Origin: Holophagaceae bacterium
GTDB taxonomy: Bacteria > Acidobacteriota > Holophagae > Holophagales > Holophagaceae
Assembly (NCBI GenBank): GCA_023257195.1
Contig: JALRCU010000009.1
Coordinates: 1 to 64,000, forward strand
Reading direction: 5' to 3'
Length of the DNA: 64,000 bases
Positions 1 through 64,000 of the stretch are shown here, one piece after another. How positions within the stretch are numbered: position 1 is the first letter of the stretch; each line of letters opens with the position of its first letter. Below the pieces are notes generated by a model. That model was given only the letters and a program-made list of their open reading frames with translations. It searched no databases and had not been told where the DNA came from. A program made the position numbers and the translations under genes.

Positions 1-130
1 CTGGAAACCATTTATCCTGAAGGTCGCCATAATAATTACTTACACCACCCATAATGCCCACTTCGTTATGCGATTGTGCATTTGCAAATACAGGGATTGC
101 TAATAATAAACCAAGTAATAACTTTTTCAA
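1..130 (-). CDS. N-terminus of an outer-membrane beta-barrel protein, Bacteroidota-like (runs off window)
   Basis: Read on the minus strand from a TTG at 130, this frame encodes a classic signal peptide (MKKLLLGLLLAIPVFANAQ) and then SHNEVGIMGGVSNYYGDLQD, the start of a mature beta-barrel. From memory this closely resembles DUF6089-type outer-membrane proteins of Bacteroidota (Chitinophagaceae-like), which are not expected next to hemD. The stretch is A/T-rich, about 45 G+C in 120 bases by hand count. It is in frame with the upstream hemD start at 295, so the two halves form one open chimeric frame. It may be an assembly chimera or a genuine recombination junction; the sequence alone cannot decide. 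Confidence 0.55.
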   Translation of the reverse strand, partial: MKKLLLGLLLAIPVFANAQSHNEVGIMGGVSNYYGDLQDKWFP

Positions 131-295
131 AGTATTTTTAGAAAGGGCGTCATTTAATTGAGATGGGAGATCCCGATTAAAGGAAGAGACGGTGAGGGGG
201 AAAGAAATGGGCTTGTACCCTTCCCTAAGTAACATTTCAAAAATAGGGTCACCGGTAAATCGATTAATCAAGATGCCAGAGGTTAAAGATCTCAT
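131..295 (-). CDS. hemD: Uroporphyrinogen-III synthase N-terminal fragment (chimeric ORF)
   Basis: Uroporphyrinogen-III synthase closes and inverts ring D of hydroxymethylbilane in haem synthesis. The start ATG at 295 overlaps the hemC stop by 4 nt (ATGA), as expected for an operon. The first ~45 residues, including ILINRFTGDPIF and LLREGYKPISFPLT, match the usual HemD beginning (an 'ILxTRPxG ... LLxxxGxxxxxxPL' pattern). Just before the 'DWxxFTS' segment that should follow, the frame switches into the signal peptide of an unrelated outer-membrane protein. About 200 residues of HemD are therefore missing here. The identification rests on the short N-terminus and on position after hemA and hemC. 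Confidence 0.6.
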
Positions 296-1167
296 ATGAC
301 AAGTTCATTAGCGGTTTTATCGAGGAGCTCATCAAGATTCTTACCGGTATAACGCGTCTTAACAATTCGACGTTCATGGGCATACATGGAACGGAAACTA
401 AATAGATCATGATTTATTTTTTCAACAAGTACTCCCAGTGGCATTTGGCAACCGCCCCCAAGTTTTTTTAATAACATTCTTTCTGCATTGACGCACTCAG
501 TTGTCAAAGAATGGGAGAGTGGCTCAAGGCTGGCCTTAAGATCCTGATCCTCCACTCTAATTTCGGCAACGATGGCTCCTTGACCGGGAGCAGGCAAGCA
601 ATCGTCGAAAGAAATAGGGGTAACGTATAGCCCATTAAGATCGATGTTAAGTCTTTTAAGTCCTGCTGCTGCAAGGACGGTCCCCTGGATGGGTTGGCTG
701 CGAACACTTCCATTTTTTATACTAGCGACTCGAGTAGTTATATTGCCCCGGATCCATGTAAACTCAATTTTGGGCCAAGCTGCTTGAAGCATTTTTTCTC
801 TTCTTACTGAACTTGTAGCAATCTTTGTAATTTTTTCTAGTGGATGAGTATGAATGAGCCAGTCTGCCGGGTCAAAACGAGTGGGTATACAAGCAAATAT
901 CAACCCATCGGGACGAGAAACTGATAAATCTTTGAGACTATGAACAGCGACATCGATTTCTCTCGTGATGAGAGCTCGATCTATTTCTTTACTAAAGAAA
1001 TCATTTCCTCTTGATGGATCAAGAGGACCTTGTTGCCAGATATCCCCAGAAGTTGTAAATAACTTCCAACTTACTTTATAGCCTAGTTTGGCGAGTTGGT
1101 CATGGATAGGTGTAGCCTGGATCTTCGCCAATTCAGAAGACCGAGTTCCGATAATGCATGTCTTCAC
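292..1167 (-). CDS. hemC: Porphobilinogen deaminase (hydroxymethylbilane synthase)
   Basis: HemC polymerises four porphobilinogen molecules into hydroxymethylbilane in the cytoplasm. The 291-residue protein has the typical family length. It starts with IIGTRSSELAKIQ and carries the SLKD substrate-binding segment, the SSVRR motif (residues ~115-120) and the LPAPGQGAI segment. The motif GGGCQMPLG near residue 235 holds the cysteine that anchors the dipyrromethane cofactor. The ATG at 1167 overlaps the hemA stop by 4 nt and the stop overlaps the hemD start by 4 nt, so aroC-hemA-hemC-hemD is probably one minus-strand transcript with translational coupling. Confidence 0.96.
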   Translation of the reverse strand: MKTCIIGTRSSELAKIQATPIHDQLAKLGYKVSWKLFTTSGDIWQQGPLDPSRGNDFFSKEIDRALITREIDVAVHSLKDLSVSRPDGLIFACIPTRFDPADWLIHTHPLEKITKIATSSVRREKMLQAAWPKIEFTWIRGNITTRVASIKNGSVRSQPIQGTVLAAAGLKRLNIDLNGLYVTPISFDDCLPAPGQGAIVAEIRVEDQDLKASLEPLSHSLTTECVNAERMLLKKLGGGCQMPLGVLVEKINHDLFSFRSMYAHERRIVKTRYTGKNLDELLDKTANELVI

Positions 1168-2348
1168 GAAATATCCAACTTTAATATTTCGGCAACATTT
1201 TTAAGATGAGTGTCTGGCTCGAGTCCCTGAACAAGAGCGCGGTGGCTTAAGGTCCTCCCCCTGATAAGTAACTCTTGCACTGCAGCATATTGATCAGGTG
1301 TAAAGGCTTTCATATTTTTGACTTCATCTTCTAGTGCATCCCATGAAGCGCTGAGGGTTTCTCTTGCCGAAATCATAGACCGTCTTTTGGCTCTATCTTG
1401 CGAGCGTTTTCTGAGCCGCTGACTCGCTCCGAGAATAAACGGTTCGGCTTGAGATGATATTTCAATCCGGCGCTGACGATTGATGTCAGTCTCCATGAGA
1501 AAAACACCAAGGTCAACTCGATTTATCCATGGAAGTTGTTGTAATGCCGGTTCGGTATCTGCAGGGAGAGCGAGGTCAATAATGCGCAATGGTTTTCTCT
1601 TGGATATTCTCTTCCATTGCGTGAAAGTAAAAATAGGGGCGACGGAGCCGGTTGCAGTGATTAAGGCATCAAAACCTTGGGGGTCCTGCTGTACTTGTTC
1701 GAGGGGTATGGTGGAAACACCTAATTCATTACCCAATCTACCTATTTTGCTTTCTGTTCTGTTTGACAAGGTCACCCGATAGCCTTTTTTATGGAGTCTT
1801 CGAGCGATATATTGACTCATTGGGCCAAATCCAACAACCAAGATTGAAGAGTCGAGTGACAGAGCATTTTCCAAGTGTCTCAGTGCGGCTGTTGCAATAC
1901 TGGCTGTTCCATCGGCAAGACCCAATTTGGTTCTCAACCTTCTAGACTCCCGAATAATATCGGAAAGAACAGCCGATGATTCATCTCCAGACATGCCCAT
2001 TTCTTTTGAAATTTTTAAGGCATCATTCAGCTGGTCTGTAATTTCTCGATCCCCGACATTAGCACTCTCGAGGCCAGTAGCTAAGGACAATAAATGGGTC
2101 CAAGCATGAGGACCGCGTTTGACATGGGCATCGGTGAAATTTAGTAGTTCGGGCTTACCTCCCCAAAAGATCCATGTGGCTCTTTGGCAAGTCGAAAGAT
2201 AGATCATTTCATCAGCTAATGAAATATTCTTCCAATAGAGCATCCTTTGTGCAAGCCCTTCGCGGAAAATATGTCGGGCTACCACATCCAAATCGTGGTC
2301 AGGTGTTTGGTAGCTTACAACAATAGGATCCACAGATATAACTCTCAA
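1164..2348 (-). CDS. hemA: Glutamyl-tRNA reductase
   Basis: GluTR reduces glutamyl-tRNA(Glu) to glutamate-1-semialdehyde, the first step of C5-pathway haem synthesis. The catalytic cysteine lies in LSTCQRATW near residue 54 (family: LSTCNR-E-Y), and the NADPH domain begins at ILVVGFGPMSQYIARRL near residue 168. The C-terminal dimerisation region is helical. The protein is 394 residues, slightly short, and some conserved segments are degenerate: the usual 'GExQIxGQ' is here GDREITDQ. It sits between aroC and hemC with 4-nt overlaps on both sides. Identity is secure from the cysteine motif, the fold order and the partner genes, but the protein is divergent. Confidence 0.9.
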   Translation of the reverse strand: MRVISVDPIVVSYQTPDHDLDVVARHIFREGLAQRMLYWKNISLADEMIYLSTCQRATWIFWGGKPELLNFTDAHVKRGPHAWTHLLSLATGLESANVGDREITDQLNDALKISKEMGMSGDESSAVLSDIIRESRRLRTKLGLADGTASIATAALRHLENALSLDSSILVVGFGPMSQYIARRLHKKGYRVTLSNRTESKIGRLGNELGVSTIPLEQVQQDPQGFDALITATGSVAPIFTFTQWKRISKRKPLRIIDLALPADTEPALQQLPWINRVDLGVFLMETDINRQRRIEISSQAEPFILGASQRLRKRSQDRAKRRSMISARETLSASWDALEDEVKNMKAFTPDQYAAVQELLIRGRTLSHRALVQGLEPDTHLKNVAEILKLDIS

Positions 2349-3514
2349 TATCCATTATCTTGAATTTCATCGTCCTTGTCTCTTGGGAATCGTTGATTGT
2401 TGAATAATTCTAGATTTTGTAGATCCCAATCTCCTATGACTTGGGGGAAATTGGGATTCAGGGCCTGCTGAGTTAAGTATGCATCGTATACAACAATGGC
2501 TGCCATGGATTCAATTACTGGAACAACGCGAGGACAGATACAAGGATCATGGCGACCCCCAATCACAATATCAACAATTTCATTATCTTTATTACGCGTT
2601 TTTTGGGGTTTAGCAATGCTGCTCGTGGGTTTGACGGCGCATCTTACGACAAGAGGTGCTCCATCACTGATTCCCCCCAAAACACCCCCTGCATGTGAAG
2701 ACTGATAGGATTCTGTAGCTAGAGAGTCATTATTCTGACTTCCTCTTAATTTAGTTGAATCGAACCCAGAACCAAACTCTACCCCCTTTACGCTTCCAAT
2801 CGATAAGCATGCATAGCCCAATAAACCATCTAGCTTAGCAAACGTTGGATCTCCCAACCCAATAGGCAACCCCTCAATCCATAACTCGACAACCCCGCCT
2901 ACAGAGTCGCCTTCTAATTTAGCATTTTCAACCTCAGCTTTTTGGGCCTCGTAACAACTCGGATCTGCAGAGCGGAGAGGGTTTTTTTCTACAAAATCCC
3001 AATCGATTTTTTGGCATTTAACCCCTGCAATCTCTTTTGAATAGGCACGAATCGATACTCCTGCTCTCTTCAATTGAGATTTAGCCCAAGCACCAGCAGC
3101 TACCCGGGCGATCGTCTCGCGAGCCGAGCTCCGTCCTCCACCCCGAGGATCTCGAATACCATATTTTTTTTCATACGTAAGATCTGCATGGCCTGGTCGG
3201 AAGATCTCACGGAGGTTTTCATAATCAGAACTTTTCTGGTTCTGATTAAAGACGATAAGAGCAATGGGGTGTCCCGTAGTTTTACCTTCATAGACACCGC
3301 TCAGAATTTGAAGTTCATCATTTTCTTTTCTTGAAGTGGAGAGAAGATTAAAGCCGGGTCTCCTTCGATTTAATTCGGCCTGAATAGCACCTAAATCAAA
3401 TGAGAGGCCGGGTTTAATTCCGTCAATAACAACGCCAATCGCAGGCCCATGACTTTCTCCAAAGCTTAATATCTTAAAGGTCCGACCGAACGATGACGCA
3501 GAGTCAAAAAGCAT
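2345..3514 (-). CDS. aroC: Chorismate synthase
   Basis: AroC converts 5-enolpyruvylshikimate-3-phosphate to chorismate using reduced FMN. The 389-residue protein carries the family signatures in order: GESHGPAIGVVIDG near residue 20, RRRPG near 50, RPGHADLTYEKKYG with RDPRGGGRSSARET (residues ~107-133), and GGRHDPCICPR near 320. It leads the minus-strand operon with hemA, hemC and hemD, so chorismate synthesis and haem synthesis share a transcript; hemA starts 4 nt inside its stop. The ATG at 3514 is the natural start. The gene is divergent from scoB, with ~150 bp between them. Confidence 0.97.
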   Translation of the reverse strand: MLFDSASSFGRTFKILSFGESHGPAIGVVIDGIKPGLSFDLGAIQAELNRRRPGFNLLSTSRKENDELQILSGVYEGKTTGHPIALIVFNQNQKSSDYENLREIFRPGHADLTYEKKYGIRDPRGGGRSSARETIARVAAGAWAKSQLKRAGVSIRAYSKEIAGVKCQKIDWDFVEKNPLRSADPSCYEAQKAEVENAKLEGDSVGGVVELWIEGLPIGLGDPTFAKLDGLLGYACLSIGSVKGVEFGSGFDSTKLRGSQNNDSLATESYQSSHAGGVLGGISDGAPLVVRCAVKPTSSIAKPQKTRNKDNEIVDIVIGGRHDPCICPRVVPVIESMAAIVVYDAYLTQQALNPNFPQVIGDWDLQNLELFNNQRFPRDKDDEIQDNGY

Positions 3515-3588
3515 GAATCAAACTCCTCGGTCTATTTACTATTTTAGTTTATTCTGATGCTGATCTATTGGAGAAGTAGACATAAAAG

Positions 3589-3612
3589 AGTGGAGGAAAA
3601 AGCCACTTTTTC
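3589..3612 (+). terminator. Terminator-like hairpin upstream of the CoA-transferase gene
   Basis: AGTGG (3589-3593) can pair with CCACT (3603-3607) around a 9-nt loop, followed by a run of T to 3612. The stem is only 5 bp. It lies in the aroC-scoB divergent gap, 55 nt before the scoB start, so it would act as an attenuator rather than end an upstream gene. Weak evidence. Confidence 0.25.
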
Positions 3613-3666
3613 CTAGCTACCATGAATCGGACTCAATTCTATATACTTAATACTAGGAGTAGTTCG

Positions 3667-4326
3667 ATGGCTATAACGCGGGAGCAAATGGCACGTCGAG
3701 CCTCACAGGAACTTAAAGATGGTTTTTATGTGAATTTAGGAATTGGAATTCCTACTATGGTCGCTGATTTCATACCGTCCCATCTAGAGGTAATACTCCA
3801 GAGCGAGAACGGACTTCTAGGAATTGGTCCATCTCCTACTCCCGATGAGGTTGATCCTGATCTAATCAATGCCGGAAAGCAGACAATTACCGCGATTCAG
3901 GGATCTTGTTACTTTAGCAGCGCTGATAGTTTTGCAATGATTCGAGGTGGGCATATCGATCTCAGCATTCTAGGAGCTATGCAGGTAGACGTTGAGGGAA
4001 ACTTAGCAAATTGGATGATTCCTGGAAAAATGGTCAAGGGCATGGGCGGTGCAATGGATCTGGTAGCTGCGGCTAAGCGTGTTGTCGTAGTGATGGATCA
4101 TGCAAGTAAGTCAGGCGAGCCTAAGATATTAAATCAGTGCTCACTACCTCTGACTGGAAAGCGATGCGTTAATCGAATTATCACTGATCTTTGCGTAATT
4201 GATGTTTCTAAAGAAGGTCATTTGGAACTTGTAGAGTTAGCTCCGGGTGTTAGTCGGGAAGAAGTACAATCAAAGACGGAACCTAAATTGCTATTTTCTA
4301 GTCCGAAAATCATGTCGGATATCTAG
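3667..4326 (+). CDS. 3-oxoacid CoA-transferase, subunit B
   Basis: This is a class I CoA-transferase beta subunit (ScoB/AtoA/CatJ type), which transfers CoA between succinyl-CoA or acetyl-CoA and a 3-oxoacid. The catalytic glutamate is in LQSENGLLG and the NLGIGIPTMVADF segment is typical. The start at 3667 is chosen because AGGAG lies ~9 nt upstream and the protein then begins MAITREQMARRAS like its homologues; an upstream in-frame ATG at 3622 would add 15 unlikely residues. Length is 219 residues, normal for subunit B. The alpha subunit (subunit A), normally adjacent, is not in this window. pyrD begins at the next base after the stop. Confidence 0.9.
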   Translation: MAITREQMARRASQELKDGFYVNLGIGIPTMVADFIPSHLEVILQSENGLLGIGPSPTPDEVDPDLINAGKQTITAIQGSCYFSSADSFAMIRGGHIDLSILGAMQVDVEGNLANWMIPGKMVKGMGGAMDLVAAAKRVVVVMDHASKSGEPKILNQCSLPLTGKRCVNRIITDLCVIDVSKEGHLELVELAPGVSREEVQSKTEPKLLFSSPKIMSDI

Positions 4327-5346
4327 ATGGATCTATATAAGATTATCCGTCCTCTTCTATTCTCTCTTGACGCTGAAAAAGCTCACAATTTGGTATTTTG
4401 GCTGTCTGAGCGATTCCAAGACTGGCCAACTATTGCTGAACCGAAAGAATACCCTGATCTTAAAACTTCTTTGGCCGGGCTTACTCTTCGCAATCCTTTA
4501 GGTCTAGCCGCTGGTATGGACAAGAATGCGCGGTTACTCCCTTTATGGAAATCCCTAGGGTTTGGATTCGTCGAAATTGGAACTGTGACATTGAAACCGC
4601 AAGAGGGCAACCCCAGGCCTCGCTTATTCAGAGTGACGGAAAGTCAATCCCTCATTAACCGCCTAGGATTTAATAATGATGGAGCCCTAGCCATTGCAAA
4701 ACGCCTTGAGAATCGACCCGACGATTTCGTCGTCGGGGCAAATATTGGTAAGAATAAAGAAACTCCCAATGAGGCAGCCTCAAGGGACTATCAAGAATCT
4801 TTTGCGATCTTAAGTCCCATGGTTGATTATATAACTATCAATATTTCATCCCCCAACACGCCAGGTCTACGTTCACTCCAAGATCCGATTCTTCTGAAAG
4901 AACTTCTCAAAAAGATATCTCGTCAACGCTCTCAATATCGGCAGGACAACTTACCTATCTTTTTAAAGTTATCTCCAGATATAGATCCTTTAGATGCTGA
5001 AGAAATTGTTGGCATTGTTTCAGGAGAGGGATTTTCAGGCCTTATTTTAACGAATACCACTACTGATTTAGGTCTCCTCCCTGAATCGGAACGATCTTGG
5101 TTGGGAGAACAGCCCGGAGGACTCAGTGGACCCCTGCTCTTTGATCGTTCATTCTGGCTTCAACAACACTTTCTTAAATTTACAAAAGATAAAATGCCCA
5201 TTATTTCATGTGGAGGGATCACAAGCGGAGCGGATCTTCGCAAGGTTTTAGCAGGAGGGGCGGCGGCGGCTCAAATTTATACTTCCTTCATTTATCAAGG
5301 CCCCAAAGTAATTCGAAAATGCCTAGATTTTATCAGTGAAGATTAA
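4327..5346 (+). CDS. pyrD: Dihydroorotate dehydrogenase (quinone), class 2
   Basis: PyrD oxidises dihydroorotate to orotate, passing electrons to membrane quinone through FMN. The 339-residue protein has the N-terminal amphipathic helix of class 2 enzymes (residues 1-40), NPLGLAAGMDKNA near residue 57, NRLGFNNDG near 111, NISSPNTPGLR near 173 and the phosphate-binding GGITSGADL near 298. The serine of SPNTPG is the class 2 catalytic base. The ATG directly follows the scoB stop. It is convergent with the nitroreductase gene, with 28 bases and no obvious terminator between. Confidence 0.96.
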   Translation: MDLYKIIRPLLFSLDAEKAHNLVFWLSERFQDWPTIAEPKEYPDLKTSLAGLTLRNPLGLAAGMDKNARLLPLWKSLGFGFVEIGTVTLKPQEGNPRPRLFRVTESQSLINRLGFNNDGALAIAKRLENRPDDFVVGANIGKNKETPNEAASRDYQESFAILSPMVDYITINISSPNTPGLRSLQDPILLKELLKKISRQRSQYRQDNLPIFLKLSPDIDPLDAEEIVGIVSGEGFSGLILTNTTTDLGLLPESERSWLGEQPGGLSGPLLFDRSFWLQQHFLKFTKDKMPIISCGGITSGADLRKVLAGGAAAAQIYTSFIYQGPKVIRKCLDFISED

Positions 5347-5374
5347 TGTTGCAGCATAATCATGGACAGAAGAC

Positions 5375-6025
5375 CTACTTGGATATCACTACTTCTTCTT
5401 TACGAAATCGAACCTTGGCGAGGACGGCTGTAGCATCTTGTGAACTTCGATATCCAGCAGCACAGGCTACAACGGAGGTATAGCCAATTTCACGAAGCCC
5501 GAGAATTTGATCGACTTCAGACGAGACGATACCCTCCATGGGGCAGGTATCGATTCCCAAAAGGGATGCCGCCAACATAAATTGACCAAGAGCAATATAG
5601 CACTGACGACTGTTCCAATTTTTCCTCTCGTCCTCAGTCTGTCGATCAAGTGAACCGTACATCATGTTCTTGTAGTCCAACAAATTCTCCTTGGCTACCT
5701 TTCTTACAAAGGCAATACGATCCACGAGACGATCGATATCTTGATGCGATAGATTGGTTTTGGAAGCAAAGATAATAAAGTGGCTCGCTTCAATGACTTG
5801 AGGTTGGTTGTAACAAACAGGCTGTAATTGTTTTTTTAAGGCTTCATGCGTCACAACAATAAATTTCCAAGGCTGGATTCCATAAGATGACGGTGCATTT
5901 ACCAATGAAGACTCTAAAGCTACCCATGTGTCTTTCGGTATAGTTTTCGAACTGTCAAACCTTTTGGTTGCGTATCTTTGCGTCAAGGCTATTTCTAGGC
6001 TATTTGGCGTCAGGAATGTTTGCAT
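5375..6025 (-). CDS. Nitroreductase family (NfsB-like) FMN oxidoreductase
   Basis: The protein has 216 residues and the layout of oxygen-insensitive NAD(P)H nitroreductases/dihydropteridine reductases. RYATKRFD near residue 17 binds FMN phosphate, SSYGIQPWKFIVV follows near residue 46, and the C-terminal half has the GIDTCPMEG segment. The physiological substrate cannot be read from the sequence. It is the last gene of the minus-strand Mo-hydroxylase group, 25 nt after the MobA-like gene. It could belong to that operon or be read separately. A role in dihydropteridine recycling for phhA is possible but unsupported. Confidence 0.85.
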   Translation of the reverse strand: MQTFLTPNSLEIALTQRYATKRFDSSKTIPKDTWVALESSLVNAPSSYGIQPWKFIVVTHEALKKQLQPVCYNQPQVIEASHFIIFASKTNLSHQDIDRLVDRIAFVRKVAKENLLDYKNMMYGSLDRQTEDERKNWNSRQCYIALGQFMLAASLLGIDTCPMEGIVSSEVDQILGLREIGYTSVVACAAGYRSSQDATAVLAKVRFRKEEVVISK

Positions 6026-6050
6026 AAGTTACCTTGTAGTTGGTCTTCTA

Positions 6051-6671
6051 TTATCTCTCACTATCGTCGAATAAAGCCCTCTTCTTTTGGAGAATGAATT
6101 TCAAATCATCAGGAGTGTCGACATCGTAAAAAGCCTCCTCGATAGGAACCAGAAACGGATTGAGGGTTTTTAATATTGATTTAGCTCCTTGATCTCCATG
6201 GAGGTTGTCGAATTGTGAAAAGTGTTTGGCGCCAATAAAACAGGGGATCCCGAAGGTTTCATTGTAGGAGGATGCGATACAGGCTGTTCTTGAATCATAT
6301 CGGGGCAATAGGGATGTGATTCGCTCCAAATGATGTGTTCGAATTAGGATCTGATCACACGACATGAGAAGGACGCCTGAGGATTTTTGATTCGTTGCTT
6401 TAAGGGCTAATCGGATACTACTGCTCATGCCTTCATGCCACTGGTGGTTTACAATAATCCGGGACCATTGAGGTAACATGGGCTTAATAATGTTTTCTCC
6501 TGCTCCAAGAATAACAATGATTTCACTAGGATTAATTCCGCTCGCTTGCTCAAGTAGATCTAGAAGTAGATACTCATCACCTCGGCGCATTAAACATTTG
6601 GGGTACCCGAGTCTATGGCCCTGTCCTGCAGCTAATACGGCGACAGAAAAATCCGATTTGCGCTCACTCAC
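6051..6671 (-). CDS. MobA/MocA-like molybdenum cofactor nucleotidyltransferase
   Basis: The 206-residue protein is a GT-A fold nucleotidyltransferase. VLAAGQGHRLGYPKCL at residues 12-27 is the nucleotide-binding loop (AAGxxxRxG-x-xK), and MSCDQ near residue 103 is the metal-binding segment. Placement directly after xdhC (4-nt overlap) and the Mo-hydroxylase subunits points to MocA: making the molybdopterin cytosine dinucleotide used by xanthine-oxidase-family enzymes. A GTP- or other NTP-transferase specificity cannot be excluded from sequence. Confidence 0.8.
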   Translation of the reverse strand: MSERKSDFSVAVLAAGQGHRLGYPKCLMRRGDEYLLLDLLEQASGINPSEIIVILGAGENIIKPMLPQWSRIIVNHQWHEGMSSSIRLALKATNQKSSGVLLMSCDQILIRTHHLERITSLLPRYDSRTACIASSYNETFGIPCFIGAKHFSQFDNLHGDQGAKSILKTLNPFLVPIEEAFYDVDTPDDLKFILQKKRALFDDSER

Positions 6672-7627
6672 AGATTTATTTTCGAAATAGCACTCAATGA
6701 ACTCCCCTTAGTGCCGTTATAGATAGCCAAAATCTCAGAGCAAAGAGATAAAGCAATTTGAGAGGGTTCCCTTGCTCCCAGGTCAAGTCCAATTGGAGAA
6801 TAGAGTCGTCCATCTTGTTTTAAGCCAGTAAGCGATAAGTCCCTCAGGCGTTGCCGATGGCCCATAAGGCCGATATAAAAGGACTCGGTTTTCATCACTT
6901 CAGAGACCATTTCTATATCCATTCCGAGTTGATGTGTCATAGCGACAAAGGCCGTCGATTTATCAAAAGGAACTTGCTGGATAATCTGCTGGGGTGACCC
7001 ATGAATAGCTGTTACACAGGGGGATCTTAAATCTTCCGGGAGATGGCCTTTCCGATAGTCGCAGAGGTAAACGTGCCAACCTAAAATACTTGCAACACCT
7101 ATAAAGGGCTCGGCGTCCCTTCCCCCCCCAAAAAGTACCAACGAAATAGGTGGAGTAAATTGCTCGAGTAGAATTTCTGAATCTTCGTCAGGCTTTTTAT
7201 AAAAGATCTTTTGTTCTCCTAAATTTGAACCTTCGGTGAGATTAGTCGTCAGATAAACTTCCTGTCTGTTTTTACATGCCAAATCAATCGCCTGGCAGTA
7301 TGGCTCGAATTGAAATGAATCTTGAAGTAAAACGGAAATAGTTCCATCACAACCCATCCCATAACCAAAGGGATCCTCGGCTTCACTTGTTAAGTCATAA
7401 CTGATAAGTTGACTTTGCCTAGTCTTAAGTAGGTCTTTCACTTTCAGGACCAAGTCAGCTTCGATACATCCTCCACTAATTGACCCTGACAAGATCCTAG
7501 TCCCATCCGAAACCAACCGGGCGCCTATTCCCCGATACGAAGAACCGACCTTTTTGCATAGTGTCGCTAGCACAAGGGGCAGTTCGGTCGATTTTAAAAC
7601 AGCTCTTAGGGTCTGATGTTCTTTCAT
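6668..7627 (-). CDS. xdhC: XdhC/CoxI family Mo-hydroxylase maturation protein
   Basis: XdhC/CoxI proteins bind molybdenum cofactor, help sulfurate it, and insert it into xanthine-dehydrogenase-type enzymes. The 319-residue protein has both family parts: the N-terminal XdhC_CoxI segment (ATLCKKVGSSYRGIGARL and SGSISGGCIEADL, with the conserved cysteine) and the C-terminal Rossmann-like part (SLVLFGGGRDAEP near 185; GLMGHRQRL near 265; GLDLGAREPSQIALS near 290). It overlaps iorB by 4 nt and the MobA-like gene by 4 nt. The placement fits a dedicated maturase for the iorAB enzyme. A run of C at 7130-7137 is read through without a frame break. Confidence 0.92.
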   Translation of the reverse strand: MKEHQTLRAVLKSTELPLVLATLCKKVGSSYRGIGARLVSDGTRILSGSISGGCIEADLVLKVKDLLKTRQSQLISYDLTSEAEDPFGYGMGCDGTISVLLQDSFQFEPYCQAIDLACKNRQEVYLTTNLTEGSNLGEQKIFYKKPDEDSEILLEQFTPPISLVLFGGGRDAEPFIGVASILGWHVYLCDYRKGHLPEDLRSPCVTAIHGSPQQIIQQVPFDKSTAFVAMTHQLGMDIEMVSEVMKTESFYIGLMGHRQRLRDLSLTGLKQDGRLYSPIGLDLGAREPSQIALSLCSEILAIYNGTKGSSLSAISKINL

Positions 7628-9738
7628 CGCTTTGTAATTGGTAGGGACCTGTACCTTGGGCCACCGGCTCTAGCGATAGCATTTAGGACAGCAGGAATTA
7701 CACACGGCACTGGAGGTTCTCCAACTCCTTGAGGATTCCTATCTGAATCAACGATCGTAGTGTTGACTTCGGGCATCTCTGAGTAACGTAAGACGGGATA
7801 TTCTTTATAGTTCTTCTCAACTACTCGACCTTTTTTGAAATGTATCTGGGACTTTAGAGCGGACAGAGCCCAGACTATGGCGCCTTCCACTTGAGCGTTG
7901 ACGCCCAAAGGATTAACAACGAGCCCACAGTCAATAACGGTATAGATCTTATGGATTTTGAAACGTTTTTTAGAAACAGAGACTTCCGCTACTTGAACCA
8001 CGGTAGTTCCTTCATAATCCATACATGCGACCCCTAGTGCTCGATTTTTTCTAGAGGGATTTGGCCAGTTAGATTTTTCTTTAGCTATCGAAATCACATT
8101 CATTAATCTTTCAAGTAGTGCTGGATCTTGAATAGATTTACTCAATAGGGATTGCCGATACTCGAGTGGGTCACGATCTAAAGAGAGGGCAATTTCATCT
8201 ATGAAACACTCGCGAGCATAAATATTAGGGACAAACTGTATCGCCCTCCACCACCATAAAGGAATATGAAGGGGAAGCTCATGGTATGAAATCTCAACAG
8301 CATCGATACCATAGGGCACATCTCGGGCACCGAGAAGTTCAGTATTAACAACGGCTAGATCAGGAGATTTAGGATTACTGCTTCTCAAAATACTTGGAGA
8401 AGAAACTTTATGAGAGTAATACAGTGCTTCCTGCTTGCTTGGATTAAGTAAAGCTGACATTCCATGGATAGATGCGGGATGATAATAACCACCGCGAAGA
8501 TCGTCGGCTCGATCCCAAATGATTTGAACTGGTGTTTTAAGAATATTGGCCAATTCAATCACCTCCAAAGCCGGATCGGGAGCTGATCTTCGGCCAAACC
8601 CTCCACCTAGTAGGGGAACATGAACGTTTACTTTTTCCTGGGGGTGACTGGTTATCTTAGAGGCTAGAGGAACGATAGCATCGGGCCACTGTGAGCCGAC
8701 CCATACATGTGTTTCTGTCTGGGTAACATGAGCTGTCGCGTTCATAGGCTCAAGGGGTGCGTGAGCATGAAACGGGAAAGAATATGTGGCCTCTATTGTT
8801 TTAAAATCATTATGAGGCTCGGGATAGACACCATCTTTTCGGGCTACCTTCCCAGGAGATTCAAGGTTTTGCGTTAATTGCCTTTGGTAATCGTCGCTAT
8901 CAAAAGCGGTATGGGGTCCGCTATTCCATCTAACTTTAAGTTTTTCTCTGCCCAAAAAAGCCGCATATGAATTATCGGCTACCACAGCTACCCCTGCGGT
9001 AATTACTTCGACTCGACGAACGCCAGGAACAGATAGGGTAACCGTTGCATCAAAGCTTTTAAGGGTGTTACCCCATACCGGTGGACGTTTTATGGCAGCA
9101 AACTTTAATGCTTTAGGCCTCATGTCGATACCGTATCGAGCTGAACCATTAACAATTGCAGGAGCATCGACCCTTTTTCGGTCCTTCCCTAGATAGTTTC
9201 TAGACGAAACTTTCTTAAGTGGCTCTAAGTATTTATTAGGTTCAAGCTTTACCGCAATGGGTACTAAATCACCAAAAGATACCGAACGTCCATCTTTAGT
9301 CACCACTGATGATCCACGAATCGAGAGCTGATCACGATTGACCCCAAAAAAGATCTCAGCCGCCCTCAATAAACCGTCCTTGACTTCTAGGCCAGCTTTA
9401 CGCAGTGGAGTCCACATTGTTTTAAGACTAGTACTCCCTCCAGTTCCAAGGCTTATTCCCTTATATTTAGAACTCGGGGATGCTTGCTGAAGGATAAAGA
9501 TGGCAGGGTCAACTCCCATCTCTTCAGCCAAAATCATTGGCATCGACGTTCGCACGCCCTGACCCATTTCTGATTTGGTAACAGTTATGAGAATTTTTCC
9601 GTCCGATTGAACCGAAACGAGCGGATTCGGCTGATAGATAAGAATTTCTTTTGCCTTTTCATCTAAACCCATAGGTTTTAGACCCATAACCGATGCTCCT
9701 AGCGCAGAAGAAGAGTAAAGAAAGGTTCGACGTTTCAT
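7624..9738 (-). CDS. Molybdenum hydroxylase large subunit, IorB-like, Tat-exported
   Basis: This is the molybdopterin subunit of a xanthine-oxidase-family hydroxylase of the isoquinoline 1-oxidoreductase/aldehyde dehydrogenase type. The N-terminus MKRRTFLYSSSALGASVMGL has a twin-arginine motif and a weak hydrophobic core, indicating folded export by Tat. Family motifs include PFHAHAPLEPMNA near residue 325, LLGGGFGRRSAPD near 376 and GVGEPPVPC near 670, whose glutamate is the catalytic base. At 704 residues it is near the short end for IorB proteins. It lies between the 2Fe-2S subunit and xdhC, overlapping each by 4 nt. Electrons would pass via iorA to an unidentified acceptor. The substrate is unknown; periplasmic aldehyde oxidation is a common role. 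Confidence 0.9.
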   Translation of the reverse strand: MKRRTFLYSSSALGASVMGLKPMGLDEKAKEILIYQPNPLVSVQSDGKILITVTKSEMGQGVRTSMPMILAEEMGVDPAIFILQQASPSSKYKGISLGTGGSTSLKTMWTPLRKAGLEVKDGLLRAAEIFFGVNRDQLSIRGSSVVTKDGRSVSFGDLVPIAVKLEPNKYLEPLKKVSSRNYLGKDRKRVDAPAIVNGSARYGIDMRPKALKFAAIKRPPVWGNTLKSFDATVTLSVPGVRRVEVITAGVAVVADNSYAAFLGREKLKVRWNSGPHTAFDSDDYQRQLTQNLESPGKVARKDGVYPEPHNDFKTIEATYSFPFHAHAPLEPMNATAHVTQTETHVWVGSQWPDAIVPLASKITSHPQEKVNVHVPLLGGGFGRRSAPDPALEVIELANILKTPVQIIWDRADDLRGGYYHPASIHGMSALLNPSKQEALYYSHKVSSPSILRSSNPKSPDLAVVNTELLGARDVPYGIDAVEISYHELPLHIPLWWWRAIQFVPNIYARECFIDEIALSLDRDPLEYRQSLLSKSIQDPALLERLMNVISIAKEKSNWPNPSRKNRALGVACMDYEGTTVVQVAEVSVSKKRFKIHKIYTVIDCGLVVNPLGVNAQVEGAIVWALSALKSQIHFKKGRVVEKNYKEYPVLRYSEMPEVNTTIVDSDRNPQGVGEPPVPCVIPAVLNAIARAGGPRYRSLPITKR

Positions 9739-10196
9739 TCTTTTTTGCCACTATTGACAAGAAGGCTCATGGCTTGCTTGATTCTTGGATACGTTCCACA
9801 ACGACAAATATGATTAGAGAAAGCTTTATTGATAGCCGACTCGCTTGGGCTTGAAACTTCACTTAGCAATGAGCAGGCCTCCATAATCATGCCTGGCTGA
9901 CAATAGCCACACTGTGCAACGTCGCATTGAACCCATGCCTTTTGAACGGGATGATCGCCGTCCTTACTCAAGCCCTCAATAGTGGTATAGCGATTTCCTT
10001 TAGTTTTTTCTAGCGTGATTTGGCAGGCCATCACAGCTTTTCCATTCTCTAAGATTGTGCAAGTAGCGCAAACTCCTACACCGCAACCAAATTTAGTTCC
10101 CGTCATTCCAAGAACATCTCTTAATACCCATAGGAGTGGCATTTCATCAGGAGCGTCGATCTTGAAAGTTTTTTCGTTTAAGTTCAGATCAATCAT
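9735..10196 (-). CDS. Molybdenum hydroxylase 2Fe-2S subunit, IorA-like
   Basis: This 153-residue protein carries the two [2Fe-2S] clusters of a Mo-hydroxylase. The plant-ferredoxin-type cluster uses Cys38, Cys43, Cys46 and Cys58 (GCGVGVCATC motif). The second, in the helical domain, uses Cys96, Cys99, Cys131 and Cys133 (QCGYCQPG and CRCGTY motifs). It precedes iorB with a 4-nt overlap. It has no signal peptide; such subunits are normally co-exported with the Tat-bearing large subunit. There is no FAD subunit in the cluster, as is usual for IorAB-type enzymes that donate to cytochromes. Its ATG lies 8 nt inside the preceding kinase-like gene. Confidence 0.94.
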   Translation of the reverse strand: MIDLNLNEKTFKIDAPDEMPLLWVLRDVLGMTGTKFGCGVGVCATCTILENGKAVMACQITLEKTKGNRYTTIEGLSKDGDHPVQKAWVQCDVAQCGYCQPGMIMEACSLLSEVSSPSESAINKAFSNHICRCGTYPRIKQAMSLLVNSGKKE

Positions 10197-10911
10197 ACGT
10201 ATTCATCCAAGATATATCCCTTATTATTGATTGAATCTCGGAAGGGGCCCCTAATTTTTCAAGACTCCTCAATAAGCGACTTTTGTAGCGATCTAGAAGC
10301 TGTTGAGGCTTCAGGGCCGAGACTCCAGCCATGTCCCAATCTATGAAAAGGATGCCCATCAACGGATCTTTGAGGATATTCGAGGCATTGAGATCTGGAC
10401 TCCAAATACCCCTTTTGCATAGACTTAGAAGGCCATTAACTAAACCGGAGGCTTCATCTTTGTTGAGGGCCCATGAAGAGGGCCAAGGCTTCGCAGGCGC
10501 ACTTTCAGAAAAATAGAGGCCTTTATATAAGCCGAATCCTATTGATCGGTAAGCGTATCCTAAAGGCTTGGTCGTCGGAAAACCCTCACGATAGAGCCTT
10601 GAGTGAATGAGCCATTCATTATGAAATCGCTTAGGAGAGAGGTAACAATCTTTATTGATAAATCGAAGAGATCCGCCCCTTCGATAGGGCCTAATAACAA
10701 CTTCATTTGCCCGAAATAAGGCACTCCGACCATAAGCATTGTGCATTGGCACCGGGTCACCCACAAGGGAGGCGTCCTTTAGAAGAAAGATTTTCCAATG
10801 GAAGCCCTGTAAGGTATCTTCTCTCTTGGTTAATTCCCCTAAAACCCTCGATTTTAGCGTTGGTTCACCCGTGGGGCTGGGGGGATAAAGGCTAGAAAGA
10901 CTCATATCCAT
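10189..10911 (-). CDS. Kdo kinase / lipopolysaccharide kinase (KdkA/WaaP-like) family protein
   Basis: The protein resembles 3-deoxy-manno-octulosonic acid kinases, which phosphorylate Kdo in the LPS inner core, or related InaA/WaaP kinases. Visible motifs are VIRPYRRGGSLRFINKD (nucleotide/basic region), FHNEWLIHSRLYREGFPTTK, DLNASNIL (catalytic loop D-x-N-x-x-N) and FIDWDMAG (metal-binding DxD). The residue normally histidine before DLN is replaced by SP. I start at the ATG at 10911 because AAGGA lies upstream; AGGA is 8 nt before the next ATG at 10905, so that start is equally possible, and a GTG at 10986 would add 25 residues. Its stop overlaps the iorA start by 8 nt, an unusual pairing of an LPS kinase with a Mo-hydroxylase. 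Confidence 0.75.
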   Translation of the reverse strand: MDMSLSSLYPPSPTGEPTLKSRVLGELTKREDTLQGFHWKIFLLKDASLVGDPVPMHNAYGRSALFRANEVVIRPYRRGGSLRFINKDCYLSPKRFHNEWLIHSRLYREGFPTTKPLGYAYRSIGFGLYKGLYFSESAPAKPWPSSWALNKDEASGLVNGLLSLCKRGIWSPDLNASNILKDPLMGILFIDWDMAGVSALKPQQLLDRYKSRLLRSLEKLGAPSEIQSIIRDISWMNTYD

Positions 10912-11071
10912 AATCCTTATACAGACAGAGCTAAAACCATAGCCTAAATAATCCGAATGCCCGAAAAAGGGGTCAAAGTAGCTCACCCTAGAGTATCAAT
11001 GTTTTTTTTTATATTTTTGAGAGATATACACAAATTTTGTTCAAAACTCCCCAAAAAGGTTTAAGTTCTAT

Positions 11072-12169
11072 ATGCTGAAAAACATGGCTTTACCAGAGAT
11101 TCCGCAGAGTGCCCTTGAACGTAAGCAGTTGCTCAACGAGATTTTGAAAGCTGCAGGGGAACCATTTAAATGGGCACCTTTACTAATCGAGGTTAAAAGA
11201 ATTTTGGATGCGAACTCCCTTGAGGAATTACCCGTCCTTTTTGACCAAATAGAAAAAGAGGGTCTTCTCGAGGAGTGCGCCGAGTTATTCCGCAATAGCG
11301 CTCATAATCCTAGCGTGAGGAGTTCTATAAATTACCTTGACGAACTCCTGATTCGACACCGACGCAAAAGAGCAATACACCCTGAAGAAGAACCCACATA
11401 TCGCTACCGTCTTACATATGCAAAAGGAAGCCTTGTTGCAATCTTGGGAACGCCTGAACTTCAGAGGATATTTCTTCGCGCTTTTCAAAGTGTAGGTGTT
11501 TTATTCAAATATGATTTTAGTAAACATCCTAAACCCATGATTGAATTAGCACCGTTGCTGGCTCCAGGGGCTACGGGGTTAAACGAATTCATCGACTTTC
11601 AGTGTCGTTACGAATTACCCATCTCCGAAAAAGAGTTTCTGGGGCGGTTGAGCATGCGGCTACCCTCGGGCTTAATGGTCAAAAGCTGTGCACGTATTCC
11701 CACTTTTGCTTCCTCCATTAGCGAGTTGGCATCATGTGGCCATTGGTTATGGACAATTGACGAGTCCATCATTAGCAAAGAGTCGATAGTAAAACGAATT
11801 CAAGATTTTTATTCAAGTACAACTTTTATGTTAGCGAGTCCGAACGGTAGGGAATCAATATGCGATCTTAGATTGGTGATCTATGATCTCAGAATCCAAA
11901 GTGATGCCTTAGTCTGGTCGACTGATCTCACCTATCTCCATTCTCCTAACCCTCTCAGATCTATCGCTCAAGTGTTAGGCATTGAGAGTAATCAAATTAG
12001 GGGCTTAGGCCGTACCTCGCTAACCCTTAATGAAGACATAAGACTCAAACAATCCGATAAATTTAGTAGAAAACTTAAAAATATATATGAGGATGCGACC
12101 ATTTTAGACGACGATTCATCAATCGCTCACCGTAATGATGAAGACGATGACTACATTACCCTAGGATAA
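11072..12169 (+). CDS. DUF2344-like protein without a radical SAM domain
   Basis: Residues ~110-185 follow the DUF2344 pattern: YRYRLTYAKGSLVAILG, then LQRIFLRAFQSVGVLFKYDF, HPKPMIELAPLLAPG and NEFIDFQ. In the usual family this reads 'R-x-R-x-x-K-x-G-x-L-x-x-L-G-H-L-D ... R-A-x-R-R-A ... GFNPHP ... LPLG'. DUF2344 is normally fused or adjacent to a radical SAM protein near rodA, rng and rplU. Here it stands alone with an extra helical N-terminus (~105 residues) and an acidic tail (residues ~345-365). The 3' end overlaps the convergent ftsW by 9 nt. The function is unknown; the family link is a pattern match from memory. Confidence 0.5.
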   Translation: MLKNMALPEIPQSALERKQLLNEILKAAGEPFKWAPLLIEVKRILDANSLEELPVLFDQIEKEGLLEECAELFRNSAHNPSVRSSINYLDELLIRHRRKRAIHPEEEPTYRYRLTYAKGSLVAILGTPELQRIFLRAFQSVGVLFKYDFSKHPKPMIELAPLLAPGATGLNEFIDFQCRYELPISEKEFLGRLSMRLPSGLMVKSCARIPTFASSISELASCGHWLWTIDESIISKESIVKRIQDFYSSTTFMLASPNGRESICDLRLVIYDLRIQSDALVWSTDLTYLHSPNPLRSIAQVLGIESNQIRGLGRTSLTLNEDIRLKQSDKFSRKLKNIYEDATILDDDSSIAHRNDEDDDYITLG

Positions 12170-13333
12170 AGAACTATCGTGAGTTCGTTTCGAAATTCCC
12201 AAGAGAATACCGACACAAATAAGGCTTGAGATGGCGCTGTTAGCTCCATAAGAGATAAACGGTAAGGGAATCCCCTTGCTGGGAAAAAGACTCAAAACAA
12301 CACTGATGTTGACCAGAGCTTGAACAATAAGCAAGAGAGTTAGCCCAAGGGCAAGAGATTTTAGGAATGGGGTAGTGGCGTGCGATATAGTTTTGAAGCA
12401 CCGACTCATGATTAGAAAAAAGAGTCCGCCGACCAATAGCGAGCCTATCAAGCCGAGTTCTTCTCCAATCACTGCAAAAATATAATCCGTATGAGATTCA
12501 GGAAGAAAGTAGAGTTTTTGACGTCCGGCTCCAGGGCCTACACCGAAAACTCCGCCATTGCCCACGGCAATGAGTGCCTGCTTAATCTGATGACCTGATC
12601 CTGAGGGATCGTTGATATTAAGAGGATCTTGAATTGCTGACCACCAATTTTTAACTCGCATAAGCCTGAAGGGAGAGGAAATAATGGCATAAGTGAAAGC
12701 ACCTAAGGCTAAACCACTCATTGTTAGAAAGACGTTCCGATGAAGACCCGAATAAAAAAGAACACCCAAAATGACAGCCGTAATGGTGATAACTGTTCCC
12801 AGATCGGGTTGATTGTTGATTAAAAGGAGAGGAATAATAAAGAGGCCAACTAACTTGGATACAAAAATCCAATCTTTGGTTTGGTGGACGCCTAGTGGAT
12901 GATTCTCTTTGGTAACTAGAAAAGCGGTAAGAATTGCCGCAACAGGCTTAAAAAGCTCAGAGGGTTGGAGAGTAAAACCAGGAAGAGCTAGCCAACGCTT
13001 AGCTCCATTTGCGGTAACTCCTAGGATCTTGACAAGAATAAGAAGTACAACAGAAATGAGCAGGAGTGCGAAAACATACTTTTGATTTCGGTAGGTTGAT
13101 TCAGGATCAAGAGATGAAAGATATATAGCTGCGCATCCTCCTAGGAATACCCCGATTACTTGCTTTCCAAAATCGAATCGGAGAAGATTTAAAATAGACG
13201 AGTCAAGACCTGATTCATCCATGCGAAAAGCAGTTGAACTGTAAACCATCCATAATCCAAAAAAAACGGATAGCAGCACATAAACGACCAAAAGTTTATC
13301 GACTCGTACTATAGGTAAAGAAGGTTTAGTCAT
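12161..13333 (-). CDS. ftsW: FtsW-type peptidoglycan glycosyltransferase (SEDS family)
   Basis: SEDS proteins polymerise lipid II into glycan strands; FtsW does so at the division septum with FtsI. The 390-residue protein has about ten hydrophobic segments and the SEDS motifs NGAKRWLALPGFTLQPSEL (residues ~110-128), NQPDLGT near 178, and GSGHQIKQALIAVGNGG then FLPESHTDYIFAVIGEELG (~245-285). These last segments resemble FtsW more than RodA. The late motif, usually PLPFISYGGSS, reads PLPFISYGANS here. It lies 12 nt after the mutase gene and ~9 kb from the dcw cluster, which lacks ftsW. RodA remains the alternative. Confidence 0.88.
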   Translation of the reverse strand: MTKPSLPIVRVDKLLVVYVLLSVFFGLWMVYSSTAFRMDESGLDSSILNLLRFDFGKQVIGVFLGGCAAIYLSSLDPESTYRNQKYVFALLLISVVLLILVKILGVTANGAKRWLALPGFTLQPSELFKPVAAILTAFLVTKENHPLGVHQTKDWIFVSKLVGLFIIPLLLINNQPDLGTVITITAVILGVLFYSGLHRNVFLTMSGLALGAFTYAIISSPFRLMRVKNWWSAIQDPLNINDPSGSGHQIKQALIAVGNGGVFGVGPGAGRQKLYFLPESHTDYIFAVIGEELGLIGSLLVGGLFFLIMSRCFKTISHATTPFLKSLALGLTLLLIVQALVNISVVLSLFPSKGIPLPFISYGANSAISSLICVGILLGISKRTHDSSLS

Positions 13334-13345
13334 AGTTTTCCTGAT

Positions 13346-15004
13346 TTATAAAATGAGTTTCTCCTGATGTTCGCCAAAAACATCTCTCAGCACATCAGAA
13401 ATTTCGCCTACGGTAGCTTCGAGTTCAACAGCAGCGATAATGTGGGGTAATAAATTCTCATGCCCTTGGGCAGCACTGTTTATTCGCTTGAGAGCCTCTA
13501 AAATAGGAGGCATAAAACGTGTCCTTTTGTAGGACGCTATCTCTTGGGATCGCTGATCGCTGAGTTTTGTATCCATTTTCATTAATTCTAGTCCCTCAGA
13601 GTCTTGGGTATTCACGAACTGATTGACTCCAACGATAATTTCATCATTGCTTTGTAAAGACATCTGGTACTGATACGCAGCATTCTGTATTTCTCTCTGA
13701 GGATAGCCTTTTTCGATAGCAATATTCATACCACCTAGATCGTCAATTTTCGCAATGATTTCATAAGCGAGTTTTTCAAGTTCATCCGTAAGGTGTTCGA
13801 TCAAATAACTTCCTGCCAAGGGATCAACAACATCGGCTGCTTTGGTTTCATAGGCAAGTATTTGTTGTGTTCGAAGTGCAATTTGAGCGCTTTTCTCAGA
13901 AGGGAGAGCGAGGGCTTCGTCTCGACCATTGGTGTGAAGCGATTGAGTACCTCCGCAAATCGCTGCAAAAGCCTGTAATGCCGTCCGGACCACGTTGTTA
14001 TCGGGCTGTTGAGCTGTTAGGGTGCTTCCCGCAGTTTGGGTATGGAATCTCATCATTTGAGATTTAGGATTATTTGAACCAAATCGATCTTTGATAATAT
14101 TCGCCCACATCCTTCGTGCAGCTCGAAATTTGGCTACTTCTTCAAAAAATTGATTGTGTCCATTAAAGAAAAAAGAAATCCTTGATGCAAAATCGTCGAT
14201 ATTAAGCCCAGATTTAAGGACCGCATCGACATACGCAATTCCATCCGCTAATGTGAAAGCTATTTCTTGCGCCGCAGTGCAACCTGCCTCACGTATGTGA
14301 TAGCCAGAAACAGATATAGGATTCCACTGGGGTACTTCCTTTGAACAAAAAGCAATTAAATCTGTTGCGAGTCTTAGGCTAGGTGTAGGCGGAAAAATAT
14401 ATGTTCCCCGGGCCATATATTCCTTCAAAATATCATTTTGGGTCGTCCCATTTAGGTTTTTCCATGGAATACCTTTTTCTTTAGCGAGGGCCAAATACAT
14501 GGAGAATAAGATTGCTGCGGGTGCGTTAATCGTCATACTTGTACTGACTTTTTCGAGTGGGATATCAGCAAAAAGTGTTCGCATATCTCGTAATGAGCAG
14601 ATGCTCACCCCTACTTTACCTACCTCACCTAGGGACATCTCGTTATCGGGGTCGAGACCTATTTGAGTTGGTAGGTCAAAAGCAACACTCAAGCCAGTTG
14701 TTCCCTGGCTGAGTAAATACTTATACCGACTATTACTTTCCGAGGCAGAACCGAAACCTGCATACTGTCGCATAGTCCAAAGTTTTCCTCGATATCCGGA
14801 TCGATGGACGTGTCTCGTGAAAGGATATTGACCAGGCCATCCAATATGCTTTTTATAATCAAGTTCAGATAAATCTAAAGGTGAATAAATATCTTTGAGG
14901 GGTATTCCGGATGAGGTTTTGAATTTTGCTTGTCGCAACTTATCCGTTGAATCTTCGGCGGGAAGAGATTTTTTTAATTGATGTAAAAAGTCTTTATTGT
15001 ACAT
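13346..15004 (-). CDS. Methylmalonyl-CoA mutase, catalytic (alpha/N-terminal) subunit
   Basis: This is the TIM-barrel half of a B12-dependent acyl-CoA mutase, interconverting succinyl-CoA and methylmalonyl-CoA. Signatures are WTMRQYAGFGSA near residue 77, GLSVAFDLPTQIG near 104, NGTTQNDILKEY near 182, YIFPPTPSLRLATD near 200 and HTQTAGSTLTAQQP near 325. The Tyr of RQYAGF and the Arg of PSLRL are the residues that recognise the methylmalonyl carboxylate, against isobutyryl-CoA mutase. At 552 residues it lacks the C-terminal B12-binding domain. A 133-residue B12-binding protein is encoded 18 kb away at 33239-33640. ftsW follows after 12 nt, which suggests co-transcription. Confidence 0.94.
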   Translation of the reverse strand: MYNKDFLHQLKKSLPAEDSTDKLRQAKFKTSSGIPLKDIYSPLDLSELDYKKHIGWPGQYPFTRHVHRSGYRGKLWTMRQYAGFGSASESNSRYKYLLSQGTTGLSVAFDLPTQIGLDPDNEMSLGEVGKVGVSICSLRDMRTLFADIPLEKVSTSMTINAPAAILFSMYLALAKEKGIPWKNLNGTTQNDILKEYMARGTYIFPPTPSLRLATDLIAFCSKEVPQWNPISVSGYHIREAGCTAAQEIAFTLADGIAYVDAVLKSGLNIDDFASRISFFFNGHNQFFEEVAKFRAARRMWANIIKDRFGSNNPKSQMMRFHTQTAGSTLTAQQPDNNVVRTALQAFAAICGGTQSLHTNGRDEALALPSEKSAQIALRTQQILAYETKAADVVDPLAGSYLIEHLTDELEKLAYEIIAKIDDLGGMNIAIEKGYPQREIQNAAYQYQMSLQSNDEIIVGVNQFVNTQDSEGLELMKMDTKLSDQRSQEIASYKRTRFMPPILEALKRINSAAQGHENLLPHIIAAVELEATVGEISDVLRDVFGEHQEKLIL

Positions 15005-15072
15005 GGTGTCCCATTAGAATAAAGTACCCTTAATGGTAACGATCCACTAGATAAAGCTCTCGGGAGGTTTTT

Positions 15073-16692
15073 GTGTTTTTAATGCCTATGGTAATGCCCC
15101 CTTTGCCCCCTCCCCAGGCCCAAATCAAGATTCTTTCAGGTGCAGATGTATGGGGAGAGAATCAAAAAAGACCCGCTTTACTGAGGGGTCAGGCAGTAGC
15201 CATTCAGGGCGATAGGGTACTTGATCTTGCCCCTAAAAGCCTTCTCTTTAAAAAGTACCCCAAAGCCGAAGTTATTCATCTCGGTGGGGGGACGCTTCTC
15301 CCGGGACTTATTGAAAGCCACGGCCATGTAGTAGGCCTTGGAAGCAGTTTGGAAGAACTGCAACTCAACGGCATCAAAGATAAAGCAGAAGTTCTCAAGA
15401 AAATTAAAGAATGGTCCAAGAAAAATAAGCAGTCTTGGCTCATTGGTCGAGGGTGGGATCAAAACCTTTGGCCGGAAAAAAGTTTTCCTACTGCTCAAGA
15501 TCTGGATGATCTTGACATTGCCAATCCCATCATTCTGGAGCGCGTAGATGGTCACGCCGTCTGGGTAAATAGCGAGGCCTTATCTTTAGCCTCCATTAAC
15601 AAGCTAACGGTAGACCCACTTGGTGGGCATATCACTCGGGATAAGGAGGGGAATCCCACGGGAATTCTGGTCGATAAGGCGACTTCACTTGTTCAGGAGA
15701 TTCTTCCTCTACCTGACGACACTTCCATCGCTCGAAGGATCTTATTGGGACTCAATTATCTAAAAGACCTCGGTTTCAGCTCGGTCTGCGATATGGGAGT
15801 TAACAAGGAAGAGTTGAATATTTACAGGCGTCTCGATGAAGAAAAAAAACTGCCGATCAAAGTCTTTGCCTACCTCGTCAATAATGATGCCCTCATCAAA
15901 CATGAATTAATTCGGCCTTTTACTCCTCTCGAAACCCGTTTTAAAATCCAAGGTGTAAAAATTTATATGGATGGGGCGCTAGGAAGTCGAGGAGCGCGAC
16001 TTTTTGAACCCTATTCCGATGATCCTCTCAACAGAGGTTTGTGGATTACCTCCCTCGAGAATACCGATAGAGTTGTCAAGCATGTTTTAAATGCTGGCTA
16101 TCAGCCTGCCATTCACGCAATAGGCGATGCTGCTAATCATGAAATTATCAAAATCCTCTCTCGATACGGACCTTTCAAAAGTTCATCTCTACGCCCTCGA
16201 ATCGAACATGCTCAAATCGTAGCTCCGGACGACATCAGGAAGATGGGGGCAGCGAATATCATAGCTTCTATTCAACCTGTGCACTGCACATCAGATCATA
16301 GTTGGACACCAAGCAGACTTGGTCAAAATCGATTGGATGAGGCATTCCCCTGGAGAAACATGCTCTCCCATGATGTAACTTTAGTCTTAGGGAGCGATAC
16401 TCCCGTTGAAAGCCCTAATCCCTATATCACGATAGCGGCAGCCGAGACTCGTCAAGACCAATATCAACAACCTCCGCTTGGATTTCTTCCAAGCCAAGTA
16501 ATGACACGCACTGAAGCAATAGATGCCTATACTCGCCAAGCAGGTAGGGCTTTGGGTGAACCCCGTATGGGAATAATCAAGACCGGCGCTTATGCCGATC
16601 TAATTTGGATTCCCGAAAACATCCTTCAAGTTGGGTTCGAACGACTGCGCCAATTAAAAACTTCCCGGATTTGGATTTCGGGACAGGAATGA
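15073..16692 (+). CDS. YtcJ-like metal-dependent amidohydrolase
   Basis: The 539-residue protein belongs to the amidohydrolase superfamily branch of YtcJ-like enzymes. LLPGLIESHGHVVGLG near residue 80 holds the metal-binding H-x-H, followed by LIGRGWDQNLWPE near 118, VDGHAVWVNSEAL near 160, HAIGDAANHE near 350, RIEHAQIV near 376 and LGSDTPVE near 438. The substrate is not evident; relatives hydrolyse exocyclic amides or formamides. A GTG start at 15073 is supported by GGAGG five to six nt upstream; the ATG at 15082 is too far from it. No clear signal peptide precedes the domain. rpe follows after 57 nt. Confidence 0.85.
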   Translation: MFLMPMVMPPLPPPQAQIKILSGADVWGENQKRPALLRGQAVAIQGDRVLDLAPKSLLFKKYPKAEVIHLGGGTLLPGLIESHGHVVGLGSSLEELQLNGIKDKAEVLKKIKEWSKKNKQSWLIGRGWDQNLWPEKSFPTAQDLDDLDIANPIILERVDGHAVWVNSEALSLASINKLTVDPLGGHITRDKEGNPTGILVDKATSLVQEILPLPDDTSIARRILLGLNYLKDLGFSSVCDMGVNKEELNIYRRLDEEKKLPIKVFAYLVNNDALIKHELIRPFTPLETRFKIQGVKIYMDGALGSRGARLFEPYSDDPLNRGLWITSLENTDRVVKHVLNAGYQPAIHAIGDAANHEIIKILSRYGPFKSSSLRPRIEHAQIVAPDDIRKMGAANIIASIQPVHCTSDHSWTPSRLGQNRLDEAFPWRNMLSHDVTLVLGSDTPVESPNPYITIAAAETRQDQYQQPPLGFLPSQVMTRTEAIDAYTRQAGRALGEPRMGIIKTGAYADLIWIPENILQVGFERLRQLKTSRIWISGQE

Positions 16693-16749
16693 TAGGTTGA
16701 TCAATAAAAGGCATATAATTTATCTAAGAATAGGGTTCATAATTATCTA

Positions 16750-17430
16750 ATGCTTAATACGGCCAAAAGAATACTTATAGCGCCATCTTTGTTAAGTGCA
16801 GATTTCTCCAATCTTGGGAGCGAACTGTCGATGGTAGAGGAAGCGGGTGCTGATGTAATTCATCTTGATGTTATGGATGGCAGCTTTGTACCCAATATCA
16901 GCATAGGAATACCGGTAGTCGCCTCGCTAAGAAATAAAAGTTCCCTTCCTTTTGACTGTCATCTTATGATCGTTAATCCAGAAAAATATGTAGAAGAATT
17001 CATCAAAGCTGGTGCAAATTGGGTTAGCATCCATCATGAATCCTCAGAAGATCCATCGCAAGTTCTATCTGCCATTCGCCAAGCAGGTGCAAAGGCGGGC
17101 ATTGTTTTGAAACCCCAAACCCCCGTCGAAGTCCTTGAAGACTACCTTGATGATTTTGATTTTGTCCTTCTCATGAGCGTCAATCCGGGTTTCGGTGGCC
17201 AAAAATTTATGCCTGAAGTGCTGGATCGCATCAGAAAACTTGTATCCATAAGGCAGCGAGCCAATAAGACCTTCCTCATTGAAGTAGATGGGGGGATCAA
17301 TTTAGAGAATGCAAAAGAACTAATTCAAGCGGGTGCCGATATTCTTGTTGCTGGACATTCAATCTTCAAGTCCACTAATCCCCCAGAAGCCATCAAGGAA
17401 TTTAAGTCAATCAAATATCTAGTTAGTTAA
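16750..17430 (+). CDS. rpe: Ribulose-phosphate 3-epimerase
   Basis: Rpe interconverts ribulose-5-phosphate and xylulose-5-phosphate in the pentose phosphate pathway. The 226-residue TIM barrel has IAPSLLSADFSNLG at the start, HLDVMDGSFVPNI near residue 38 (metal-binding His and catalytic Asp), HLMIVNPEKYV near 73, MSVNPGFGGQKF near 143 and EVDGGINLENA near 178 with the second catalytic Asp. All expected residues are present. A TATAAT-like box at 16714-16719 lies upstream of the ATG but has no good -35, so a separate promoter is possible, not shown. guaB follows after 156 nt. Confidence 0.96.
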   Translation: MLNTAKRILIAPSLLSADFSNLGSELSMVEEAGADVIHLDVMDGSFVPNISIGIPVVASLRNKSSLPFDCHLMIVNPEKYVEEFIKAGANWVSIHHESSEDPSQVLSAIRQAGAKAGIVLKPQTPVEVLEDYLDDFDFVLLMSVNPGFGGQKFMPEVLDRIRKLVSIRQRANKTFLIEVDGGINLENAKELIQAGADILVAGHSIFKSTNPPEAIKEFKSIKYLVS

Positions 17431-17476
17431 CCTCTCTTTTGGAATTACCTTTAAATTCTTAGCGAAATCGGAGTTA

Positions 17477-17498
17477 AAACCCTTCATACAGAGGGTTT
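17477..17498 (+). other. Stem-loop in the rpe-guaB leader
   Basis: AAACCCT (17477-17483) pairs with AGGGTTT (17492-17498) around an 8-nt loop. No T-run follows, so it is not a standard terminator. It lies ~90 nt before the guaB start in a 156-nt gap and could be a leader structure or chance. I recognise no known riboswitch here. Confidence 0.35.
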
Positions 17499-17586
17499 AG
17501 AGGCTTGGATTTGTCTCAAGAGGTCGATACGTGAGAAAATAAACCGCAAGGTGATGCCTACTGCACATCTTTAGAGAAGAGCCCCC

Positions 17587-18729
17587 ATGCTTACCTTGCC
17601 AATCCAACAAGCTTTGACGTTTGACGATGTTCTTTTGATCCCGGGATATTCAGAAACACATCCTAATAACATTGATTTAACTACGAGGCTCACAAAAAAT
17701 ATCAAGCTTAGCATTCCCCTCGTTTCTGCTGCAATGGATACTGTCACAGAAAGCAGATTAGCGATTGCAATTGCCCAAATGGGCGGAGTGGGTGTAATTC
17801 ACAAAAATCTATCGATCGAAAGCCAGTGTCTTGAAGTAAAAAAGGTAAAAGACCAAAAAATATTGTCAGATTTGGGCAGAGAGTTGAATGCTCTTAACTT
17901 TGATTATCAGGGACGATTAAGAGTAGGAGCGGCACTCGGCGTCAGTCCAGAATTGATGGAACGAGCTAAATCTCTCATTTCTTCTGAGGTTGATTTTTTC
18001 TGTTTGGACTCGTCGCACGGCCATAGTTTAGGAGTTATCCAATCCATCAAGGACCTGAAAGAGAAATTCCCCAGCGTCCCCTTAATTGCAGGAAATGTTG
18101 CTACATATGAAGGCGCCAAAGCGCTCATTGACGCTGGTGCTGATTGTATAAAAATTGGTATCGGACCAGGTTCTATTTGCACTACCCGAGTAGTTACTGG
18201 AGCCGGTATGCCTCAATTGACAGCAATCGCGGAAGCCTCGAAAGCTTGTAGAGAAAAACAAATTCCTTGTATAGCCGATGGAGGTATCAAGTGTTCCGGT
18301 GATATTTCCAAAGCAATTGCTGCTGGAGCCAATTCAGTAATGTTGGGCGGGCTCTTTGCGGGAACCGAAGAATCGCCGGGGGACGCGATAACCTTTGAGG
18401 GGCGAACCTATAAGTCCTATCGGGGTATGGGATCGCTGGCGGCCATGAAAGCTGGAAGTAAAGATCGCTATTTTCAGGAGAATGTAGAGATAAATAAATT
18501 AGTGCCTGAGGGTATCGAGGGTCAAGTTCCGTTCAAGGGCAAATTAAATGATGTGGTCACTCAACTTATTGGTGGACTGAGAGCCGGTATGGGTCTTTCG
18601 GGGTCAGCTAATATTGAGGACTTTATTTCGTGCTCCCGGTTTGTTCAAATCACCAATGCCGGACTTAGAGAAAGTCATGCCCATGACGTAATCATGGCCA
18701 AAGAGCCGACAAATTATGGGAATAACTGA
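17587..18729 (+). CDS. guaB: IMP dehydrogenase lacking the CBS (Bateman) domain
   Basis: IMPDH oxidises IMP to XMP, the committed step of GMP synthesis. The catalytic barrel is complete: [13 protein letters not shown] near residue 10, [10 protein letters not shown] near 48, [14 protein letters not shown] near 65, the catalytic loop [15 protein letters not shown] with Cys198, and the flap with [10 protein letters not shown]. At 380 residues it is ~110 shorter than the usual ~490. The missing part is the CBS pair: [15 protein letters not shown] (residues 74-88) runs within ~20 residues into [10 protein letters not shown] (109-118), where the two CBS motifs should be. The frame is continuous, so this looks like a true deletion. 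It should alter allosteric control, not catalysis. Confidence 0.95.
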
Positions 18730-18777
18730 ACATTCGCTTGTTCTCACTAGGCTAAAATGAAGTGTGAGGAACAAAAG

Positions 18778-20085
18778 ATGAATGCTCTTCTCTTGAAGAA
18801 TGCGCACTTGATCGATCCTTCTCAGGGGCATGACGGCATCACCGATATCCTGATTGAAAATGGGTATGTAGCCGAGCTTGGACCCACTTTACATCAACAC
18901 CCCAGCAGCGCGAATGCCCGGCTTATCGACGTAGCCTCACAATGGGTTCTTCCTGGCCTTATTGATCTTCATGTTCATTTTAGAGAGCCTGGACATACTC
19001 GCAAAGAAACTATTGCCACAGGCTCAAGGGCGGCCGTTGCGGGAGGTTTTACTAGTGTCTGTGCAATGGCTAATACTTCTCCAGTAAATGATTCTGTGAA
19101 GATTACCAAACTCATGATGGAGAAAGCAGAGTCGGCTGATCTAGCTAGATATTTTCCTATTGGTGGAGTATCGATGGGGCTTAAGGGCGAGGAACTTGCC
19201 GACTTAGGCTTACTTAAGCAAACAGGCTGCGTGGCATTCAGTGATGACGGCTTTCCCATCATGAATGCAGGACTCATGAAAAGAGCTCTCTCGTACAGCG
19301 AGCATCTGGGCGTTCCGATCGTTGCCCATGAAGAGGATCTAAACTTGTCCAACAGGGGCTACGTTCATGAAGGTGAAGTCAGTGCAGCCCTTGGTTGCCT
19401 TGGTATTCCATCATCCGCCGAAGAAATAATGGTCGCAAGGGATATTATTCTTGCAGAAGAAACAGGTGGGCATCTTCATGTAGCCCATGTCAGTACGTCT
19501 GGCTCACTTGAACTTATAAGACGGGCCAAATCAAGAGGTATTCATGTAACCTGCGAAGTTACGCCCCATCATTTTGCTCTATCAGATAAAGAACTTCTTA
19601 AATTCGATACTAATTACAAGATGAGTCCACCCCTGCGTACTCAGAAGGATATTGAATCTATCATGGAGGCTCTTGTAGATGGAACCATTGATGCAATTGC
19701 TACAGATCATGCCCCGCATGGCCTTCAAGACAAGAATATTCCCCTACCCCTGGCCGCCTTCGGAGTTATTGGACTAGAAACCGCTCTTCCACTATCTATA
19801 CATTTACTTGTTCACTCAAAAGTAATTACCCGAATGAGGCTCATTGAACTTATGACTAGCGGTCCTGCAAGAGTATTTAATCTAGATCGAATGAATCTAG
19901 GGACCCTTAAAAAAGGTTCCCCGGCTGATTTTGTTATCGTTGACTCTGATAAAAAAATCAAAGTGAGCATGGATTTTATCAAGTCTAAATCAGCCAATAC
20001 CCCTTTCATCGGATGGGAACTTCCTGGTCATATAAAGTCAACTTGGGTTAGAGGGTCTAAGGTTTGGGGAGTTAGTGAAGCATGA
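18778..20085 (+). CDS. pyrC: Dihydroorotase (class I)
   Basis: Dihydroorotase cyclises N-carbamoyl-aspartate to dihydroorotate in pyrimidine synthesis. DLHVHFREPGHTRKE holds the zinc-binding H-x-H, GGFTSVCAMANTSPVND follows, and ATDHAPH near residue 304 carries the catalytic aspartate. A class I arrangement (PyrC/AllB-like, ~430 residues) is clear. I start at 18778 because GAGGA lies ~8 nt upstream and homologues begin close to LLLKNAHLIDPS; an upstream frame from 18757 would add seven residues. It follows guaB closely, so purine and pyrimidine genes share an operon; phhA overlaps its stop by 4 nt. Its partner pyrD is at 4327-5346. Confidence 0.94.
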   Translation: MNALLLKNAHLIDPSQGHDGITDILIENGYVAELGPTLHQHPSSANARLIDVASQWVLPGLIDLHVHFREPGHTRKETIATGSRAAVAGGFTSVCAMANTSPVNDSVKITKLMMEKAESADLARYFPIGGVSMGLKGEELADLGLLKQTGCVAFSDDGFPIMNAGLMKRALSYSEHLGVPIVAHEEDLNLSNRGYVHEGEVSAALGCLGIPSSAEEIMVARDIILAEETGGHLHVAHVSTSGSLELIRRAKSRGIHVTCEVTPHHFALSDKELLKFDTNYKMSPPLRTQKDIESIMEALVDGTIDAIATDHAPHGLQDKNIPLPLAAFGVIGLETALPLSIHLLVHSKVITRMRLIELMTSGPARVFNLDRMNLGTLKKGSPADFVIVDSDKKIKVSMDFIKSKSANTPFIGWELPGHIKSTWVRGSKVWGVSEA

Positions 20086-21632
20086 CCCCTACAGATAAAG
20101 CGATCGCTCAATTACCCAACCATTTAAGAGCATACGTAGTTAAACAGAACTACGATCAGTACACTCCTAGAGACCACGCTGTATGGAGGCACATACTAAC
20201 CCGATTACAAAAGCGCCTAAAGGAAAGTGCACATCCAGACTACATAGAAGGTCTAGCTAGGACAGGAATTAGTACTAATCGAATACCCAGCCTAGACGAG
20301 ATGAATCTCTGTCTTGCGGATATTGGATGGACTGCTGTTGCCGTCCGAGGTTTCATTCCCCCGTCGGTATTCACGGAACTTCAGTCAAGGAAGGTCCTAG
20401 CCATTGCGGAAGATATCAGAGACCATCGCCACATTGGCTACACACCTGCTCCGGATATTATTCATGAAAGTGCTGGCCATTCACCAATTCTTATCAATCA
20501 GAAATATGCTGACTATGTACAGAGATGCGGTTCATTAGGATGCAAAGCTATACCTTCAAAAGAAGATTTTTCTGTATTTGAGGCAATACGTAGTCTAAGT
20601 ATTGTTAAAGAGAATCCAAATTCAACTGAACATCAGGTTGTAGAGGCTGAAAAGAGACTAGCGGTTGCTTCGGCAAGTCATCGATATATTAGCGAGAATA
20701 CCAAGGCTAGTCGTCTTTATTGGTGGACAGCAGAGTATGGACTGGTGGGAAGTTTAGATAATCCAAAATTACTCGGAGCAGGATTGCTATCTAGTACTGA
20801 AGAAGCGGAGCATGCACTTACTAGTAATGTGAAAAAAATTCCCTTATCTCTCGATTGTATAGATACGGTCTATGATATTACGACAATGCAACCTCAGCTT
20901 TTTGTTGCACGGGATTTTGATCACCTTTTTGAGGTCTTAGCTGAATTTGAAAAAAGCCTCTCTTTTACGCGTGGCGGAATTCATGGTTTAGCGGAAGCAA
21001 AGCGTGCTCAGACCGTTGTTCACCTAGCACTAGACGAAGAACGCTTCCTGAGTGGGAAAATCATCGATTATACTCAGACTCCCACTGGCACTCTTGTTCG
21101 TCTTGAAGGACCGTCCTTACTTGAGGAAGATTCTACAGAGTATCAGTTCAATAAAAAACCAGCCTTGTTTTTTTGGCATCATGCACCGCTAGAAACTAAA
21201 AGTTTTTTGAACCTCGAACTTGGCCAATATTTCTTTCAAGGTCGATTAGAAAATGGATTTCTCCATAACGTTAAAACTGATCATCCGGCTCTCCAACCTA
21301 TTGCACAACAAGATGAAATCGCATTTATCTCCTCTGAAACCTTGAATTCGATTGGCGGTGGGCCTTTCAGCCCGACCCTATGGGAAGAATTAGTTCCTAT
21401 AAGAAATAGTTTTATCTATGGTGACGACGAGCTTGTTGTTCGTGAGGCCAAAATTAGAGACCTCGATCCTCAGTTAGGTCGAATTTACAACGATTTGAAT
21501 CAGATGATTCTAGACGGAACCTTAGATCGTAACAAATTAGATACTCTTGCTAAAGATGCATCCCATTTCCCCTCTGAATGGTTACTTCATTCGCAAATTA
21601 ATGATTATTTGTCCTCCTTGGAGATCGTATGA
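20082..21632 (+). CDS. phhA: Aromatic amino acid hydroxylase (phenylalanine 4-monooxygenase), long form
   Basis: This is a tetrahydropterin- and iron-dependent hydroxylase, most likely converting phenylalanine to tyrosine. The 2-His-1-Glu iron site is visible: His128 and His133 in IIHESAGHSP and Glu218 in YWWTAEYGLVG. At 516 residues it is about twice the usual bacterial PhhA (~260-300). The catalytic domain occupies residues ~20-300, and a C-terminal region of ~210 residues (with EAKRAQTVVHLALDEERFL) is of a kind I recall in long bacterial hydroxylases of unknown C-terminal role. The pterin dehydratase phhB follows with a 4-nt overlap. Tryptophan or tyrosine specificity is not excluded, but the phhB partner favours phenylalanine. 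Confidence 0.9.
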   Translation: MTPTDKAIAQLPNHLRAYVVKQNYDQYTPRDHAVWRHILTRLQKRLKESAHPDYIEGLARTGISTNRIPSLDEMNLCLADIGWTAVAVRGFIPPSVFTELQSRKVLAIAEDIRDHRHIGYTPAPDIIHESAGHSPILINQKYADYVQRCGSLGCKAIPSKEDFSVFEAIRSLSIVKENPNSTEHQVVEAEKRLAVASASHRYISENTKASRLYWWTAEYGLVGSLDNPKLLGAGLLSSTEEAEHALTSNVKKIPLSLDCIDTVYDITTMQPQLFVARDFDHLFEVLAEFEKSLSFTRGGIHGLAEAKRAQTVVHLALDEERFLSGKIIDYTQTPTGTLVRLEGPSLLEEDSTEYQFNKKPALFFWHHAPLETKSFLNLELGQYFFQGRLENGFLHNVKTDHPALQPIAQQDEIAFISSETLNSIGGGPFSPTLWEELVPIRNSFIYGDDELVVREAKIRDLDPQLGRIYNDLNQMILDGTLDRNKLDTLAKDASHFPSEWLLHSQINDYLSSLEIV

Positions 21633-21880
21633 GTAATTGGATCGAAGTAGATAACCGTCTGGAGCTCAAGATCAAAACACCAGATTTTATGACAAGCCTA
21701 AACCTTGTGATAGCCATAGGAAAACAGGCCGAAGAACTTAACCATCACCCTGATGTCAAGTTGGGCTGGGGCTACGTAGATATCGTTCTTACGACTCATG
21801 ACAAAAATGAAATAACCTCGAAAGATTACGAACTTGCTAAGCGAATAGATAAATTAATTAGTAATCTTAAGCTCGATTAG
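21629..21880 (+). CDS. phhB: Pterin-4a-carbinolamine dehydratase
   Basis: PhhB dehydrates the 4a-hydroxytetrahydropterin released by phenylalanine hydroxylase so that the cofactor can be recycled. The 83-residue protein shows the signature AEELNHHPDVKLGWGYVDIV, with paired active-site histidines, and the TTHDKNEITSKDYELA tail. It is slightly shorter than usual (~95-110). It overlaps phhA by 4 nt, so the two are translationally coupled. Its 3' end overlaps the convergent murD by 14 nt. This pair is good evidence that phhA is a true pterin-dependent hydroxylase. Confidence 0.95.
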   Translation: MSNWIEVDNRLELKIKTPDFMTSLNLVIAIGKQAEELNHHPDVKLGWGYVDIVLTTHDKNEITSKDYELAKRIDKLISNLKLD

Positions 21881-23231
21881 CAATCCAGGATCTAACAATT
21901 GCCTCAAAAGCCTCCCCCCTGGCTTCAAAGTCCCTAAACTGATCGAAACTTGCACATGCTGGACTCAGGAGCACGGTTGAGCCCGCTTCTGCAAGATGCA
22001 AGGCGCGGTCAACGGCTACATGAAAATCAGGGATCGACTCATGGGGCAGTAAACCAAGATCGGCCTTTAAGGAAGGAATGGCCTCACCCATAAATATGAG
22101 GTGACTTACTTTATCCCTTAGAAGTGGGATTAGGGGCTTATAAGAGGCTCCCTTATGGGTTCCACCTAGCAATAAAATAATAGGCCCACAAAGGGCGTCT
22201 AAGGCTACGTAAGTAGAATCTACATTTGTAGCTTTTGAATCATTGATAAAACGAATGCCGTCATGTTGAGCAACGATTGAAAGACGATGCTTCAAGCCTT
22301 CATATCTTTCAAGGGTTTTTCTAATGGAGTCTATTCCTATGCCAACTGCTGCAGCCATGAGGCATGCTGCAAGCGTATTTTCAATATTATGCTGCCCCGG
22401 AATAAGTAACTGATCCTTATGTAATATTATTTCCGAAGAGTTTCCGGATAAGTTGAGACAAATATTTCCTTTATTATCAAGAAAACATCCAGGAAGATCC
22501 ATGGGGGTGAGTGAAAAAAATAAATTGAGTACCTCCATTTGGTCTCGTCGAGATATCTCCGGTTTACCATAAGGAGAAATGCGAATATCTCCATCTTTTT
22601 GATTATTGAATATGCGAAGTTTTGCATTTCGATAGTTATCCATAGTTTTATGGCGAGCCAAATGGTCAGGGGTCAAATTAAGGAAGGTGGCGACATCAGC
22701 CCTAAACGTTGAAACGGTCTCAAGTTGATAACTACTGACTTCTAGACAGAAATAAGAGTCAGGACCTGCCTGTCCTAATGCATCTGTAAAGGGAATCCCA
22801 ATATTGCCGCACGCTATTGCGTGTCTACCGCCTCCCTTGATGAGATCTGAAAGTAGGTGAGTAGTTGTACTTTTTCCATTGGTGCCAGTGATCGCTAATA
22901 CTTTACTTTGGGGAAATCTTTTCTTACTTTCGAGAAAAGCGAATTCAATTTCTCCTAAAACCGGAATACCTCGATTAAGGGCCTCTTGAACAATCGGACT
23001 ACTAAGGGGTACGCCGGGACTTAGAATTAGGCGATCAAATTCGTTGATCTGCTTTACCGCTTGCTCTTCGGGAAGATACTCAACCTTTAACTGGGCAAGT
23101 AAAGTCATTTCCTGTGAATCTAAGGATCTGAAGGTGTCAGTGAGAGTAATCCTATCCTGTCCGGCAAGAAATCGAATAACAGCAAAGCCCGACTTACCGG
23201 CACCCACAATGATGGTGTTAATTTGAGGCAT
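21867..23231 (-). CDS. murD: UDP-N-acetylmuramoylalanine--D-glutamate ligase
   Basis: MurD adds D-glutamate to UDP-MurNAc-L-Ala in the cytoplasm. The 454-residue protein has the N-terminal Rossmann-like domain (IIVGAGKSGFAVI at residue 7), the ATP loop AITGTNGKSTTTHLL near 112, the FLNLTPDHLARH segment near 190, and the C-terminal domain with FINDSKATNVDST near 322 and LLLGGTHKGA near 355. It is the last gene of the mraZ-murD cluster, 5 nt after mraY. The usual next genes, ftsW and murG, are absent here; ftsW lies at 12161-13333. The 3' end overlaps phhB. Confidence 0.97.
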   Translation of the reverse strand: MPQINTIIVGAGKSGFAVIRFLAGQDRITLTDTFRSLDSQEMTLLAQLKVEYLPEEQAVKQINEFDRLILSPGVPLSSPIVQEALNRGIPVLGEIEFAFLESKKRFPQSKVLAITGTNGKSTTTHLLSDLIKGGGRHAIACGNIGIPFTDALGQAGPDSYFCLEVSSYQLETVSTFRADVATFLNLTPDHLARHKTMDNYRNAKLRIFNNQKDGDIRISPYGKPEISRRDQMEVLNLFFSLTPMDLPGCFLDNKGNICLNLSGNSSEIILHKDQLLIPGQHNIENTLAACLMAAAVGIGIDSIRKTLERYEGLKHRLSIVAQHDGIRFINDSKATNVDSTYVALDALCGPIILLLGGTHKGASYKPLIPLLRDKVSHLIFMGEAIPSLKADLGLLPHESIPDFHVAVDRALHLAEAGSTVLLSPACASFDQFRDFEARGEAFEAIVRSWIANRA

Positions 23232-23236
23232 AGAGA

Positions 23237-24322
23237 TTATCTGAGCTTAAGAGAACTAAGGCCCAAGAGGCAAAGTATTATTGCTACAATCCATAATCGA
23301 ATGACTACTTTAGTTTCGGGAAGTCCGCTTAATTCCATGTGGTGATGGAAAGGAGCCATCCGAAAGATTCGGCGACCCTTACGCAAACGAAAACTTCCTA
23401 CCTGGAGAATGACACTGAGGGATTCTAGGAAAAAAACTCCGCCAACAAGCAATATGATGATTTCTTGTTTTATAAGAATTGCCGCCGTTCCTAGGATAGC
23501 TCCCAAACTTAGGGAGCCAGTATCGCCCATAAATATCTCCGCAGGATGGGCGTTAAACCACAAGAAGCCAAGAGCCGCACCGGCAACTGCACCCATAACA
23601 ACAGTTAATTCAGATGCAGAAGCAACGTAAGGTACAGCAAGATAATTAGCTAATTTAATATTGCTGGATACATAAATCAAAATTGTGAAAGCAGATGCAG
23701 CAATAACAATCGTTCCAGCAGCAAGCCCGTCAAGGCCATCGGTCAAATTTACACCATTACTAGTACCAATGATCACAAGCATAATCCAAGGAACCATCCA
23801 TAAGCCGATATAAGGATGAAAATCTTTTAAAAATGGGAAAGCAATTGCGAGAGAAGATGGTCCCCTCTGGTCAAATTGAATAACCATAACGGCTATGATG
23901 AAGGAAAGGATCATCATAAGGAATATTTTTTGCCTACCTTTGAGACCAAGATTGTCTTTCTTTAATAGCTTTTTATAGTCATCGAGAAGACCTACCCCTC
24001 CAAATGTTACAAGGGCGAATAAACAAAGAAGTACAGATGCATTAGTCAAATCGACCCAAAGAATACAAGCGACCAGAATGGAAAAAATAATCAAAAGCCC
24101 CCCCATTGTTGGGGTACCTTGTTTATCCTGATGTGTTTTAGGCGCATCTCCTAAAATTGGCTGAGCAGCTTTAATTGATTTTAAAAAATAAATAAACTTT
24201 GTGCCAAGCAGTATGGAAACCAAGAGGGCAGTTACTCCCGCTAAAGCCGTTCGGAAGGTAATGTATTTGAGGACATTAATGCCCGCAATGTCTTGAAAAT
24301 GAAGAAGAAATCTTGCCAGCAT
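23237..24322 (-). CDS. mraY: Phospho-N-acetylmuramoyl-pentapeptide transferase
   Basis: MraY transfers phospho-MurNAc-pentapeptide to undecaprenyl phosphate, forming lipid I in the inner membrane. The ~361-residue protein has about ten hydrophobic segments, GTPTMGGLLII near residue 70, the aspartate-rich GGVGLLDDYKKL near 108, NLTDGLDGLAAG near 193, and the loop GDTGSLSLG near 264 with RIFRMAPFHHHMELSG near 320. The ATG at 24322 is preferred over a TTG one codon upstream. It lies between murF and murD with gaps under 10 nt. Confidence 0.97.
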   Translation of the reverse strand: MLARFLLHFQDIAGINVLKYITFRTALAGVTALLVSILLGTKFIYFLKSIKAAQPILGDAPKTHQDKQGTPTMGGLLIIFSILVACILWVDLTNASVLLCLFALVTFGGVGLLDDYKKLLKKDNLGLKGRQKIFLMMILSFIIAVMVIQFDQRGPSSLAIAFPFLKDFHPYIGLWMVPWIMLVIIGTSNGVNLTDGLDGLAAGTIVIAASAFTILIYVSSNIKLANYLAVPYVASASELTVVMGAVAGAALGFLWFNAHPAEIFMGDTGSLSLGAILGTAAILIKQEIIILLVGGVFFLESLSVILQVGSFRLRKGRRIFRMAPFHHHMELSGLPETKVVIRLWIVAIILCLLGLSSLKLR

Positions 24323-24331
24323 CAAACCAAC

Positions 24332-25705
24332 CTATGGAGACTTTATTGTATTTTGATTAGCGTTAAGAATCCACTCCACTGCTTGCTCGCACTTCCAATA
24401 TCGACTCCCTTTCACCAGAATGCGAGAACCAGCGGGTATGCTACCCAGACCATCTGCTCCATCTTTAAGATCTACAAACGAGGGGAAACTTTTTGAGCCT
24501 TTCCCGAATCCTTTAGATAAATAAGTGGCAAAGTCTCCATAACAAAGCAAACGATGAAAACCCAACGCCTTAAGGTGTGAGCCTACTGCTTCATGCTGCT
24601 GAACTGCAGATTGTCCTAGTTCGCGCATGGAGCCTAATACTGCAACCAATTCACCACCCGGCAGTCCTTTTAACCCAATGGCTGTTGCTATGATGGATTC
24701 GGGGCTAGCATTGTAGCTTTCATCAAGTAGAACACCTCCATGGGCTAGGTGGTGGATTTTCCCCCTACCCTCTTCTGGAGTGAGAGCAAAAGCTCCTGAG
24801 ATAGCTCGCTCTTCACTGAGACCCGACTCAAGGGCAATAGCTATTGCAAGCGCGGCGTTTATCACGTGGTGTTTGCCCTTTAATTGAATTTGTACTGAGA
24901 ATTCATGGTGAGGACCTCGATAAATAAAAGACTCACCCAAAAGTCCTTTAGATTCATGATTCAAGATCTGTCTTGAACTAGTCGGTCCGACAGGTAAAGC
25001 ACAACAATGCTGTGACCAAGGTTGCACTGCGATCCATTGGCAATTCGCATCCTCTTCCGGATAGACCCAAGCCCCACGATTCTTTATACCCTCAACTAAT
25101 TCTCCCTTAGCTCTTGCGATTCCCCTCAGGCCATCCGAGAAATTTTCTATGTGCGCGTGACCAATACCAGTTAGGATCCCAAAATCCAAGGGGGCAATTT
25201 CTGTAAGCCTCTTGATTTCTCCAGCAGTACTCATACCCATCTCCAAAACTGCGGTGTGAATATTTGAAGGAAAAAAGGCTAATGAAAGTGGTAGGCCAAT
25301 CGTATTATTGAAATTTCCCGGAGTCTTCCAGGCACTAACCATTATAGATAGAAATTCCTTTGTTGTAGTTTTACCTGCACTACCGGTCACACCAAATACT
25401 TGACCTGGACGAAAGATCTCGAATCTTCGCTGACCCCATGTTTGTAAAGCTTCAGTTGTATTTCTAACTTTTATTTGAGGAACTTTACAGTCGACCACAT
25501 TGTCTACGATCAGACAAGAGGCTCCTCTTTGAAGCGCTTCAGGAATAAAATCATGTCCATTTCTTTTGGCGCGCAGGGCAACAAAACATTCCTCTTGAAG
25601 AATCTCTTTCGAATTAAATGAAATCCCTTTAGGGATAATTGTCGGATCTCCGATAAGTTCACCACCTAGAATCTCTGTGATCTTACCGACATTCCAAAAA
25701 CTCAT
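24332..25705 (-). CDS. murF: UDP-N-acetylmuramoyl-tripeptide--D-alanyl-D-alanine ligase
   Basis: MurF adds D-Ala-D-Ala to complete the UDP-MurNAc pentapeptide. The protein (~457 residues) has the mur-ligase N domain with ISFNSKEILQEECFVAL, the ATP loop VFGVTGSAGKTTTKEFL near residue 104, NFNNTIGLPLSLAFF near 131, EMGMSTAGEI near 157, and LLDESYNASPESI near 324. I start at 25705 because its ATG overlaps the murE stop by 4 nt (ATGA); the longer frame to 25735 would overlap murE by 34 nt. It precedes mraY. Between murE and mraY is the usual place for murF. Confidence 0.96.
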   Translation of the reverse strand: MSFWNVGKITEILGGELIGDPTIIPKGISFNSKEILQEECFVALRAKRNGHDFIPEALQRGASCLIVDNVVDCKVPQIKVRNTTEALQTWGQRRFEIFRPGQVFGVTGSAGKTTTKEFLSIMVSAWKTPGNFNNTIGLPLSLAFFPSNIHTAVLEMGMSTAGEIKRLTEIAPLDFGILTGIGHAHIENFSDGLRGIARAKGELVEGIKNRGAWVYPEEDANCQWIAVQPWSQHCCALPVGPTSSRQILNHESKGLLGESFIYRGPHHEFSVQIQLKGKHHVINAALAIAIALESGLSEERAISGAFALTPEEGRGKIHHLAHGGVLLDESYNASPESIIATAIGLKGLPGGELVAVLGSMRELGQSAVQQHEAVGSHLKALGFHRLLCYGDFATYLSKGFGKGSKSFPSFVDLKDGADGLGSIPAGSRILVKGSRYWKCEQAVEWILNANQNTIKSP

Positions 25706-27168
25706 GATCTTTTCCCGAGATGATATTCCGCGCAATCTTTGTCATTGTAGGGATACTTTACACCTTTTATTTCTTGGTAATTTTCATGCCCCTTACCAGC
25801 TAATATAAGTAGATCTCCATGGCGAAGATCATTTATGGCAAATTCAACTGCCTGAGATCTATCAGGAATTCGGTGATAACTTGATGCATTATTTATTATT
25901 ACTGAACTAAGGCCTGCCGCAGCATCATCCAAAATGGACTCGATGTCTTCATCTCTGGGATTATCAGAGGTATGCCATATCACATCTGCATGGTTGGAAA
26001 CAATTCGAGCCATCTCCGATCGTTTTGTTTTGTCCCTGTTGCCTCCACAGCCAAATAGAACATGAAGTCTTGATCCACTGAGGATTAATTTTTTTCCTTC
26101 AGTACATATTTTTTCAAGAGCATCGGGGGTATGAGCATAATCGACAAGGACGCCAAAAGTTTGATTACTAGGGGTTTTGATTCTTTCAAATCTTCCCTTT
26201 GCCCCAACTAATCTATCTAGAACTGGTTGTAATCTACCAATCTCAAGACCAAGTTCTGAATAAATGGCTAGAGCAAAAGCTAAATTATATACATTAAACC
26301 TCCCGAGAAGAGGGCTTCTGAAAAAGTAGGAGCCTTTAGGGGTTCTAAAATGAAATTCGGTGTCTGTCGGAGATAAGCAAAGTCCCGAAATATGATAGTC
26401 AGCATTGCTATCCATGCCTAGCGTCAAGGCTGATCTTGAAGTTTTGAGCCTTCGAACATAAGGATCATCCACATTAATGATGAATTTATTTGATTGCTGC
26501 ATTAACTTAGCCTTCGAATTGAAGTAACTTTCCATATCCTTATGAAAGTCCAAATGGTCATGAGTTAAATTAGTGAAGGCTCCAACGGCAAATTGAGCTC
26601 CCTCTACCCTACTCATTTCAAGACCAATACTACTCACCTCGGTGGATACATAATGGTCCCCTGTGTCACAAGATTGTCTAAGAAATGAAAAGAAATCGGT
26701 ACTTTCAGGAGTAGTGCGAATCGAGTCCATGGAGACCCCGCCAACGATATTCTCCACAGTTCCAATAAGTCCGCATGAATATCCTGAAAGAGTGAGTAAC
26801 TGTTGGACGAGCGTTGTTGTAGTTGTTTTCCCATTGGTTCCAGTTACGCCTATTAATTTGAGAGATTGATCGGGACAAGAGTAGAAGCGTTTAGCTAATT
26901 GAGCCATGATTGACCTGAGGTTTTTTATAACCAGTAAAACTATTTCTGGAGGCACAGAAACCTCGTCTTCACTAATAACCCCAACGCAGCCCTTCTCAAT
27001 TGCTTGGGCTATAAATTGGTTTCCATTGAATGATTGGCCTTTGAGCGAAACAAATAAAAAGCCTTTGTTGACCTTACGCGAATCATGGGTAATGCCAAGA
27101 ATTGTTGGATCTAAAGTCTGCTTGGGGTTCTCGACGTGCAATCCCTTGACTAAATCAGATAATTTCAA
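25702..27168 (-). CDS. murE: UDP-N-acetylmuramoyl-tripeptide synthetase (meso-diaminopimelate-adding)
   Basis: MurE adds the third residue of the peptidoglycan stem. The 488-residue protein has the N-terminal substrate domain (LKGQSFNGNQFI), ATP loop GVTGTNGKTTTTTLVQ near residue 108, TTPESTDFFSFL near 152, NLTHDHLDFH near 208 with the carbamylated-lysine region, and the C-terminal GCGGNRDKTKRSEMA. HTSDNPRDED near residue 400 contains DNPR, the signature of meso-diaminopimelate ligases, so the wall is meso-DAP type. It overlaps ftsI by 4 nt and murF by 4 nt. Confidence 0.97.
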   Translation of the reverse strand: MKLSDLVKGLHVENPKQTLDPTILGITHDSRKVNKGFLFVSLKGQSFNGNQFIAQAIEKGCVGVISEDEVSVPPEIVLLVIKNLRSIMAQLAKRFYSCPDQSLKLIGVTGTNGKTTTTTLVQQLLTLSGYSCGLIGTVENIVGGVSMDSIRTTPESTDFFSFLRQSCDTGDHYVSTEVSSIGLEMSRVEGAQFAVGAFTNLTHDHLDFHKDMESYFNSKAKLMQQSNKFIINVDDPYVRRLKTSRSALTLGMDSNADYHISGLCLSPTDTEFHFRTPKGSYFFRSPLLGRFNVYNLAFALAIYSELGLEIGRLQPVLDRLVGAKGRFERIKTPSNQTFGVLVDYAHTPDALEKICTEGKKLILSGSRLHVLFGCGGNRDKTKRSEMARIVSNHADVIWHTSDNPRDEDIESILDDAAAGLSSVIINNASSYHRIPDRSQAVEFAINDLRHGDLLILAGKGHENYQEIKGVKYPYNDKDCAEYHLGKRS

Positions 27169-29264
27169 GGGTTCTCCGTTATCACCTTAACAATTTGCCC
27201 TTTCTCAAGATCAGTGAAAGGCTGAGGATCCTGAAATTGGACTCTGTGAATCGTGGTCTGTTTGTTCCCTAAAGATACTCTAGGGATACCCCCAGAAGCA
27301 ATAATGCGCTGGAGTGCAATCTTCAAACTAAGTCCTTTCAAATCTGGAACTTTGTTCAGGTCAGGAACCCATTCTTCGGGAGATGGATCGGGCCAGTTGC
27401 CTAGTTTTAAGGTGATAGGCAGATTATCGACTAGCGTATCAGTCGGCGTCTTTTTGTACCTAATAATGTTCTCAGCAATTTCTTTGAAAGCAGGAGCGGC
27501 AATATCTCCACCGTCGCCTCCGTTCTGAGCATCATCTAACATCACTAAAATTCCATATTGGGGCTTATCGGCAGGAAAAAAACCTAGATACGAAGCGTAC
27601 TGGTGACGACCATCACTGTACTTGCCATTAACTCTTTTATAAGAAGTCCCAGTTTTTCCAAATGAATCTACCCCATTCAATCTTGCTTTTTTTGCTGTAC
27701 CTACCGTGACAACATCTTTAAGAATATCTCTCATTAGGGCGCTTGTTTTCTCACTTATAACCCTCTCTTTTTCTTCGGGCGAAAATTTTTTAACGATACT
27801 TCCATCCTCGGCGTATATATTTTTAACCAACATTGGTCTCATCAATATGCCTCCATTGGCAACAGCGCTGCCCGCCATCAATACATGCAAAGGTGATGTC
27901 AATAAAGCATAGCCATAGGTCAAGGTGTACTGAGTGCTTCCACTCCATTCTTCTACGGGTAAAAGCGGTGTTCTGATTTCACCCGCTACTCCTAATCCGG
28001 AGGGTTTTCCAAACCCAAATTTATCAAGATAGGAGTAAAAGTCCTGTTTTGGCAATCTCATACCGATTTTAGCAGTACCGATATTAGAACTTTTTGCCAA
28101 GATTTCATTCACCTTCAGAAACCCGTTTTTTCCGTGGTCCCTGATGATCTGACCAAAAGGGGTCGTATAGGGACCCTTACAATCAATAGACTCATCCAGA
28201 CTAACAAGTCCTTCTTCAAGAGCCATGGCTATTGTTAGAACCTTCATTGTTGAACCAGGTTCATAACCGTCTGTGACAGCATGAAATTTCCTAGATTCTA
28301 GTGCTTCTTCAAGAGTTTTAGTGGACTTTGATACGCTAAGATTAGGATCAAAAGTTGGGTAACTAGCTGCCGCTAAGATCTCTCCTGTATTTGGATTAAC
28401 GACTATGGCATAGGCGCTTTTAGGTCTCGCTTTTGTTACAGCAGTAGCAAGAGCTTCTTCAGCATATCGTTGGATTGTTGAATCGAGAGTTAGCTCAAGA
28501 TTGAAGCCCGCAATGGGCTCTTTGGTAACCCTATTATTATCGACCATGAATCGCTTCTTTCCATCAACATAAACATTTCTTTCTCCGTTTTGTCCTTTAA
28601 TCACATCATTATAGATTTGCTCAATTCCTAGCTTGCCTTCTCCATCGAGATCTGTGTAACCCACTACTTGCGCTGCATACGAGCCTTTGGGGTAGGAACG
28701 AACAAATACTTTTTCAAGGGTAAGTCCAAAGCGACTAATATCCCTAGATTCTACCTGTCGAGTAATCTCGGGGCTCAAGGGTCGGGCTATGTATATGAAT
28801 GGTTTTTTTGTGAGAAGTTTATTTTCAATTCGGCTTGCCTCTATATCGATCAAGGGAGATAAAAGATTTGCTACATACTTTGCTGCAGATCGATCGGGCT
28901 CCCCCCAGATAACACTCTTCCCTGTTTTTTTGTACTGTGGGTAAAAAAAGATAGGTCGAGCTGCCAAAGAAGAAGTCTCAATGGATTCAGCCAGAGAAAA
29001 ACCATTACGATCGATAATCTTGCCACGTTTTGCAATGATCGGTTGTGTTGCGATTTGTTGATTTTTAGCCAATCGACTCAAGTCGCTATGCATAAAAATC
29101 TGAAGTTGAGCAAGCCTACAGATAACAAGTAGAATCCAACCGTATAGAATCGCTTTTATGATTCTTAAACGAGGAGAATGTGATTGATTTTCTGATTGAA
29201 ATCCAGAGAAATTACGCTTAATGCCATCCAGTATTCTTAGAAGATTATGGATGTAATCTTTCAT
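27165..29264 (-). CDS. ftsI: Septal peptidoglycan transpeptidase, PBP class B with C-terminal PASTA domain
   Basis: FtsI cross-links septal peptidoglycan. The 699-residue protein has an N-terminal membrane anchor (~residues 37-55), the PBP dimer domain, and a transpeptidase domain with GYEPGSTMK (active-site serine near residue 336), KSSNIGTAK (SxN) and FGKTGTSYKR (KTG near 535). A PASTA-like domain closes the protein (VPDLKGLSLKIALQR, residues ~635-695), a feature of several non-proteobacterial FtsI proteins. It lies between ftsL and murE. No stalk cysteine or lipobox is seen. It would work with the distant FtsW. Confidence 0.96.
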   Translation of the reverse strand: MKDYIHNLLRILDGIKRNFSGFQSENQSHSPRLRIIKAILYGWILLVICRLAQLQIFMHSDLSRLAKNQQIATQPIIAKRGKIIDRNGFSLAESIETSSLAARPIFFYPQYKKTGKSVIWGEPDRSAAKYVANLLSPLIDIEASRIENKLLTKKPFIYIARPLSPEITRQVESRDISRFGLTLEKVFVRSYPKGSYAAQVVGYTDLDGEGKLGIEQIYNDVIKGQNGERNVYVDGKKRFMVDNNRVTKEPIAGFNLELTLDSTIQRYAEEALATAVTKARPKSAYAIVVNPNTGEILAAASYPTFDPNLSVSKSTKTLEEALESRKFHAVTDGYEPGSTMKVLTIAMALEEGLVSLDESIDCKGPYTTPFGQIIRDHGKNGFLKVNEILAKSSNIGTAKIGMRLPKQDFYSYLDKFGFGKPSGLGVAGEIRTPLLPVEEWSGSTQYTLTYGYALLTSPLHVLMAGSAVANGGILMRPMLVKNIYAEDGSIVKKFSPEEKERVISEKTSALMRDILKDVVTVGTAKKARLNGVDSFGKTGTSYKRVNGKYSDGRHQYASYLGFFPADKPQYGILVMLDDAQNGGDGGDIAAPAFKEIAENIIRYKKTPTDTLVDNLPITLKLGNWPDPSPEEWVPDLNKVPDLKGLSLKIALQRIIASGGIPRVSLGNKQTTIHRVQFQDPQPFTDLEKGQIVKVITENP

Positions 29265-29298
29265 TATTATGCACCATAGTAGAAGATAAAAGTATTTC

Positions 29299-29673
29299 TT
29301 ACTGTTGTATTTGAATTACTGAATTGACGGATATGTTTTTATTTATTTTGGCCATACTTTGATCTTCGGAATTAAACACTCGTGGGATCATGATGATATC
29401 TTGACCACTTTTGCCAAAGATCATTCTTCTATTTCTGGCGAATTCCTCTATTTGTTGGTCTAGGGGAAACCTGCTTTGACTGATCCTTAGGGAGCTTTTA
29501 ATTTCCTCTTCTTTTTGAATTTCTGACTGGATTTTAGAGGTCATAATACTTACCTTAATGGCCTCTACATTAATGATAAGCATTACTAGCCATGGGCAAA
29601 GAATGGCCAAGATAAGCGATAAAACTCTAACTATACTGATGGAACCATGCAGATTTCTAGCAGATGTTGACAT
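29299..29673 (-). CDS. ftsL: FtsL-like cell division protein
   Basis: The 124-residue protein has a short cytoplasmic N-terminus, one transmembrane helix (residues ~15-37, rich in LILAILCPWLVMLIINV) and a periplasmic coiled-coil-like stretch of charged residues (KIQSEIQKEEEIKSSLRIS). This topology is that of FtsL, which joins FtsB/DivIC in the divisome. FtsL is too variable for sequence identification; the assignment comes from topology and its position between rsmH and ftsI. The gap to rsmH is 9 nt and to ftsI 34 nt. Confidence 0.78.
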   Translation of the reverse strand: MSTSARNLHGSISIVRVLSLILAILCPWLVMLIINVEAIKVSIMTSKIQSEIQKEEEIKSSLRISQSRFPLDQQIEEFARNRRMIFGKSGQDIIMIPRVFNSEDQSMAKINKNISVNSVIQIQQ

Positions 29674-29682
29674 AAGGGGTCC

Positions 29683-30645
29683 TTATAACTTAGAGATCAC
29701 TCTTAATCGAGCAGATCTCGATGATGGGTTAGATTCAATTTCGGATACTTCTGGGACAACTCCATTGGGAGTTAGAATTTCAGCTTCTTTAATAAGTTTT
29801 GTTGGTGAAAGGCGCCCTGGTCCATCATAGATACCCGCCATTTTTCTAAAGGTATGCTTCACTATGCGATCTTCAAGGCTGTGGAAAGATATGACCCCCA
29901 TTCGGCCCAAAGGTGCCAAATTTTTAAATGCATTTTGTAGGGTATAGTTCAATCGATCGAGTTCGCCATTCACCGCAATCCGAATAGCTTGAAAGGTTTT
30001 AGTCGCTGGATTCGAATGCCCTTTACGCTTAGCTATCTCAAGAGGTAAAACTTGGTAGACGGCTCTTGCTAGGTCTAGAGTGGTTTGCAATTGACCCAAC
30101 TCAAGCATTTTCAATATAGATCGAGCTATAGGCCTGGAGGCGCGCTCTTCTCCGTAGATCCAAAGAGCATAAGCTAATGTTGATTCGTCTTGGCGCTGAA
30201 TCCACTCCAGGGCAGTTAGCCCATTTTTATTATCCATTCTCATGTCCAAGGGGCCTTCTTTTGAAAAACTAAACCCTCTCTCTGCTTTTTTAAGTTGATA
30301 AGTAGAAACTCCTAGGTCAGCAAGAATAGATTCGAAACCTATCGGTGCAAAGCTGGCCTTAGCCTGTTCGAACGTCTCGTTACCCCACACATCATCATGA
30401 TTACTATTTAAAATTGAGATGCGTGGATCGCTTTCGAACCGCGCTTTGCAGAATTCAATCGCTTCTGGATCCCGGTCGATTCCAATGTATCTGAAGGACG
30501 GTGGTTTATCTTTCAGAATAATTTCTGCATGACCACCAAAGCCTAGGGTCATATCTAAAAAGTTTGATTCGCAATTTTGGCCCAAGAATGTATCAACTTC
30601 TTTTGATAAAACGGGGACATGCATGGGAACTGTAAGGGTCATCAT
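29683..30645 (-). CDS. rsmH: 16S rRNA m4C1402 methyltransferase
   Basis: RsmH (MraW) methylates N4 of C1402 in the 16S rRNA P site using SAM. The 320-residue protein has MHVPVLSKEVDTFL at the start, NFLDMTLGFGGHAEIIL near residue 27 (SAM loop), IGIDRDPEAIEF near 54, ADLGVSTYQLKKAERGFSF near 110, GPLDMRMD and ATKTFQAIRIAVNGEL near 215, and GVISFHSLEDRIVKHTF near 250. Two ATG codons are in frame; GGGAGG lies 4 nt before the first (30645) and 7 nt before the second (30642), favouring either. mraZ stops at the adjacent base. Confidence 0.97.
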   Translation of the reverse strand: MMTLTVPMHVPVLSKEVDTFLGQNCESNFLDMTLGFGGHAEIILKDKPPSFRYIGIDRDPEAIEFCKARFESDPRISILNSNHDDVWGNETFEQAKASFAPIGFESILADLGVSTYQLKKAERGFSFSKEGPLDMRMDNKNGLTALEWIQRQDESTLAYALWIYGEERASRPIARSILKMLELGQLQTTLDLARAVYQVLPLEIAKRKGHSNPATKTFQAIRIAVNGELDRLNYTLQNAFKNLAPLGRMGVISFHSLEDRIVKHTFRKMAGIYDGPGRLSPTKLIKEAEILTPNGVVPEVSEIESNPSSRSARLRVISKL

Positions 30646-31125
30646 TTAGCCTCCCAGCCTTGATAGGGTCATAAGATCTTCGGAAGTCACCGGATCTTTG
30701 GAGGATAACTCTTGATATGAGGCAGTATTCCATAGAGCTAAGTGATCGATCATTCCTAAAATAGATATTTCTCCGGCAAGCCTAGCCTGCTCTCTTAATT
30801 TTTGCGGAATTACGATACGTCCTTGATTATCTGGAGTAATCTCGGAGCCATGAAAAGATAAACTGTGAAGCATTTTTCGTTTTCCTGGATGCATAAACGG
30901 AAGATTGACTAATGCTTTCTCGTGTTGTTCCCAAATCGATAGAGGGAAAAGAACTAGAGAATTTCCTAAATCGAGTGAAGTGAGATAAAAATTAATGACA
31001 TCAATCTTTTTTGGTTTGTCCTTACTTGTAAGTGGTTTTTCAAGCGCCGATCTGAAGATCGAGGGAAGCTTTAATCTTCCCTTCTCATCTACGGTCGCTG
31101 GCGAGTTTCCCCGGAGTGTTAACAT
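30646..31125 (-). CDS. mraZ: Transcriptional regulator MraZ
   Basis: MraZ is the first gene of the division and cell-wall cluster and represses its own promoter. The 159-residue protein has two AbrB-like repeats: VDEKGRLKLPSIFRS near residues 12-26 and ITPDNQGRIVIPQKLREQA near 97-115, each with the DxxGR signature. It is a little longer than usual (~143-150), with a loop insertion around residues 30-45. Its predicted operator, five TGG repeats at 10-bp steps, lies just upstream at 31158-31204. The tight spacing to rsmH puts the whole mraZ-murD group on one transcript. Confidence 0.95.
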   Translation of the reverse strand: MLTLRGNSPATVDEKGRLKLPSIFRSALEKPLTSKDKPKKIDVINFYLTSLDLGNSLVLFPLSIWEQHEKALVNLPFMHPGKRKMLHSLSFHGSEITPDNQGRIVIPQKLREQARLAGEISILGMIDHLALWNTASYQELSSKDPVTSEDLMTLSRLGG

Positions 31126-31149
31126 CGAATGATTGTCCTTTTTGTAAAA

Positions 31150-31155
31150 ATCATA
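31150..31155 (-). promoter_or_regulatory. -10 box of the mraZ (dcw) promoter
   Basis: On the minus strand TATGAT lies at 31155-31150, about 25 nt before the mraZ ATG. The MraZ repeat block begins 4 bases upstream and would cover the spacer and -35, consistent with repression. No convincing -35 hexamer is visible. Confidence 0.5.
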
Positions 31156-31157
31156 AA

Positions 31158-31204
31158 AACCACTTTAAGCCATTTATAGCCAAAAAAAGCCACTTCATTC
31201 CACT
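31158..31204 (-). promoter_or_regulatory. MraZ operator: five TGG repeats at 10-bp spacing
   Basis: On the + strand CCA occurs at 31160, 31170, 31180, 31190 and 31200, exactly 10 bp apart; on the mraZ coding strand these are TGG steps, most preceded by AAG or AAA. Known MraZ boxes are tandem TGGG or AAAGTG repeats at 10-bp steps, usually three or four copies. Here there are five, immediately upstream of the mraZ -10. The block also sits between mraZ and the divergent histidine kinase, so it may control both. Confidence 0.82.
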
Positions 31205-31208
31205 TAGT

Positions 31209-32381
31209 ATGGAAAAGACTAGAAATCTTACAAGGGAGAAAATAAACGAAATTCTCAAAGAAACCCTCATTGAAATAGCGTTTAACATCAAATTTGAGGC
31301 TTTGCCATCCCATACTATACATAGTCAACAAGGCAGAATCATGTTCAACAAGGGTTCTAAAGAACATCAAGATTCACCGATCCCTCTGGGACAGATCATC
31401 GAAGAACTAAAAGAGGGGGTTGTTGTATTTAATAACGAGCCCGCATTGTCCCAAATTCAAGTGGTATTTTACAATACGGCAGCTCATAGAATACTTGGCG
31501 AAGATAGTGTCCTTAGCTTCAAGGCACCGCTTCCCCTAGTGTTCAGGGAACCTGAGTGTATGAAATGGATAAAGTCGGGGTTAGCCGACGAGTACACACT
31601 TGAGCGTAAATATATAGTTTTATCTCTAAGAAGAAAATTGATTGAATATCTAAATGTAACTTATATTCTGATTACTTTTGAAGATATTACACGCCGAGTT
31701 CGTCTGGAAGAAACACGTCAGAAGTTTATCTCCAATATGAGTCATGAACTTCGAACCCCGATTACCTCCATGTCTATAGCTCTAGAGAACCTTCAAGAAG
31801 GAGGAAGTGATCTGTTTAATCAAAATATAGGAATACTTAAGAGATCGGTTAATAGAATGCAGCAACTAATAGAAGATTTAGCCGATTTATCGACTATAGA
31901 GAATATGGCCAATCTGAAAAAAGAAGATTTACTTGATTTCAATGAATTTACTTCTGAGATTCTTTTTGAATTTAAAAGCAGAACTTCGGAGCGTGGAATC
32001 ACTTTGGTTTCAGAAATAGATTCTCAATTAGAAAATATTGATATTAGAACAAACAAACTGCGTCTTTATCAAATGATACACAATCTTATCTCTAATGCTT
32101 TTAAATATGCCGATCCTAAATCCAAGGTACGTCTTAGTTTCAGTCTGGTTTCAGATCGCATGGTTATACAGGTTCAAGATGAAGGGCCCGGAATCGCAAT
32201 TATGGAACAAGAAAAGATTTTTGAAAGATTCTATCGAACTTCTTCTGCAAGAGGCATACCTGGAACCGGCCTTGGGCTGTCCATTGTAAAACAACTTGCG
32301 AATAAATTGGGGGGGGCTATTAGTTTGAAAAGCGAATTAGGAGAGGGTTCTACGTTCACTTTATCGCTCCCATTGAATTAA
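31209..32381 (+). CDS. PhoR-like sensor histidine kinase with PAS domain
   Basis: Residues ~60-155 form a PAS-like sensor (IIEELKEGVVVFNNEP, FYNTAAHRILGEDS, ITFEDITRRVRLEETR). A dimerisation domain follows with SNMSHELRTPITSMS (phospho-acceptor His179), then the ATPase domain with NLISNAFKYADP (N box), DEGPGIA (G1) and GTGLGLSIVKQL (G2). No membrane segments or signal peptide are seen, so it is probably cytosolic. No response regulator lies nearby. I start at 31209 because a longer frame from 31116 would run through the MraZ operator and into mraZ; the 31209 start has no SD, so 31341 is also possible. The 3' end overlaps the HIT gene by 4 nt. Confidence 0.85.
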   Translation: MEKTRNLTREKINEILKETLIEIAFNIKFEALPSHTIHSQQGRIMFNKGSKEHQDSPIPLGQIIEELKEGVVVFNNEPALSQIQVVFYNTAAHRILGEDSVLSFKAPLPLVFREPECMKWIKSGLADEYTLERKYIVLSLRRKLIEYLNVTYILITFEDITRRVRLEETRQKFISNMSHELRTPITSMSIALENLQEGGSDLFNQNIGILKRSVNRMQQLIEDLADLSTIENMANLKKEDLLDFNEFTSEILFEFKSRTSERGITLVSEIDSQLENIDIRTNKLRLYQMIHNLISNAFKYADPKSKVRLSFSLVSDRMVIQVQDEGPGIAIMEQEKIFERFYRTSSARGIPGTGLGLSIVKQLANKLGGAISLKSELGEGSTFTLSLPLN

Positions 32382-32728
32382 TCCTTAACTAGTTTTGGAC
32401 CAAGGGGTTTTCCACCCATCAAGTGAAAATGTAAGTGATAGACTGTCTGTCCACCATCGCTTCCGCTATTTGTGAGCAGCCTGAATCCAGTCTTATCAAT
32501 ACCGTACTCCTTTGCAAGTACAGTTGCTACTTCAGGAATACGAGAGATAACCGGGGTCATTTCTTTAGAAATGCCTGCTAAATTATCTACATGTTGCTTT
32601 GGTATGATCAAAATATGAACAGGCGCCTGCGGATGAATATCTTTAAATGCTGTGAGTGTCTCGTCACTATAGACGATATGTGCAGGCAAGGTCCCATTCA
32701 CAATCTTGCAAAACAAACAATTTTCCAT
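32378..32728 (-). CDS. HIT family nucleoside phosphoramidase (HinT-like)
   Basis: HinT-type proteins hydrolyse nucleoside phosphoramidates such as adenylated lysine. The 116-residue protein begins MENCLFCKIVNGTLPA with the zinc-site cysteines of the family, contains APVHILIIPKQHVD near residue 37, and ends with the triad motif HLHFHLMGG (His-x-His-x-His). I start at 32728 because GGAG lies 6 nt upstream; ATGs at 32734 and 32740 are in frame, and the 32740 codon overlaps the start codon of the divergent trmL. The 3' end overlaps the histidine kinase by 4 nt. Confidence 0.93.
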   Translation of the reverse strand: MENCLFCKIVNGTLPAHIVYSDETLTAFKDIHPQAPVHILIIPKQHVDNLAGISKEMTPVISRIPEVATVLAKEYGIDKTGFRLLTNSGSDGGQTVYHLHFHLMGGKPLGPKLVKD

Positions 32729-32738
32729 AGCCATCTCC

Positions 32739-33194
32739 ATGTTTAATATTGTCCTACATCAACCCGAGATCCCACAAAATACGGGGAGTATCGGAAGGTT
32801 GTGCGTTAATAATAACTGCAGGTTGCATCTCATTAGGCCTTTGGGTTTTGAGATATCCGACTATTACCTTAGGCGATCTGGCTTGGATTATTGGGAAAAA
32901 TTAGATCCCTATTTTTATGATAATTGGGAGGACTTTAAAAATAAAAATATGAGTATGCGTTTGTTTTTATTTTCTACTAAAGGTGCCCGAAAACACACGG
33001 AGGTCGATTGGCAGCCCCAAGATGGTTTAGTTTTTGGGTCTGAGACTTCAGGTTTACCACGACCTCTTATTGAAGAATACCGGGATAGTAGTATAAAGAT
33101 CCCCATGGTCGGGTTCTTCACTCGAAGCCTAAACCTAGCGCAATCCGTCGCAATTGGGCTCTACGAGGGTCTTAGAGTCGTCAATAAGTGGTGA
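32739..33194 (+). CDS. trmL: tRNA (cytidine/uridine-2'-O-)-methyltransferase TrmL
   Basis: TrmL is a SPOUT methyltransferase that 2'-O-methylates the wobble base of leucine tRNAs. The 151-residue protein begins MFNIVLHQPEIPQNTGSIGR, then HLIRPLGF, LVFGSETSGLP (SAM knot, GSExxGLP) and LNLAQSVAIGLYEGL at the C-terminus. All three SPOUT motifs are present. The ATG at 32739 matches homologues; the longer frame from 32706 is rejected. The gene is divergent from the HIT gene with essentially no gap, so each promoter must lie inside the other gene. The McmB gene follows 44 nt later. Confidence 0.95.
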   Translation: MFNIVLHQPEIPQNTGSIGRLCVNNNCRLHLIRPLGFEISDYYLRRSGLDYWEKLDPYFYDNWEDFKNKNMSMRLFLFSTKGARKHTEVDWQPQDGLVFGSETSGLPRPLIEEYRDSSIKIPMVGFFTRSLNLAQSVAIGLYEGLRVVNKW

Positions 33195-33238
33195 GGATCT
33201 GCATCAATTGTTTACCTACACGACATGGTTAGGTAACA

Positions 33239-33640
33239 ATGAGTTTCATGGTCCCAATTCGAGTAGTGATCGCAAAGCCTGGCCTCGATGGTCATGACCG
33301 AGGTGCAAAAGTTATTGCTCGTGCACTCAGAGACGCAGGGATGGAGGTCATTTATACCGGACTGAGGCAATCTCCCTCTCAAATTGTTGCTGCCGTGGTC
33401 CAAGAGGATGCGAGAGTTTTGGGTTTATCTATACTGAGCGGAGCTCATAATCAATTAGTGCCGGCTATCATGGAAAATCTTAAGAAGGCTGGAGCCTCAG
33501 ACATTATTGTTTTTCTAGGGGGTATTATTCCCGATGCCGATCTTCCATTTTTAAAAGACCTAGGTGTTCGGGAGGTATTTCAACCAGGAACCAACACTAA
33601 CGATGTTGTTTCGTTCATAAAAAAAGAAGTCGGAAGGTGA
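33239..33640 (+). CDS. Methylmalonyl-CoA mutase, cobalamin-binding subunit
   Basis: This 133-residue protein is the stand-alone B12-binding domain of an acyl-CoA mutase. The DxHxxG motif is present as [13 protein letters not shown] (the His is the lower axial cobalt ligand), followed by [18 protein letters not shown] (SxL) and [14 protein letters not shown] (GG motif). It matches the C-terminal half of fused mutases and pairs with the catalytic subunit at 13346-15004, 18 kb away. Archaeal and some bacterial mutases are split this way. The gene abuts the convergent lolA-like gene with no gap. Confidence 0.95.
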
Positions 33641-34222
33641 CTATTTTACCCAACGAGTTTTATTGGGGAGAGTCAAGATAAGTCTTTTACGATTTTCGAA
33701 GCGGAGAGCCTTGGGCTTACCTAAAGAAAGAATCTGCGTTCCTCCGGATTTATCAACCCACTGAATCGATTCAAGGTAAGAATCGTTAAATCTGAATTCA
33801 ATTGGCATATTATTTGATGTAATACCCAGGCCCCTGATGGCATAAGCATTGGAATTTATCTTGGTGACCTGTGTGGTTGCGTTCGATTCTTGATTGCAGA
33901 TAATATCCCAAAGACTATGAGTTCTAACCTCAGCAGAGATTAATGAACGAGTAGCAGTGTTGGTTGAGGGATCATATTGGACTATCGTTCGACCGTCAGA
34001 GACGATGGACACCCCTGAATCATAGTCCATACGAAATTGGCCTTTCTCTCCAACAAAGATTTGGCCTTTCTCTTTTGCTTCCCCAAAAATGGGGCTAGAA
34101 CTAGATTGAGAGAAAAGATACTCCATATTTATAAGGCTTGCTTTAAGTTTTTTCTCAAAAGTCTGTTCAGTTGTCTGAATTACTAGACCGCTTATGATTA
34201 CGAGCAATACGCTAGTGCGCAT
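33641..34222 (-). CDS. LolA-type outer-membrane lipoprotein carrier protein
   Basis: LolA-type periplasmic chaperones carry lipoproteins from the inner to the outer membrane. The 193-residue protein starts with a hydrophobic N-terminus (MRTSVLLVIISGLVI) that may act as a signal sequence, though there is no clean cleavage motif. The body has the family features GEKGQFRMDYDSG and IVSDGRTIVQYDPST near residues 57-87, and LILTLPNKTRW at the end. It is the last of lexA-bcp-lolA on the minus strand, 13 nt after bcp. A diverged lipoprotein-sorting protein of the same fold is the alternative. Confidence 0.82.
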   Translation of the reverse strand: MRTSVLLVIISGLVIQTTEQTFEKKLKASLINMEYLFSQSSSSPIFGEAKEKGQIFVGEKGQFRMDYDSGVSIVSDGRTIVQYDPSTNTATRSLISAEVRTHSLWDIICNQESNATTQVTKINSNAYAIRGLGITSNNMPIEFRFNDSYLESIQWVDKSGGTQILSLGKPKALRFENRKRLILTLPNKTRWVK

Positions 34223-34235
34223 AAAGACTCGCTGA

Positions 34236-34769
34236 TTAGGGGTTAAGGAGCCTTAGGGCCTCTAGGACTTGCGTATCATGTGTGGATGATTTCACATCTT
34301 TTATAATTTTTTTAATAGACCCATCTTTACCAATGATAAAGGTCCATCGTTTCGCGATACCCACAAGGGGCATAGATACGCCATATTTTTGGATTATTTC
34401 CTTTTTTGGATCGGCGAGGAGACTAAAAGGTAATTGGTATTTCTCGGCGAATTCTTGATGCGACTTAACGTCATCAGCACTCACGCCTAGAATCACAGCG
34501 TTCATTGCCTTGATCGTATTGATGTTATCTCGAAGATTGCAGGCTTGGGCAGTGCAACCTGGAGTGTCGTCTTTGGGGTAAAAATATAAAACTACATTTG
34601 ATTTATTTTTAAACTCCGAAAGATTGATTGATCGGCTATTTTGGTCCAGAGCAGCAAAAACAGGGGCCAACTGGCCTTCTTTTAACTCTGATCCATCAGG
34701 GGTTGTGCCGCCAAAAAGACTTGATAAGTTAAATGACATGACTACCACACCTATTATTAAGTATCTCAC
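34236..34769 (-). CDS. bcp: Thiol peroxidase / bacterioferritin comigratory protein, apparently exported
   Basis: Bcp-type peroxiredoxins reduce peroxides through a reactive cysteine. The catalytic stretch FYPKDDTPGCTAQACNLRD has the peroxidatic Cys and, five residues on, the resolving Cys. An N-terminal hydrophobic stretch (residues ~2-20, RYLIIGVVVMSFNLSSLFGG) looks like a signal peptide or anchor, so this copy is probably exported, unlike cytosolic Bcp. Length is 177 residues with that extension. It lies between lexA and the LolA-like gene, so oxidative stress could be linked to SOS control. Confidence 0.9.
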   Translation of the reverse strand: MRYLIIGVVVMSFNLSSLFGGTTPDGSELKEGQLAPVFAALDQNSRSINLSEFKNKSNVVLYFYPKDDTPGCTAQACNLRDNINTIKAMNAVILGVSADDVKSHQEFAEKYQLPFSLLADPKKEIIQKYGVSMPLVGIAKRWTFIIGKDGSIKKIIKDVKSSTHDTQVLEALRLLNP

Positions 34770-34806
34770 TAATGCTCCAGGGTTTAGTTTTGGTAACTTA
34801 TTGGTA

Positions 34807-35445
34807 CTAAAAACTTCTCATCACTCCTACAAGTTTACCCTGAATCTCTACACGGTCCTCTTGATAGCGCATAGGCTTTAAGCTGGGGTTATGGGGTATC
34901 AATAAAATGCCTTCAGCATCCTTTTGGAATTCCTTGAGGGTTGCTTCATCGCCATCGATCAGAGCGACAACTCTGTCTCCATTTCTGTACTCAGATTTTT
35001 TTTGCAGGATAACAAAATCGCCATCTAAAACGGCATCTTGAGTCATTGAATCGCCCTTGACCCGAAGGATAAACAAGTCTTCTCTATTCCTATGGATGGT
35101 ATTCGGTACTTCGAGGGGGATACTTCGACTATCGGGGGTCAACGGCGAACCAGCCGCGATGTCACCATAAAAGGGAATGAATCTAGAAGAACTTGGAGTC
35201 ATATCTTGAAAATGTGAGCTGGAATCAGGGGCAATGACTACAATATTGTTGCCCTTCCCTTGGCTTCTAGACAAAAAGCCTTTTTCAATTAAATGTTGGA
35301 CATGTTTATGAACCGTAGATACAGCATGGGTTCTAACCCCCTTCGCTATTTCAGTCAGAGTGGGGCTCCTACGCTCTTTTCTTACAAAATCCCTTATGAA
35401 TGTCAGGACTGCTGACTGCCGCTTGGTAAGATCGGATGATTTCAT
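34807..35445 (-). CDS. lexA: SOS repressor LexA
   Basis: LexA represses DNA-damage genes and cleaves itself when RecA is active. The ~212-residue protein starts MKSSDLTKRQSAVLTFI, followed by a winged helix-turn-helix. The cleavage site is Ala98-Gly99 in GDIAAGSPL, the nucleophile is Ser133 (KGDSMTQD) and the general base is Lys171 (ATLKEF). I start at ATG 35445 because the text then matches LexA; a TTG at 35481 would add twelve residues. bcp and lolA follow. I see no clear LexA box upstream, so its operator is unknown. Confidence 0.93.
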   Translation of the reverse strand: MKSSDLTKRQSAVLTFIRDFVRKERRSPTLTEIAKGVRTHAVSTVHKHVQHLIEKGFLSRSQGKGNNIVVIAPDSSSHFQDMTPSSSRFIPFYGDIAAGSPLTPDSRSIPLEVPNTIHRNREDLFILRVKGDSMTQDAVLDGDFVILQKKSEYRNGDRVVALIDGDEATLKEFQKDAEGILLIPHNPSLKPMRYQEDRVEIQGKLVGVMRSF

Positions 35446-35549
35446 AAATTCAAGACTAGGGGAAAAAAACAGAAGGGTCAATCCCTTTTTTTTCGTTTTT
35501 TTTGGCCCTAAAAATTAAGAATCAAAAATGTCGAGAATCCCTCTATTTA

Positions 35550-35578
35550 TTGGGCTTTCTAATGCCTTGTGTGATAAT
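35550..35578 (+). promoter_or_regulatory. Predicted sigma-70-type promoter for korA
   Basis: TTGGGC (35550-35555) and GATAAT (35573-35578) are separated by 17 bp, a good but not perfect match to TTGACA-TATAAT. The korA ATG at 35629 is ~50 nt downstream with AGGAG close before it. The divergent lexA starts at 35445. Confidence 0.45.
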
Positions 35579-35628
35579 TTAATTTCCGTGTCAACTCCAA
35601 TTAAGATGCGGAGGTATTCAGGAGCATT

Positions 35629-37431
35629 ATGTCATCAGACGCCTTATCACCATCCCTAGATGTAAGGGTTAATGATTTTTCCATCCAAATTGCCACGGTT
35701 AACGGATCTGGATCTCAAACAGCCAATAATGTTTTAATGCGTTCAATTTTTCAAATGGGCGTTCCCGTCAGTGGAAAGAATTTATTTCCCTCGAATATCG
35801 CTGGTCTGCCTACGTGGTTTACCATCCGTGCAAGTGCTCAGGGCTATACCGCACGCAGGGCAACCAACGAAATGTTGATACTCATGAACCCTGAAACAGC
35901 TAAGGAAGACGTACAGAAGGCTGACGGGGGTTGTTTGGTTATTTATGACGAGCCGTTAAAGCTTGAGGGATTAAGAAATGATCTCGTTTATTGCCCTGTC
36001 CCTTTTCAAAAAATTGTTACCGCTTGCTGCCCAGAGCCAAAACTTCATAAATTAGTTAAAAATATGATTTATGTTGGAGTTACATGTTTTTTGTTAAATA
36101 TTGAGCCCGAAGAGGCAAAGAAGGCCATAGCAAAGCAACTTAAGGGTAAAGCAAAGGCTATTGAAATCAATGTTGCCGCCATCGAAGCAGGTTTCCTCTG
36201 GGCTAAAGAAAATATTAAAAATCCAAGTCCCCTCAAGGTCGTTAGGGATAATAAGACTCTCGGCAAGATAATCGTTGACGGTAACGAGGCTTCAGCTATT
36301 GGCTGCATGTTTGCTGGGGTGACTGTCCTTGCTTGGTATCCCATCACACCTGCTAGTAGTTTGTCAGAGAGCCTCATTGATTACCTAGAGGAGTACCGTA
36401 AAACCCCTGATGGAAAATCTACCTACGCTGTAGTTCAGATGGAAGATGAGTTAGCCTCTGCGGGAGCTGTTCTCGGCGCGGGCTGGGCTGGGGCTAGAAG
36501 TATGACTACGACGTCTGGTCCAGGTATCTCGCTTATGAGCGAATTTATTGGATTAGGATACTTCAGTGAGATACCAGGAGTTTTCTTTAATGTTGCAAGA
36601 ACTGGTCCTTCGACTGGTCTTCCCACCAGGACCATGCAGGGAGATATTGATATCTGTGCGAAGTGTAGCCATGGCGATACCCTTCACATCAATCTTTATC
36701 CAGGAAACATGCAGGAGTGTTTCGAATTTGCATACCAATCATTTGATTTAGCTGAGCGCTTCCAGACACCAATATTTGTTGTTTCGGATCTGGATCTCGG
36801 AATGCAAAATTGGATGTCTGACCCCTTCTCTTATCCAGACAAACCTTACGATCGTGGAAAAGTGTTAAATCAACAGCAACTCAGCGAAATCAAAGAATTT
36901 GCTCGCTATCGTGATGTGGATAATGATGGAATTCCCTATCGATCTCTACCCGGTACCCCGGGAGGAAAGGGGGCCTATTTTACAAGAGGGAGCGGACACA
37001 ATGATCGAGCACTATATTCAGAAAAGCCTGAGGACTACGTTGCCCTTGTAGACCGATTGAAACGCAAATATTACTCTGCCAAAAGTTTTGTGCCTAAACC
37101 CATTTTAAGGGGTAATGGTAGCGACTCGGGCATCATCGCTTTTGGCTCAAGCGATCCTGCTGTCATCGAAGCTCAAGACGAATTAGGTCGCATGGGCCGC
37201 AAAGTCGATTACATGAGGCTTCGCGCCCTCCCATTCACCAGCGAAGTAGACGAGTTTATCAAATCTAAAAAAATGATCTATGTCGTAGAGCAAAATCGAG
37301 ATGGTCAAATGGCTGGGCTCTTCAAGGAAGCTTATCCTGCTGATGCTGCTAAATTCATTTCCATTCTTCACTACAACGGACTAGCTCTAGATGCACAATC
37401 AATAGTCAATGAAATTGTTTCTAAATCATAG
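35629..37431 (+). CDS. korA: 2-oxoacid (2-oxoglutarate):ferredoxin oxidoreductase, fused gamma-alpha subunit
   Basis: KorA and KorB make the CoA-dependent oxidative decarboxylase of 2-oxoacids that reduces ferredoxin. The 600-residue protein is a gamma-alpha fusion: residues ~15-190 form the gamma domain (IATVNGSGSQTANNVLMRS), residues ~210-600 the alpha domain (GNEASAIGCMFAGVTVLAWYP and YVVEQNRDGQMAGLF). TSGPGISLMSE near 295 is typical of alpha subunits. AGGAG precedes the ATG. korB follows 8 nt later. The substrate (2-oxoglutarate, pyruvate or branched acids) cannot be read; KGOR is the likely choice. Confidence 0.92.
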   Translation: MSSDALSPSLDVRVNDFSIQIATVNGSGSQTANNVLMRSIFQMGVPVSGKNLFPSNIAGLPTWFTIRASAQGYTARRATNEMLILMNPETAKEDVQKADGGCLVIYDEPLKLEGLRNDLVYCPVPFQKIVTACCPEPKLHKLVKNMIYVGVTCFLLNIEPEEAKKAIAKQLKGKAKAIEINVAAIEAGFLWAKENIKNPSPLKVVRDNKTLGKIIVDGNEASAIGCMFAGVTVLAWYPITPASSLSESLIDYLEEYRKTPDGKSTYAVVQMEDELASAGAVLGAGWAGARSMTTTSGPGISLMSEFIGLGYFSEIPGVFFNVARTGPSTGLPTRTMQGDIDICAKCSHGDTLHINLYPGNMQECFEFAYQSFDLAERFQTPIFVVSDLDLGMQNWMSDPFSYPDKPYDRGKVLNQQQLSEIKEFARYRDVDNDGIPYRSLPGTPGGKGAYFTRGSGHNDRALYSEKPEDYVALVDRLKRKYYSAKSFVPKPILRGNGSDSGIIAFGSSDPAVIEAQDELGRMGRKVDYMRLRALPFTSEVDEFIKSKKMIYVVEQNRDGQMAGLFKEAYPADAAKFISILHYNGLALDAQSIVNEIVSKS

Positions 37432-37439
37432 GATTGATC

Positions 37440-38486
37440 ATGTCAAACGCTCCCACGGCCAGTTCTGTTCCTCCTAGCAATAAGCTAGGGCTCACTAAAC
37501 AAGATTACGTTGGCTCAAAGTCTACCCTTTGCGCTGGGTGTGGCCACGATTCAATCACAGCACAATTAATTAATGCTGCATGGGAAATGAACATCGATGC
37601 TACTCGGGTAGCTAAACTCTCCGGTATTGGTTGCTCCTCTAAAACACCGGCTTATTTCTTTAATCAAGCTTGGGGTTTCAATGCTGTCCACGGTCGAATG
37701 CCCTCGGTTGCCACTGGAGCATCGATGGCAAACAGGAACCTAATCAATATAGGCGTCTCCGGAGATGGAGATTCCATGAGCATTGGCTTGGGACAATTGT
37801 GCCATATGATTCGCCGCAATGTCCCCATCGTTTACATTATCGAAGACAACGGAGTATACGGGCTAACCAAAGGCCAATTCTCAGCTACTGCCGACAAGGG
37901 TTCTGTTCTCAAATATGGGAGTATTAATTCTTTAGAGCCTATTGATCCGGTAACGCTAGCCATCGAATTAGGCTGCGGCTTTGTTGCAAGATCTTTTAGT
38001 GGTAATCCCAAACAAATGAATGCAATTTTAAAAGCTGCTTTTGCTTATGAGGGGACATCAATTATTGATATTGTTTCGCCTTGTGTCACATTTAATAATC
38101 ACGACAGCTCCACTAAATCCTATAAAAATATTAAGGATCACGAGATGCCTCTCCATGAATTAGGTTTCGTGGCCTTCAATGAATTAGAGAACGTCGAGAT
38201 ACCTGCAGGTGAGTCTAAAACAGTCTCTTTCCCAGATGGTTCAAAAGTGACCTTCAGAAATATTCATGAGAATTATGATCCAACAGATGCCGTTGCCGCA
38301 ACGAAACTTATCAAAGAGTCCTTGTCAAAGAACGAACTTCTTACGGGGCTCCTTTATATCCGACCTGGGTCTCCTGATTTCAACAAAGTATTAAATTTGG
38401 TTGACGAACCCTTGGCGACTCTCGATCTTCAGGCGCTAAAACCAAGCCCGCAGGTATTATCTGAGATCATGGAATCATTGACTTAA
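37440..38486 (+). CDS. korB: 2-oxoacid:ferredoxin oxidoreductase beta subunit
   Basis: This is the thiamine pyrophosphate- and 4Fe-4S-binding subunit. It carries STLCAGCGHDSI near residue 23 and LSGIGCSSKTPAYF near 60 (iron-sulfur cysteines), SGDGDSMSIGLGQL near 105 (thiamine motif), and EDNGVYGLTKGQ near 138. The ATG at 37440 is chosen because AGGA lies upstream; a TTG two codons earlier is unlikely. Length is 348 residues. It ends with a GC-rich hairpin immediately after the stop. Together with korA it forms one operon for a TCA-cycle or carbon-fixation ferredoxin oxidoreductase. Confidence 0.95.
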   Translation: MSNAPTASSVPPSNKLGLTKQDYVGSKSTLCAGCGHDSITAQLINAAWEMNIDATRVAKLSGIGCSSKTPAYFFNQAWGFNAVHGRMPSVATGASMANRNLINIGVSGDGDSMSIGLGQLCHMIRRNVPIVYIIEDNGVYGLTKGQFSATADKGSVLKYGSINSLEPIDPVTLAIELGCGFVARSFSGNPKQMNAILKAAFAYEGTSIIDIVSPCVTFNNHDSSTKSYKNIKDHEMPLHELGFVAFNELENVEIPAGESKTVSFPDGSKVTFRNIHENYDPTDAVAATKLIKESLSKNELLTGLLYIRPGSPDFNKVLNLVDEPLATLDLQALKPSPQVLSEIMESLT

Positions 38487-38513
38487 TCGCCCTCAAATCA
38501 TCACTTTGGGCGA
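38487..38513 (+). terminator. GC-rich hairpin after korB (possible bidirectional terminator)
   Basis: TCGCCC (38487-38492) pairs with GGGCGA (38508-38513), with AAA/TTT pairs inside. It starts at the base after the korB stop and lies 13 nt from the tRNA-Ala 3' end on the other strand. There is no T-run on either side, so termination efficiency is uncertain. Confidence 0.4.
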
Positions 38514-38525
38514 GCTTATAGGGAG

Positions 38526-38601
38526 TGGTGGAGCTGAACGGGATCGAACCGTCGACCTCTGCATTGCGAACGCAGCGCTCTCCCAGCTGAGCTACAGCCC
38601 C
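38526..38601 (-). tRNA. tRNA-Ala (anticodon CGC)
   Basis: The minus strand folds as a complete cloverleaf: acceptor GGGGCTG/CAGCTCC, D arm GCTC/GAGC, anticodon stem CTGCG/TGCAG with loop TTCGCAA (anticodon CGC, reading GCG), T arm with TTCGATC loop, discriminator A and encoded CCA. Length 76 nt. It lies alone between korB and ruvA. Confidence 0.96.
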
Positions 38602-38658
38602 ATTGAATCTAGTTTAACTATGAATGTATTCGTTGGCTACTCTCGATATCCTTAAACA

Positions 38659-39255
38659 ATGATAGGTCTCGTCAAAGGTACATTATTCAGCAAGCAAACC
38701 CATCAAGCGATTATCGAATGCGCAGGAGTAGGCTATGTCTGTTCGATTTCTTCATCTACCTTCGCACACTTGCCGCCTGAAGGATCTTCTGTACTGCTTT
38801 ATACCGAACTTGTTGTAAGAGAGAATGATATTAGTCTTGTTGGATTTTATAGTTTGGAAGAAAAAGAATTGTATATGAAACTTATTCAAGTTGACGGTAT
38901 TGGTACAAAATTAGCTTTGGATATTCTTGGATCACAGAGTTATGGCGAACTCATTCGGGCTATTCAAGCAAGAAATATTGATTACCTAGTATCAATCAAA
39001 GGTATAGGAAAAAAGACTGCTGAAAAAATATGCTTCCAGTTGAGTGAGAAACTTGGCGGCATATCGGGACTCCATGGAATTTTGGAATCTTCTCTTTCAA
39101 GTCCATTAGAAAAGGATCTTAAATCTGCCCTAATCAATCTAGGCTACCGGGACGACGCAATTCGGCAGGCTATAAACCAAATCAGAGCGCTTGATCCAGC
39201 GCCATCTCTAGAAGAGTCTATCAAGTTGGTTTTACGAAAGGATAGTAAAAAATAG
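38659..39255 (+). CDS. ruvA: Holliday junction branch migration protein RuvA
   Basis: RuvA binds Holliday junctions and loads the RuvB motor. The 198-residue protein has the N-terminal OB fold (MIGLVKGTLFSKQ, ECAGVGYVCSIS), two helix-hairpin-helix motifs (LIQVDGIGTKLALDIL near residue 77 and LVSIKGIGKKTAEKI near 112) and the C-terminal RuvB-binding domain (ALINLGYRDDAIRQAI). All are complete. Neither ruvB nor ruvC is adjacent. The gene is convergent with smc; 8 nt separate the two stops. Confidence 0.97.
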   Translation: MIGLVKGTLFSKQTHQAIIECAGVGYVCSISSSTFAHLPPEGSSVLLYTELVVRENDISLVGFYSLEEKELYMKLIQVDGIGTKLALDILGSQSYGELIRAIQARNIDYLVSIKGIGKKTAEKICFQLSEKLGGISGLHGILESSLSSPLEKDLKSALINLGYRDDAIRQAINQIRALDPAPSLEESIKLVLRKDSKK

Positions 39256-39263
39256 GACCGTCC

Positions 39264-41945
39264 CTACTGGACATCCACTATTTTTTTTGCCTCTGCAAAC
39301 TCAACGCTGACGATCTGAGAGCATCCGGGTTCATAGTGAGTAACGCCGTAGAGGGAATCGCATTCCACCATTGTTGATGTCTGGTGAGTAATAACTATGA
39401 ACTGGGTTTGTTTGGACATTTTTTTTACGAGTTCAGCAAAACTCTTGGTCTTCACTTGGTCTAATGCCGCATCAACTTCATCTAAAATACAAAAGGGTGA
39501 TGGTTTGAAGTGAAAAATAGCAAAAAGTAAAGAAATTGCAGCTAGGGCTTTTTCGCCTCCAGAAAGAAGGTTGATAGTTTTGGGTGTTTTACCTGGGGGT
39601 TGTGCCATGATCTCGATTCCGCAGTCAAGAATATCCTCTGTTTCATCAAGGGTTAATTTAGCTGTACCTCCCCCAAAGAGATCTACAAATACTTCTTTAA
39701 ATTTTTCATTAATAAAATCGAAAGCCTCCTTAAATCTAGCTTTTGATGTCTCGTTAATCTCATCGATTGTAAGCTCAAGATTTTTGATTGCTTCCGTCAC
39801 GTCCTGTCGCTGAGCGATCATGTCGGTCAGGCGAGACTCTGAAGTTTCTAGTTCTTCAACAGCTAATGCATTCACGGTTCCAATGTCCATTCTTTTACTT
39901 TGTAGCTCTGTAATTTGTGTTTGATAAAAAAGTTCCCCTTCTTTCCAGAGATTGCGCTCTTCTTCGGAAATAGTGGCAATAAAAGCCTGAGGATCCATCC
40001 TGAAAGCTATTTCAATTTCCCTTGAGAGGGTGTCAAGAAAACCATTAATCTCTGTTGCTTTGACTACGATATCAGTCCTAAGATTTCGGGCATTATCGAG
40101 CACCTCTTGGAATTCACGCGTTCCCCTCTCGAGGTCTTTGAGTTGTTCTGCTTCGGTCTCTAGGATGGGTTGATAATCCGTGAGTTCTTTTTGAAACTCT
40201 TCTCTTTGAATTAATAAGTTTTGAACTTCAACCTCTATCTCGGCAACACGAACCACAGCCTGTTCGCTTTTTATCCTGAAGTCTTCCTCATCTTTAATCA
40301 ACCGTTTTCGTTCTACATCAAGTTCAAATTGTGTTTTTTGGCTTGCTTTGTACTGCGTTTGGATCGCGTCTCTTCGTGCCCACGAAGCGTCGCGATCTCG
40401 TGCTGTTTTGAAGTTGGAATTTCTAAGTTCTTCTACGTGAGTTTGTTTTGTAGCCAATTGTATTGAAAGCTCGGCAATTTTTGAGTCCCGTGCACTATCT
40501 TGTTCAATGGCAGCGTCGGAATTTTCTCCAAGTAAGCGATTATTAGTTTTAATTTCACTTTGGAGAGATTCTGAAGCCTGACCAAGATAATCTTTCGCTG
40601 TCAGGATATCCCGTGACTCAAGTGCCCTACGAATGTTTTCGTCTACAGATTGAAGAGACGTATTAGATGCCTCAAGTCGCTCCTGATAGCGGGTCAATTT
40701 AATATTTTGAGAGCTTGTTTTTTGAGACCGTATCTCCTCTAAATCGAGTTCTAACTTTCGAGTAATACCCGAGGCAAGGGTTAAGGCTTCGTCCGAGATT
40801 CGCAAGAGTGCCTCTTTATCTTCTAAAGATTTATTCGCCTCGACTAGTTGGGATTCAAGCTCAGCTAGCATTTTGGATTCGGACAATTGTCGTATGCCTA
40901 ATTCTTCTAATCGACCAGAGAGCCGTTGCCGTTGCACTTTGGCTTCTTCTTGAAATTGTATTTGGAACTTCTTTTCTTGCTCATTCAGGGAGAGTCTCTG
41001 ATCCAAAGCCATAATGCTTCTTCCGCGCTCATTTTGAGAGTGCTGTTGCCTCTCTAGAGCAGCTTTGAGCCCCTCAACTGCAGAAACCTTATCAGCGACC
41101 TGAGCGGTGAGGTCGCCCACTTGGCGTTCTATTTCATCGCGTTGTTTTTGGATATCTCTTCTCGCCTTTTCAATATCTTGCCAGCGTCCTGCCAGGAGAA
41201 TTCTCTGAAATTTTTCGATTTCAGAATCAATTGCAGCGGCCTTTTTGGCCTGAGCAGCTTGTCGTTTTAGGCTTCCCATTTGCTTGGACAACTCATGAAT
41301 TACGTCATCGAGTCTAACGAGATTAGCTCTTGTATCATCTAGCCGTCGCTCTGCTTCAATTTTTCTGACCTTATAGCGAGTAATACCCGCAGCTTCTTCA
41401 ATTAAAGATCTTCGATCTTGTGGAGTTTTATTAAGTATCAAATCTATTTGACCCTGTTGAATATATGAATAAGCTCTCGTGCCCATTCCTGTATCCATGA
41501 GTAGATTTTGGATATCTCTTAATCTTGATTCTTTGCCATCGATTCGATACTCACTATTTGAATCCCGATAGAGTCTTCGGGAAATGGATATTTCTTTCAT
41601 GATCGATGGATTACTTTGATCCGGCATCTCCATTAGAACCTTCACTTCAGCAAACCCCATAGCCTTTCGCTTTATGGTTCCCGCAAAAATCACTTCAGAC
41701 ATTTCACTGCTTCTCAGTACGGTAGGTCTTTGTTCACCTAAGGCCCACGATATCCCATCCCCGATATTAGACTTGCCGCATCCATTGGGACCGACAACTC
41801 CGGTCATACCTGGCTTGAACATTAATTTGTAGGTATCCGGGAATGACTTAAACCCATGTAATTCAATGCTAATGAGACGCAAAGGGGGGTAGCTCCAAGG
41901 TCTTGAGATTAGGGGAATACTGTAGAAAACACCTTCTACTTTCAT
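39264..41945 (-). CDS. smc: Chromosome segregation SMC ATPase lacking a recognisable hinge
   Basis: SMC proteins organise chromosomes with ScpA/B. The N-terminal head has LRLISIELHGFKSFPD (residues 22-37), Walker A GPNGCGKS (52-59) and the FAGTIKRKAMGFAEV R-loop. The C-terminal head has LLSGGEKALAAISLLF near 791 and Walker B FCILDEVDAALD near 818. Between them, ~560 residues are almost entirely coiled coil. The ~150-residue globular hinge in the middle is absent: only a short glycine/asparagine turn (NRLLGENSD near residue 470) separates two coils. At 893 residues it is ~250-300 shorter than typical SMC. A TTG at 41882 would give the usual SMC start; the ATG at 41945 adds 21 residues. Confidence 0.88.
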   Translation of the reverse strand: MKVEGVFYSIPLISRPWSYPPLRLISIELHGFKSFPDTYKLMFKPGMTGVVGPNGCGKSNIGDGISWALGEQRPTVLRSSEMSEVIFAGTIKRKAMGFAEVKVLMEMPDQSNPSIMKEISISRRLYRDSNSEYRIDGKESRLRDIQNLLMDTGMGTRAYSYIQQGQIDLILNKTPQDRRSLIEEAAGITRYKVRKIEAERRLDDTRANLVRLDDVIHELSKQMGSLKRQAAQAKKAAAIDSEIEKFQRILLAGRWQDIEKARRDIQKQRDEIERQVGDLTAQVADKVSAVEGLKAALERQQHSQNERGRSIMALDQRLSLNEQEKKFQIQFQEEAKVQRQRLSGRLEELGIRQLSESKMLAELESQLVEANKSLEDKEALLRISDEALTLASGITRKLELDLEEIRSQKTSSQNIKLTRYQERLEASNTSLQSVDENIRRALESRDILTAKDYLGQASESLQSEIKTNNRLLGENSDAAIEQDSARDSKIAELSIQLATKQTHVEELRNSNFKTARDRDASWARRDAIQTQYKASQKTQFELDVERKRLIKDEEDFRIKSEQAVVRVAEIEVEVQNLLIQREEFQKELTDYQPILETEAEQLKDLERGTREFQEVLDNARNLRTDIVVKATEINGFLDTLSREIEIAFRMDPQAFIATISEEERNLWKEGELFYQTQITELQSKRMDIGTVNALAVEELETSESRLTDMIAQRQDVTEAIKNLELTIDEINETSKARFKEAFDFINEKFKEVFVDLFGGGTAKLTLDETEDILDCGIEIMAQPPGKTPKTINLLSGGEKALAAISLLFAIFHFKPSPFCILDEVDAALDQVKTKSFAELVKKMSKQTQFIVITHQTSTMVECDSLYGVTHYEPGCSQIVSVEFAEAKKIVDVQ

Positions 41946-42180
41946 ACCACGTCAGCCCCCTAGAAGGGAAAGGGTCTTTTGGGGGTTAGAATTAATACTC
42001 CTGCCATCTTGGAGATACCTTCTTGCACATTTTTGAGTGGGCTAATATTGATCCCCCCTTCAAGAGTCTTTTCTACCCCTTGATAGGCATAGCATTATTT
42101 AGTTGGGGGTGGTTCTTGGGTCAAAATAGAGCGGAAAGAATTTTCAAAAAAATGCAACAAAACAAGGATAAATAGGCTGT

Positions 42181-42921
42181 ATGAGTTCCATTTTGGATCA
42201 AAAACAATCCGGCGCAATACTAATTGAGCCTTCGAGGATTTTGATTAACCAAATCTCATACCCCTCAAGCCTTAGTCAGATCGGTGAATGCATCGAGAAA
42301 GCCTTATTGGATATCCCGCCTCATCCTTGCAGAGTGATTCTTGATGATTTTATAGTTCCTTCTTATCTTATTGAGTCTATTGAGGATTTACCGTCAGATT
42401 CAGAGTCCCAATCGGCTTTTTTTCTGTGGAGATACCAGCAACTATCAGCCGTAAACAGCGAATTTAAAGTAATAGCTCACCCGCTGAATGGAAAAGGATG
42501 GATCCTGAGCGGAATGCCATTTAGTCTCGTTGAGACTATTGAGGAGACCTTACAGTCTTTGGGCTTCCAGGCTTCATCCATAGTCCCTAAATGGTGCTAC
42601 CTTGCAAACCACTTATTTGTCACCACCAAAGAGGAGCCTTCGTGTCTTATTAGTCTTTCAGCTAGTGAGCATGGTCGATATCGTGGAACCGTGATCGCTT
42701 GGAACGACTCTCTAAATCTATTCCGTCAGTGGTCAGAGGAAGCAAATCTTCAGACTTGGAGCCAAGAAAGGATATATCCCACTTTGGCGTATTTGGAACG
42801 AACTTGGTCTCGAAAACCAAAATTATATATTTATGGATCTTCGACGCCATGGGCCATCAGCGGGTATCAGCCCGTGTTTCTCGAAGAAGATATCTTTACA
42901 GGCAGTCCCCATGTGCCCTAA
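42181..42921 (+). CDS. PilM-like pilus assembly protein (divergent)
   Basis: The 246-residue protein opens the + strand group that continues with PilN-, PilO-, PilP- and PilQ-like genes, so by position it is PilM, the cytoplasmic actin-like partner of PilN. The sequence is divergent: I can match weakly only a FFLWRYQQLSAV segment near residue 80 and a LISLSASEHGRYRGTVIAW strand pair near 160. It is shorter than typical PilM (~350 residues), and the nucleotide-binding motifs are not visible. Its last 11 nt overlap pilN. The identification is by context. Confidence 0.5.
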   Translation: MSSILDQKQSGAILIEPSRILINQISYPSSLSQIGECIEKALLDIPPHPCRVILDDFIVPSYLIESIEDLPSDSESQSAFFLWRYQQLSAVNSEFKVIAHPLNGKGWILSGMPFSLVETIEETLQSLGFQASSIVPKWCYLANHLFVTTKEEPSCLISLSASEHGRYRGTVIAWNDSLNLFRQWSEEANLQTWSQERIYPTLAYLERTWSRKPKLYIYGSSTPWAISGYQPVFLEEDIFTGSPHVP

Positions 42922-43522
42922 ACCGATTGAAATAAATTTTATTACAACTAGATCTTGGTGGAACCCCAAGCAAAGCAAGTGGGGTCGTTATATATGGCTA
43001 TCAGGGATTCCCTTGCTCATTCTGGTATCCATAATACTTCTTTTCATGGGTATAAGAATTATCTCGGTTTCCTATGTGACTTCTCAAAATACTCAACAAA
43101 TAGAACTTTCGCTTAGCCAGATGAAGGAAATCCAAAGGCAATTATCAGTTTTTGACATAGACCGTGAGACACCAAAATGGAAATTGGCTGAAAAACTCCT
43201 TCAGGAAAAGACTATTCCTTGGTCTAGACTTCTTTATGAACTCGAAAGTGCATTACCTGACGGAGTAAGAGTTAGGAATATTCAGAAAACACGGGGCGTA
43301 GATCAGCAAGTTGTGCTTAAATTCCAAGCAGAATCTACAACGGAAGAAAGTAAAGTCAAATTTATCCAAAAGCTCGGTTCAAGCCCGATCTTTAGGGAAC
43401 TTATCTTGGAAAGAGAAAGCCAAGGGCCTCAGGGCGGATGGGAGTTCGAAATGACGCTTCCCGTCAAAAATATTATTCCACCAACCACCCTGCCCACTCC
43501 CAGTGAGAAAGGTGAACTTTAA
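42911..43522 (+). CDS. pilN: PilN-like type IV pilus inner-membrane protein
   Basis: PilN is a bitopic inner-membrane protein that pairs with PilO. The 203-residue protein has a short cytoplasmic N-terminus (MCPKPIEINFITTRSW, the PilM-binding region), a transmembrane helix near residues 27-49, and a periplasmic coil and ferredoxin-like fold that includes LYELESALPDGVRVRNIQKT. I start at ATG 42911 because the N-terminus then has the 'IxxNF/L' pattern of PilN; a longer frame from 42833 lies inside pilM. The stop and the pilO ATG share one base (TAATG). Confidence 0.8.
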   Translation: MCPKPIEINFITTRSWWNPKQSKWGRYIWLSGIPLLILVSIILLFMGIRIISVSYVTSQNTQQIELSLSQMKEIQRQLSVFDIDRETPKWKLAEKLLQEKTIPWSRLLYELESALPDGVRVRNIQKTRGVDQQVVLKFQAESTTEESKVKFIQKLGSSPIFRELILERESQGPQGGWEFEMTLPVKNIIPPTTLPTPSEKGEL

Positions 43523-44094
43523 TGGAAAAGATTCATCAGGCTACTAAGCATTTAATATTGGGTTCTCTAGCTTGGGCCTTGTGTTTATGCTCAATTTTTA
43601 TAGTTATACCAAAACTACAAAATTCAATTATAAGAAAAACAGAAGCGCAAAAGGACTCTGTACTAGACTTTACCAATAAAAAGAATCAGCTCGACAATCT
43701 CATCAAATTATCAAATAAGATTCGCCAAGGCCAAGATTCCTTAGTCCGCATTCAAAGTCTCTTACCAAATATCCCGTCAAGTGAACTTCAGCTTTCCTTG
43801 AGTCGAGAGCTGCATAAATTATCAAAGGAAAATAATGTCAGGTTGCAAAGTGTCAAGTACGCCAGACCATCGAGGGAAGGACAAAAAAACATAGAACTTG
43901 AATCTATTGAATCTGAATTAGTCGCAACTGGAATATACAATGATCTTCGCGGGTTTATGTTTTCTTTAGAAAAAGCCGGGCTTCCTTATGCTGTCCGAGA
44001 GGCTCGTCTAGAAGAGTCTCCAGAGGGTTTGAAGCTCACCGTGAACCTGAGAGCTTTCAAAAAGCCTGACGTTTCATCGCGTGAGGGTTACTAA
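43522..44094 (+). CDS. pilO: PilO-like type IV pilus inner-membrane protein
   Basis: The 190-residue protein has one transmembrane helix (residues ~10-32) and a periplasmic coiled coil (RKTEAQKDSVLDFTNKKNQL) followed by a ferredoxin-like domain with IPSSELQLSLSRELHKLSKE and LRGFMFSLEKAG. This is the PilO layout; PilN and PilO form a heterodimer linking the cytoplasmic PilM to PilP. Both junctions are TAATG, giving strict translational coupling from pilN through pilP. Confidence 0.82.
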   Translation: MEKIHQATKHLILGSLAWALCLCSIFIVIPKLQNSIIRKTEAQKDSVLDFTNKKNQLDNLIKLSNKIRQGQDSLVRIQSLLPNIPSSELQLSLSRELHKLSKENNVRLQSVKYARPSREGQKNIELESIESELVATGIYNDLRGFMFSLEKAGLPYAVREARLEESPEGLKLTVNLRAFKKPDVSSREGY

Positions 44095-44720
44095 TGAATC
44101 TCTTTCGAATTTTATTGGAAAAAATAAACCTGACCATCTCGCTTTCAAGTATGAAGCAAGAGATCTTTACAAATCGAAGAGTCCAATTAGGTATGGCAGT
44201 TCTAGCAGTGTTATTGGGCCTACTAATGTGGCCGAATTCTGGTCAATCCAAAAAAATTCTTCCAGGCGCAGAGTTGATTTCTATGGCAGGTCTACGATCA
44301 CTCCCTGATCTTTCTGCATTAGACCAATCTTCTGAGATACCCCCAATACCCAAACTACTCAGAGATCCCTTTTTATTCGACGCTCCTAGACCCCCTGAAA
44401 TTATAAAGAAAACTAAGCCCCTACCTCCACCTCCTCCACCTACCGATGAAGAGATTGCCCAGAAGCAGTTAGAACAGGACCGGCAATTAGAGATGTCTGC
44501 AGCTCCCAATGAGTACAGATACATTGGGTTTCTGAGAAGCAGTAAGGCGGGGTTATCTGCAGCATTCATTAACGAAGAAGAACCTATCAATTTAAAAATA
44601 GGATCGATTATAAGAGGCCGATGGAAATTAATTGAAATAAAAGAAGATGCTGTACGATTTCAAAACCTTAAATATCCTGATTTATTCTTCGTGGCGCCAT
44701 CTAGCACGCTTGAAAATTAG
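44094..44720 (+). CDS. PilP-like periplasmic pilus assembly protein
   Basis: The 208-residue protein has an N-terminal membrane helix (residues ~32-48), then a proline-rich linker (KPLPPPPPPTDEE near 103-115) and a C-terminal beta domain (YRYIGFLRSSKAGLSAAF ... LKIGSIIRGRWKLIEIKEDAV) like the HR/PilP domain. PilP normally is a lipoprotein that contacts the secretin; here the anchor is a transmembrane helix, closer to GspC. The role is inferred from position before the secretin and from the domain pattern. Confidence 0.65.
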   Translation: MNLFRILLEKINLTISLSSMKQEIFTNRRVQLGMAVLAVLLGLLMWPNSGQSKKILPGAELISMAGLRSLPDLSALDQSSEIPPIPKLLRDPFLFDAPRPPEIIKKTKPLPPPPPPTDEEIAQKQLEQDRQLEMSAAPNEYRYIGFLRSSKAGLSAAFINEEEPINLKIGSIIRGRWKLIEIKEDAVRFQNLKYPDLFFVAPSSTLEN

Positions 44721-44767
44721 GTAGATTTATTCAAACCCCCTTTTCTGAGAGATACTAGAGAGTGACT

Positions 44768-47092
44768 ATGACAATCTCAAAACATACTAAGTCTTTCTTT
44801 ATTCTTATAATTTTTACTTTAGGGCAATTAGGTTGTGCTCTCCAAAAGGCTAACCAAGCCTTTGAAGAGGGCCGATATGAAGACTCTATTCAGGGGTATC
44901 GCACCATTGTCCAAAACGATCCTTCGAATGTGAAAGCTCGAATAGGTCTTCAGCGCTCTGCCCAACAAGCCGCTGAACAAGTATTAAGGGAAGCCCAAGA
45001 ACTGGAGCGAAAAGGGGCTAGTGATATAGCAATTCAGAACTTAGTCGCTAAGGCACTCACATTCAATTTTGATAATCAAATTGCTCAGGATTGGCTTCTG
45101 CGACTTCAACAAAAAATCGAAAGATCCAAAACTCAATCTACTCCCGAAGATGTTGACGATATTAAAGCTCGGGTTGAACAAGAAAATACTCTTCTTCTTA
45201 ATCCTAATTCATTGGAAGGTATTGATATTTCATTTACCCGTCGCACTTCTCTTAAAGAAATTTTAGGCACCCTGGGTAAGGCTGCCGGTATAAATGTGAT
45301 TCTTCACACAAGTTTTCAAGATAATTCCATCTCTATCGATCTAAAAGGCCTCTCATTCTATAAGGCCCTTGATACATTGATGCTACAAAATGAAATGTTT
45401 TATAAAGTTGTGGATGGGAACACCATTATGGTGTTCAAGGCTACTCCCCAAAATCGGGAGCAATTCGAGAATCAAATTATTAAAACCTACTTTTTATCAA
45501 ATGCAGAACCCAATGAGGTGCGTGCAACTTTAGTTACTCTAATTCCTCAACTCAGGGTATTCACCGATAAGCGTATGAATGCGATTATTATCAAAGCAAA
45601 ACCCTTAGAACTAGGAATAACTGATCGTGTAATTGGTCAGCTCGACAAAGCTCTGCCTGAGGTAATGGTGTATTTAGAACTTATGGAAGTTACCGAAAGC
45701 AGCCTTCAGAAAGTTGGGCTCCTTCCCGTACTTGGTGCGGGCGATGATTCAGGCACTTTTCGCATAGGAGCTACCACAGTCAACCAAAGCAGTGGTTTAA
45801 ATTCAGCATCAAGTACCCTTTCTATTTCGTCTGCCAATATTCGAACCCTATTTCCAAACTTGGCCCTTGATTTTCTCAAGAGCAACGGAGATGCGCGTTT
45901 AGTCGCCAGTCCTAACGTCAGAACTGTCAGTGGCGGAAAAGGCGAAGTCAACATCGGGGACAAAATCAGCACTACTCAGTCGGCACTCACGGGTGGACTT
46001 TTGGGAGCCAATCAAACAGGAACCCAGGGTTCTTCCAACGCCGCAGGTTTCGGAGGCTTAGGGCAAGTATCTTTTAGCTATGAAGACGTAGGGGTAAAGA
46101 TCGCTGTAGAACCTAGAGTTCATTACAACGGCGAAATAACTCTCAAAATAGAAGCTTCTGTGACAACTCTCAAGGCGGGCTCGACTCCCGGACGGCCTGA
46201 CCTAGGTCGAAGAGAAATCAAAACAACAGCTCGATTAAAAGATGGAGAAACAGCTATCTTTGGAGGACTTCTCAAGGATGAAGAGCAAAAGCAATTCCAG
46301 GGCATATGGGGAATATCAGAAATGCCCCTTATTGGTAGATTGATAGGCAATACTCGTAATCAGAAGGCCAAAACGGATGTGATTTTAACCATTAGGGCCG
46401 TTCAAGTGAGGAAACCTGTTCTCACGGAAACAGACTTTAAAGGCTTCAATCCTGAGAATGTAGAGGGAGACTCTAAGCCCTCAACACCCAAAGAGATTAA
46501 AAATAACCAAAAGGAAATACCCGCTACCCCCATTGAGTCTAATCCTGTTTCACCTGCAATAGAAAAAAAGGTCAATGCCCAGGAGATGCCTATCTCGATT
46601 CCACCGGAATCAATCAAAGAGACCTTGAGAATTGTCCCCAAAGCAGACTTAGCGACTGGAAAAGTAATAGCTGTTCCCGTAAAGACCAAACCTACGGACT
46701 CTGATTTGATTATTTTTATGTCCCCGCCCGTCTCGCAAGCAATCAAGGGAGATAACCTCACTGTTGAATTCAATATAAGTGGGGGAGCTGGTATTACCTC
46801 GGGTCAACTAGATCTGTCTATCCCACCGGGACTAAAGATTCTAAGTGTCAAGCAAGGGGATTTTCTTCTTAACGATTCAGGGACTCTGGATTATACCGAT
46901 GACAGTTCGGGTATCTGCCGTATTAGCTTCAAGCGAAATGGACAAGGGGAAGACAGTGGTAATTTGCTCTCCCTCGCTTTAACTGCCGTCCAATCAGGTA
47001 ATGCGCCCATAGTTATTCAAAGGGCAGGTATCTTCATTGGAGCCAACCCCATATCGGCACGTTGGGTGAATTCGCTTTTCAATATTCAGTAA
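44768..47092 (+). CDS. Secretin (PilQ/GspD-like) with TPR-like N-terminus and C-terminal cohesin-like domain
   Basis: Secretins form the outer-membrane gate for pili or secreted proteins. Order: a hydrophobic N-terminus ending LGQLGC (atypical lipobox), TPR-like repeats at ~30-75 (ANQAFEEGRYEDSIQGY), an STN/N0 domain at ~158-225, a linker, the secretin beta-barrel at ~300-545 (VMVYLELMEV to TDVILTIRAV), and a cohesin-like beta-sandwich at ~650-774. That last domain is unusual in PilQ but known in Acidobacteriota and some Desulfuromonadota. I choose ATG 44768 because AGAGAG lies upstream; a GTG at 44762 is possible. Gene order favours PilQ of a type IV pilus; a type II-like system is not excluded. 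Confidence 0.88.
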   Translation: MTISKHTKSFFILIIFTLGQLGCALQKANQAFEEGRYEDSIQGYRTIVQNDPSNVKARIGLQRSAQQAAEQVLREAQELERKGASDIAIQNLVAKALTFNFDNQIAQDWLLRLQQKIERSKTQSTPEDVDDIKARVEQENTLLLNPNSLEGIDISFTRRTSLKEILGTLGKAAGINVILHTSFQDNSISIDLKGLSFYKALDTLMLQNEMFYKVVDGNTIMVFKATPQNREQFENQIIKTYFLSNAEPNEVRATLVTLIPQLRVFTDKRMNAIIIKAKPLELGITDRVIGQLDKALPEVMVYLELMEVTESSLQKVGLLPVLGAGDDSGTFRIGATTVNQSSGLNSASSTLSISSANIRTLFPNLALDFLKSNGDARLVASPNVRTVSGGKGEVNIGDKISTTQSALTGGLLGANQTGTQGSSNAAGFGGLGQVSFSYEDVGVKIAVEPRVHYNGEITLKIEASVTTLKAGSTPGRPDLGRREIKTTARLKDGETAIFGGLLKDEEQKQFQGIWGISEMPLIGRLIGNTRNQKAKTDVILTIRAVQVRKPVLTETDFKGFNPENVEGDSKPSTPKEIKNNQKEIPATPIESNPVSPAIEKKVNAQEMPISIPPESIKETLRIVPKADLATGKVIAVPVKTKPTDSDLIIFMSPPVSQAIKGDNLTVEFNISGGAGITSGQLDLSIPPGLKILSVKQGDFLLNDSGTLDYTDDSSGICRISFKRNGQGEDSGNLLSLALTAVQSGNAPIVIQRAGIFIGANPISARWVNSLFNIQ

Positions 47093-47094
47093 TC

Positions 47095-47559
47095 ATGAAA
47101 ATCACAAACGCTAAGGGATTCACCCTTCTAGAATTGGTCATTACCGCCACTGTTTTACTCATCCTAGCCTCAGCGTCAGTTCCTTTGGTTAAAAATGGTA
47201 TTAGGCGAGATAAGGAGATTCAACTATCAAGGAATCTGAGAGAAATAAGGCTTGCAATAGATGAATACCGAAAGGCTGCAGAATTTCAAAAAATCAAGGC
47301 CCCTCCTTCCGAGAACAATTTATGCCCATCCACTCTTGAAGAACTTACTGATGGCGTTGCTGCAACTGGAAGTACATCCAAAAAAATTAAATTTCTCAGG
47401 CGTATCCCTACAGATCCTTTCACGGGTAAAGCAGAATGGGGATTAAGAAGTACCTCCGATGACCCCAAATCTCGGAGTTGGGGAGGCGGGCATATTTATG
47501 ATGTTTACTCGCTAGCATCAGGTACTGGATTGAACGGCATACCATATGGTGACTGGTAA
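47095..47559 (+). CDS. Type II/IV pseudopilin (GspG/PilE-like)
   Basis: The 154-residue protein begins with a prepilin leader: MKITNAKG|FTLLELVITA, with the cleavage site before Phe and a Glu five residues on. A hydrophobic stretch follows (VLLILASASVPLVKNG), then a soluble domain with SKKIKFLRRIPTDPFTG, which matches the PxDPFT region of GspG/TadG-like pseudopilins. A two-residue gap follows the secretin stop, so the genes are co-transcribed. No pilus ATPase or prepilin peptidase is in the window, so whether the machine makes pili or secretes protein is open. Confidence 0.88.
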   Translation: MKITNAKGFTLLELVITATVLLILASASVPLVKNGIRRDKEIQLSRNLREIRLAIDEYRKAAEFQKIKAPPSENNLCPSTLEELTDGVAATGSTSKKIKFLRRIPTDPFTGKAEWGLRSTSDDPKSRSWGGGHIYDVYSLASGTGLNGIPYGDW

Positions 47560-47651
47560 GGACTTTTTATCGTTGTCGAATTGGCCTAGTGACGGTAGTC
47601 TAAGTATTCGTCCTCAGTAGGCTCTAGGGTCTACCGACCTTCATCTTTGAA

Positions 47652-47738
47652 GCGGATATGGCGGAATTGGTAGACGCGCTAGATTCAGGTTCTAGTGCCC
47701 GCAAGGGCATGGGGGTTCGAGTCCCTCTATCCGCACCA
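47652..47738 (+). tRNA. tRNA-Leu (anticodon CAG)
   Basis: The sequence folds as a class II tRNA of 87 nt: acceptor GCGGATA/TATCCGC, anticodon stem CTAGA/TCTAG with loop TTCAGGT (anticodon CAG, reading CUG), a variable arm TGCCCGCAAGGGCAT, T loop GTTCGAGTC, and encoded CCA. It lies between the pseudopilin and rpsO. Confidence 0.96.
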
Positions 47739-47781
47739 AGGATAGAGCCAATTCCAATTCGTTTGATTTAAACTAACTTGT

Positions 47782-47799
47782 GTCCAACATCATTTGGAC
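47782..47799 (+). other. Hairpin in the rpsO leader, 5' part
   Basis: GTCCAA (47782-47787) pairs with TTGGAC (47794-47799) around loop CATCAT. No T-run follows. It lies upstream of the SD-sequestering hairpin at 47821-47868 and may be part of the same structured leader. Confidence 0.4.
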
Positions 47800-47820
47800 T
47801 TTGACCCTTGAAGCGGCATC

Positions 47821-47868
47821 GGGACTGCTCCTTGTGGTGACGGGTATCATCCCCGCTCTAGGAGCCCC
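47821..47868 (+). promoter_or_regulatory. rpsO leader hairpin pairing with the ribosome-binding site
   Basis: GCTCCT (47827-47832) pairs with AGGAGC (47860-47865), which contains the rpsO Shine-Dalgarno AGGAG. The stem can extend across a 3-nt bulge: GGG (47821-47823) with CCC (47866-47868). Inside, CGGG (47841-47844) pairs with CCCG (47852-47855). This hides the rpsO start site. S15 is known to repress its own translation by binding leader RNA in many bacteria, with different leader shapes, so this is a likely S15-responsive leader. Confidence 0.6.
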
Positions 47869-47869
47869 T

Positions 47870-48139
47870 ATGGCCCTTACTAATGAACAAAAACAAAAAG
47901 TCATCCAAGACTTTAAAACTCACGATAGCGATACTGGATCTCCTGAAGTCCAAGTTGCTATTCTCACTGAGCAGTTGAATTTACTCAATGAACACTTTAA
48001 GGTTCACGTCAAAGATCACCACTCTCGAAGAGGGCTCATGATCCTTGTGAGTCAGCGACGACGACTACTCGAATATCTCAAGAAAAAAGATAAATCTCGA
48101 TATGAAAAATTAATAGATCGACTAAATTTAAGACACTAA
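47870..48139 (+). CDS. rpsO: 30S ribosomal protein S15
   Basis: S15 binds the three-way junction of 16S rRNA and supports assembly of the platform. The 89-residue protein, the normal length, begins [16 protein letters not shown] and has [20 protein letters not shown] and [21 protein letters not shown] choose the ATG at 47870 because it gives the exact S15 start and AGGAG lies 6 nt upstream; a frame from 47780 would add 30 unrelated residues coded by the leader. The usual neighbour pnp is absent; a NUDIX gene follows. Confidence 0.98.
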
Positions 48140-48178
48140 TTCTTTTTCAATTAATTTATTTAAGGTAAACTCTGTGCG

Positions 48179-48808
48179 ATGTTGATACCACTCCCCATCC
48201 CAGAGAATCCCAATCCCTACCGATTAATTGCAACTTCTGAAATCTATACTTCTCCCTGGATAACAGTGAGAGAAGATACCTTTTGTCATCGCCAAGGAGC
48301 CCAGGGTATCTATTCGGTAGTTGCGATCAAACATCAGGCATGTGGGGTAGTAGCAATAGATGGTGAGAATCGCTTAGTCCTTGTCGGGCAGTGGCGATAT
48401 CCCCTCGGAGAATATTCTTGGGAGATTCCTGAAGGCGGAGGAAGCCCGACAGAAAGTCCTCTTGAGTGTATGAAACGCGAACTTGCAGAGGAATGTCAGT
48501 TACAGGCGACATCCTGGAAACCTCTTAGCTACTTTCGACCTAGTAACTCCAAGACCGACGAAGAAGCTTTTATTTTTCTAGCCGAGGGCTTAAGTCCTTG
48601 CTATGGCCGATCTGAAAACGACGAGGAACTAATGGTTCGAAGAGAGCCTTTTGATGAATGCCTCGAACGGATTTCCTCGGGCGAATTGACCGATGGCCTT
48701 ACAGTGACGGGAATCTCCGTTGCGCAAGCATATAAAAAAGGCATACTCCCTCCCCTGTCAAATGAAGTTCAAGACCGTTTCTATAAAAAAAGGGTTGATT
48801 CAGCATGA
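48179..48808 (+). CDS. NUDIX hydrolase (ADP-ribose pyrophosphatase-like)
   Basis: The 209-residue protein has a NUDIX box at residues ~88-110: EGGGSPTESPLECMKRELAEE, which satisfies G-x5-E-x7-REL-x-EE, though the usual last glycine is Q. Preceding LVGQWRYPLGEYSWEIPEGG matches the ADP-sugar pyrophosphatase subgroup, which removes ADP-ribose and similar metabolites. The substrate is not proven. Its stop overlaps the tsaC start by 4 nt, suggesting co-translation with tsaC. Confidence 0.88.
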   Translation: MLIPLPIPENPNPYRLIATSEIYTSPWITVREDTFCHRQGAQGIYSVVAIKHQACGVVAIDGENRLVLVGQWRYPLGEYSWEIPEGGGSPTESPLECMKRELAEECQLQATSWKPLSYFRPSNSKTDEEAFIFLAEGLSPCYGRSENDEELMVRREPFDECLERISSGELTDGLTVTGISVAQAYKKGILPPLSNEVQDRFYKKRVDSA

Positions 48809-49410
48809 TTATTGTTCTTGAATCAATCAACGATAGATCCCTTGCTGATACAGCCAACTTATTAAAAAAGGGGGGCGTGATCGCTTACCCAACCGATACG
48901 ATCTATGGAATGGGATGTCTAGTTTCAAATACTCAAGCGATAGAGAAAATTTTTAAGATCAAGGCTCGTGATGAGGCTAAACCCATGAGTCTACTTTGTT
49001 CGAGTCTAGAGATGTTGTCTCAATATTGTCAGCCCCTCACGCCTTCAAACAAAAATCTATTAAGGCGGCTCCTACCTGGTCCCTATACCTTCATACTTTC
49101 AGCGAATGACAATGTACCTCCTTCATTGGTAGGGCAACCGAGAAAAACCGTCGGATTGAGGATACCTCGTCATAATTTTTGTTTATCGATCACAAAATAT
49201 CTTAATGAGGCCATTGTCACAACCTCAGTCAATCGATCAGGGGAAAGCCCCCTCAATGACCCCGCTGCGATTGAGGCATCTTTTGGCCCCATGTTAGAGG
49301 CCATTATTACTCACGAGCCTCCACAGGGTGAATCTAGCACCATTCTCGATATCACCGGTAAGGAGCCCCTATTAGTCCGGGCTGGGGCTGGAATTTGGCC
49401 TTTGTCTTAG
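48805..49410 (+). CDS. L-threonylcarbamoyladenylate synthase (TsaC/Sua5 family)
   Basis: TsaC/Sua5 makes threonylcarbamoyl-AMP for the t6A37 modification of ANN-decoding tRNAs. The 201-residue protein is a single YrdC domain: GGVIAYPTDTIYGMGC near residue 22, IFKIKARDEAKPMSLL with the KxR motif, LLPGPYTFIL near 89, TVGLRIPRH near 114 and TTSVNRSGE near 135. It lacks the Sua5 C-terminal domain, so it is TsaC-like. The gene ends ~45 nt before the SAH riboswitch. Confidence 0.93.
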   Translation: MIIVLESINDRSLADTANLLKKGGVIAYPTDTIYGMGCLVSNTQAIEKIFKIKARDEAKPMSLLCSSLEMLSQYCQPLTPSNKNLLRRLLPGPYTFILSANDNVPPSLVGQPRKTVGLRIPRHNFCLSITKYLNEAIVTTSVNRSGESPLNDPAAIEASFGPMLEAIITHEPPQGESSTILDITGKEPLLVRAGAGIWPLS

Positions 49411-49420
49411 TTTTTGTATA

Positions 49421-49447
49421 TTCGACGCCATGTAAGTTTGTTATATT
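49421..49447 (+). promoter_or_regulatory. Predicted promoter for the ahcY transcript
   Basis: TATATT (49442-49447) is a good -10 and would start transcription close to 49454, the first base before the riboswitch stem. The best -35 is TTCGAC (49421-49426) with a short 15-bp spacer, so the pair is only moderately convincing. Confidence 0.4.
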
Positions 49448-49454
49448 TAAGGTT

Positions 49455-49536
49455 GTTCGAGGAGCGTTGCGCGACTAAGTTTCTTATAAGTAGTCCCAGG
49501 CTCGAACCTCCACTTCGGATTTCATAACGACGCTCA
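49455..49536 (+). ncRNA. S-adenosylhomocysteine (SAH) riboswitch
   Basis: The ahcY leader carries the conserved SAH aptamer: CGAGGAGCGTTGC, a variable arm, CCCAGGCTCG, and then GACGCTCA. The outer stem GTTCGAG (49455-49461) pairs with CTCGAAC (49500-49506), and GAGCG near 49460-49465 pairs with CGCTC near 49531-49535. This is the known ahcY-motif riboswitch, an ON switch that raises ahcY expression when SAH accumulates. The ahcY start is at 49606, ~70 nt downstream, with AGGAG before it. Confidence 0.93.
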
Positions 49537-49605
49537 TCTGTTACCAAACGGTATCGGGTGAGTTAAGTAGGTATCTCATCAGGTCGATCGATTTAGGAGT
49601 GTTAT

Positions 49606-51015
49606 ATGGCTGTTATCAACAAACAAGATTACGAGATTTCTAATATCAATCTAGCCCCCTGGGGCAGAAAAGAAATTCTCATTGCGCAGGAAGAAATGCC
49701 TGCATTAATGAGTATCCGTCATGAATACTTAAATTCTAAGCCATTGGCAGGTGCTCGAATTGCTGGCTCACTGCATATGACTATCCAAACAGCTGTCCTG
49801 ATAGAGACCCTGAAAGCTCTCGGGGCTAGCGTTCGATGGGCTTCATGTAACATCTACTCAACTCAAGATCACGCTGCAGCAGCAATCGCAGAAGCAGGGA
49901 TACCGGTCTTTGCGATTAAAGGCGAGAGTCTTGAAGAGTATTGGGAATTTACTCATCGCATCTTTGACTTTGAAGATCAAGAGGCCAATATGATTTTGGA
50001 CGACGGCGGCGATGCTACCCTCCTTCTTCATTTAGGCAGCAAAGCAGAATCAGACCTTTCAGTTTTATCAACTCCTAAGAGCGAGGAGGAAACAATACTT
50101 TTTGCATCAATCAAAAACAAGCTTAAAACCTCACCAAACTGGTACAGCACTAAGTTAGCGTCCATCAAAGGCGTGACCGAAGAAACAACGACCGGTGTTC
50201 ATCGACTTTATGACATGTTTAAATCAGGAGATTTGAAAATACCCGCTATTAACGTCAATGATTCCGTCACAAAAAGTAAGTTCGATAATTTATATGGATG
50301 CCGCGAGTCCCTCGTAGATGCAATAAAACGGGCTACAGATGTGATGATTGCCGGTAAGGTTGCCGTAGTATGTGGATACGGAGATGTCGGTAAAGGTTCA
50401 GCTCAAGCACTTCGTGCCCTCTCTGCCCAAGTTTGGGTCACAGAAATAGATCCAATTTGTGCCCTTCAAGCAGCAATGGAGGGGTACCGTGTCGTCACGA
50501 TGGATGAAGCCGCTTCTTTGGGTGATATTTTTGTCACGGCCACGGGCAATTACCACGTAATTTCCCATGAACATATGTCCAAAATGAAAAATGATGCCAT
50601 TGTTTGTAACATTGGCCATTTCGACAATGAGATTGATGTAGCATCCATAGAAAAATACGAGTGGGAGGAAATCAAACCTCAGGTCGATCATGTTATTTTT
50701 CCCAACGGTAAAAGGATCATTCTTCTCGCTAGAGGTCGTTTAGTGAATCTAGGCTGCGGGACGGGGCATCCCAGTTACGTGATGAGTAGTTCTTTCGCAA
50801 ATCAAGTATTAGCTCAGATCGAGTTATGGACAGAACGAGATACCCAAAAATACCCTGTGGGTGTCTACACACTTCCTAAGACTCTTGACGAAAAGGTGGC
50901 GCGCCTTCAGCTTTCCAAATTGAATGCTCAATTGACTCAATTAACCGAAGAGCAAGCTAAATATATTGGTGTAAAAAACCAAGGCCCGTTCAAGTCTAAT
51001 TCATATCGCTACTAA
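49606..51015 (+). CDS. ahcY: Adenosylhomocysteinase
   Basis: SAH hydrolase splits S-adenosylhomocysteine into homocysteine and adenosine, removing an inhibitor of methyltransferases. The 469-residue protein shows [14 protein letters not shown] near residue 56, [12 protein letters not shown] near 82, the NAD-binding [15 protein letters not shown] near 257, and [11 protein letters not shown] near 333. It carries the ~40-residue insertion ([19 protein letters not shown] region, residues ~145-185) found in many bacterial enzymes. It is controlled by the SAH riboswitch directly upstream. It ends one base before the convergent sdaA stop. Confidence 0.97.
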
Positions 51016-51016
51016 A

Positions 51017-52426
51017 CTAGCACTCTGGTAAATTGACCGAAACCCCTTCAGGAATGCCAACCACCTGAAGGGCGAGGCCTCCTCGCGAAGTTTCCTTATA
51101 TTTTGTTTTCATATCAGCACCGGTTAACCGCATGGTTTCAATCACGTTGTCGAGGCTGACGAAATGATTGCCATCCCCATGGAGCGCAAGTCGCGCCGCT
51201 TGAATTGCTTTGACGGAGGCCATGGCATTTCGTTCAATACAAGGAATCTGAACCAAGCCTCCAATGGGATCGCAGGTTAAACCCAAATGATGTTCCATGG
51301 CAATCTCAGCGGCATTTTCAACTTGCTTTGGCGTACCACCTAAAACTTCAGCCAAGGCTCCGGCCGCCATTGAACAAGCCGATCCTACTTCTCCTTGACA
51401 CCCAACTTCAGCTCCGCTGATGCTTGCATTCTTTTTATATAAAGTCCCAATAGCTCCCGCAGTGAGTAAGAACTTGATGACGCCTTCGTCTGAGGATCCT
51501 TGCGTAAAGTTTCTATAAAAGTGGAGAACAGAAGGAATGATGCCTGCCGCTCCATTAGTAGGTGCCGTTACTACTTTTCCTCCAGCTGCATTCTCTTCAT
51601 TAACAGCTAACGCATATAAACTAACCCAATCCATTAGAGCTAAGGGGTCTTTAAGATTTTCTGGGCGTTCACTCAGGGTCTTGAAAAGCGCGGGAGCTCG
51701 CCGAAGAACCCGAAGGCCCCCCGGCAACATTCCCGAAGACTGGCAACCTCTTCTCACGCAAGATTCCATTGCCCTCCAAATTGATATCAGTTTCAATTTG
51801 GTTTCAGATTCACTTCTCCATGCTGCTTCGTTGGCCAACATAACGTCACTAATCGAGAGATTATGCTCTGCGCAATGGGCAAGGAGCTGTTTTGCTGTGT
51901 TAAAAGGGTATTTAAGATTCAATTCCTCCGCCCTGAGGGGATCGGCGCCTGGTGGTGCCTCGGGATCAACCACAAAACCACCTCCAACGGAGTAATAGGT
52001 GCCTTCATTTAGCACCTCTTGGTTATTGGCAAAGGAAACGAATCGCATTCCATTGGGATGGTAAGGGAGTGCTTTGTATTCAAATTCAATCATCTCCGAT
52101 TCCCGCCAATGAATTGAATGTTGGCCCAAAAGAGACAGGCTCTGATTATTTTCAATAGTCTTTAGTAGGGCTTCAATATTATCGACATCCACATCCTCTG
52201 GTGTGTAACCCATGAGACCCAAAGATAATGCCTTGGGGGTACCGTGTCCCTTCCCGGTTGCTCCAAGGGACCCGTATAAAACGATTTTAATTTTATAGAT
52301 TTTTTCAAGGATTCCCAACTCTCTTACCTTCAATGCATAAAGTCTTGCAGCAATCATGGGGCCAACAGTGTGCGAACTGCTTGGACCAATGCCAATTTTA
52401 AATAAATCTAACGTTGAAATAGCCAT
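51017..52426 (-). CDS. sdaA: L-serine dehydratase (iron-sulfur, single chain)
   Basis: This enzyme deaminates L-serine to pyruvate with a [4Fe-4S] cluster. The 469-residue protein has the beta domain (GIGPSSSHTVGPMIAAR near residue 12) followed by the alpha domain with TNGAAGIIPSVL near 289, VGCQGEVGSACSMAAGAL near 345, LTCDPIGGLVQIPCIERN near 383: three cluster cysteines in the expected places. It is the last gene of the minus-strand group, 40 nt after the DUF309 gene. Confidence 0.96.
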   Translation of the reverse strand: MAISTLDLFKIGIGPSSSHTVGPMIAARLYALKVRELGILEKIYKIKIVLYGSLGATGKGHGTPKALSLGLMGYTPEDVDVDNIEALLKTIENNQSLSLLGQHSIHWRESEMIEFEYKALPYHPNGMRFVSFANNQEVLNEGTYYSVGGGFVVDPEAPPGADPLRAEELNLKYPFNTAKQLLAHCAEHNLSISDVMLANEAAWRSESETKLKLISIWRAMESCVRRGCQSSGMLPGGLRVLRRAPALFKTLSERPENLKDPLALMDWVSLYALAVNEENAAGGKVVTAPTNGAAGIIPSVLHFYRNFTQGSSDEGVIKFLLTAGAIGTLYKKNASISGAEVGCQGEVGSACSMAAGALAEVLGGTPKQVENAAEIAMEHHLGLTCDPIGGLVQIPCIERNAMASVKAIQAARLALHGDGNHFVSLDNVIETMRLTGADMKTKYKETSRGGLALQVVGIPEGVSVNLPEC

Positions 52427-52466
52427 GACGTATCCTGCTTCAATCCTATCGCGATCTAGGCTGAGC

Positions 52467-53231
52467 CTATACCAGATTCCAACGAGGTTTTGGTAGCTGC
52501 CAAATTTTTCCCCAGTCTATGCCGTTGACCGAGTCAAGTTCCGACACGATCAAACTTGAGATCCTCAGAGACTCGTCGATTTCGAGTTTGCCCATGGACA
52601 AGGTAAAGCGTCCCCGACCATTAAGTCGAGTAAGGGCATCTTTCCAGACGGATTGGGCTCCTGCCGAATTTTGGTGTTGGATATGATGAAATCCAGCTGC
52701 CAGAAGAATGAGAGATTGGAGATTGGTCTTCTCTTCTCCTCTAGCGTTAAGCCACAGAGGTTCAAGGGCGTCATGGCATTCGAAATATAGTCCATTGTTG
52801 AAAAGGGAAATTCCACATTTAAAGAGATAGTCGACCCCGGGGTCTATCCCTGTAAGAGAAGATAATTGCCAACCAATTCTCAGCGACACCATCGGTGCCC
52901 ATGCCCGCCAAGAGACATGGGGGACCCAACCCACCTCTTGCATTGAGGCAGTATCGGGAAAGAGTTCTTGGTGATAGTGCCAAGAGATAGAGGGCTCTTT
53001 GATTTCAACGGCTGCTAGCATTTTAGCCGCTTGTACTAGGAGTTCTTCTGTCGGAATTCCCTTTGTGAAATTTTTTAGGATTCCAGGAGATCCTAAAATT
53101 AGAGGCCAAACTAGGTGCTGGCGATCTAGGGGATCATGGAGAGCTTTTTCAAATCTTGTTCGAAGAAATCTTTGGATTTCTAGTGGAAAAAAGGGTTGAC
53201 GCTGCCAAAAGGGAGAGTTGAGGTATTCCAA
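52467..53231 (-). CDS. DUF309-domain protein
   Basis: The C-terminal half carries the DUF309 motif, GLYFECHDALEPLWLNARG, then LQSLILLAAGFHHIQHQNSAG, with the family's H-x-x-x-E/W pattern around residues 145-190. The 254-residue protein has an additional N-terminal region of ~130 residues that I do not recognise. DUF309 proteins are small helical proteins of unknown role. It sits 3 nt downstream of the YaaA-like gene and shares its transcript. Confidence 0.75.
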   Translation of the reverse strand: MEYLNSPFWQRQPFFPLEIQRFLRTRFEKALHDPLDRQHLVWPLILGSPGILKNFTKGIPTEELLVQAAKMLAAVEIKEPSISWHYHQELFPDTASMQEVGWVPHVSWRAWAPMVSLRIGWQLSSLTGIDPGVDYLFKCGISLFNNGLYFECHDALEPLWLNARGEEKTNLQSLILLAAGFHHIQHQNSAGAQSVWKDALTRLNGRGRFTLSMGKLEIDESLRISSLIVSELDSVNGIDWGKIWQLPKPRWNLV

Positions 53232-53234
53232 TGA

Positions 53235-53963
53235 TCACTTCCTTTTTGCATCAACGGATATCACTAACTCTTTTCCCCCGTATTGGTTATCATTCATATT
53301 TGTAATACGGCACGAGGGTAATACAGCCTTGAGGACTTGTTTGGGGTCCCCTTTTTGATGAGTAAGGATCCATCGAGCAAGAAGACCACGGTAGTATTTT
53401 GACCAATGGCTGACCTTCTTACCTGAGCTGTCAAGAATCATGATCGTATTACGCTCTCTATTCCATGAATGAATCAGGAAACTTTGATCTTCAGGTATTA
53501 GTGACCAGACTGGGCCTTTGGGTATTAAATTAAGCTCCGAAACAAACTGCCTTTGGAGATGCGCTTTGAGCCCCTCGAAGCTATTTATCTTTAATTTATA
53601 AAACGGCAAAAGATCGTCTCCGCGAACGAGCCCTCGGAGATTGGACAGTATGAAAACTTGCCGCCACGCCCTCAAAGGAATCGAAGAAGCACCCAAAGAT
53701 TCAAAAGCAACCCCCTGGTATCGCTCAAGAGCTGGCAACAGGGGTAAAGGTTTATGAAGGTTTTTAGATTGAGCGAGCACCTTATTGAAAAGATCTCCCT
53801 TGGCATTGAGAATTTTTAGTAACTCCGCGCGAGAGGAATCTCTAATTTTTCCTTGAAGAGCCTTTCTAACCCATGCTTGGTCTTTAGTTTCTGAGAGAGT
53901 GCCCAATCTACCGCCTTCTTTTTTGTCCTCCGAAGGAGCCAGGATAATTGAGGGTTGAGGCAT
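53235..53963 (-). CDS. yaaA: YaaA (DUF328) family protein
   Basis: YaaA lowers free iron and protects DNA under hydrogen peroxide in E. coli; its biochemical activity is DNA-binding. The 242-residue protein begins IILAPSEDKKEGG, has LPALERYQGVAFESLG near residue 77, ILSNLRGLVRGDDLLPFYKL near 107 and HWSKYYRGLLARWIL near 187: the conserved DUF328 layout. It follows tolQ by 3 nt and precedes the DUF309 gene by 3 nt. Confidence 0.9.
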   Translation of the reverse strand: MPQPSIILAPSEDKKEGGRLGTLSETKDQAWVRKALQGKIRDSSRAELLKILNAKGDLFNKVLAQSKNLHKPLPLLPALERYQGVAFESLGASSIPLRAWRQVFILSNLRGLVRGDDLLPFYKLKINSFEGLKAHLQRQFVSELNLIPKGPVWSLIPEDQSFLIHSWNRERNTIMILDSSGKKVSHWSKYYRGLLARWILTHQKGDPKQVLKAVLPSCRITNMNDNQYGGKELVISVDAKRK

Positions 53964-53966
53964 CTT

Positions 53967-54644
53967 TTAGGATTGAAGGTCGATGGTGGAAATAATTTCT
54001 AACGAAAAGTCATCGATTGCATTTTGCAAAGATTTCAATTCTCCTTGGAAATAGTTATAAGCAGTTAAGGCGGGTATAGCTGCCACTAGGCCAAGAGCCG
54101 TAGCGATAAGCGATTCACTGATGCCAGGGGCTACACTTGCTAGGTTTGCGTTACCTGACATACCAATCCCCCGAAAGGCTCCAATAATACCCCAAACGGT
54201 TCCGAGCAAACCTACAAAGGGAGAGACTGCAGCCACTGTAGCGAGTGTGCCCATTTGTGAATCCATTAATCCCATCTGAACAACTCCTGCACGCTGCAGG
54301 GCTCTTTCTATCGATACGATTTTTTCCGCAGGGCTTTTGGCTTGGGTAACCGGAGAACCCAATTCTTGTTTGGTCGAACGATATAAAGCCAAAAGAGGTG
54401 ATCCTTCGAATTCTCCAGACCTTCGGTCGACTTCTTTCCAACCCTTTCCCCCGTCATATAGCATCCGAAAACTTTGAGAAGTTTTCTTGATGGAAGCAAG
54501 AGTCTTGGCTTTCTTGAATATAATTGACCAACTCCAAACCGAAGAAATAAAAAGAAGCAACAAGATCAATTGCGCAAAAAGACTTGCATCAAGAAGAACT
54601 TGAAACAGATTTAGCTCTACCTGCGCCATGACTGAAAAGACCAT
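53967..54644 (-). CDS. MotA/TolQ/ExbB proton channel family protein
   Basis: These proteins form the proton channel that energises TolA/TonB or motility. The 225-residue protein has a first transmembrane helix (residues ~20-40), a cytoplasmic domain and two later helices (~125-150 and ~170-195), with ATVAAVSPFVGLLGTVWGI and LIATALGLVAAIPALTAYNYF, the conserved ExbB/TolQ motifs. The start at 54644 is supported by GGAG 6 nt upstream. The partner ExbD/TolR is not adjacent; YaaA follows. It could be TolQ or ExbB. Confidence 0.9.
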   Translation of the reverse strand: MVFSVMAQVELNLFQVLLDASLFAQLILLLLFISSVWSWSIIFKKAKTLASIKKTSQSFRMLYDGGKGWKEVDRRSGEFEGSPLLALYRSTKQELGSPVTQAKSPAEKIVSIERALQRAGVVQMGLMDSQMGTLATVAAVSPFVGLLGTVWGIIGAFRGIGMSGNANLASVAPGISESLIATALGLVAAIPALTAYNYFQGELKSLQNAIDDFSLEIISTIDLQS

Positions 54645-54719
54645 AAAAGACTCCGATACTTGCTCATCATATCAAGAGTAGACGGTATTTCGAGATACAC
54701 TATTTGAAAGGTGGGTCTC

Positions 54720-56105
54720 ATGAAAATAGCAGTGGTCGGTACCGGCTATGTAGGCCTTGTGACGGCTGTCTGCTTTGCTCATGTCGGCCTCGAAGTAGCG
54801 GCCGTGGACAAGGACGCAAGTAAAATAGAAACCTTGCGACTCGGTAAAAGTCCGATCTACGAGCCAGGCCTAGAAGACCTCCTTGTCTCTTCGCTTCAAG
54901 GAGGTCGGCTGTCTTTTCATACTCAGATAGGTGAGGCTCTCGAAGGAACTTGCGTTGTTTTTATCTGTGTTGGGACTCCTCAGGCACAAGACGGACAAGC
55001 CAACATGAAATATGTCTTCCAAGTGGCCTCAGAAATATCTGAATATCTTGCTCAAAATCCAAGAACAATAAATAGCCTTATTGTGGCTACTAAAAGTACC
55101 GTTCCTGTAGGAACTGCTTCAAAAATCCATAAAATCATTGAGGAGCATTTAATTTCCAAAGATGTTTCTTCTTCATTTGAGGTGGTTAGCAATCCGGAAT
55201 TTCTTAAGGAAGGAGATGCAATCTCAGATTTTATGAATCCTGATCGTGTTGTCGTAGGTTGCCTGAGTGAAGAAACTCAAAAAATTATGCATACCCTCTA
55301 TGCTCCTTTCTTAAAAAATAATGACGGAGCATGGTTTTCTATGAAACCTGAAAGTTCCGAACTCACCAAATATGCTTCAAATGCAATGCTAGCGACTCGC
55401 ATCAGTTTTATGAATGAAATAGCTAATCTTTCCGAAAAGGTAGGAGCTGACATTGATGACGTAAAACGAGCTGTCGGAGCCGACAAGCGAATTGGAAAAT
55501 CATTTCTGAATCCAGGTCCCGGGTTTGGTGGAAGTTGCTTCCCCAAAGATGTATCGGCACTCTTAACCTTGGGGGATCAAGTAGGTGAGGATCTTAAGGT
55601 TCTTCGAGCGACACTCCAGGCAAATCAATATCAAAAAAAGATACTACTCAAAAAAATAGCAAAGTTATTCTCAATTGATCCTCTCGATGCTTCAAAGCCC
55701 CTCTTGGGTCGACGGATTACGCTTTGGGGACTCGCTTTCAAGGCGAATACAGATGATGTTCGTGAAAGCGTCGCACTAGACCTCGTTGGAGATTTAATAA
55801 GACTAGGTGCAAAGGTAGCAGTTCATGACTATATAGCGATGGAAAACTTTAAAAGGGCTCTTCCCGGAGACAATCTCTCTATCATCTATGAGGCTGACCC
55901 CATTCAGGCGACCAAAGATTCGGATCTTCTGGTCATTGTTACCGAATGGGCCAATTATCAGAAGATTAACCTTGAAAAGGTAGCTCGCCTTATGAAGTAT
56001 AAACAAATCATTGATGCTAGAAATTTATTTTCCCCTTATGAATTAGCAAAAGCAGGTTGGATGTATGAGTCTATTGGCCGCCCTAAAACAGAGATGAATC
56101 TATGA
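54720..56105 (+). CDS. ugd: UDP-glucose 6-dehydrogenase
   Basis: Ugd oxidises UDP-glucose twice to UDP-glucuronate, a precursor of capsule and lipid A sugars. The 461-residue protein begins MKIAVVGTGYVGLVTAVCFA (NAD motif), has YEPGLEDL near residue 54, STVPVGTASKI near 124, and the catalytic cysteine in GPGFGGSCFPKD near 263. I start at the ATG at 54720, with AAAGG upstream; a GTG at 54711 adds three residues. The AtuA-like gene overlaps its stop by 4 nt. No other sugar genes flank it. Confidence 0.95.
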   Translation: MKIAVVGTGYVGLVTAVCFAHVGLEVAAVDKDASKIETLRLGKSPIYEPGLEDLLVSSLQGGRLSFHTQIGEALEGTCVVFICVGTPQAQDGQANMKYVFQVASEISEYLAQNPRTINSLIVATKSTVPVGTASKIHKIIEEHLISKDVSSSFEVVSNPEFLKEGDAISDFMNPDRVVVGCLSEETQKIMHTLYAPFLKNNDGAWFSMKPESSELTKYASNAMLATRISFMNEIANLSEKVGADIDDVKRAVGADKRIGKSFLNPGPGFGGSCFPKDVSALLTLGDQVGEDLKVLRATLQANQYQKKILLKKIAKLFSIDPLDASKPLLGRRITLWGLAFKANTDDVRESVALDLVGDLIRLGAKVAVHDYIAMENFKRALPGDNLSIIYEADPIQATKDSDLLVIVTEWANYQKINLEKVARLMKYKQIIDARNLFSPYELAKAGWMYESIGRPKTEMNL

Positions 56106-56461
56106 GAATTACTCTTATGGAGATAGCTCACGCACGATCGGGAGACAAGGGTGACGCATCCAATATTGGATTAATTGCATACACTAACTCAGGTTATGAG
56201 GTACTTAAACATTGTGTAAGTAAAGAGGCTGTCAAGGAGCATTTTAGACTGATTTGTTCTGGTGAAGTTGAGCGATTCGAAGTACCTAACCTAAAAGCGC
56301 TCAACTTCATCCTTCACAATTCACTTGGCGGGGGAGGAAGCGAGAGCGTTAAGACTGATGCTCAAGGGAAGACCCATGGACAGGGCTTACTTCAGATGGA
56401 AATAGACCTTCCCGATGGCATCTCTCTAAGTGACCTACTACCCGAGTCTCGAGTGCGCTAA
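56102..56461 (+). CDS. AtuA-like ferredoxin-fold domain protein
   Basis: The 119-residue protein matches the C-terminal AtuA-like domain: HARSGDKGDASNIGLIAY at residues ~10-27, then EVERFEVPNLKALNFILHNSL and a GGGGSES turn near 76. In acyclic terpene catabolism this domain is fused to a larger acyl-CoA protein, but stand-alone copies occur. The present copy overlaps ugd by 4 nt and lies before tatA, with no terpene genes nearby. Its function here is unknown. Confidence 0.8.
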   Translation: MRITLMEIAHARSGDKGDASNIGLIAYTNSGYEVLKHCVSKEAVKEHFRLICSGEVERFEVPNLKALNFILHNSLGGGGSESVKTDAQGKTHGQGLLQMEIDLPDGISLSDLLPESRVR

Positions 56462-56485
56462 ACTGAAAACACTAGCGAGGTATTT

Positions 56486-56665
56486 ATGGGAAATTTAGGC
56501 TTAACAGAAATGTTATTAATCGGAGTTGTCCTTCTTCTTTTCTTCGGACCTTCTCGTCTGCCAGAACTTGGAAAAAGTATCGGCAAAGGCATCCAGGAAT
56601 TCAAGAAAGCTAGCAAGGAGATTACCGACTCTGTCAATGTTGACGTTTCTGACACCAAGAAATAA
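56486..56665 (+). CDS. tatA: Sec-independent translocase subunit TatA
   Basis: This 59-residue protein has an N-terminal transmembrane helix (TEMLLIGVVLLLFF, residues ~7-20), the FG motif FFGPSRLPELGKSIGKGI that marks the hinge, and an amphipathic helix followed by a polar tail. This is the TatA/TatE pattern; TatB normally is longer. A start with CGAGG upstream at 56486 is used. tatC follows after ~50 nt, so the two genes would form the Tat pore. The IorB-like hydroxylase (7624-9738) is a likely cargo. Confidence 0.94.
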   Translation: MGNLGLTEMLLIGVVLLLFFGPSRLPELGKSIGKGIQEFKKASKEITDSVNVDVSDTKK

Positions 56666-56715
56666 TCTAAAGGTCTTTCTTTTTAAGACACATCGAAAGT
56701 TGAGTGCTAGCAGAG

Positions 56716-57492
56716 ATGGCTCTACCTGAAACTCCAGCCGACAAAATGAGTTTTTGGGAACATCTCCAGGAACTCAGGTTTCGCTTCATTCGAATTCTGA
56801 TTGCAATAGTGGCCTCGTTTTCTCTCACTTATGCTTTTAGATTTCAGATCTGGGAATTAGTACAACGCCCCCTTCTGTTGGCTATAGCAAGGCAAACAGG
56901 GCAAAATATCGACCAAATTAAACCTTGGGCTTTTACGAGTTTAACGGAGCCTTTTTTTAGCTTGATGAGGCTTTCGATTTGGACAGCTTGCCTCGTGGCT
57001 ATACCAATCGTGTTTTATCAAATTTGGGCTTTTATCCGACCGGGCCTTTTGCCTAAAGAGAGAAGCTATATGTTGCCCTTTGTGGGCATAACCAGTTTCT
57101 GCTTTATCAGTGGTATCTACTTTGCCTATGTCTACGCTTTTGAATTTTTAGGAGATGTACTTTTTAGCGAAGCTACGGGGGCGGGCCTGAGGGCTAACCT
57201 TCATATTGATCAGTATCTAGATCTATTTATTGGGACACTTGCAATGACTGGAGTTGTTTTCGAACTTCCTGTTCTTTTCTACTTTCTTGCTCGCTTTAGG
57301 GTCCTCACAGCAAAACAGATGCTCAAATATTGGCGACATGCAGCCGTTACTATCGTAGTGATAAGTACGATAGCGACCCCAGGTGATGTCGTCGTTACCT
57401 CTATTTTTTTTAGCCTAATTCTCCTAGCCCTGTATATGATTTCGGTCTTGGTAGCGTGGCTCGCGGAGCCTAAAAAAGTTCCCAATGAATAA
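56716..57492 (+). CDS. tatC: Sec-independent protein translocase TatC
   Basis: TatC recognises the twin-arginine signal and assembles the translocase with TatA. The protein has the N-terminal MSFWEHLQELRFRFIRIL motif, six hydrophobic segments, WAFIRPGLLPKERSYM near residue 110, GVVFELPVLFYFLARF near 183, and a C-terminal segment with AVTIVVISTIATPGDVVV. I use the ATG at 56716; a GTG at 56704 would add four residues. tatA precedes and the acyl-CoA dehydrogenase gene follows 17 nt later. Confidence 0.96.
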   Translation: MALPETPADKMSFWEHLQELRFRFIRILIAIVASFSLTYAFRFQIWELVQRPLLLAIARQTGQNIDQIKPWAFTSLTEPFFSLMRLSIWTACLVAIPIVFYQIWAFIRPGLLPKERSYMLPFVGITSFCFISGIYFAYVYAFEFLGDVLFSEATGAGLRANLHIDQYLDLFIGTLAMTGVVFELPVLFYFLARFRVLTAKQMLKYWRHAAVTIVVISTIATPGDVVVTSIFFSLILLALYMISVLVAWLAEPKKVPNE

Positions 57493-57509
57493 TCAAACTG
57501 GAGTGTAAG

Positions 57510-58400
57510 ATGCTAATCAAAACGGTTGGAATTGTAGGCGCTGGGCAGATGGGAGGTGGGATTGCTCACGTCGCATCCCTGACTAATCATAAAGTTATTC
57601 TTCAAGATATTAGCCTAACAGCTTGTGAAAAAAGCCTATCTTTCATTTCTAAAAATATGCAAAAGAGCGTTGAGAAGGGAAAGATTGCAGAGATAGAAAA
57701 AAATAAAGCTCTTCAGTCTATCCAATGTGTTACTAATCTAGAGGATTTGAGGCATTGCGATATTGTTATAGAGGCTGCAACAGAAAAATGGGACATTAAG
57801 AAGGCAATTTTTAATGATTTAGATCGTATTTGTAAATCCGAGACGATTCTTGCTTCTAATACAAGTTCCATCTCAATCAACCAGATCGCAGGCGCTACAA
57901 GAAGACCTGAGCAAGTAATTGGTATGCACTTTATGAATCCCGTCCCAATTATGGTTTTGGTCGAAGTCATTCGGGGATTGAGCACCTCGGATCAGACATA
58001 TAGCGACGTTATGACGCTCTCAAAAACTTTTGGAAAAATACCTCTGGGTTGCAATGACTCTCCTGGATTTGTAAGTAATCGTATTCTTTTACCCATGATT
58101 AATGAGGCCGTATATACCCTAGCCGAGGGGGTTGCTTCTATCGAGAGTATCGATGGCATTATGAAACTTGGCATGAATCATCCGATGGGGCCACTCACGC
58201 TAGCTGATTTTATTGGTCTCGATACTTGCCTCTACATCTTGAACGTTATACATATCGGAATGAAGCAAGATAAATATCGTCCCTGCCCCCTATTGGAGGC
58301 GTATGTTCAAGCAGGGTTTCTAGGTAAGAAGACTGGCAAGGGTTTCTATGACTACTCCACCAGGGAACCTCAGCCTCACTACTTATTGGAAAGATCCTAA
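57510..58400 (+). CDS. 3-hydroxybutyryl-CoA dehydrogenase
   Basis: This enzyme oxidises (S)-3-hydroxyacyl-CoA with NAD(P). The 296-residue protein has the Rossmann motif VGIVGAGQMGGGIAHVA near residue 6, LASNTSSISINQIA near 115, HFMNPVPIM near 140 (catalytic His), DSPGFVSNRILLPMINEA near 185 and GKGFYDYS at the end. GGAG lies before the ATG. The gene closes the tatA-tatC group and ends 4 nt inside the convergent hypothetical gene. It may serve butyrate- or crotonyl-type pathways together with the CoA-transferase. Confidence 0.94.
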   Translation: MLIKTVGIVGAGQMGGGIAHVASLTNHKVILQDISLTACEKSLSFISKNMQKSVEKGKIAEIEKNKALQSIQCVTNLEDLRHCDIVIEAATEKWDIKKAIFNDLDRICKSETILASNTSSISINQIAGATRRPEQVIGMHFMNPVPIMVLVEVIRGLSTSDQTYSDVMTLSKTFGKIPLGCNDSPGFVSNRILLPMINEAVYTLAEGVASIESIDGIMKLGMNHPMGPLTLADFIGLDTCLYILNVIHIGMKQDKYRPCPLLEAYVQAGFLGKKTGKGFYDYSTREPQPHYLLERS

Positions 58401-59686
58401 ACCAGGAGTCGGTCGAGTTGTCGACTCAGGTCTGAGCTTCCTTGGCTATTGGCGAGTGACTTGCAAAGTGAGCACATGGCGTAGTTCCATGCCTGAGGAT
58501 CAATATATGGGCGTAAATGAAGTAAGGAAGCTAAAGCCAGACTGTGGTGGCTGTAGTTATAGATAGGATCTCCCCAAGAAACAGCAAGGGCTACCTCCCT
58601 TACAACTCCATCAGATAAGTTAGCGGTATCCAATAAAGAATGGGCAATAGAAAATGCTTTCTGAGGCTCTACATCCAAAATAGCATCTGATAGTTTGAGT
58701 TTGGGCCCATCACAGGGAATTTCTGGAGTCATTCGCAAAGAATCTTCCTCACTTGGAAAAAGATTCACCAAAGCTGCGGCCTGTGACCATACTGCTAAAT
58801 CCAACTTTGCATCGTCACTAAACCAGAGAGACTCAAGATAGGTAAAGAGCCATGAGGTTTTACCTTCCAGATCCCGGCGCGCGTCGAGTAATTTATCGCT
58901 ACTCGATAGGAGGAGGACCTTGGCCATTTCATCAGAAGGTAGTCCTTTTGCAGCGGCTAAAGTCCACTCATTAAGCATCTGAACTAGCCCAAATTCATTT
59001 ACTGCCTTTCTAAGACGAGGGATATCTTCAATTGAAGACAGGGATGAATCGCCTACCGAAAGGGGTAAAAATTGATCGAGTCGCTTTTGAGCCCGATCAT
59101 TCCAGAAGGTATCGGGTGCAGAGGCTGCGATCCAAGCACAAATAGCTAAAAGCCATCGCCCTGTCGCCTTAGGTCTACCCAATTGAATATATAGATATTT
59201 CATATGATGGACAAAAACTAGTTTATGCCCCATGTTTGACATATCTTTTTTTACTAGACTGGCCAAAGAATTAAAGTCATCATCTGTGGGAATATTTATT
59301 CCCATCACTTCGCCAAAAGCAATTTCTGGGAGTTGTTTTTGAATACCCAATTTTATATTCTCAAAAGATCCTGATCCCATAATGGGTTTTTTGGCCGAGA
59401 CCGCTCTTCCCTCATGAGCAAAATAATGAAGTTGGGTTCCCAAGGCTCTCCTGAAGCTTTTAGGATCTAACCACTCCTTAAGGCGGAAGACAGAAGAGAT
59501 CCCTAAAAGACCGTGGGGCATGTGGGGAAGAAAACCCTGCCAATCAATTAGCGGAACAAGTATTTTAATAGCTGATCGAACTGCCAAAATAAGATCCTGA
59601 TCGGTTCGAGTAGCGTCTACATAGGCCAAAAAAAAGTCCTCGGTAGGGCGGGATAATTCTTGTTCCCATCTCTGCATATCAACCAT
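58397..59686 (-). CDS. Hypothetical protein, histidine-rich helical
   Basis: I do not recognise this 429-residue protein. It is predicted to be helical and has scattered histidine clusters: LPHMPHGLLGISSV near residue 53, YFAHEGR near 88, KLVFVHHMKYLYIQ near 153, and NYSHHSLALASLLHLRPYID near 395. The spaced histidines could bind metal, but no known motif is complete. It lies 1 base downstream of the unknown gene at 59687-60322 and is in the same operon. Its 3' end overlaps the convergent acyl-CoA dehydrogenase by 4 nt. Confidence 0.8.
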   Translation of the reverse strand: MVDMQRWEQELSRPTEDFFLAYVDATRTDQDLILAVRSAIKILVPLIDWQGFLPHMPHGLLGISSVFRLKEWLDPKSFRRALGTQLHYFAHEGRAVSAKKPIMGSGSFENIKLGIQKQLPEIAFGEVMGINIPTDDDFNSLASLVKKDMSNMGHKLVFVHHMKYLYIQLGRPKATGRWLLAICAWIAASAPDTFWNDRAQKRLDQFLPLSVGDSSLSSIEDIPRLRKAVNEFGLVQMLNEWTLAAAKGLPSDEMAKVLLLSSSDKLLDARRDLEGKTSWLFTYLESLWFSDDAKLDLAVWSQAAALVNLFPSEEDSLRMTPEIPCDGPKLKLSDAILDVEPQKAFSIAHSLLDTANLSDGVVREVALAVSWGDPIYNYSHHSLALASLLHLRPYIDPQAWNYAMCSLCKSLANSQGSSDLSRQLDRLLV

Positions 59687-60322
59687 TTAGGGCCTCGAGG
59701 GGAGCTTCCAAAACTCTGCAACAAGATTTGACCAATGAAAATCAAAAGAACGATCCCAGACCGGCGATCCTTGAATAAGATCTGCTTTTTTTAATTTTTC
59801 AATAAGCTCCACTCTCAGAGATTCCATGCTATCTCCAAGATTTAATTGTGCGTATCCAATAAGATCTTTGTAGCTCTGACGTTCTTCCTTGAAAGCCTCT
59901 AGATATACCGGGGACTCGGCTGAGGGCATCGCGTAAAGCTTGGCTTGCCAAACTTTGAATAAGCTTTGAGCTTTGGGATCTTCTCGAAGAGGAGACTTCA
60001 CAAGATTCCACTCTTTAATCTGATCTGAACTTTCGTGACGATCTAATGCGGTCCTTAGTTTAAGAATTTTATCTATGTCGGGTTGAATATGGCTAAGGGC
60101 TATAAATGACTTGGGTCTCTCTTTTTTGGACCTTCGTTCGAAATATCTTTTTATCGCAGAGACAATGAGGTCAGCAGGAACCAATTGGCCTTCCCATTCC
60201 TTGATCTTTTGAAAGTCATCGGCGCTTAAAAATGCACTGCGACCATGCAGATGAAAGGCCCACTCCGCTTCAATCCAATCATATTCTTCTCGAGAGTAGG
60301 TCATTAAATCATCCGCTTTCAT
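59687..60322 (-). CDS. Hypothetical protein, first gene of an unknown pair
   Basis: The 211-residue protein begins with an acidic, aromatic region (REEYDWIEAEWAFHLHGRSA) followed by LSADDFQKIKEWEGQLVPA and LIVSAIKRYFERRSKK, which recalls uncharacterised helical proteins in Acidobacteriota that start with a 'WxxLxxxxxPLxxVxxAI' pattern. I know no function. The gene leads the pair; its stop and the next ATG share the sequence TAAATG. Map lies divergently 126 nt away. Confidence 0.7.
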   Translation of the reverse strand: MKADDLMTYSREEYDWIEAEWAFHLHGRSAFLSADDFQKIKEWEGQLVPADLIVSAIKRYFERRSKKERPKSFIALSHIQPDIDKILKLRTALDRHESSDQIKEWNLVKSPLREDPKAQSLFKVWQAKLYAMPSAESPVYLEAFKEERQSYKDLIGYAQLNLGDSMESLRVELIEKLKKADLIQGSPVWDRSFDFHWSNLVAEFWKLPSRP

Positions 60323-60448
60323 AAGTTAGGGTTTGGACCCTAGAGTAATCATCCTATATAAGGTCCAAGGCAGCCTGATATACCCTGACCCTTCAATTGA
60401 TTTTATCGATGGAAGACAGACAAAGGATAAACTTAATAAGAGGTTTAT

Positions 60449-61246
60449 GTGGTGTTATTCCGAGAACAAATTCGTTACAAATCCCGTAAGGAAGTTGACA
60501 AACTAAGGGAAGCAGGGCGTCTTGCAGCAAATGCTCTGCGCCTTGCAGCCAAGGCGGCTAAGCCAGGTGTAACGCTATTGGAACTTGATAGATTAGCTGA
60601 AAATTACATTCGTAAACAGGGGGCTGTGCCAGGGTTCAAGGGTTACCATGGCTTCCCGGGAACTCTCTGCACGTCCGTTAATGACAAGGTGGTTCACGGC
60701 ATCCCCTCTGACTATGCGCTTCGAGACGGCGATGTTCTATCCATTGATTGTGGGGCAAAATTGGATGGTTTCAATGGAGATACATGTTTGACAGTTGGCG
60801 TGGGTCATATTTCTGAAAAATCAGAAAATCTTATTCGTACTGCCCAGTTAGCCATGTTTCGGGGAATTGAATTTTCTAAAGTAGGAAACCGACTAGGCGA
60901 TATGTCTACAGCAGTTCAATCATTTGCCGAAGGGGCTGGCTACTCTATCGTGAGGGAATACATTGGTCATGGTATTGGTCGAGATCTTCATGAGGATCCA
61001 CAGGTTGTTTATGCTGATCAGCCTTCAGGAACCGGATTTCGTTTCGAACCAGGGATGACAATTACGATTGAGCCCATACTCGTTGATGGTAATCATGCTT
61101 GCCAGGTAGAATCTGACGGTTGGACTGTGCGAACTAAAGATGGAAGTTGGAGTGCTCAATTTGAACATATGATTGCTATCACAAACGAGGGTCCTAGGAT
61201 TCTTAGTCTTCCCGATCCAGATTTCGAACTAGCAAGTGGCTTGTAA
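60449..61246 (+). CDS. map: Methionine aminopeptidase, type I
   Basis: MetAP removes the initiator methionine from new proteins. The 265-residue protein has the pita-bread fold motifs HGFPGTLCTSVNDKVVHGIP near residue 66, DCGAKLDGFNGDT near 100 (two metal-binding Asp), GHGIGRDLHEDPQV near 175 (metal His), TIEPIL near 209 and QFEHMIAIT near 240 (metal Glu). The start is GTG at 60449, with AGAGG about 5 nt before; an ATG at 60447 is out of frame. ispE follows within 8 nt. Confidence 0.96.
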   Translation: MVLFREQIRYKSRKEVDKLREAGRLAANALRLAAKAAKPGVTLLELDRLAENYIRKQGAVPGFKGYHGFPGTLCTSVNDKVVHGIPSDYALRDGDVLSIDCGAKLDGFNGDTCLTVGVGHISEKSENLIRTAQLAMFRGIEFSKVGNRLGDMSTAVQSFAEGAGYSIVREYIGHGIGRDLHEDPQVVYADQPSGTGFRFEPGMTITIEPILVDGNHACQVESDGWTVRTKDGSWSAQFEHMIAITNEGPRILSLPDPDFELASGL

Positions 61247-61253
61247 GACTTGC

Positions 61254-62096
61254 ATGCTTGTATCATCCCCAGCTAAATTAACTAGGTACCTAGCAATTAA
61301 AGGCAAGAGGCCTGACGGCTACCATTCGGTAGAACTGATATCCACTACACTCGACCATGTGGGCGAACTGAGTGACGATATTGAATTAATAAAAAGTCAA
61401 GCTTTTGAATTCATTTGCGAAGGACCTGAGGCTGGGGGAATTCCTAATAATGAGAATAATTTAGCGGTTAAGGCACTGAGGCTTTTTGAGGAAAAGTGGA
61501 GTACCCAACTTCATGTTAGTTTGAGGATCTATAAGCGCATCCCTCATGGGGCGGGGCTTGGCGGAGGAAGCAGTAATGCGGCGGCTGTCTTAAAGGCAAT
61601 TCCGATCCTATTTGATCGCGGCATATCACAATTTGAACTTCTCGAGATGGCTTCAAAAATTGGTAGTGATGTTCCCCTTTTTATCTTGGGTGGAACAATC
61701 TTGGGATTGAACAAGGGTGAGAAAGTAGAAAAAATAGTTTCTATTGATCCTGGTCACCAGATTATTGTCAATGCAGGAATTTCAGTACGTACTGAAGATG
61801 TTTACAACTCCATCGGTCATGAACTCTTTGATCCTTCTTCAATTAAAGATGTAATAAAAAGCGCAGAAACTATACCTCGGCGTAATGATTTAGCACCCTT
61901 TGCATACAAGATAAGCCCCGATCTTCAGGAGGTTGCTCGTATTCTCTCCGATACGGGTGGTGATGTACTTTTGAGTGGCTCAGGAGGATGCTTTAGTGTT
62001 CTTTATGCGAGCGAAGATACCTGTAAGACAGCTATTGGTTGGCTTCACAAGCAAAAGCCTGATTGGAAAATTTATGACATTGGACTTCCTCGATGA
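61254..62096 (+). CDS. ispE: 4-diphosphocytidyl-2-C-methyl-D-erythritol kinase
   Basis: IspE phosphorylates the intermediate of the MEP isoprenoid pathway. The 280-residue protein starts MLVSSPAKLTRYLAIKGKR, has the GHMP-kinase loop HGAGLGGGSSNAAAV near residue 97, GSDVPLFILGG near 140 with the catalytic Asp, and the C-terminal SGSGGCFSVLY near 237. I choose the ATG at 61254 because it gives the family N-terminus; a GTG at 61236 lies inside map. The next gene overlaps its stop by 4 nt. Confidence 0.95.
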   Translation: MLVSSPAKLTRYLAIKGKRPDGYHSVELISTTLDHVGELSDDIELIKSQAFEFICEGPEAGGIPNNENNLAVKALRLFEEKWSTQLHVSLRIYKRIPHGAGLGGGSSNAAAVLKAIPILFDRGISQFELLEMASKIGSDVPLFILGGTILGLNKGEKVEKIVSIDPGHQIIVNAGISVRTEDVYNSIGHELFDPSSIKDVIKSAETIPRRNDLAPFAYKISPDLQEVARILSDTGGDVLLSGSGGCFSVLYASEDTCKTAIGWLHKQKPDWKIYDIGLPR

Positions 62097-63364
62097 AATA
62101 TAGAGCGAAATTTACACTCTTATTTACGGTCTTTATCGATCTTCTTGGATTCGGGATTGTCATACCTATTCTTCCTCTTTACGCTAAAAACATTTCGGAT
62201 AACCCTAGCCCGTGGATGGTTGGTATTAATGAATGGTTTAGTTTCAGTAACCCCGGCGCCTTTTGGGCAGGATTAGCTATGGTGAGTTATACATTAATGC
62301 AATTTATAGCAACCCCCATCCTGGGTCGATGGTCAGATAAAATTGGCAGACGCCCCTTGCTATATATTTCTCTCATGGGATCAGCTCTTGGCTATCTTGT
62401 TTTGGGTTTGACTATGAGATATGAGTGGGTCATCGCAGCACGTATTTTGGATGGCTTGACCGGTGGCAATATTGCCGTCGCTCAAGCCGCTATGGCAGAT
62501 ATTTCTACCCCTGAAGATAGGAGTAAATCATTAGGAATGATGGGTGCCGCCTTTGGTATGGGCTTCGTTTTGGGGCCTGCGCTAGCGGGAATCTTAAGCG
62601 GTTCCTCCTGGGGTAATTGGCTTCTAGACATGCACGGCATACATCTACCCTTCATAGTCGCTTCGGTAATGAGCTTAACTGCATCGGTATCTGTCCTTTT
62701 TTTCTTACCGGAAACGCTTTCTGAAGAAAATAGAAAAAAAACTAATAGTACAAAAAGAGGGCATGCACTTTTGCAAGTATTAAAACGGCCTCAAATGCCA
62801 ACGCTTATAGCAATCTCTCTCCTGACTGTCACGGGCTTTGGTATGTTTGAAGGCTCCTTTTCTCTTATGGCTAATGAGCGTTTTGGATTTGGACAAAGAG
62901 AGGTCGGATATCTTTTTGGTGTCGTGGGCCTTCTGATTGCTATTTATCAAGGCGCCATGGTGAGGATTGTCAGTGCATTAATTTCCGAGCAGAAATTATT
63001 AGTTCTTGGCTTAACCTTTTTAATTATTGCCTTTATCTGCTTACCAGTTGCACCGCTTTATTGGCCTTTTTATCTTTGCATCATTCCTGCAGCGTGGGGT
63101 TCGGGGATGAACAATACTTCCACCTTCGCTTTAGCCTCCAAACTTACTCCCCCGGAGGATCAAGGAAGTCTTTTTGGTGCCCTAGGAGCTGTCCAAAGCC
63201 TCGGTAGAATTTTAGGTCCTGCAATTGGAACCCTCGCCTTTGCACAATACGGTTATCGTATGCCCTTCCATATTGCGGTTGGATTTATTGTATTAGCTTT
63301 AGCTGCAGCCTTATTTCTACTATCAGATTCCCTTAATGATTCGAACAAGTCTCAGCATCCATGA
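62093..63364 (+). CDS. MFS transporter, TetA-like (DHA1) drug/proton antiporter family
   Basis: The 423-residue protein has twelve hydrophobic segments and MFS motif A between segments 2 and 3: GRWSDKIGRRPLLYISL near residue 78. The N-terminus (FTLLFTVFIDLLGFGIVIPI) and the RILDGLTGGNIAVAQAAMAD segment near 124 are of the TetA/DHA1 type. It may export a drug or metabolite. A resistance phenotype is not implied. The gene overlaps ispE by 4 nt and is followed by the HAD gene after 13 nt. Confidence 0.9.
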   Translation: MKYRAKFTLLFTVFIDLLGFGIVIPILPLYAKNISDNPSPWMVGINEWFSFSNPGAFWAGLAMVSYTLMQFIATPILGRWSDKIGRRPLLYISLMGSALGYLVLGLTMRYEWVIAARILDGLTGGNIAVAQAAMADISTPEDRSKSLGMMGAAFGMGFVLGPALAGILSGSSWGNWLLDMHGIHLPFIVASVMSLTASVSVLFFLPETLSEENRKKTNSTKRGHALLQVLKRPQMPTLIAISLLTVTGFGMFEGSFSLMANERFGFGQREVGYLFGVVGLLIAIYQGAMVRIVSALISEQKLLVLGLTFLIIAFICLPVAPLYWPFYLCIIPAAWGSGMNNTSTFALASKLTPPEDQGSLFGALGAVQSLGRILGPAIGTLAFAQYGYRMPFHIAVGFIVLALAAALFLLSDSLNDSNKSQHP

Positions 63365-63377
63365 AGGAACGCGGCAT

Positions 63378-64000
63378 ATGGAACTTTTCGATCGATCCCA
63401 ACCCGCGACTATTCTTTTTGATCTTGATGGAACTTTGGTAGATCCTTTTTTGGGGATCAAACATTGTCTTCAAAAAATTTCTAAATCTTACAATTTCCCA
63501 ATGCCCGAGGACCAACAAATCAAGGACTCCATTGGCTTGGGCATGAAAGAAACTCTTCGCCGACTGGGTTTATTTCCTAACATAAAAGATCTTGACAACG
63601 CGCTTTTATCTTTTTGGGACGCTTACCGTGAAGAGGGTTTATTTGAGCATGAGCTTTACCCTGGTATCTACAGTTTATTACATCGGCTTAAACGCCAAGG
63701 ACACCACATTTATATCGTAAGTTCGAAACCGGGAATTTTTGCCCGGAGAATTGCATACCAGTTTGACCTTAATCTAATTTTCGATGCCATCTTGGGATCT
63801 TCTCTTTCAGAAGAATGGCAATCCAAGAGAGAGGTTGTAGATACGCTGATGGCCTCTGGAGCCATCAAGGGCCGAGGCATTATGGTTGGTGATAGAGCCG
63901 ATGACATTGTCGCCGGAAAGATTCATGGCTTATTCACGATTGCCGTGGCTTATGGCTATGGATCCCCTAGTGAAATCATAGAAAGTCAGCCAAATTTAAT
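63378..64000 (+). CDS. HAD-family phosphatase (phosphoglycolate phosphatase-like), cut by window end
   Basis: The frame runs to the last base of the window and is incomplete. It begins MELFDRSQPATILFDLDGTL with HAD motif I (DxDGT), has a helical cap, motif II in IYIVSSKPG near residue 113 and motif III in IMVGDRADDIVAGK near 172. About 207 residues are visible. It resembles Gph/phosphoglycolate phosphatase-type enzymes; the substrate is uncertain. It follows the MFS gene by 13 nt. Confidence 0.88.
   Translation, partial: MELFDRSQPATILFDLDGTLVDPFLGIKHCLQKISKSYNFPMPEDQQIKDSIGLGMKETLRRLGLFPNIKDLDNALLSFWDAYREEGLFEHELYPGIYSLLHRLKRQGHHIYIVSSKPGIFARRIAYQFDLNLIFDAILGSSLSEEWQSKREVVDTLMASGAIKGRGIMVGDRADDIVAGKIHGLFTIAVAYGYGSPSEIIESQPNL

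Follow-up and report, generated by a model that had tools for sequence, protein, structure and literature searches.

The reading frame at the outermost end of contig C33, in which the start of a uroporphyrinogen-III synthase gene (hemD) runs into an outer-membrane protein, is almost certainly an assembly chimera: C33 ends in a tip of foreign Bacteroidota DNA, and the genuine remainder of hemD is located on C24, a second contig of this genome. The fusion at the contig end is no biological feature; in the organism, hemC, hemD and hemB follow one another in the usual order. The analysed window, a stretch of 64,000 nucleotides from a Holophagaceae genome, starts with base 1 of C33 (144,439 bp), hence its first base is a physical contig end. 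The source genome (G000) comprises 56 contigs and 1.2 Mb, with a listed estimate of 97 % completeness and 0.06 % contamination. Coordinates of the features are given in Table 1.

Table 1 Features at the start of the window
Feature	Position	Strand	Assignment and basis
DUF6089 outer-membrane-protein gene of a Bacteroidota, 5' end only (signal peptide and barrel start)	1..137	-	foreign; 100 % identity to Ww33
Breakpoint zone, shared 11 nt and two ambiguous bases	127..139		window, C24 and L029 compared with one another
First about 52 codons of hemD	140..295	-	genuine; 231-140 repeated exactly at the start of C24, where the gene runs on to its stop
hemC (porphobilinogen deaminase)	292..1167	-	genuine; Pfam PF01379, 3.6e-55; upstream neighbour of hemD; order as in G002
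hemA (glutamyl-tRNA reductase)	1164..2348	-	genuine; Pfam GlutR_N, 2.7e-13; order as in G002
aroC (chorismate synthase)	2345..3514	-	genuine; Pfam, 1.8e-126; order as in G002

The fusion frame and its breakpoint

The frame (2..295, minus strand) starts with ATG and stays open over 98 codons up to the window edge. Its start overlaps the hemC stop by 4 nt, as the first-pass annotation had described. Residues 1-55 were 62 % identical to HemD of the congener G002 (E = 4.7e-18), and the identity persisted to about residue 52-57. The HemD assignment made at first reading thus held, while the length of about 45 residues given there was slightly too short. From about residue 53 the frame reads KNTLKKLLLGLLLAIPVFANAQSHNEVGIMGGVSNYYGDLQDKWFP, a signal peptide followed by the beginning of a DUF6089-like protein. 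The frame remains open across the junction because the join happens in phase, for which the chance is roughly one in three, and because the frame enters an open gene start.

Eleven nucleotides, AAATACTTTGA (minus strand, window 137-127), are common to hemD on C24 and to the Bacteroidota gene at locus L029. The adjacent base 138 matches hemD but differs from the Bacteroidetes bacterium Ww33, base 139 matches Ww33 but differs from hemD; therefore the breakpoint lies somewhere in 127-139, without a finer placement. The two bases leave one mismatch to each source, which requires strain variation or an error in sequencing. A junction at about 130-150, as estimated from the window alone, had to be moved to this interval.

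Continuation of hemD on a second contig

A search of the rest of the genome for hemD, a check suggested with the first-pass annotation, revealed the remainder of the gene on C24 (34,817 bp), overlapping the hemD start of the window. The first 105 bases of C24 copy window positions 231-127 on the opposite strand with 104 identical bases (99 %): 92 exact matches (231-140), a mismatch at 139 and then 12 further matches. Past the overlap, C24 encodes HemD to a stop codon at 629 (L004, 3-629), directly followed by hemB, hemL, hemE, hemN and hemH, which were named from sequence and gene order rather than by family search. Joined together, the window codons and C24 yield a HemD of 230 amino acids, colinear over its whole length with the HemD of G002, which likewise has 230 residues. 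In this congener, aroC-hemA-hemC-hemD-hemB-hemL-hemE are uninterrupted on one contig. C24 was the only place in the source genome where HEM4 was found, with a score at the Pfam cut-off: the C24 part reached 26.3 bits for PF02602 against a cut-off of 27.5, the congener 27-28 bits and thus just over it. The position between hemC and hemB supports the HemD identity of the C24 part. Compared with the HemD family (PF02602), the first about 52 codons in the window are the organism's own hemD in the order hemC-hemD-hemB; the window copy differs in being cut by the chimera, with its remainder on C24, and in its divergence, close to the Pfam cut-off.

The HemD proteins of the genus (L004, 3-629; L016, 3302-3994) are divergent altogether. 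They score at or just under the HEM4 cut-off and match the profile only up to position 144 of 231. The genes also belong to a long heme cluster, aroC-hemA-hemC-hemD-hemB-hemL-hemE-hemN-hemH, spanning window 1-3514 (minus strand) and L004 1-6000, in which several genes overlap or abut; in G002 the cluster is kept from aroC into hemN.

Origin of the foreign tip

The source of the tip was sought in a public genome collection with a degenerate DNA pattern for NYYGDLQD, which returned 15 loci. Window 1-137 was 100 % identical over 137 bp to a MAG of the Bacteroidetes bacterium Ww33 (isolate Ww33; JAHEFK010000013.1, L029), so that the database search recommended at first reading for region 1-130 ended in a perfect match in its native place. 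A second MAG, labelled Chitinophaga pinensis, was 93 % identical to the tip. The Ww33 gene is complete and sits between tyrS and hisS; none of the neighbouring genes in the 8 kb examined is a hem gene. On its own, the window fragment matched DUF6089 (PF19573) with 12-14.5 bits, below the curated Pfam cut-off of 23.2, whereas the full Ww33 gene scored 71.4 bits. The DUF6089 identity of the tip is consequently based on the 100 % DNA match to this full gene and not on the fragment score, and it confirms the earlier observation that HemD passes, without a stop codon, into a signal peptide followed by the first part of a DUF6089-type Bacteroidota protein. With respect to that family, the tip corresponds exactly to the beginning of the Ww33 member, but the window carries only 46 residues of it, foreign to the host organism.

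The GC content was 35 % in window 1-138 versus 42-43 % in hemD and hemC. Within the source genome, the hemD overlap on C24 was the only substantial match of the tip. A DUF6089 search of the own genome retrieved nothing either, which is weak evidence, as control genomes were likewise silent. A related-locus search with the 48-residue tip query confirmed nothing, and a literature search on the donor record yielded nothing relevant.

Contig tips and the assembly k-mer

Contig tips were compared among the readable contigs of the source genome; contigs under about 3 kb read as N and were left out. Five pairs of tips shared an exact overlap, each of exactly 141 bp: C2_end/C6_end, C8_start/C54_end, C10_end/C46_end, C24_end/C26_end and C49_end/C54_start. 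Other exact tip overlaps of at least 20 bp were not found among the readable contigs. Exact overlaps of 141 bp are the mark of a de Bruijn assembly with a final k of 141, the default largest k of MEGAHIT. The foreign tip, with 137-139 bp, is about one 141-mer long. The five pairs are candidates for joining, or else forks of the k = 141 assembly graph.

Near-identical tip overlaps, about 148-369 bp long and with an identity of about 94-98 %, were present as well, among them C4_end/C47_end, C10_start/C41_start, C12_end/C56_end, C9_start/C26_start and C40_start/C48_start, suggesting strain variants in one bin or breaks caused by strains.

Probable formation of the chimera and alternative explanations

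Both halves of the frame have separate native contexts, hemD on C24 and in G002, the DUF6089 gene in Ww33, and the junction lies next to a contig edge. The assembly chimera, already favoured at first reading, was borne out by the C24 remainder, by the native locus in Ww33 and by a survey of 40 related genomes, none of which had a HemD-outer-membrane fusion. During assembly of the metagenome with k = 141, the end of C33 would have been carried beyond hemD, through a chimeric read or an edge in the graph, into about one k-mer's length of unrelated Bacteroidota DNA, the switch occurring in the shared stretch of 11 nt. The contig would then have been cut where the chimeric edge merges into the genuine Bacteroidota path, leaving a tip of about one k-mer. 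The exact step was more probably a chimera in a library molecule or read than a graph error, because 11 shared nucleotides do not suffice for a pure k-mer collision at the usual k. The Bacteroidota donor was presumably present in the same sample. The tip shares with known inter-species chimeric contigs of de Bruijn metagenome assemblies a foreign contig end near one k-mer, a short shared stretch at the breakpoint and a real continuation on another contig; a notable difference was not seen.

A minority of cells might instead carry a real and recent Bacteroidota insertion or recombination in hemD, expressing the fusion frame, while the others keep hemD intact. The continuous frame and the presence of both an intact and a fused hemD in one assembly would fit such a mixture. 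We regard it as very improbable, however: the foreign piece lies at a contig tip and has the length of about one k-mer, it matches, without a single difference, a gene that sits at its native chromosomal site in another phylum, mobile-element sequence was not seen, and without hemD the heme pathway would be interrupted. A genuine, lineage-specific gene fusing HemD to an outer-membrane protein, to which the in-frame join, the start codon and the 4-nt hemC overlap might point, is ruled out for practical purposes by the HemD remainder on C24 of the own genome, overlapping the start, and by the normal, intact HemD of G002; moreover, about 52-57 HemD residues before a signal peptide would make no working synthase.

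Conclusions

Having established that an almost certain assembly chimera terminates C33, we see its significance in quality control only: the terminal 139 bases of C33 are to be masked or trimmed, and hemD places C33 and C24 next to each other in the genome. Marker-based checks miss such tips, as the genome is listed at its low contamination value despite the foreign DNA. If the tip were left in place, an automatic annotation of the C33 end would report a spurious HemD-outer-membrane fusion or a spurious gene transfer across phyla.

Follow-up and report, generated by a model that had tools for sequence, protein, structure and literature searches.

A five-box array upstream of mraZ in a Holophagaceae bacterium is very probably an MraZ operator and represents the family norm

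A run of five short repeats separates mraZ, the first gene of the dcw cluster, from a divergent histidine kinase gene in a 64,000-nt stretch of a Holophagaceae genome (hereafter the window), and raises the question of whether these repeats are an operator for MraZ and which of the two genes they would serve. CCA starts on the + strand at 31160, 31170, 31180, 31190 and 31200, which gives five TGG on the mraZ strand, and no further CCA occurs at any other place within 31001-31300. The units are tandem direct repeats running in the direction of mraZ, 5/5 at exactly the 10-bp step, and lie 35-77 bp upstream of the gene (Table 1). On the mraZ strand boxes 1 to 5 read AAGTGG, AATGAAGTGG, CTTTTTTTGG, CTATAAATGG and CTTAAAGTGG. 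A GTG core is found in three of the five, with one ATG and one TTG, and is absent from box 3 (TTTTGG) and box 4 (AAATGG). The letters between the boxes vary from unit to unit, TGG being the invariant part, and the inter-box DNA in this genome is A/T-rich, with an A before many of the TGG cores. The window has a GC content of 43.1% and belongs to a genome of 1,195,406 bases in 56 contigs that is 96.97% complete. Holophagaceae is a family of Acidobacteriota, and the available text of the same source describes UBA12189 ('Acidiparvus') as a streamlined genus with genomes of 1.12-1.37 Mb, GC of 44.3-48.7% and few two-component systems (PMC11561045).

Table 1. Features of the mraZ region in the window
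Feature	Position	Strand	Basis
Array of five putative MraZ boxes, TGG cores, exact 10-bp steps	31160..31202	-	Sequence and family conservation
Predicted mraZ -10 element, CATACT, immediately before box 1	31206..31211	-	Position equivalent to family TANACT; identical in congener G002
Predicted -35 of the mraZ promoter, TTGTAA, 16-bp spacer	31228..31233	-	Family TTG/-10 pair
Predicted mraZ transcription start, inside box 1	31197..31201	-	Placed ~7 bp from the predicted -10
mraZ, 159 aa, two MraZ domains	30646..31125	-	Pfam PF02381, 68.2 bits, two stretches
mraW/rsmH, next dcw gene after mraZ	29683..30645	-	Pfam PF01795
Further dcw-like ORFs, presumed regulated operon	23237..29673	-	ORF list
Divergent histidine kinase, probable revised start, 346 aa	31341..32381	+	HisKA, HATPase_c (on the longer frame from 31209); start by congener comparison

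The array directly precedes mraZ at the head of the cluster (PF02381 with PF01795 adjacent), as expected of an operator for these genes. Judged by their translations, the ORFs that follow mraW resemble ftsL, ftsI, murE, murF and mraY in the usual order. Searching the genome for MraZ returned one place, the mraZ of the window. To assess how readily such an array arises by chance, we ran 300 first-order Markov simulations of the window, in which five TGG/CCA at 10-bp steps never appeared (0/300) and four appeared twice (2/300). The positions and exact spacing of the five CCA described in the sequence-only reading of this DNA are confirmed. No second 3-mer in the 64,000-nt window is repeated five times with this exact 10-bp spacing, and the array is the sole place in the whole genome with at least four exact TGG at this step. 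When one mismatch was allowed the genome gave three other places, as did the reversed-pattern control (also three). A second strong MraZ target in the genome was considered and rejected, the scan for at least four exact boxes returning only the array.

We then asked whether the array is kept in relatives, a point on which the sequence-only reading had made itself depend. The repeat is kept: in family loci fetched by an MraZ profile with the repeat ignored, five boxes stand in register in 33/33, and all five cores are exact in 30 of them. The other three carry one changed core each (L007, AGG at box 3; L028, CGG at box 2; L029, AGG at box 4), and AGG also replaces the box 3 core in congener G002. 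This unselected set was drawn from 36 family genomes with an MraZ match (G011, G016 and G023 were left out; G001 gave no match in the MraZ profile search of family genomes). Another 23 loci had been fetched because of their match to the pattern; with these added, the 56 family loci all have five boxes, 53 of them exact. Seven duplicate loci were dropped before counting. In a pattern scan of genomes, five boxes with at most one mismatch were found in 75/77 family genomes, a count in which the one-mismatch hits include chance ones, and GC-rich family members had chance matches elsewhere too, as in the reversed-pattern control. All 48 high-quality family genomes (completeness of 90% or more, contamination of 5% or less) match the five-box pattern; the two family genomes that did not match reach 84% and 58% completeness. 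That the array is a chance occurrence, or a slipped tandem repeat without function, is therefore a reading already refuted by conservation throughout the family, and we consider it vanishingly improbable. The A/T-rich surroundings are all that speaks for it, whereas the simulations speak against it and the letters between boxes differ by unit, which is unexpected from recent slippage.

Across the phylum, at least three exact TGG at a step of 10 were found in 128 of 160 mraZ upstream regions, and at steps of 8, 9, 11 and 12 in 1, 0, 0 and 0 of the 160. Exact box numbers in the other classes of the phylum (90 loci) were three in 49, four in 13, five in one and fewer than three in 27; allowing one degenerate box, five were reached in 4/90. 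Within the family's own class, the two remaining families have three exact boxes in 9/14 loci and five in none, and outside the family as a whole 32/104 loci have fewer than three exact boxes. Five boxes are the family norm, and three are the usual number elsewhere in the phylum. The profile searches also yielded two side observations on the regulator gene itself. Three genomes (G112:C51, G148:C137 and G143:C10) have four MraZ-domain matches each; in G112 and G148 these fall in two adjacent frames of a single contig, a pattern suggestive of tandem mraZ paralogues. Among the genomes examined, none of the 6 from g50 and none of the 3 from g83 gave an MraZ match, so these genera may have lost the regulator.

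The position of the boxes relative to the promoter bears directly on how they might act. The sequence-only reading had laid them over the spacer and -35 region of the mraZ promoter. This is probably wrong, as the family shares a conserved promoter on the upstream side of box 1. The unit TTGTAA-N16-CATACT (31233-31206, minus strand) is identical in the window and congener G002, between which the array and promoter are conserved while most other intergenic DNA has diverged. When the 54 family loci outside the window's own genus were aligned on box 1, they showed a common TCGTTTTTnTTT-like tract with TTG at -34 and TAnACT at -12; in the own genus the TTGTAA-N16-CATACT unit sits three bases nearer the array than the other family promoters. 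A TTG/-10 pair with 15-18 bp between is found in 56/56 family loci using a permissive pattern, at the identical place in 48. CATACT is a weak match to the -10 consensus. A reading with the boxes over the -35 and spacer was rejected, since TATGAT downstream of the array on the minus strand is not conserved in G002, in which TTGTAA-N16-CATACT is kept. Because the conserved promoter stands upstream of box 1, the boxes would cover approximately +1 to +43 rather than the spacer and -35. Judged by promoter prediction and conservation, then, they lie downstream of the -10 and overlap the predicted mraZ transcription start, with a predicted leader of ~74 nt. In the rest of the phylum TTGAC or TTGCA occurs at -45 to -28 from box 1 in 53 of the 63 loci with at least three boxes; in these 53 the boxes are downstream of the -10, in 2 they overlap TTGAC/TTGCA, and 8 have neither. 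The two sister families within the class show a separate arrangement: unlike in the window's family, the boxes overlap the -35 element in 9/9 loci with at least three boxes (L089, L090, L092, L095-L100).

This arrangement also bears on whether the 10-bp steps of TGG are incidental to phased A-tracts that curve the DNA or to an UP-like promoter element. The A/T-rich DNA between the boxes and the A before many TGG cores would fit such an element, but it is TGG that is invariant while the letters between vary, the array lies downstream and not upstream of the -35, and the 10-bp TGG step holds in loci of very different composition. We regard this explanation as very unlikely.

The array had further been described as lying just before the divergent kinase gene and as possibly coupling the two genes. 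ORF calling offered ATG 31209 as the kinase start, a codon that falls inside the predicted -10. In congener G002 the matching frame is closed upstream of the residue equivalent to ATG 31341 of the window, and homology begins there. As no open frame precedes this residue in G002, ATG 31209 is probably not the kinase start; both it and GTG 31116 were rejected, the shared protein beginning at 31341. The probable start of the kinase is thus 31341, at a distance of 138 bp from the array rather than directly beside it. A homologous divergent kinase adjoins mraZ in 11 of the 47 family loci whose upstream DNA reaches 700 bp or more (9 with less were set aside). These 11 belong to genera g1 (2/2), g6 (3/4), g9 (2/2) and g11 (4/4); no adjacent kinase was found in g4 (0/29), g8 (0/3) or g3, g7 and g10 (0/1 each), together 0/35. 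The array is not tied to the kinase, being kept in genera with and without it. Since it is kept in all loci although the kinase is adjacent in only 11/47, coupling is unlikely, and that part of the sequence-only reading is probably wrong. A shared bidirectional operator, at which box-bound MraZ would repress or activate the kinase as well as mraZ, draws on the divergent arrangement in those 11 loci of g1, g6, g9 and g11. We nevertheless find it improbable given the same array where the kinase is not adjacent (g3, g4, g7, g8, g10), the distance of the likely kinase start, and the failure of the congener alignment in the stretch that separates the mraZ promoter from the kinase. Three HisKA places and four response-regulator places above cut-off are present in the genome, and no response-regulator match was found on the window's contig. 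The kinase appears to begin directly at its sensor part, while homologues in other genera have, by eye, a hydrophobic N-terminal stretch.

MraZ is a ring-forming protein with AbrB-like domains. It is reported to act as a repressor in E. coli (Eraso 2014, as cited in later papers). The E. coli operator (L286, at mraZ1p/Pmra) shows in its sequence a TAAACT-like -10 and, after it, three TGGG that are oriented like mraZ and spaced at a step of 10 bp, the first 43 bp before the gene. The two operators are alike in their TGG cores, their 10-bp steps and their start just after the -10. They differ in that E. coli has three exact TGGG and, in the available passages of PMC5089854, a 38-nt leader, while the window has five TGG and the longer predicted leader. 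The accessible text on B. cenocepacia PmraBc describes four 7-nt repeats with 3-nt spacers in an MraZ-bound (EMSA-positive) fragment; these lie after the -10, 'as in E. coli', and extend over the start site (PMC7761207). On that description the window shares the 7-nt plus 3-nt unit, the place downstream of the -10 and, by prediction, the overlap with the start site; it differs in having five repeats, against four in PmraBc, where binding is shown. The MraZ site of Mollicutes, which PMC5282649 and PMC8475190 give as (AAAGTGKN3)3 and place ahead of mraZ within the dcw promoter region, resembles the window array in its 10-bp step, GTG core and place upstream of mraZ. As described there it has three repeats with K after GTG, whereas in the window GTG is found in 3/5 boxes.

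Mollicutes also supply another candidate for the protein that uses the array, a repeat-binding regulator of the HsdC kind. HsdC is described, in the available text of PMC5282649, as binding direct repeats with a central TG over the -10 and start site, but with a repeat spacing 1 nt off that of MraZ, and the MraZ site is said there not to be bound by HsdC. The window step is exactly 10 and steps of 9 and 11 were found in 0/160 phylum regions, so the spacing of an HsdC-like site is not seen, and the array accompanies mraZ across the phylum. We judge such a regulator to be highly improbable here. Five in-register boxes are kept in 33/33 unselected family loci, and in the window they stand before a two-domain mraZ followed by mraW. 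We favor MraZ itself: by position, step, box sequence and conservation, the array is very probably an autoregulatory operator of mraZ and the dcw genes behind it, as the sequence-only reading had proposed.

The same reading had treated five copies as unusual. In addition to the family norm described above, arrays of five to seven boxes are found in other phyla. A search of public species genomes for five RTGG at a step of 10 bp gave at least 118 stretches, a sample and not a census. Among the matches listed, 40 of 118 stretches have the array at most 300 bp upstream of mraZ and in its direction (five boxes in 26 of these, six in 12 and seven in 2); in 70 of the 118 listed no MraZ was found in the DNA examined around the array. 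Titles of listed five-to-seven-box arrays include Nocardioides, Mediterraneibacter, Lachnospiraceae, Acidimicrobiaceae and Opitutales. These arrays are like that of the window in core, step and place directly upstream of mraZ, and differ in spacer letters and distance to mraZ. Since they occur before mraZ in other phyla, five boxes are a recurring state and not peculiar to the window's genome. Two further features of the sample stand apart from the window. Exact TGG at 10-bp steps number seven in L170 and L209 and six in L173, L179, L180, L199 and others, exceeding the three or four boxes of the published descriptions, as far as their available text goes. In 8 of the 118 listed stretches (L176, L191, L196, L198, L201, L222, L224 and L236) a five-box array stands 90-220 bp before mraZ but in reverse orientation, so that the mraZ strand carries CCA. 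Most are titled Alphaproteobacteria or orders thereof (L224 is Nitrosomonas sp. and L236 Proteobacteria), and TTGAC lies inside the array in 7/8. Relative to the promoter, the operator of these loci appears inverted.

As to how an operator of this kind would work, autorepression is the most likely mode. MraZ would occupy the five TGG boxes along a single face of the double helix, at intervals of one turn. Because these begin right after the predicted -10 and would cover approximately +1 to +43, the bound protein would impede formation of the open complex or escape from the promoter, and expression of mraZ and the genes downstream of it would be kept low. The available text on M. genitalium reports that other genes of the cell-division cluster rise on deletion of mraZ (PMC8475190). 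The GTG core missing from boxes 3 and 4, together with AGG at box 3 of G002, suggests that not every box need be occupied. The size of the MraZ ring is inferred, as is a possible change in the strength of repression when there are five boxes in place of three. MraZ chains are present in the PDB (e.g. 9qlr, 9sx6, 9qlg, 1n0e), and our literature search found neither a paper on an MraZ-DNA structure nor a survey of box numbers. We tentatively raise the idea, itself rather doubtful, that each lineage has its own fixed number of boxes, which selection maintains to suit the number of MraZ ring subunits that engage DNA. If true, box number would set the strength of repression or the shape of the wrapped complex.

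The switch is a known one, self-repression of the division cluster; the window array adds another instance of it, in which five copies are nothing unusual and the placement of the boxes relative to the promoter is now corrected. The fixed box number per lineage and the inverted arrays in Alphaproteobacteria are more interesting than the window array itself, and the natural operators of three to seven boxes could be used for linking box number, MraZ ring size and repression. For the organism, the finding means that the self-repression switch of the division cluster would be intact and well kept in a genome-reduced lineage.

What the first reader, a model, noticed from the sequence alone, without database searches (positions are those of the whole stretch)
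39264..41945. SMC ATPase with complete heads but no hinge domain
Both ATPase half-heads are intact (Walker A GPNGCGKS, signature LLSGGEK, Walker B ILDEVDAALD), but the central ~560 residues are coiled coil with no ~150-residue globular hinge. Only a short turn (NRLLGENSD) appears near the middle. The protein is 893 residues instead of about 1150-1200. SMC normally dimerises through the hinge, so this version would need another mode of dimerisation or a different architecture.
Basis: partly seen in the sequence, partly recalled or inferred. Interest (0 to 1): 0.7.

Follow-up and report, generated by a model that had tools for sequence, protein, structure and literature searches.

The report
Naturally hinge-less chromosomal SMC
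In a genus of freshwater Acidobacteriota with very small genomes, the only SMC chromosome-organising protein has lost its hinge, the domain that normally joins two SMC molecules, while its ATPase ends and partner genes are kept, making it a natural test of whether an SMC machine needs a hinge.

Summary
The window encodes the genome's only detectable SMC (NCBIfam TIGR02168 equivalog, 720 bits against a 567 cut-off). Its ATPase half-heads are complete and nothing resembling a hinge lies between them. A second species of the genus (88% identical; Lake Biwa MAG) has the same architecture, and dN/dS is about 0.05, so it is neither an artefact nor a decaying gene. In the 93-genome class survey, no other genome had an unbroken full-length match. 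The other Holophagaceae have SMCs of about 1170 aa at the same locus (beside pilMNOPQ) with a divergent hinge that Pfam misses but AlphaFold/Foldseek identifies. About 298 residues were lost, near-symmetrically: the hinge plus roughly 75 aa of each arm. ScpA and ParB are intact; scpB is cut by contig ends. The true start is probably TTG, giving 872 aa.

Best explanation (inferred): a 'core-only' condensin in which heads, ScpA(B) and arm contacts hold the dimer, keeping the head-driven motor or clamp but losing hinge gating. Engineered Wadjet without hinge and periphery still extrudes if artificially dimerised (PMC12647877).

Not the first natural case: hinge-less SMCs were reported in marine Actinobacteria (PMC12153180). 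This appears independent, in another phylum. How it dimerises is untested.

The parts
   Evidence: TIGR02168 720 bits; all family homologues start MRLI(S/A) or similar here; upstream ATG frame interrupted in the sister species
41883..41945 (-). 21-codon ATG extension, probably untranslated leader
   Evidence: not conserved as protein; frame stopped in L053; pLDDT < 50
41388..41882 (-). N-terminal half-head (residues 22-186)
   Evidence: SMC_N; 96% identical between the two species, dN/dS 0.02
41769..41792 (-). Walker A GPNGCGKS (residues 52-59)
   Evidence: sequence; invariant in 20 SMCs
40617..41387 (-). N-terminal coiled-coil arm (residues 187-443), colinear with relatives to about residue 425
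   Evidence: AF2 helices 189-262 and 266-443; family HMM 1-404 matches residues 22-425
40521..40616 (-). short helical tip (residues 444-475) in place of the hinge; fast-evolving, no Cys (no zinc hook)
   Evidence: AF2; region 420-500 is 59% identical against 87-96% elsewhere; cysteines only in heads
39675..40520 (-). C-terminal coiled-coil arm with helix breaks near 648-670 in the joint region (residues 476-757)
   Evidence: AF2; family HMM resumes at position 723 (window protein) or 740 (sister species)
39267..39674 (-). C-terminal half-head (residues 758-893)
   Evidence: 94% identical between species, dN/dS 0.02; Foldseek match to the B. subtilis SMC head-ScpA complex 5h66 at 50% identity over 174 columns
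39549..39569 (-). ABC signature LLSGGEK (residues 793-799)
   Evidence: sequence
39459..39488 (-). Walker B ILDEVDAALD (residues 820-829), followed by QVKTK where hinge-bearing relatives have (E/D)(A/P)N
42181..47092 (+). pilM-pilN-pilO-pilP-pilQ operon divergent from smc; conserved neighbour of smc across the family
   Evidence: PilN and Secretin Pfam hits (pilM, pilO and pilP named by position); synteny in 15 of 16 family loci
38659..39255 (+). ruvA, convergent with smc
   Evidence: RuvA_N, RuvA_C

Best explanation
This is the genuine chromosomal SMC of a streamlined freshwater Holophagaceae lineage (most likely GTDB genus UBA12189, 'Acidiparvus'), in which the hinge and about 75 residues of flanking coiled coil on each arm were deleted in place after the genus split from its hinge-bearing relatives. 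SHOWN: single copy, intact ATPase motifs, strong purifying selection, kleisin ScpA and loader ParB retained, no globular hinge. INFERRED: it works as a 'core-only' condensin. Two protomers are joined at the heads by ATP-dependent engagement and by ScpA, which bridges the neck of one and the cap of the other, and are held along the rod by arm-arm and tip contacts instead of a hinge toroid. It is loaded by ParB and performs head-driven clamping or loop extrusion, but without the hinge gate for bypassing obstacles and with weaker closure at the tip.
For: TIGR02168 equivalog above cut-off; sole SMC in the genome; no hinge by Pfam or by family hinge profile; same architecture in a second species, dN/dS 0.05, heads 0.02; only these two of 93 class genomes have an unbroken full-length match; relatives' middle domain is an SMC hinge by AF2/Foldseek; orthologous position next to pilM-Q and nesting with Holophagaceae; arms trimmed about equally; full-length ScpA and ParB retained. 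Literature: JetC core lacking elbow-to-hinge still extrudes (inferred from plasmid cleavage) when the ring is closed by a crosslink (PMC12647877); Smc arms contact each other at seven places and contribute to dimerisation of hinge-less B. subtilis Smc (PMC5526789).
Against: No direct evidence of dimerisation. The tip, the obvious place for a substitute interface, is the least conserved part (59% identity; pLDDT 52-70). The JetC core needed an engineered crosslink, and a B. subtilis strain with the hinge region deleted from smc is described as a smc null (PMC5344682). scpB could not be seen whole in any genome of the genus. AF2 pTM is only 0.46, so arm geometry is unreliable.
Confidence: 0.55

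Rival explanations
1. Clamp, not motor: without a hinge the protein no longer forms a closed ring and does not extrude loops; it acts as an ATP-driven DNA clamp or tether at ParB/parS and elsewhere, with heads engaging transiently and ScpA as the only lasting link.
For: Tip poorly conserved; JetC core activity is lost when its artificial closure is reduced (PMC12647877); the head machinery and ScpA are the conserved parts.
Against: About 260 aa of each arm is still under strong purifying selection (dN/dS about 0.04-0.05), which a simple head clamp would not obviously need.
Confidence: 0.28
2. Dedicated new tip dimeriser: the 28-residue tip helix (447-474) forms a compact intermolecular bundle that replaces the hinge, making a shortened but closed ring, as a zinc hook can.
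For: AF2 predicts a helical tip rather than a tight turn; a Rad50 zinc hook can replace the B. subtilis Smc hinge in a functional chimera (PMC5344682).
Against: Tip 59% identical between sister species, with polar and hydrophobic positions both drifting; no Cys for a zinc hook.
Confidence: 0.1
3. The hinge is supplied in trans by another protein that binds the arm tips.
For: Only that some closure would be expected.
Against: No match to PF06470 or to the family's own hinge profile up to E 10 in the genome; no split-gene remnant next to smc.
Confidence: 0.03
4. Reductive decay or assembly artefact: smc is on its way to being lost, or the hinge was dropped in assembly.
For: Streamlined 1.2 Mb genome; MAG assembly in 56 contigs.
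Against: Two separate assemblies of different species agree without a single indel; dN/dS 0.05; ATPase motifs intact.
Confidence: 0.02

Closest known systems
Hinge-less SMCs of marine Actinobacteria (PMC12153180, Environ Microbiome 2025)
   Same: SMC head plus coiled coil, no hinge, no CXXC zinc hook, not found beside a regular SMC; classed within SMC, not Rad50
   Different: Different phylum and, from synteny and tree, an apparently independent loss; here the genome context (sole SMC, ScpA, ParB), hinge-bearing sister genera and deletion boundaries are known
Bacterial Smc-ScpAB condensin (TIGR02168), e.g. B. subtilis Smc and Holophagaceae relatives
   Same: Heads, arms with helix breaks in the joint region, ScpA, ParB, orthologous locus
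   Different: No hinge; total length 872 instead of about 1170; arms shorter by about 75 aa each; altered residues after the D-loop Asp (LDQVKTK)
Engineered E. coli Wadjet-I JetC 'core' (PMC12647877)
   Same: Elbow-to-hinge periphery removed, heads and head-proximal arms kept; predicts extrusion without hinge bypass
   Different: Artificial, JetC (not SMC-ScpAB) family, needed an engineered disulphide to dimerise
Rad50/SbcC
   Same: Head plus antiparallel coiled coil without a globular hinge
   Different: Dimerises through a CXXC zinc hook; none here; the protein scores as SMC, with Rad50 models far weaker

Membership tests
Bacterial chromosomal SMC (TIGR02168) | Score above the curated equivalog cut-off | tested here: met
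   720.4 bits against 567.35
Bacterial chromosomal SMC (TIGR02168) | Complete bipartite ABC head (Walker A, signature, Walker B, H-loop) | tested here: met
   AF2/Foldseek matches SMC head structures 5xei, 5h68, 3zgx
Bacterial chromosomal SMC (TIGR02168) | Central hinge domain | tested here: not met
Bacterial chromosomal SMC (TIGR02168) | Orthologous gene position and vertical descent | tested here: met
   smc next to pilM-Q in the family; nests with Holophagaceae SMCs
Smc-ScpAB complex | Kleisin ScpA encoded | tested here: met
   full-length ScpA in all three genomes of the genus
Smc-ScpAB complex | KITE subunit ScpB encoded | tested here: inconclusive
   no Pfam match in the genus, but intact C-terminal ends run off contig ends in G001 and G002; the window's assembly also lacks the neighbouring yebC
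Smc-ScpAB complex | SMC homodimerisation | not testable with these tools
   no multimer prediction available
Hinge-less SMC of marine Actinobacteria | SMC head, coiled coil, no hinge, no CXXC | tested here: met
   description in PMC12153180
Hinge-less SMC of marine Actinobacteria | Common descent within Actinobacteria | tested here: not met
   locus and tree place it in Holophagaceae; the actinobacterial sequences themselves were not at hand for a direct comparison
Rad50/SbcC | CXXC zinc hook at the arm tip | tested here: not met
   cysteines only at 56, 775, 819, 862 and 875

The most novel reading that the evidence does not exclude
A natural condensin that has discarded the whole hinge-proximal periphery and still organises a chromosome with ScpA(B) and ParB, evolved independently in at least two aquatic lineages (marine Actinobacteria and streamlined freshwater Acidobacteriota), implying that the hinge toroid is dispensable for SMC function in vivo under some conditions.
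Probability: 0.45. Interest if true: 0.78.

Novelty: new variant of a known kind. Interest (0 to 1): 0.6.

Why it matters
The hinge is treated as essential for SMC dimerisation, DNA entrapment and loading, yet recent engineering suggests loop extrusion resides in a head-proximal core while the hinge serves obstacle bypass. A natural, single-copy, selectively maintained SMC lacking exactly the hinge and hinge-proximal coils, with hinge-bearing close relatives for comparison, makes it possible to test which SMC functions need a hinge. A second phylum with this loss suggests it may recur in streamlined aquatic bacteria.

Tried and rejected
(1) 'ScpB also lost': PF04079 found nothing in the three genus genomes, but a family-specific profile found intact scpB C-termini running off contig ends, so rejected as unproven. 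(2) The Pfam hinge model as proof of uniqueness: it also misses the whole family, whose members do have a hinge, so absence of PF06470 alone proves nothing; the case rests on length, alignment, family profile and AF2. (3) Zinc hook: no tip cysteines. (4) Hinge in trans: no hit. (5) A second SMC/MukB-like gene: none; other hits are ABC transporters. (6) Defence-system reading: PADLOC hits to mad3 and LmuB are much weaker than TIGR02168 and follow from the shared ABC head. (7) G001 could not add a third case: the whole ruvA-smc-pilM region is missing from that 84%-complete assembly. (8) A parS-like site near the genes: only one two-mismatch match, not distinguishable from chance. (9) The first ScpA comparison used the wrong strand and was redone.

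Full report
OBSERVATION. The minus-strand ORF at 39264-41945 encodes an SMC: NCBIfam TIGR02168 (chromosome segregation protein SMC, equivalog) scores 720 bits against a cut-off of 567. Walker A, signature and Walker B are at residues 52-59, 793-799 and 820-829. Pfam finds SMC_N but no SMC_hinge up to E 10. The probable start is the TTG at codon 22 (window 41882). Homologues begin at that point with MRLI, and in the sister species the upstream ATG frame ends at a stop. The protein is therefore most likely 872 aa.

NOT AN ARTEFACT. The genome is 1.195 Mb in 56 contigs and 97% complete, and holds no second SMC; the other weak hits are ABC proteins. A second species of the genus (G002, the Lake Biwa MAG BJFQ01000010.1, 'Acidobacteriota bacterium LBMAG_Acidobacteria_hypo.bin1') has the same hinge-less SMC, 88% identical with no indel. 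dN/dS between the two is 0.05 overall, 0.02 in both half-heads, 0.04-0.05 in the arms and 0.15 in the tip; dS is above 1, so these ratios are approximate. The third genome of the genus lacks the entire ruvA-smc-pilM region, an assembly gap.

RELATIVES. In a survey of 93 genomes of the class, only G000 and G002 give a single unbroken match; nearly all others give two matches separated by a gap inside frames of about 1180 aa, apart from genes cut by contig ends or genomes without a hit. PF06470 misses the entire family, so its absence alone would be no evidence. The family's middle domain nevertheless aligns to hinges of other Acidobacteriota (hhalign 93.9%, E 1.5e-7). It gives sub-threshold PF06470 scores (best 0.0023), folds confidently (pLDDT 88, pTM 0.80), and its best Foldseek matches are SMC hinges (7dg5, 2wd5, 5h69, 1gxl; probability 1.00). 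The relatives therefore have a divergent but genuine hinge. The gene is orthologous: smc lies beside pilM-Q in nearly all family loci, and the pair nests with Holophagaceae SMCs, although the outgroups are long-branched and the position inside the family is not resolved.

ANATOMY OF THE LOSS. Against a family HMM of 1170 positions, the sister-species protein (872 aa) matches 1-466 and 740-1169 with overlapping ends; the window protein matches 1-404 and 723-1170. About 298 positions are missing. With the hinge at roughly 510-662, about 70-80 residues of each arm went with it (the exact junction is uncertain by some tens of residues). AlphaFold2 of the window protein (mean pLDDT 81, pTM 0.46) shows helices 189-262, 266-443, a tip helix 447-474, then 476-648, helix breaks at about 648-670 in the joint region, and 695-757. 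Foldseek matches SMC heads with coiled coil and joint (5xei) and engaged head dimers (5h68). The remaining arms (about 260-270 aa by this reckoning) are near the 253-267 aa window in which shortened B. subtilis Smc arms regained function in PMC5344682. That is suggestive only, because the definitions of arm length differ and those constructs had a hinge.

PARTNERS. ScpA is full length in all three genomes and about 60% identical to that of hinge-bearing relatives. ParB is present in all three. ScpB first appeared lost, but a family profile found its C-terminal 38 and 29 residues running off the ends of contigs in G002 and G001, intact to the stop codon and beside yebC. The window's genome lacks yebC as well. 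The proper statement is that scpB lies in an assembly gap; that breaks recur at this place is unexplained.

MECHANISM. Shown: the heads, arms, kleisin and loader are kept and under constraint, and the hinge is gone. From the literature: B. subtilis Smc arms lie side by side with seven contact regions that contribute to dimerisation of hinge-less Smc (PMC5526789). Wadjet JetC with elbow-to-hinge replaced by nine residues still cleaves plasmid DNA, read as loop extrusion, if dimerised by a crosslink, but cannot bypass obstacles (PMC12647877). The same authors note that ParB loading at parS reduces dependence on hinge bypass, and ParB is retained here. Inferred: this is a natural core-only condensin whose dimer is maintained by head engagement, ScpA bridging and arm contacts. 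The main rival is a non-extruding clamp. A specific tip dimeriser is less likely because the tip is the least conserved region.

NOVELTY. Natural hinge-less SMCs have been reported once before, to the extent the library shows, in marine Actinobacteria, with no CXXC and unknown function (PMC12153180). Searches for 'hingeless', 'hinge-less' and similar phrases found no other natural case; subscription papers are not covered. The genus is most likely UBA12189/'Acidiparvus', described as the only streamlined Acidobacteriota (PMC11561045: 1.12-1.37 Mb, 44-49% GC, Lake Biwa among the sources); that paper does not mention SMC. Assignment of the window to this genus rests on family, genome size, the Lake Biwa sister MAG and low GC (43% in the window); it is an inference. 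The finding is a new, apparently independent variant of a recently described kind.

Noticed in passing
G002:C9 end (L111) and G001:C13 end (L112): Contigs of two different species' assemblies both end inside scpB, within about nine codons of each other, and the window's genome lacks the adjoining yebC; the cause of the recurrent break is unknown.
   Followed up: partly
window 39444-39458 (residues 830-834): After the D-loop Asp, both hinge-less SMCs read LDQVKTK where hinge-bearing relatives read LD(E/D)(A/P)N; the nearly invariant Asn is Lys here, which might alter coupling between the two ATP sites.
   Followed up: no
window 41883-42000 (-): The leader upstream of smc (TAACCCCCAAAAGACCCTTTCCCTTC...ATGAAAGTAGAAGGTG) is nearly identical in the sister species although the frame is not open there; possibly a promoter or regulatory leader.
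   Followed up: no
family f1 genomes G003-G036: The whole Holophagaceae family has an SMC hinge that Pfam PF06470 does not reach, a false negative to watch for in hinge-loss surveys.
   Followed up: yes
class f3 genomes G042, G046, G048, G050 (10-12 Mb): Four large genomes of the class gave no SMC match at the thresholds used and no ScpA match; possible loss or replacement of Smc-ScpAB.
   Followed up: no
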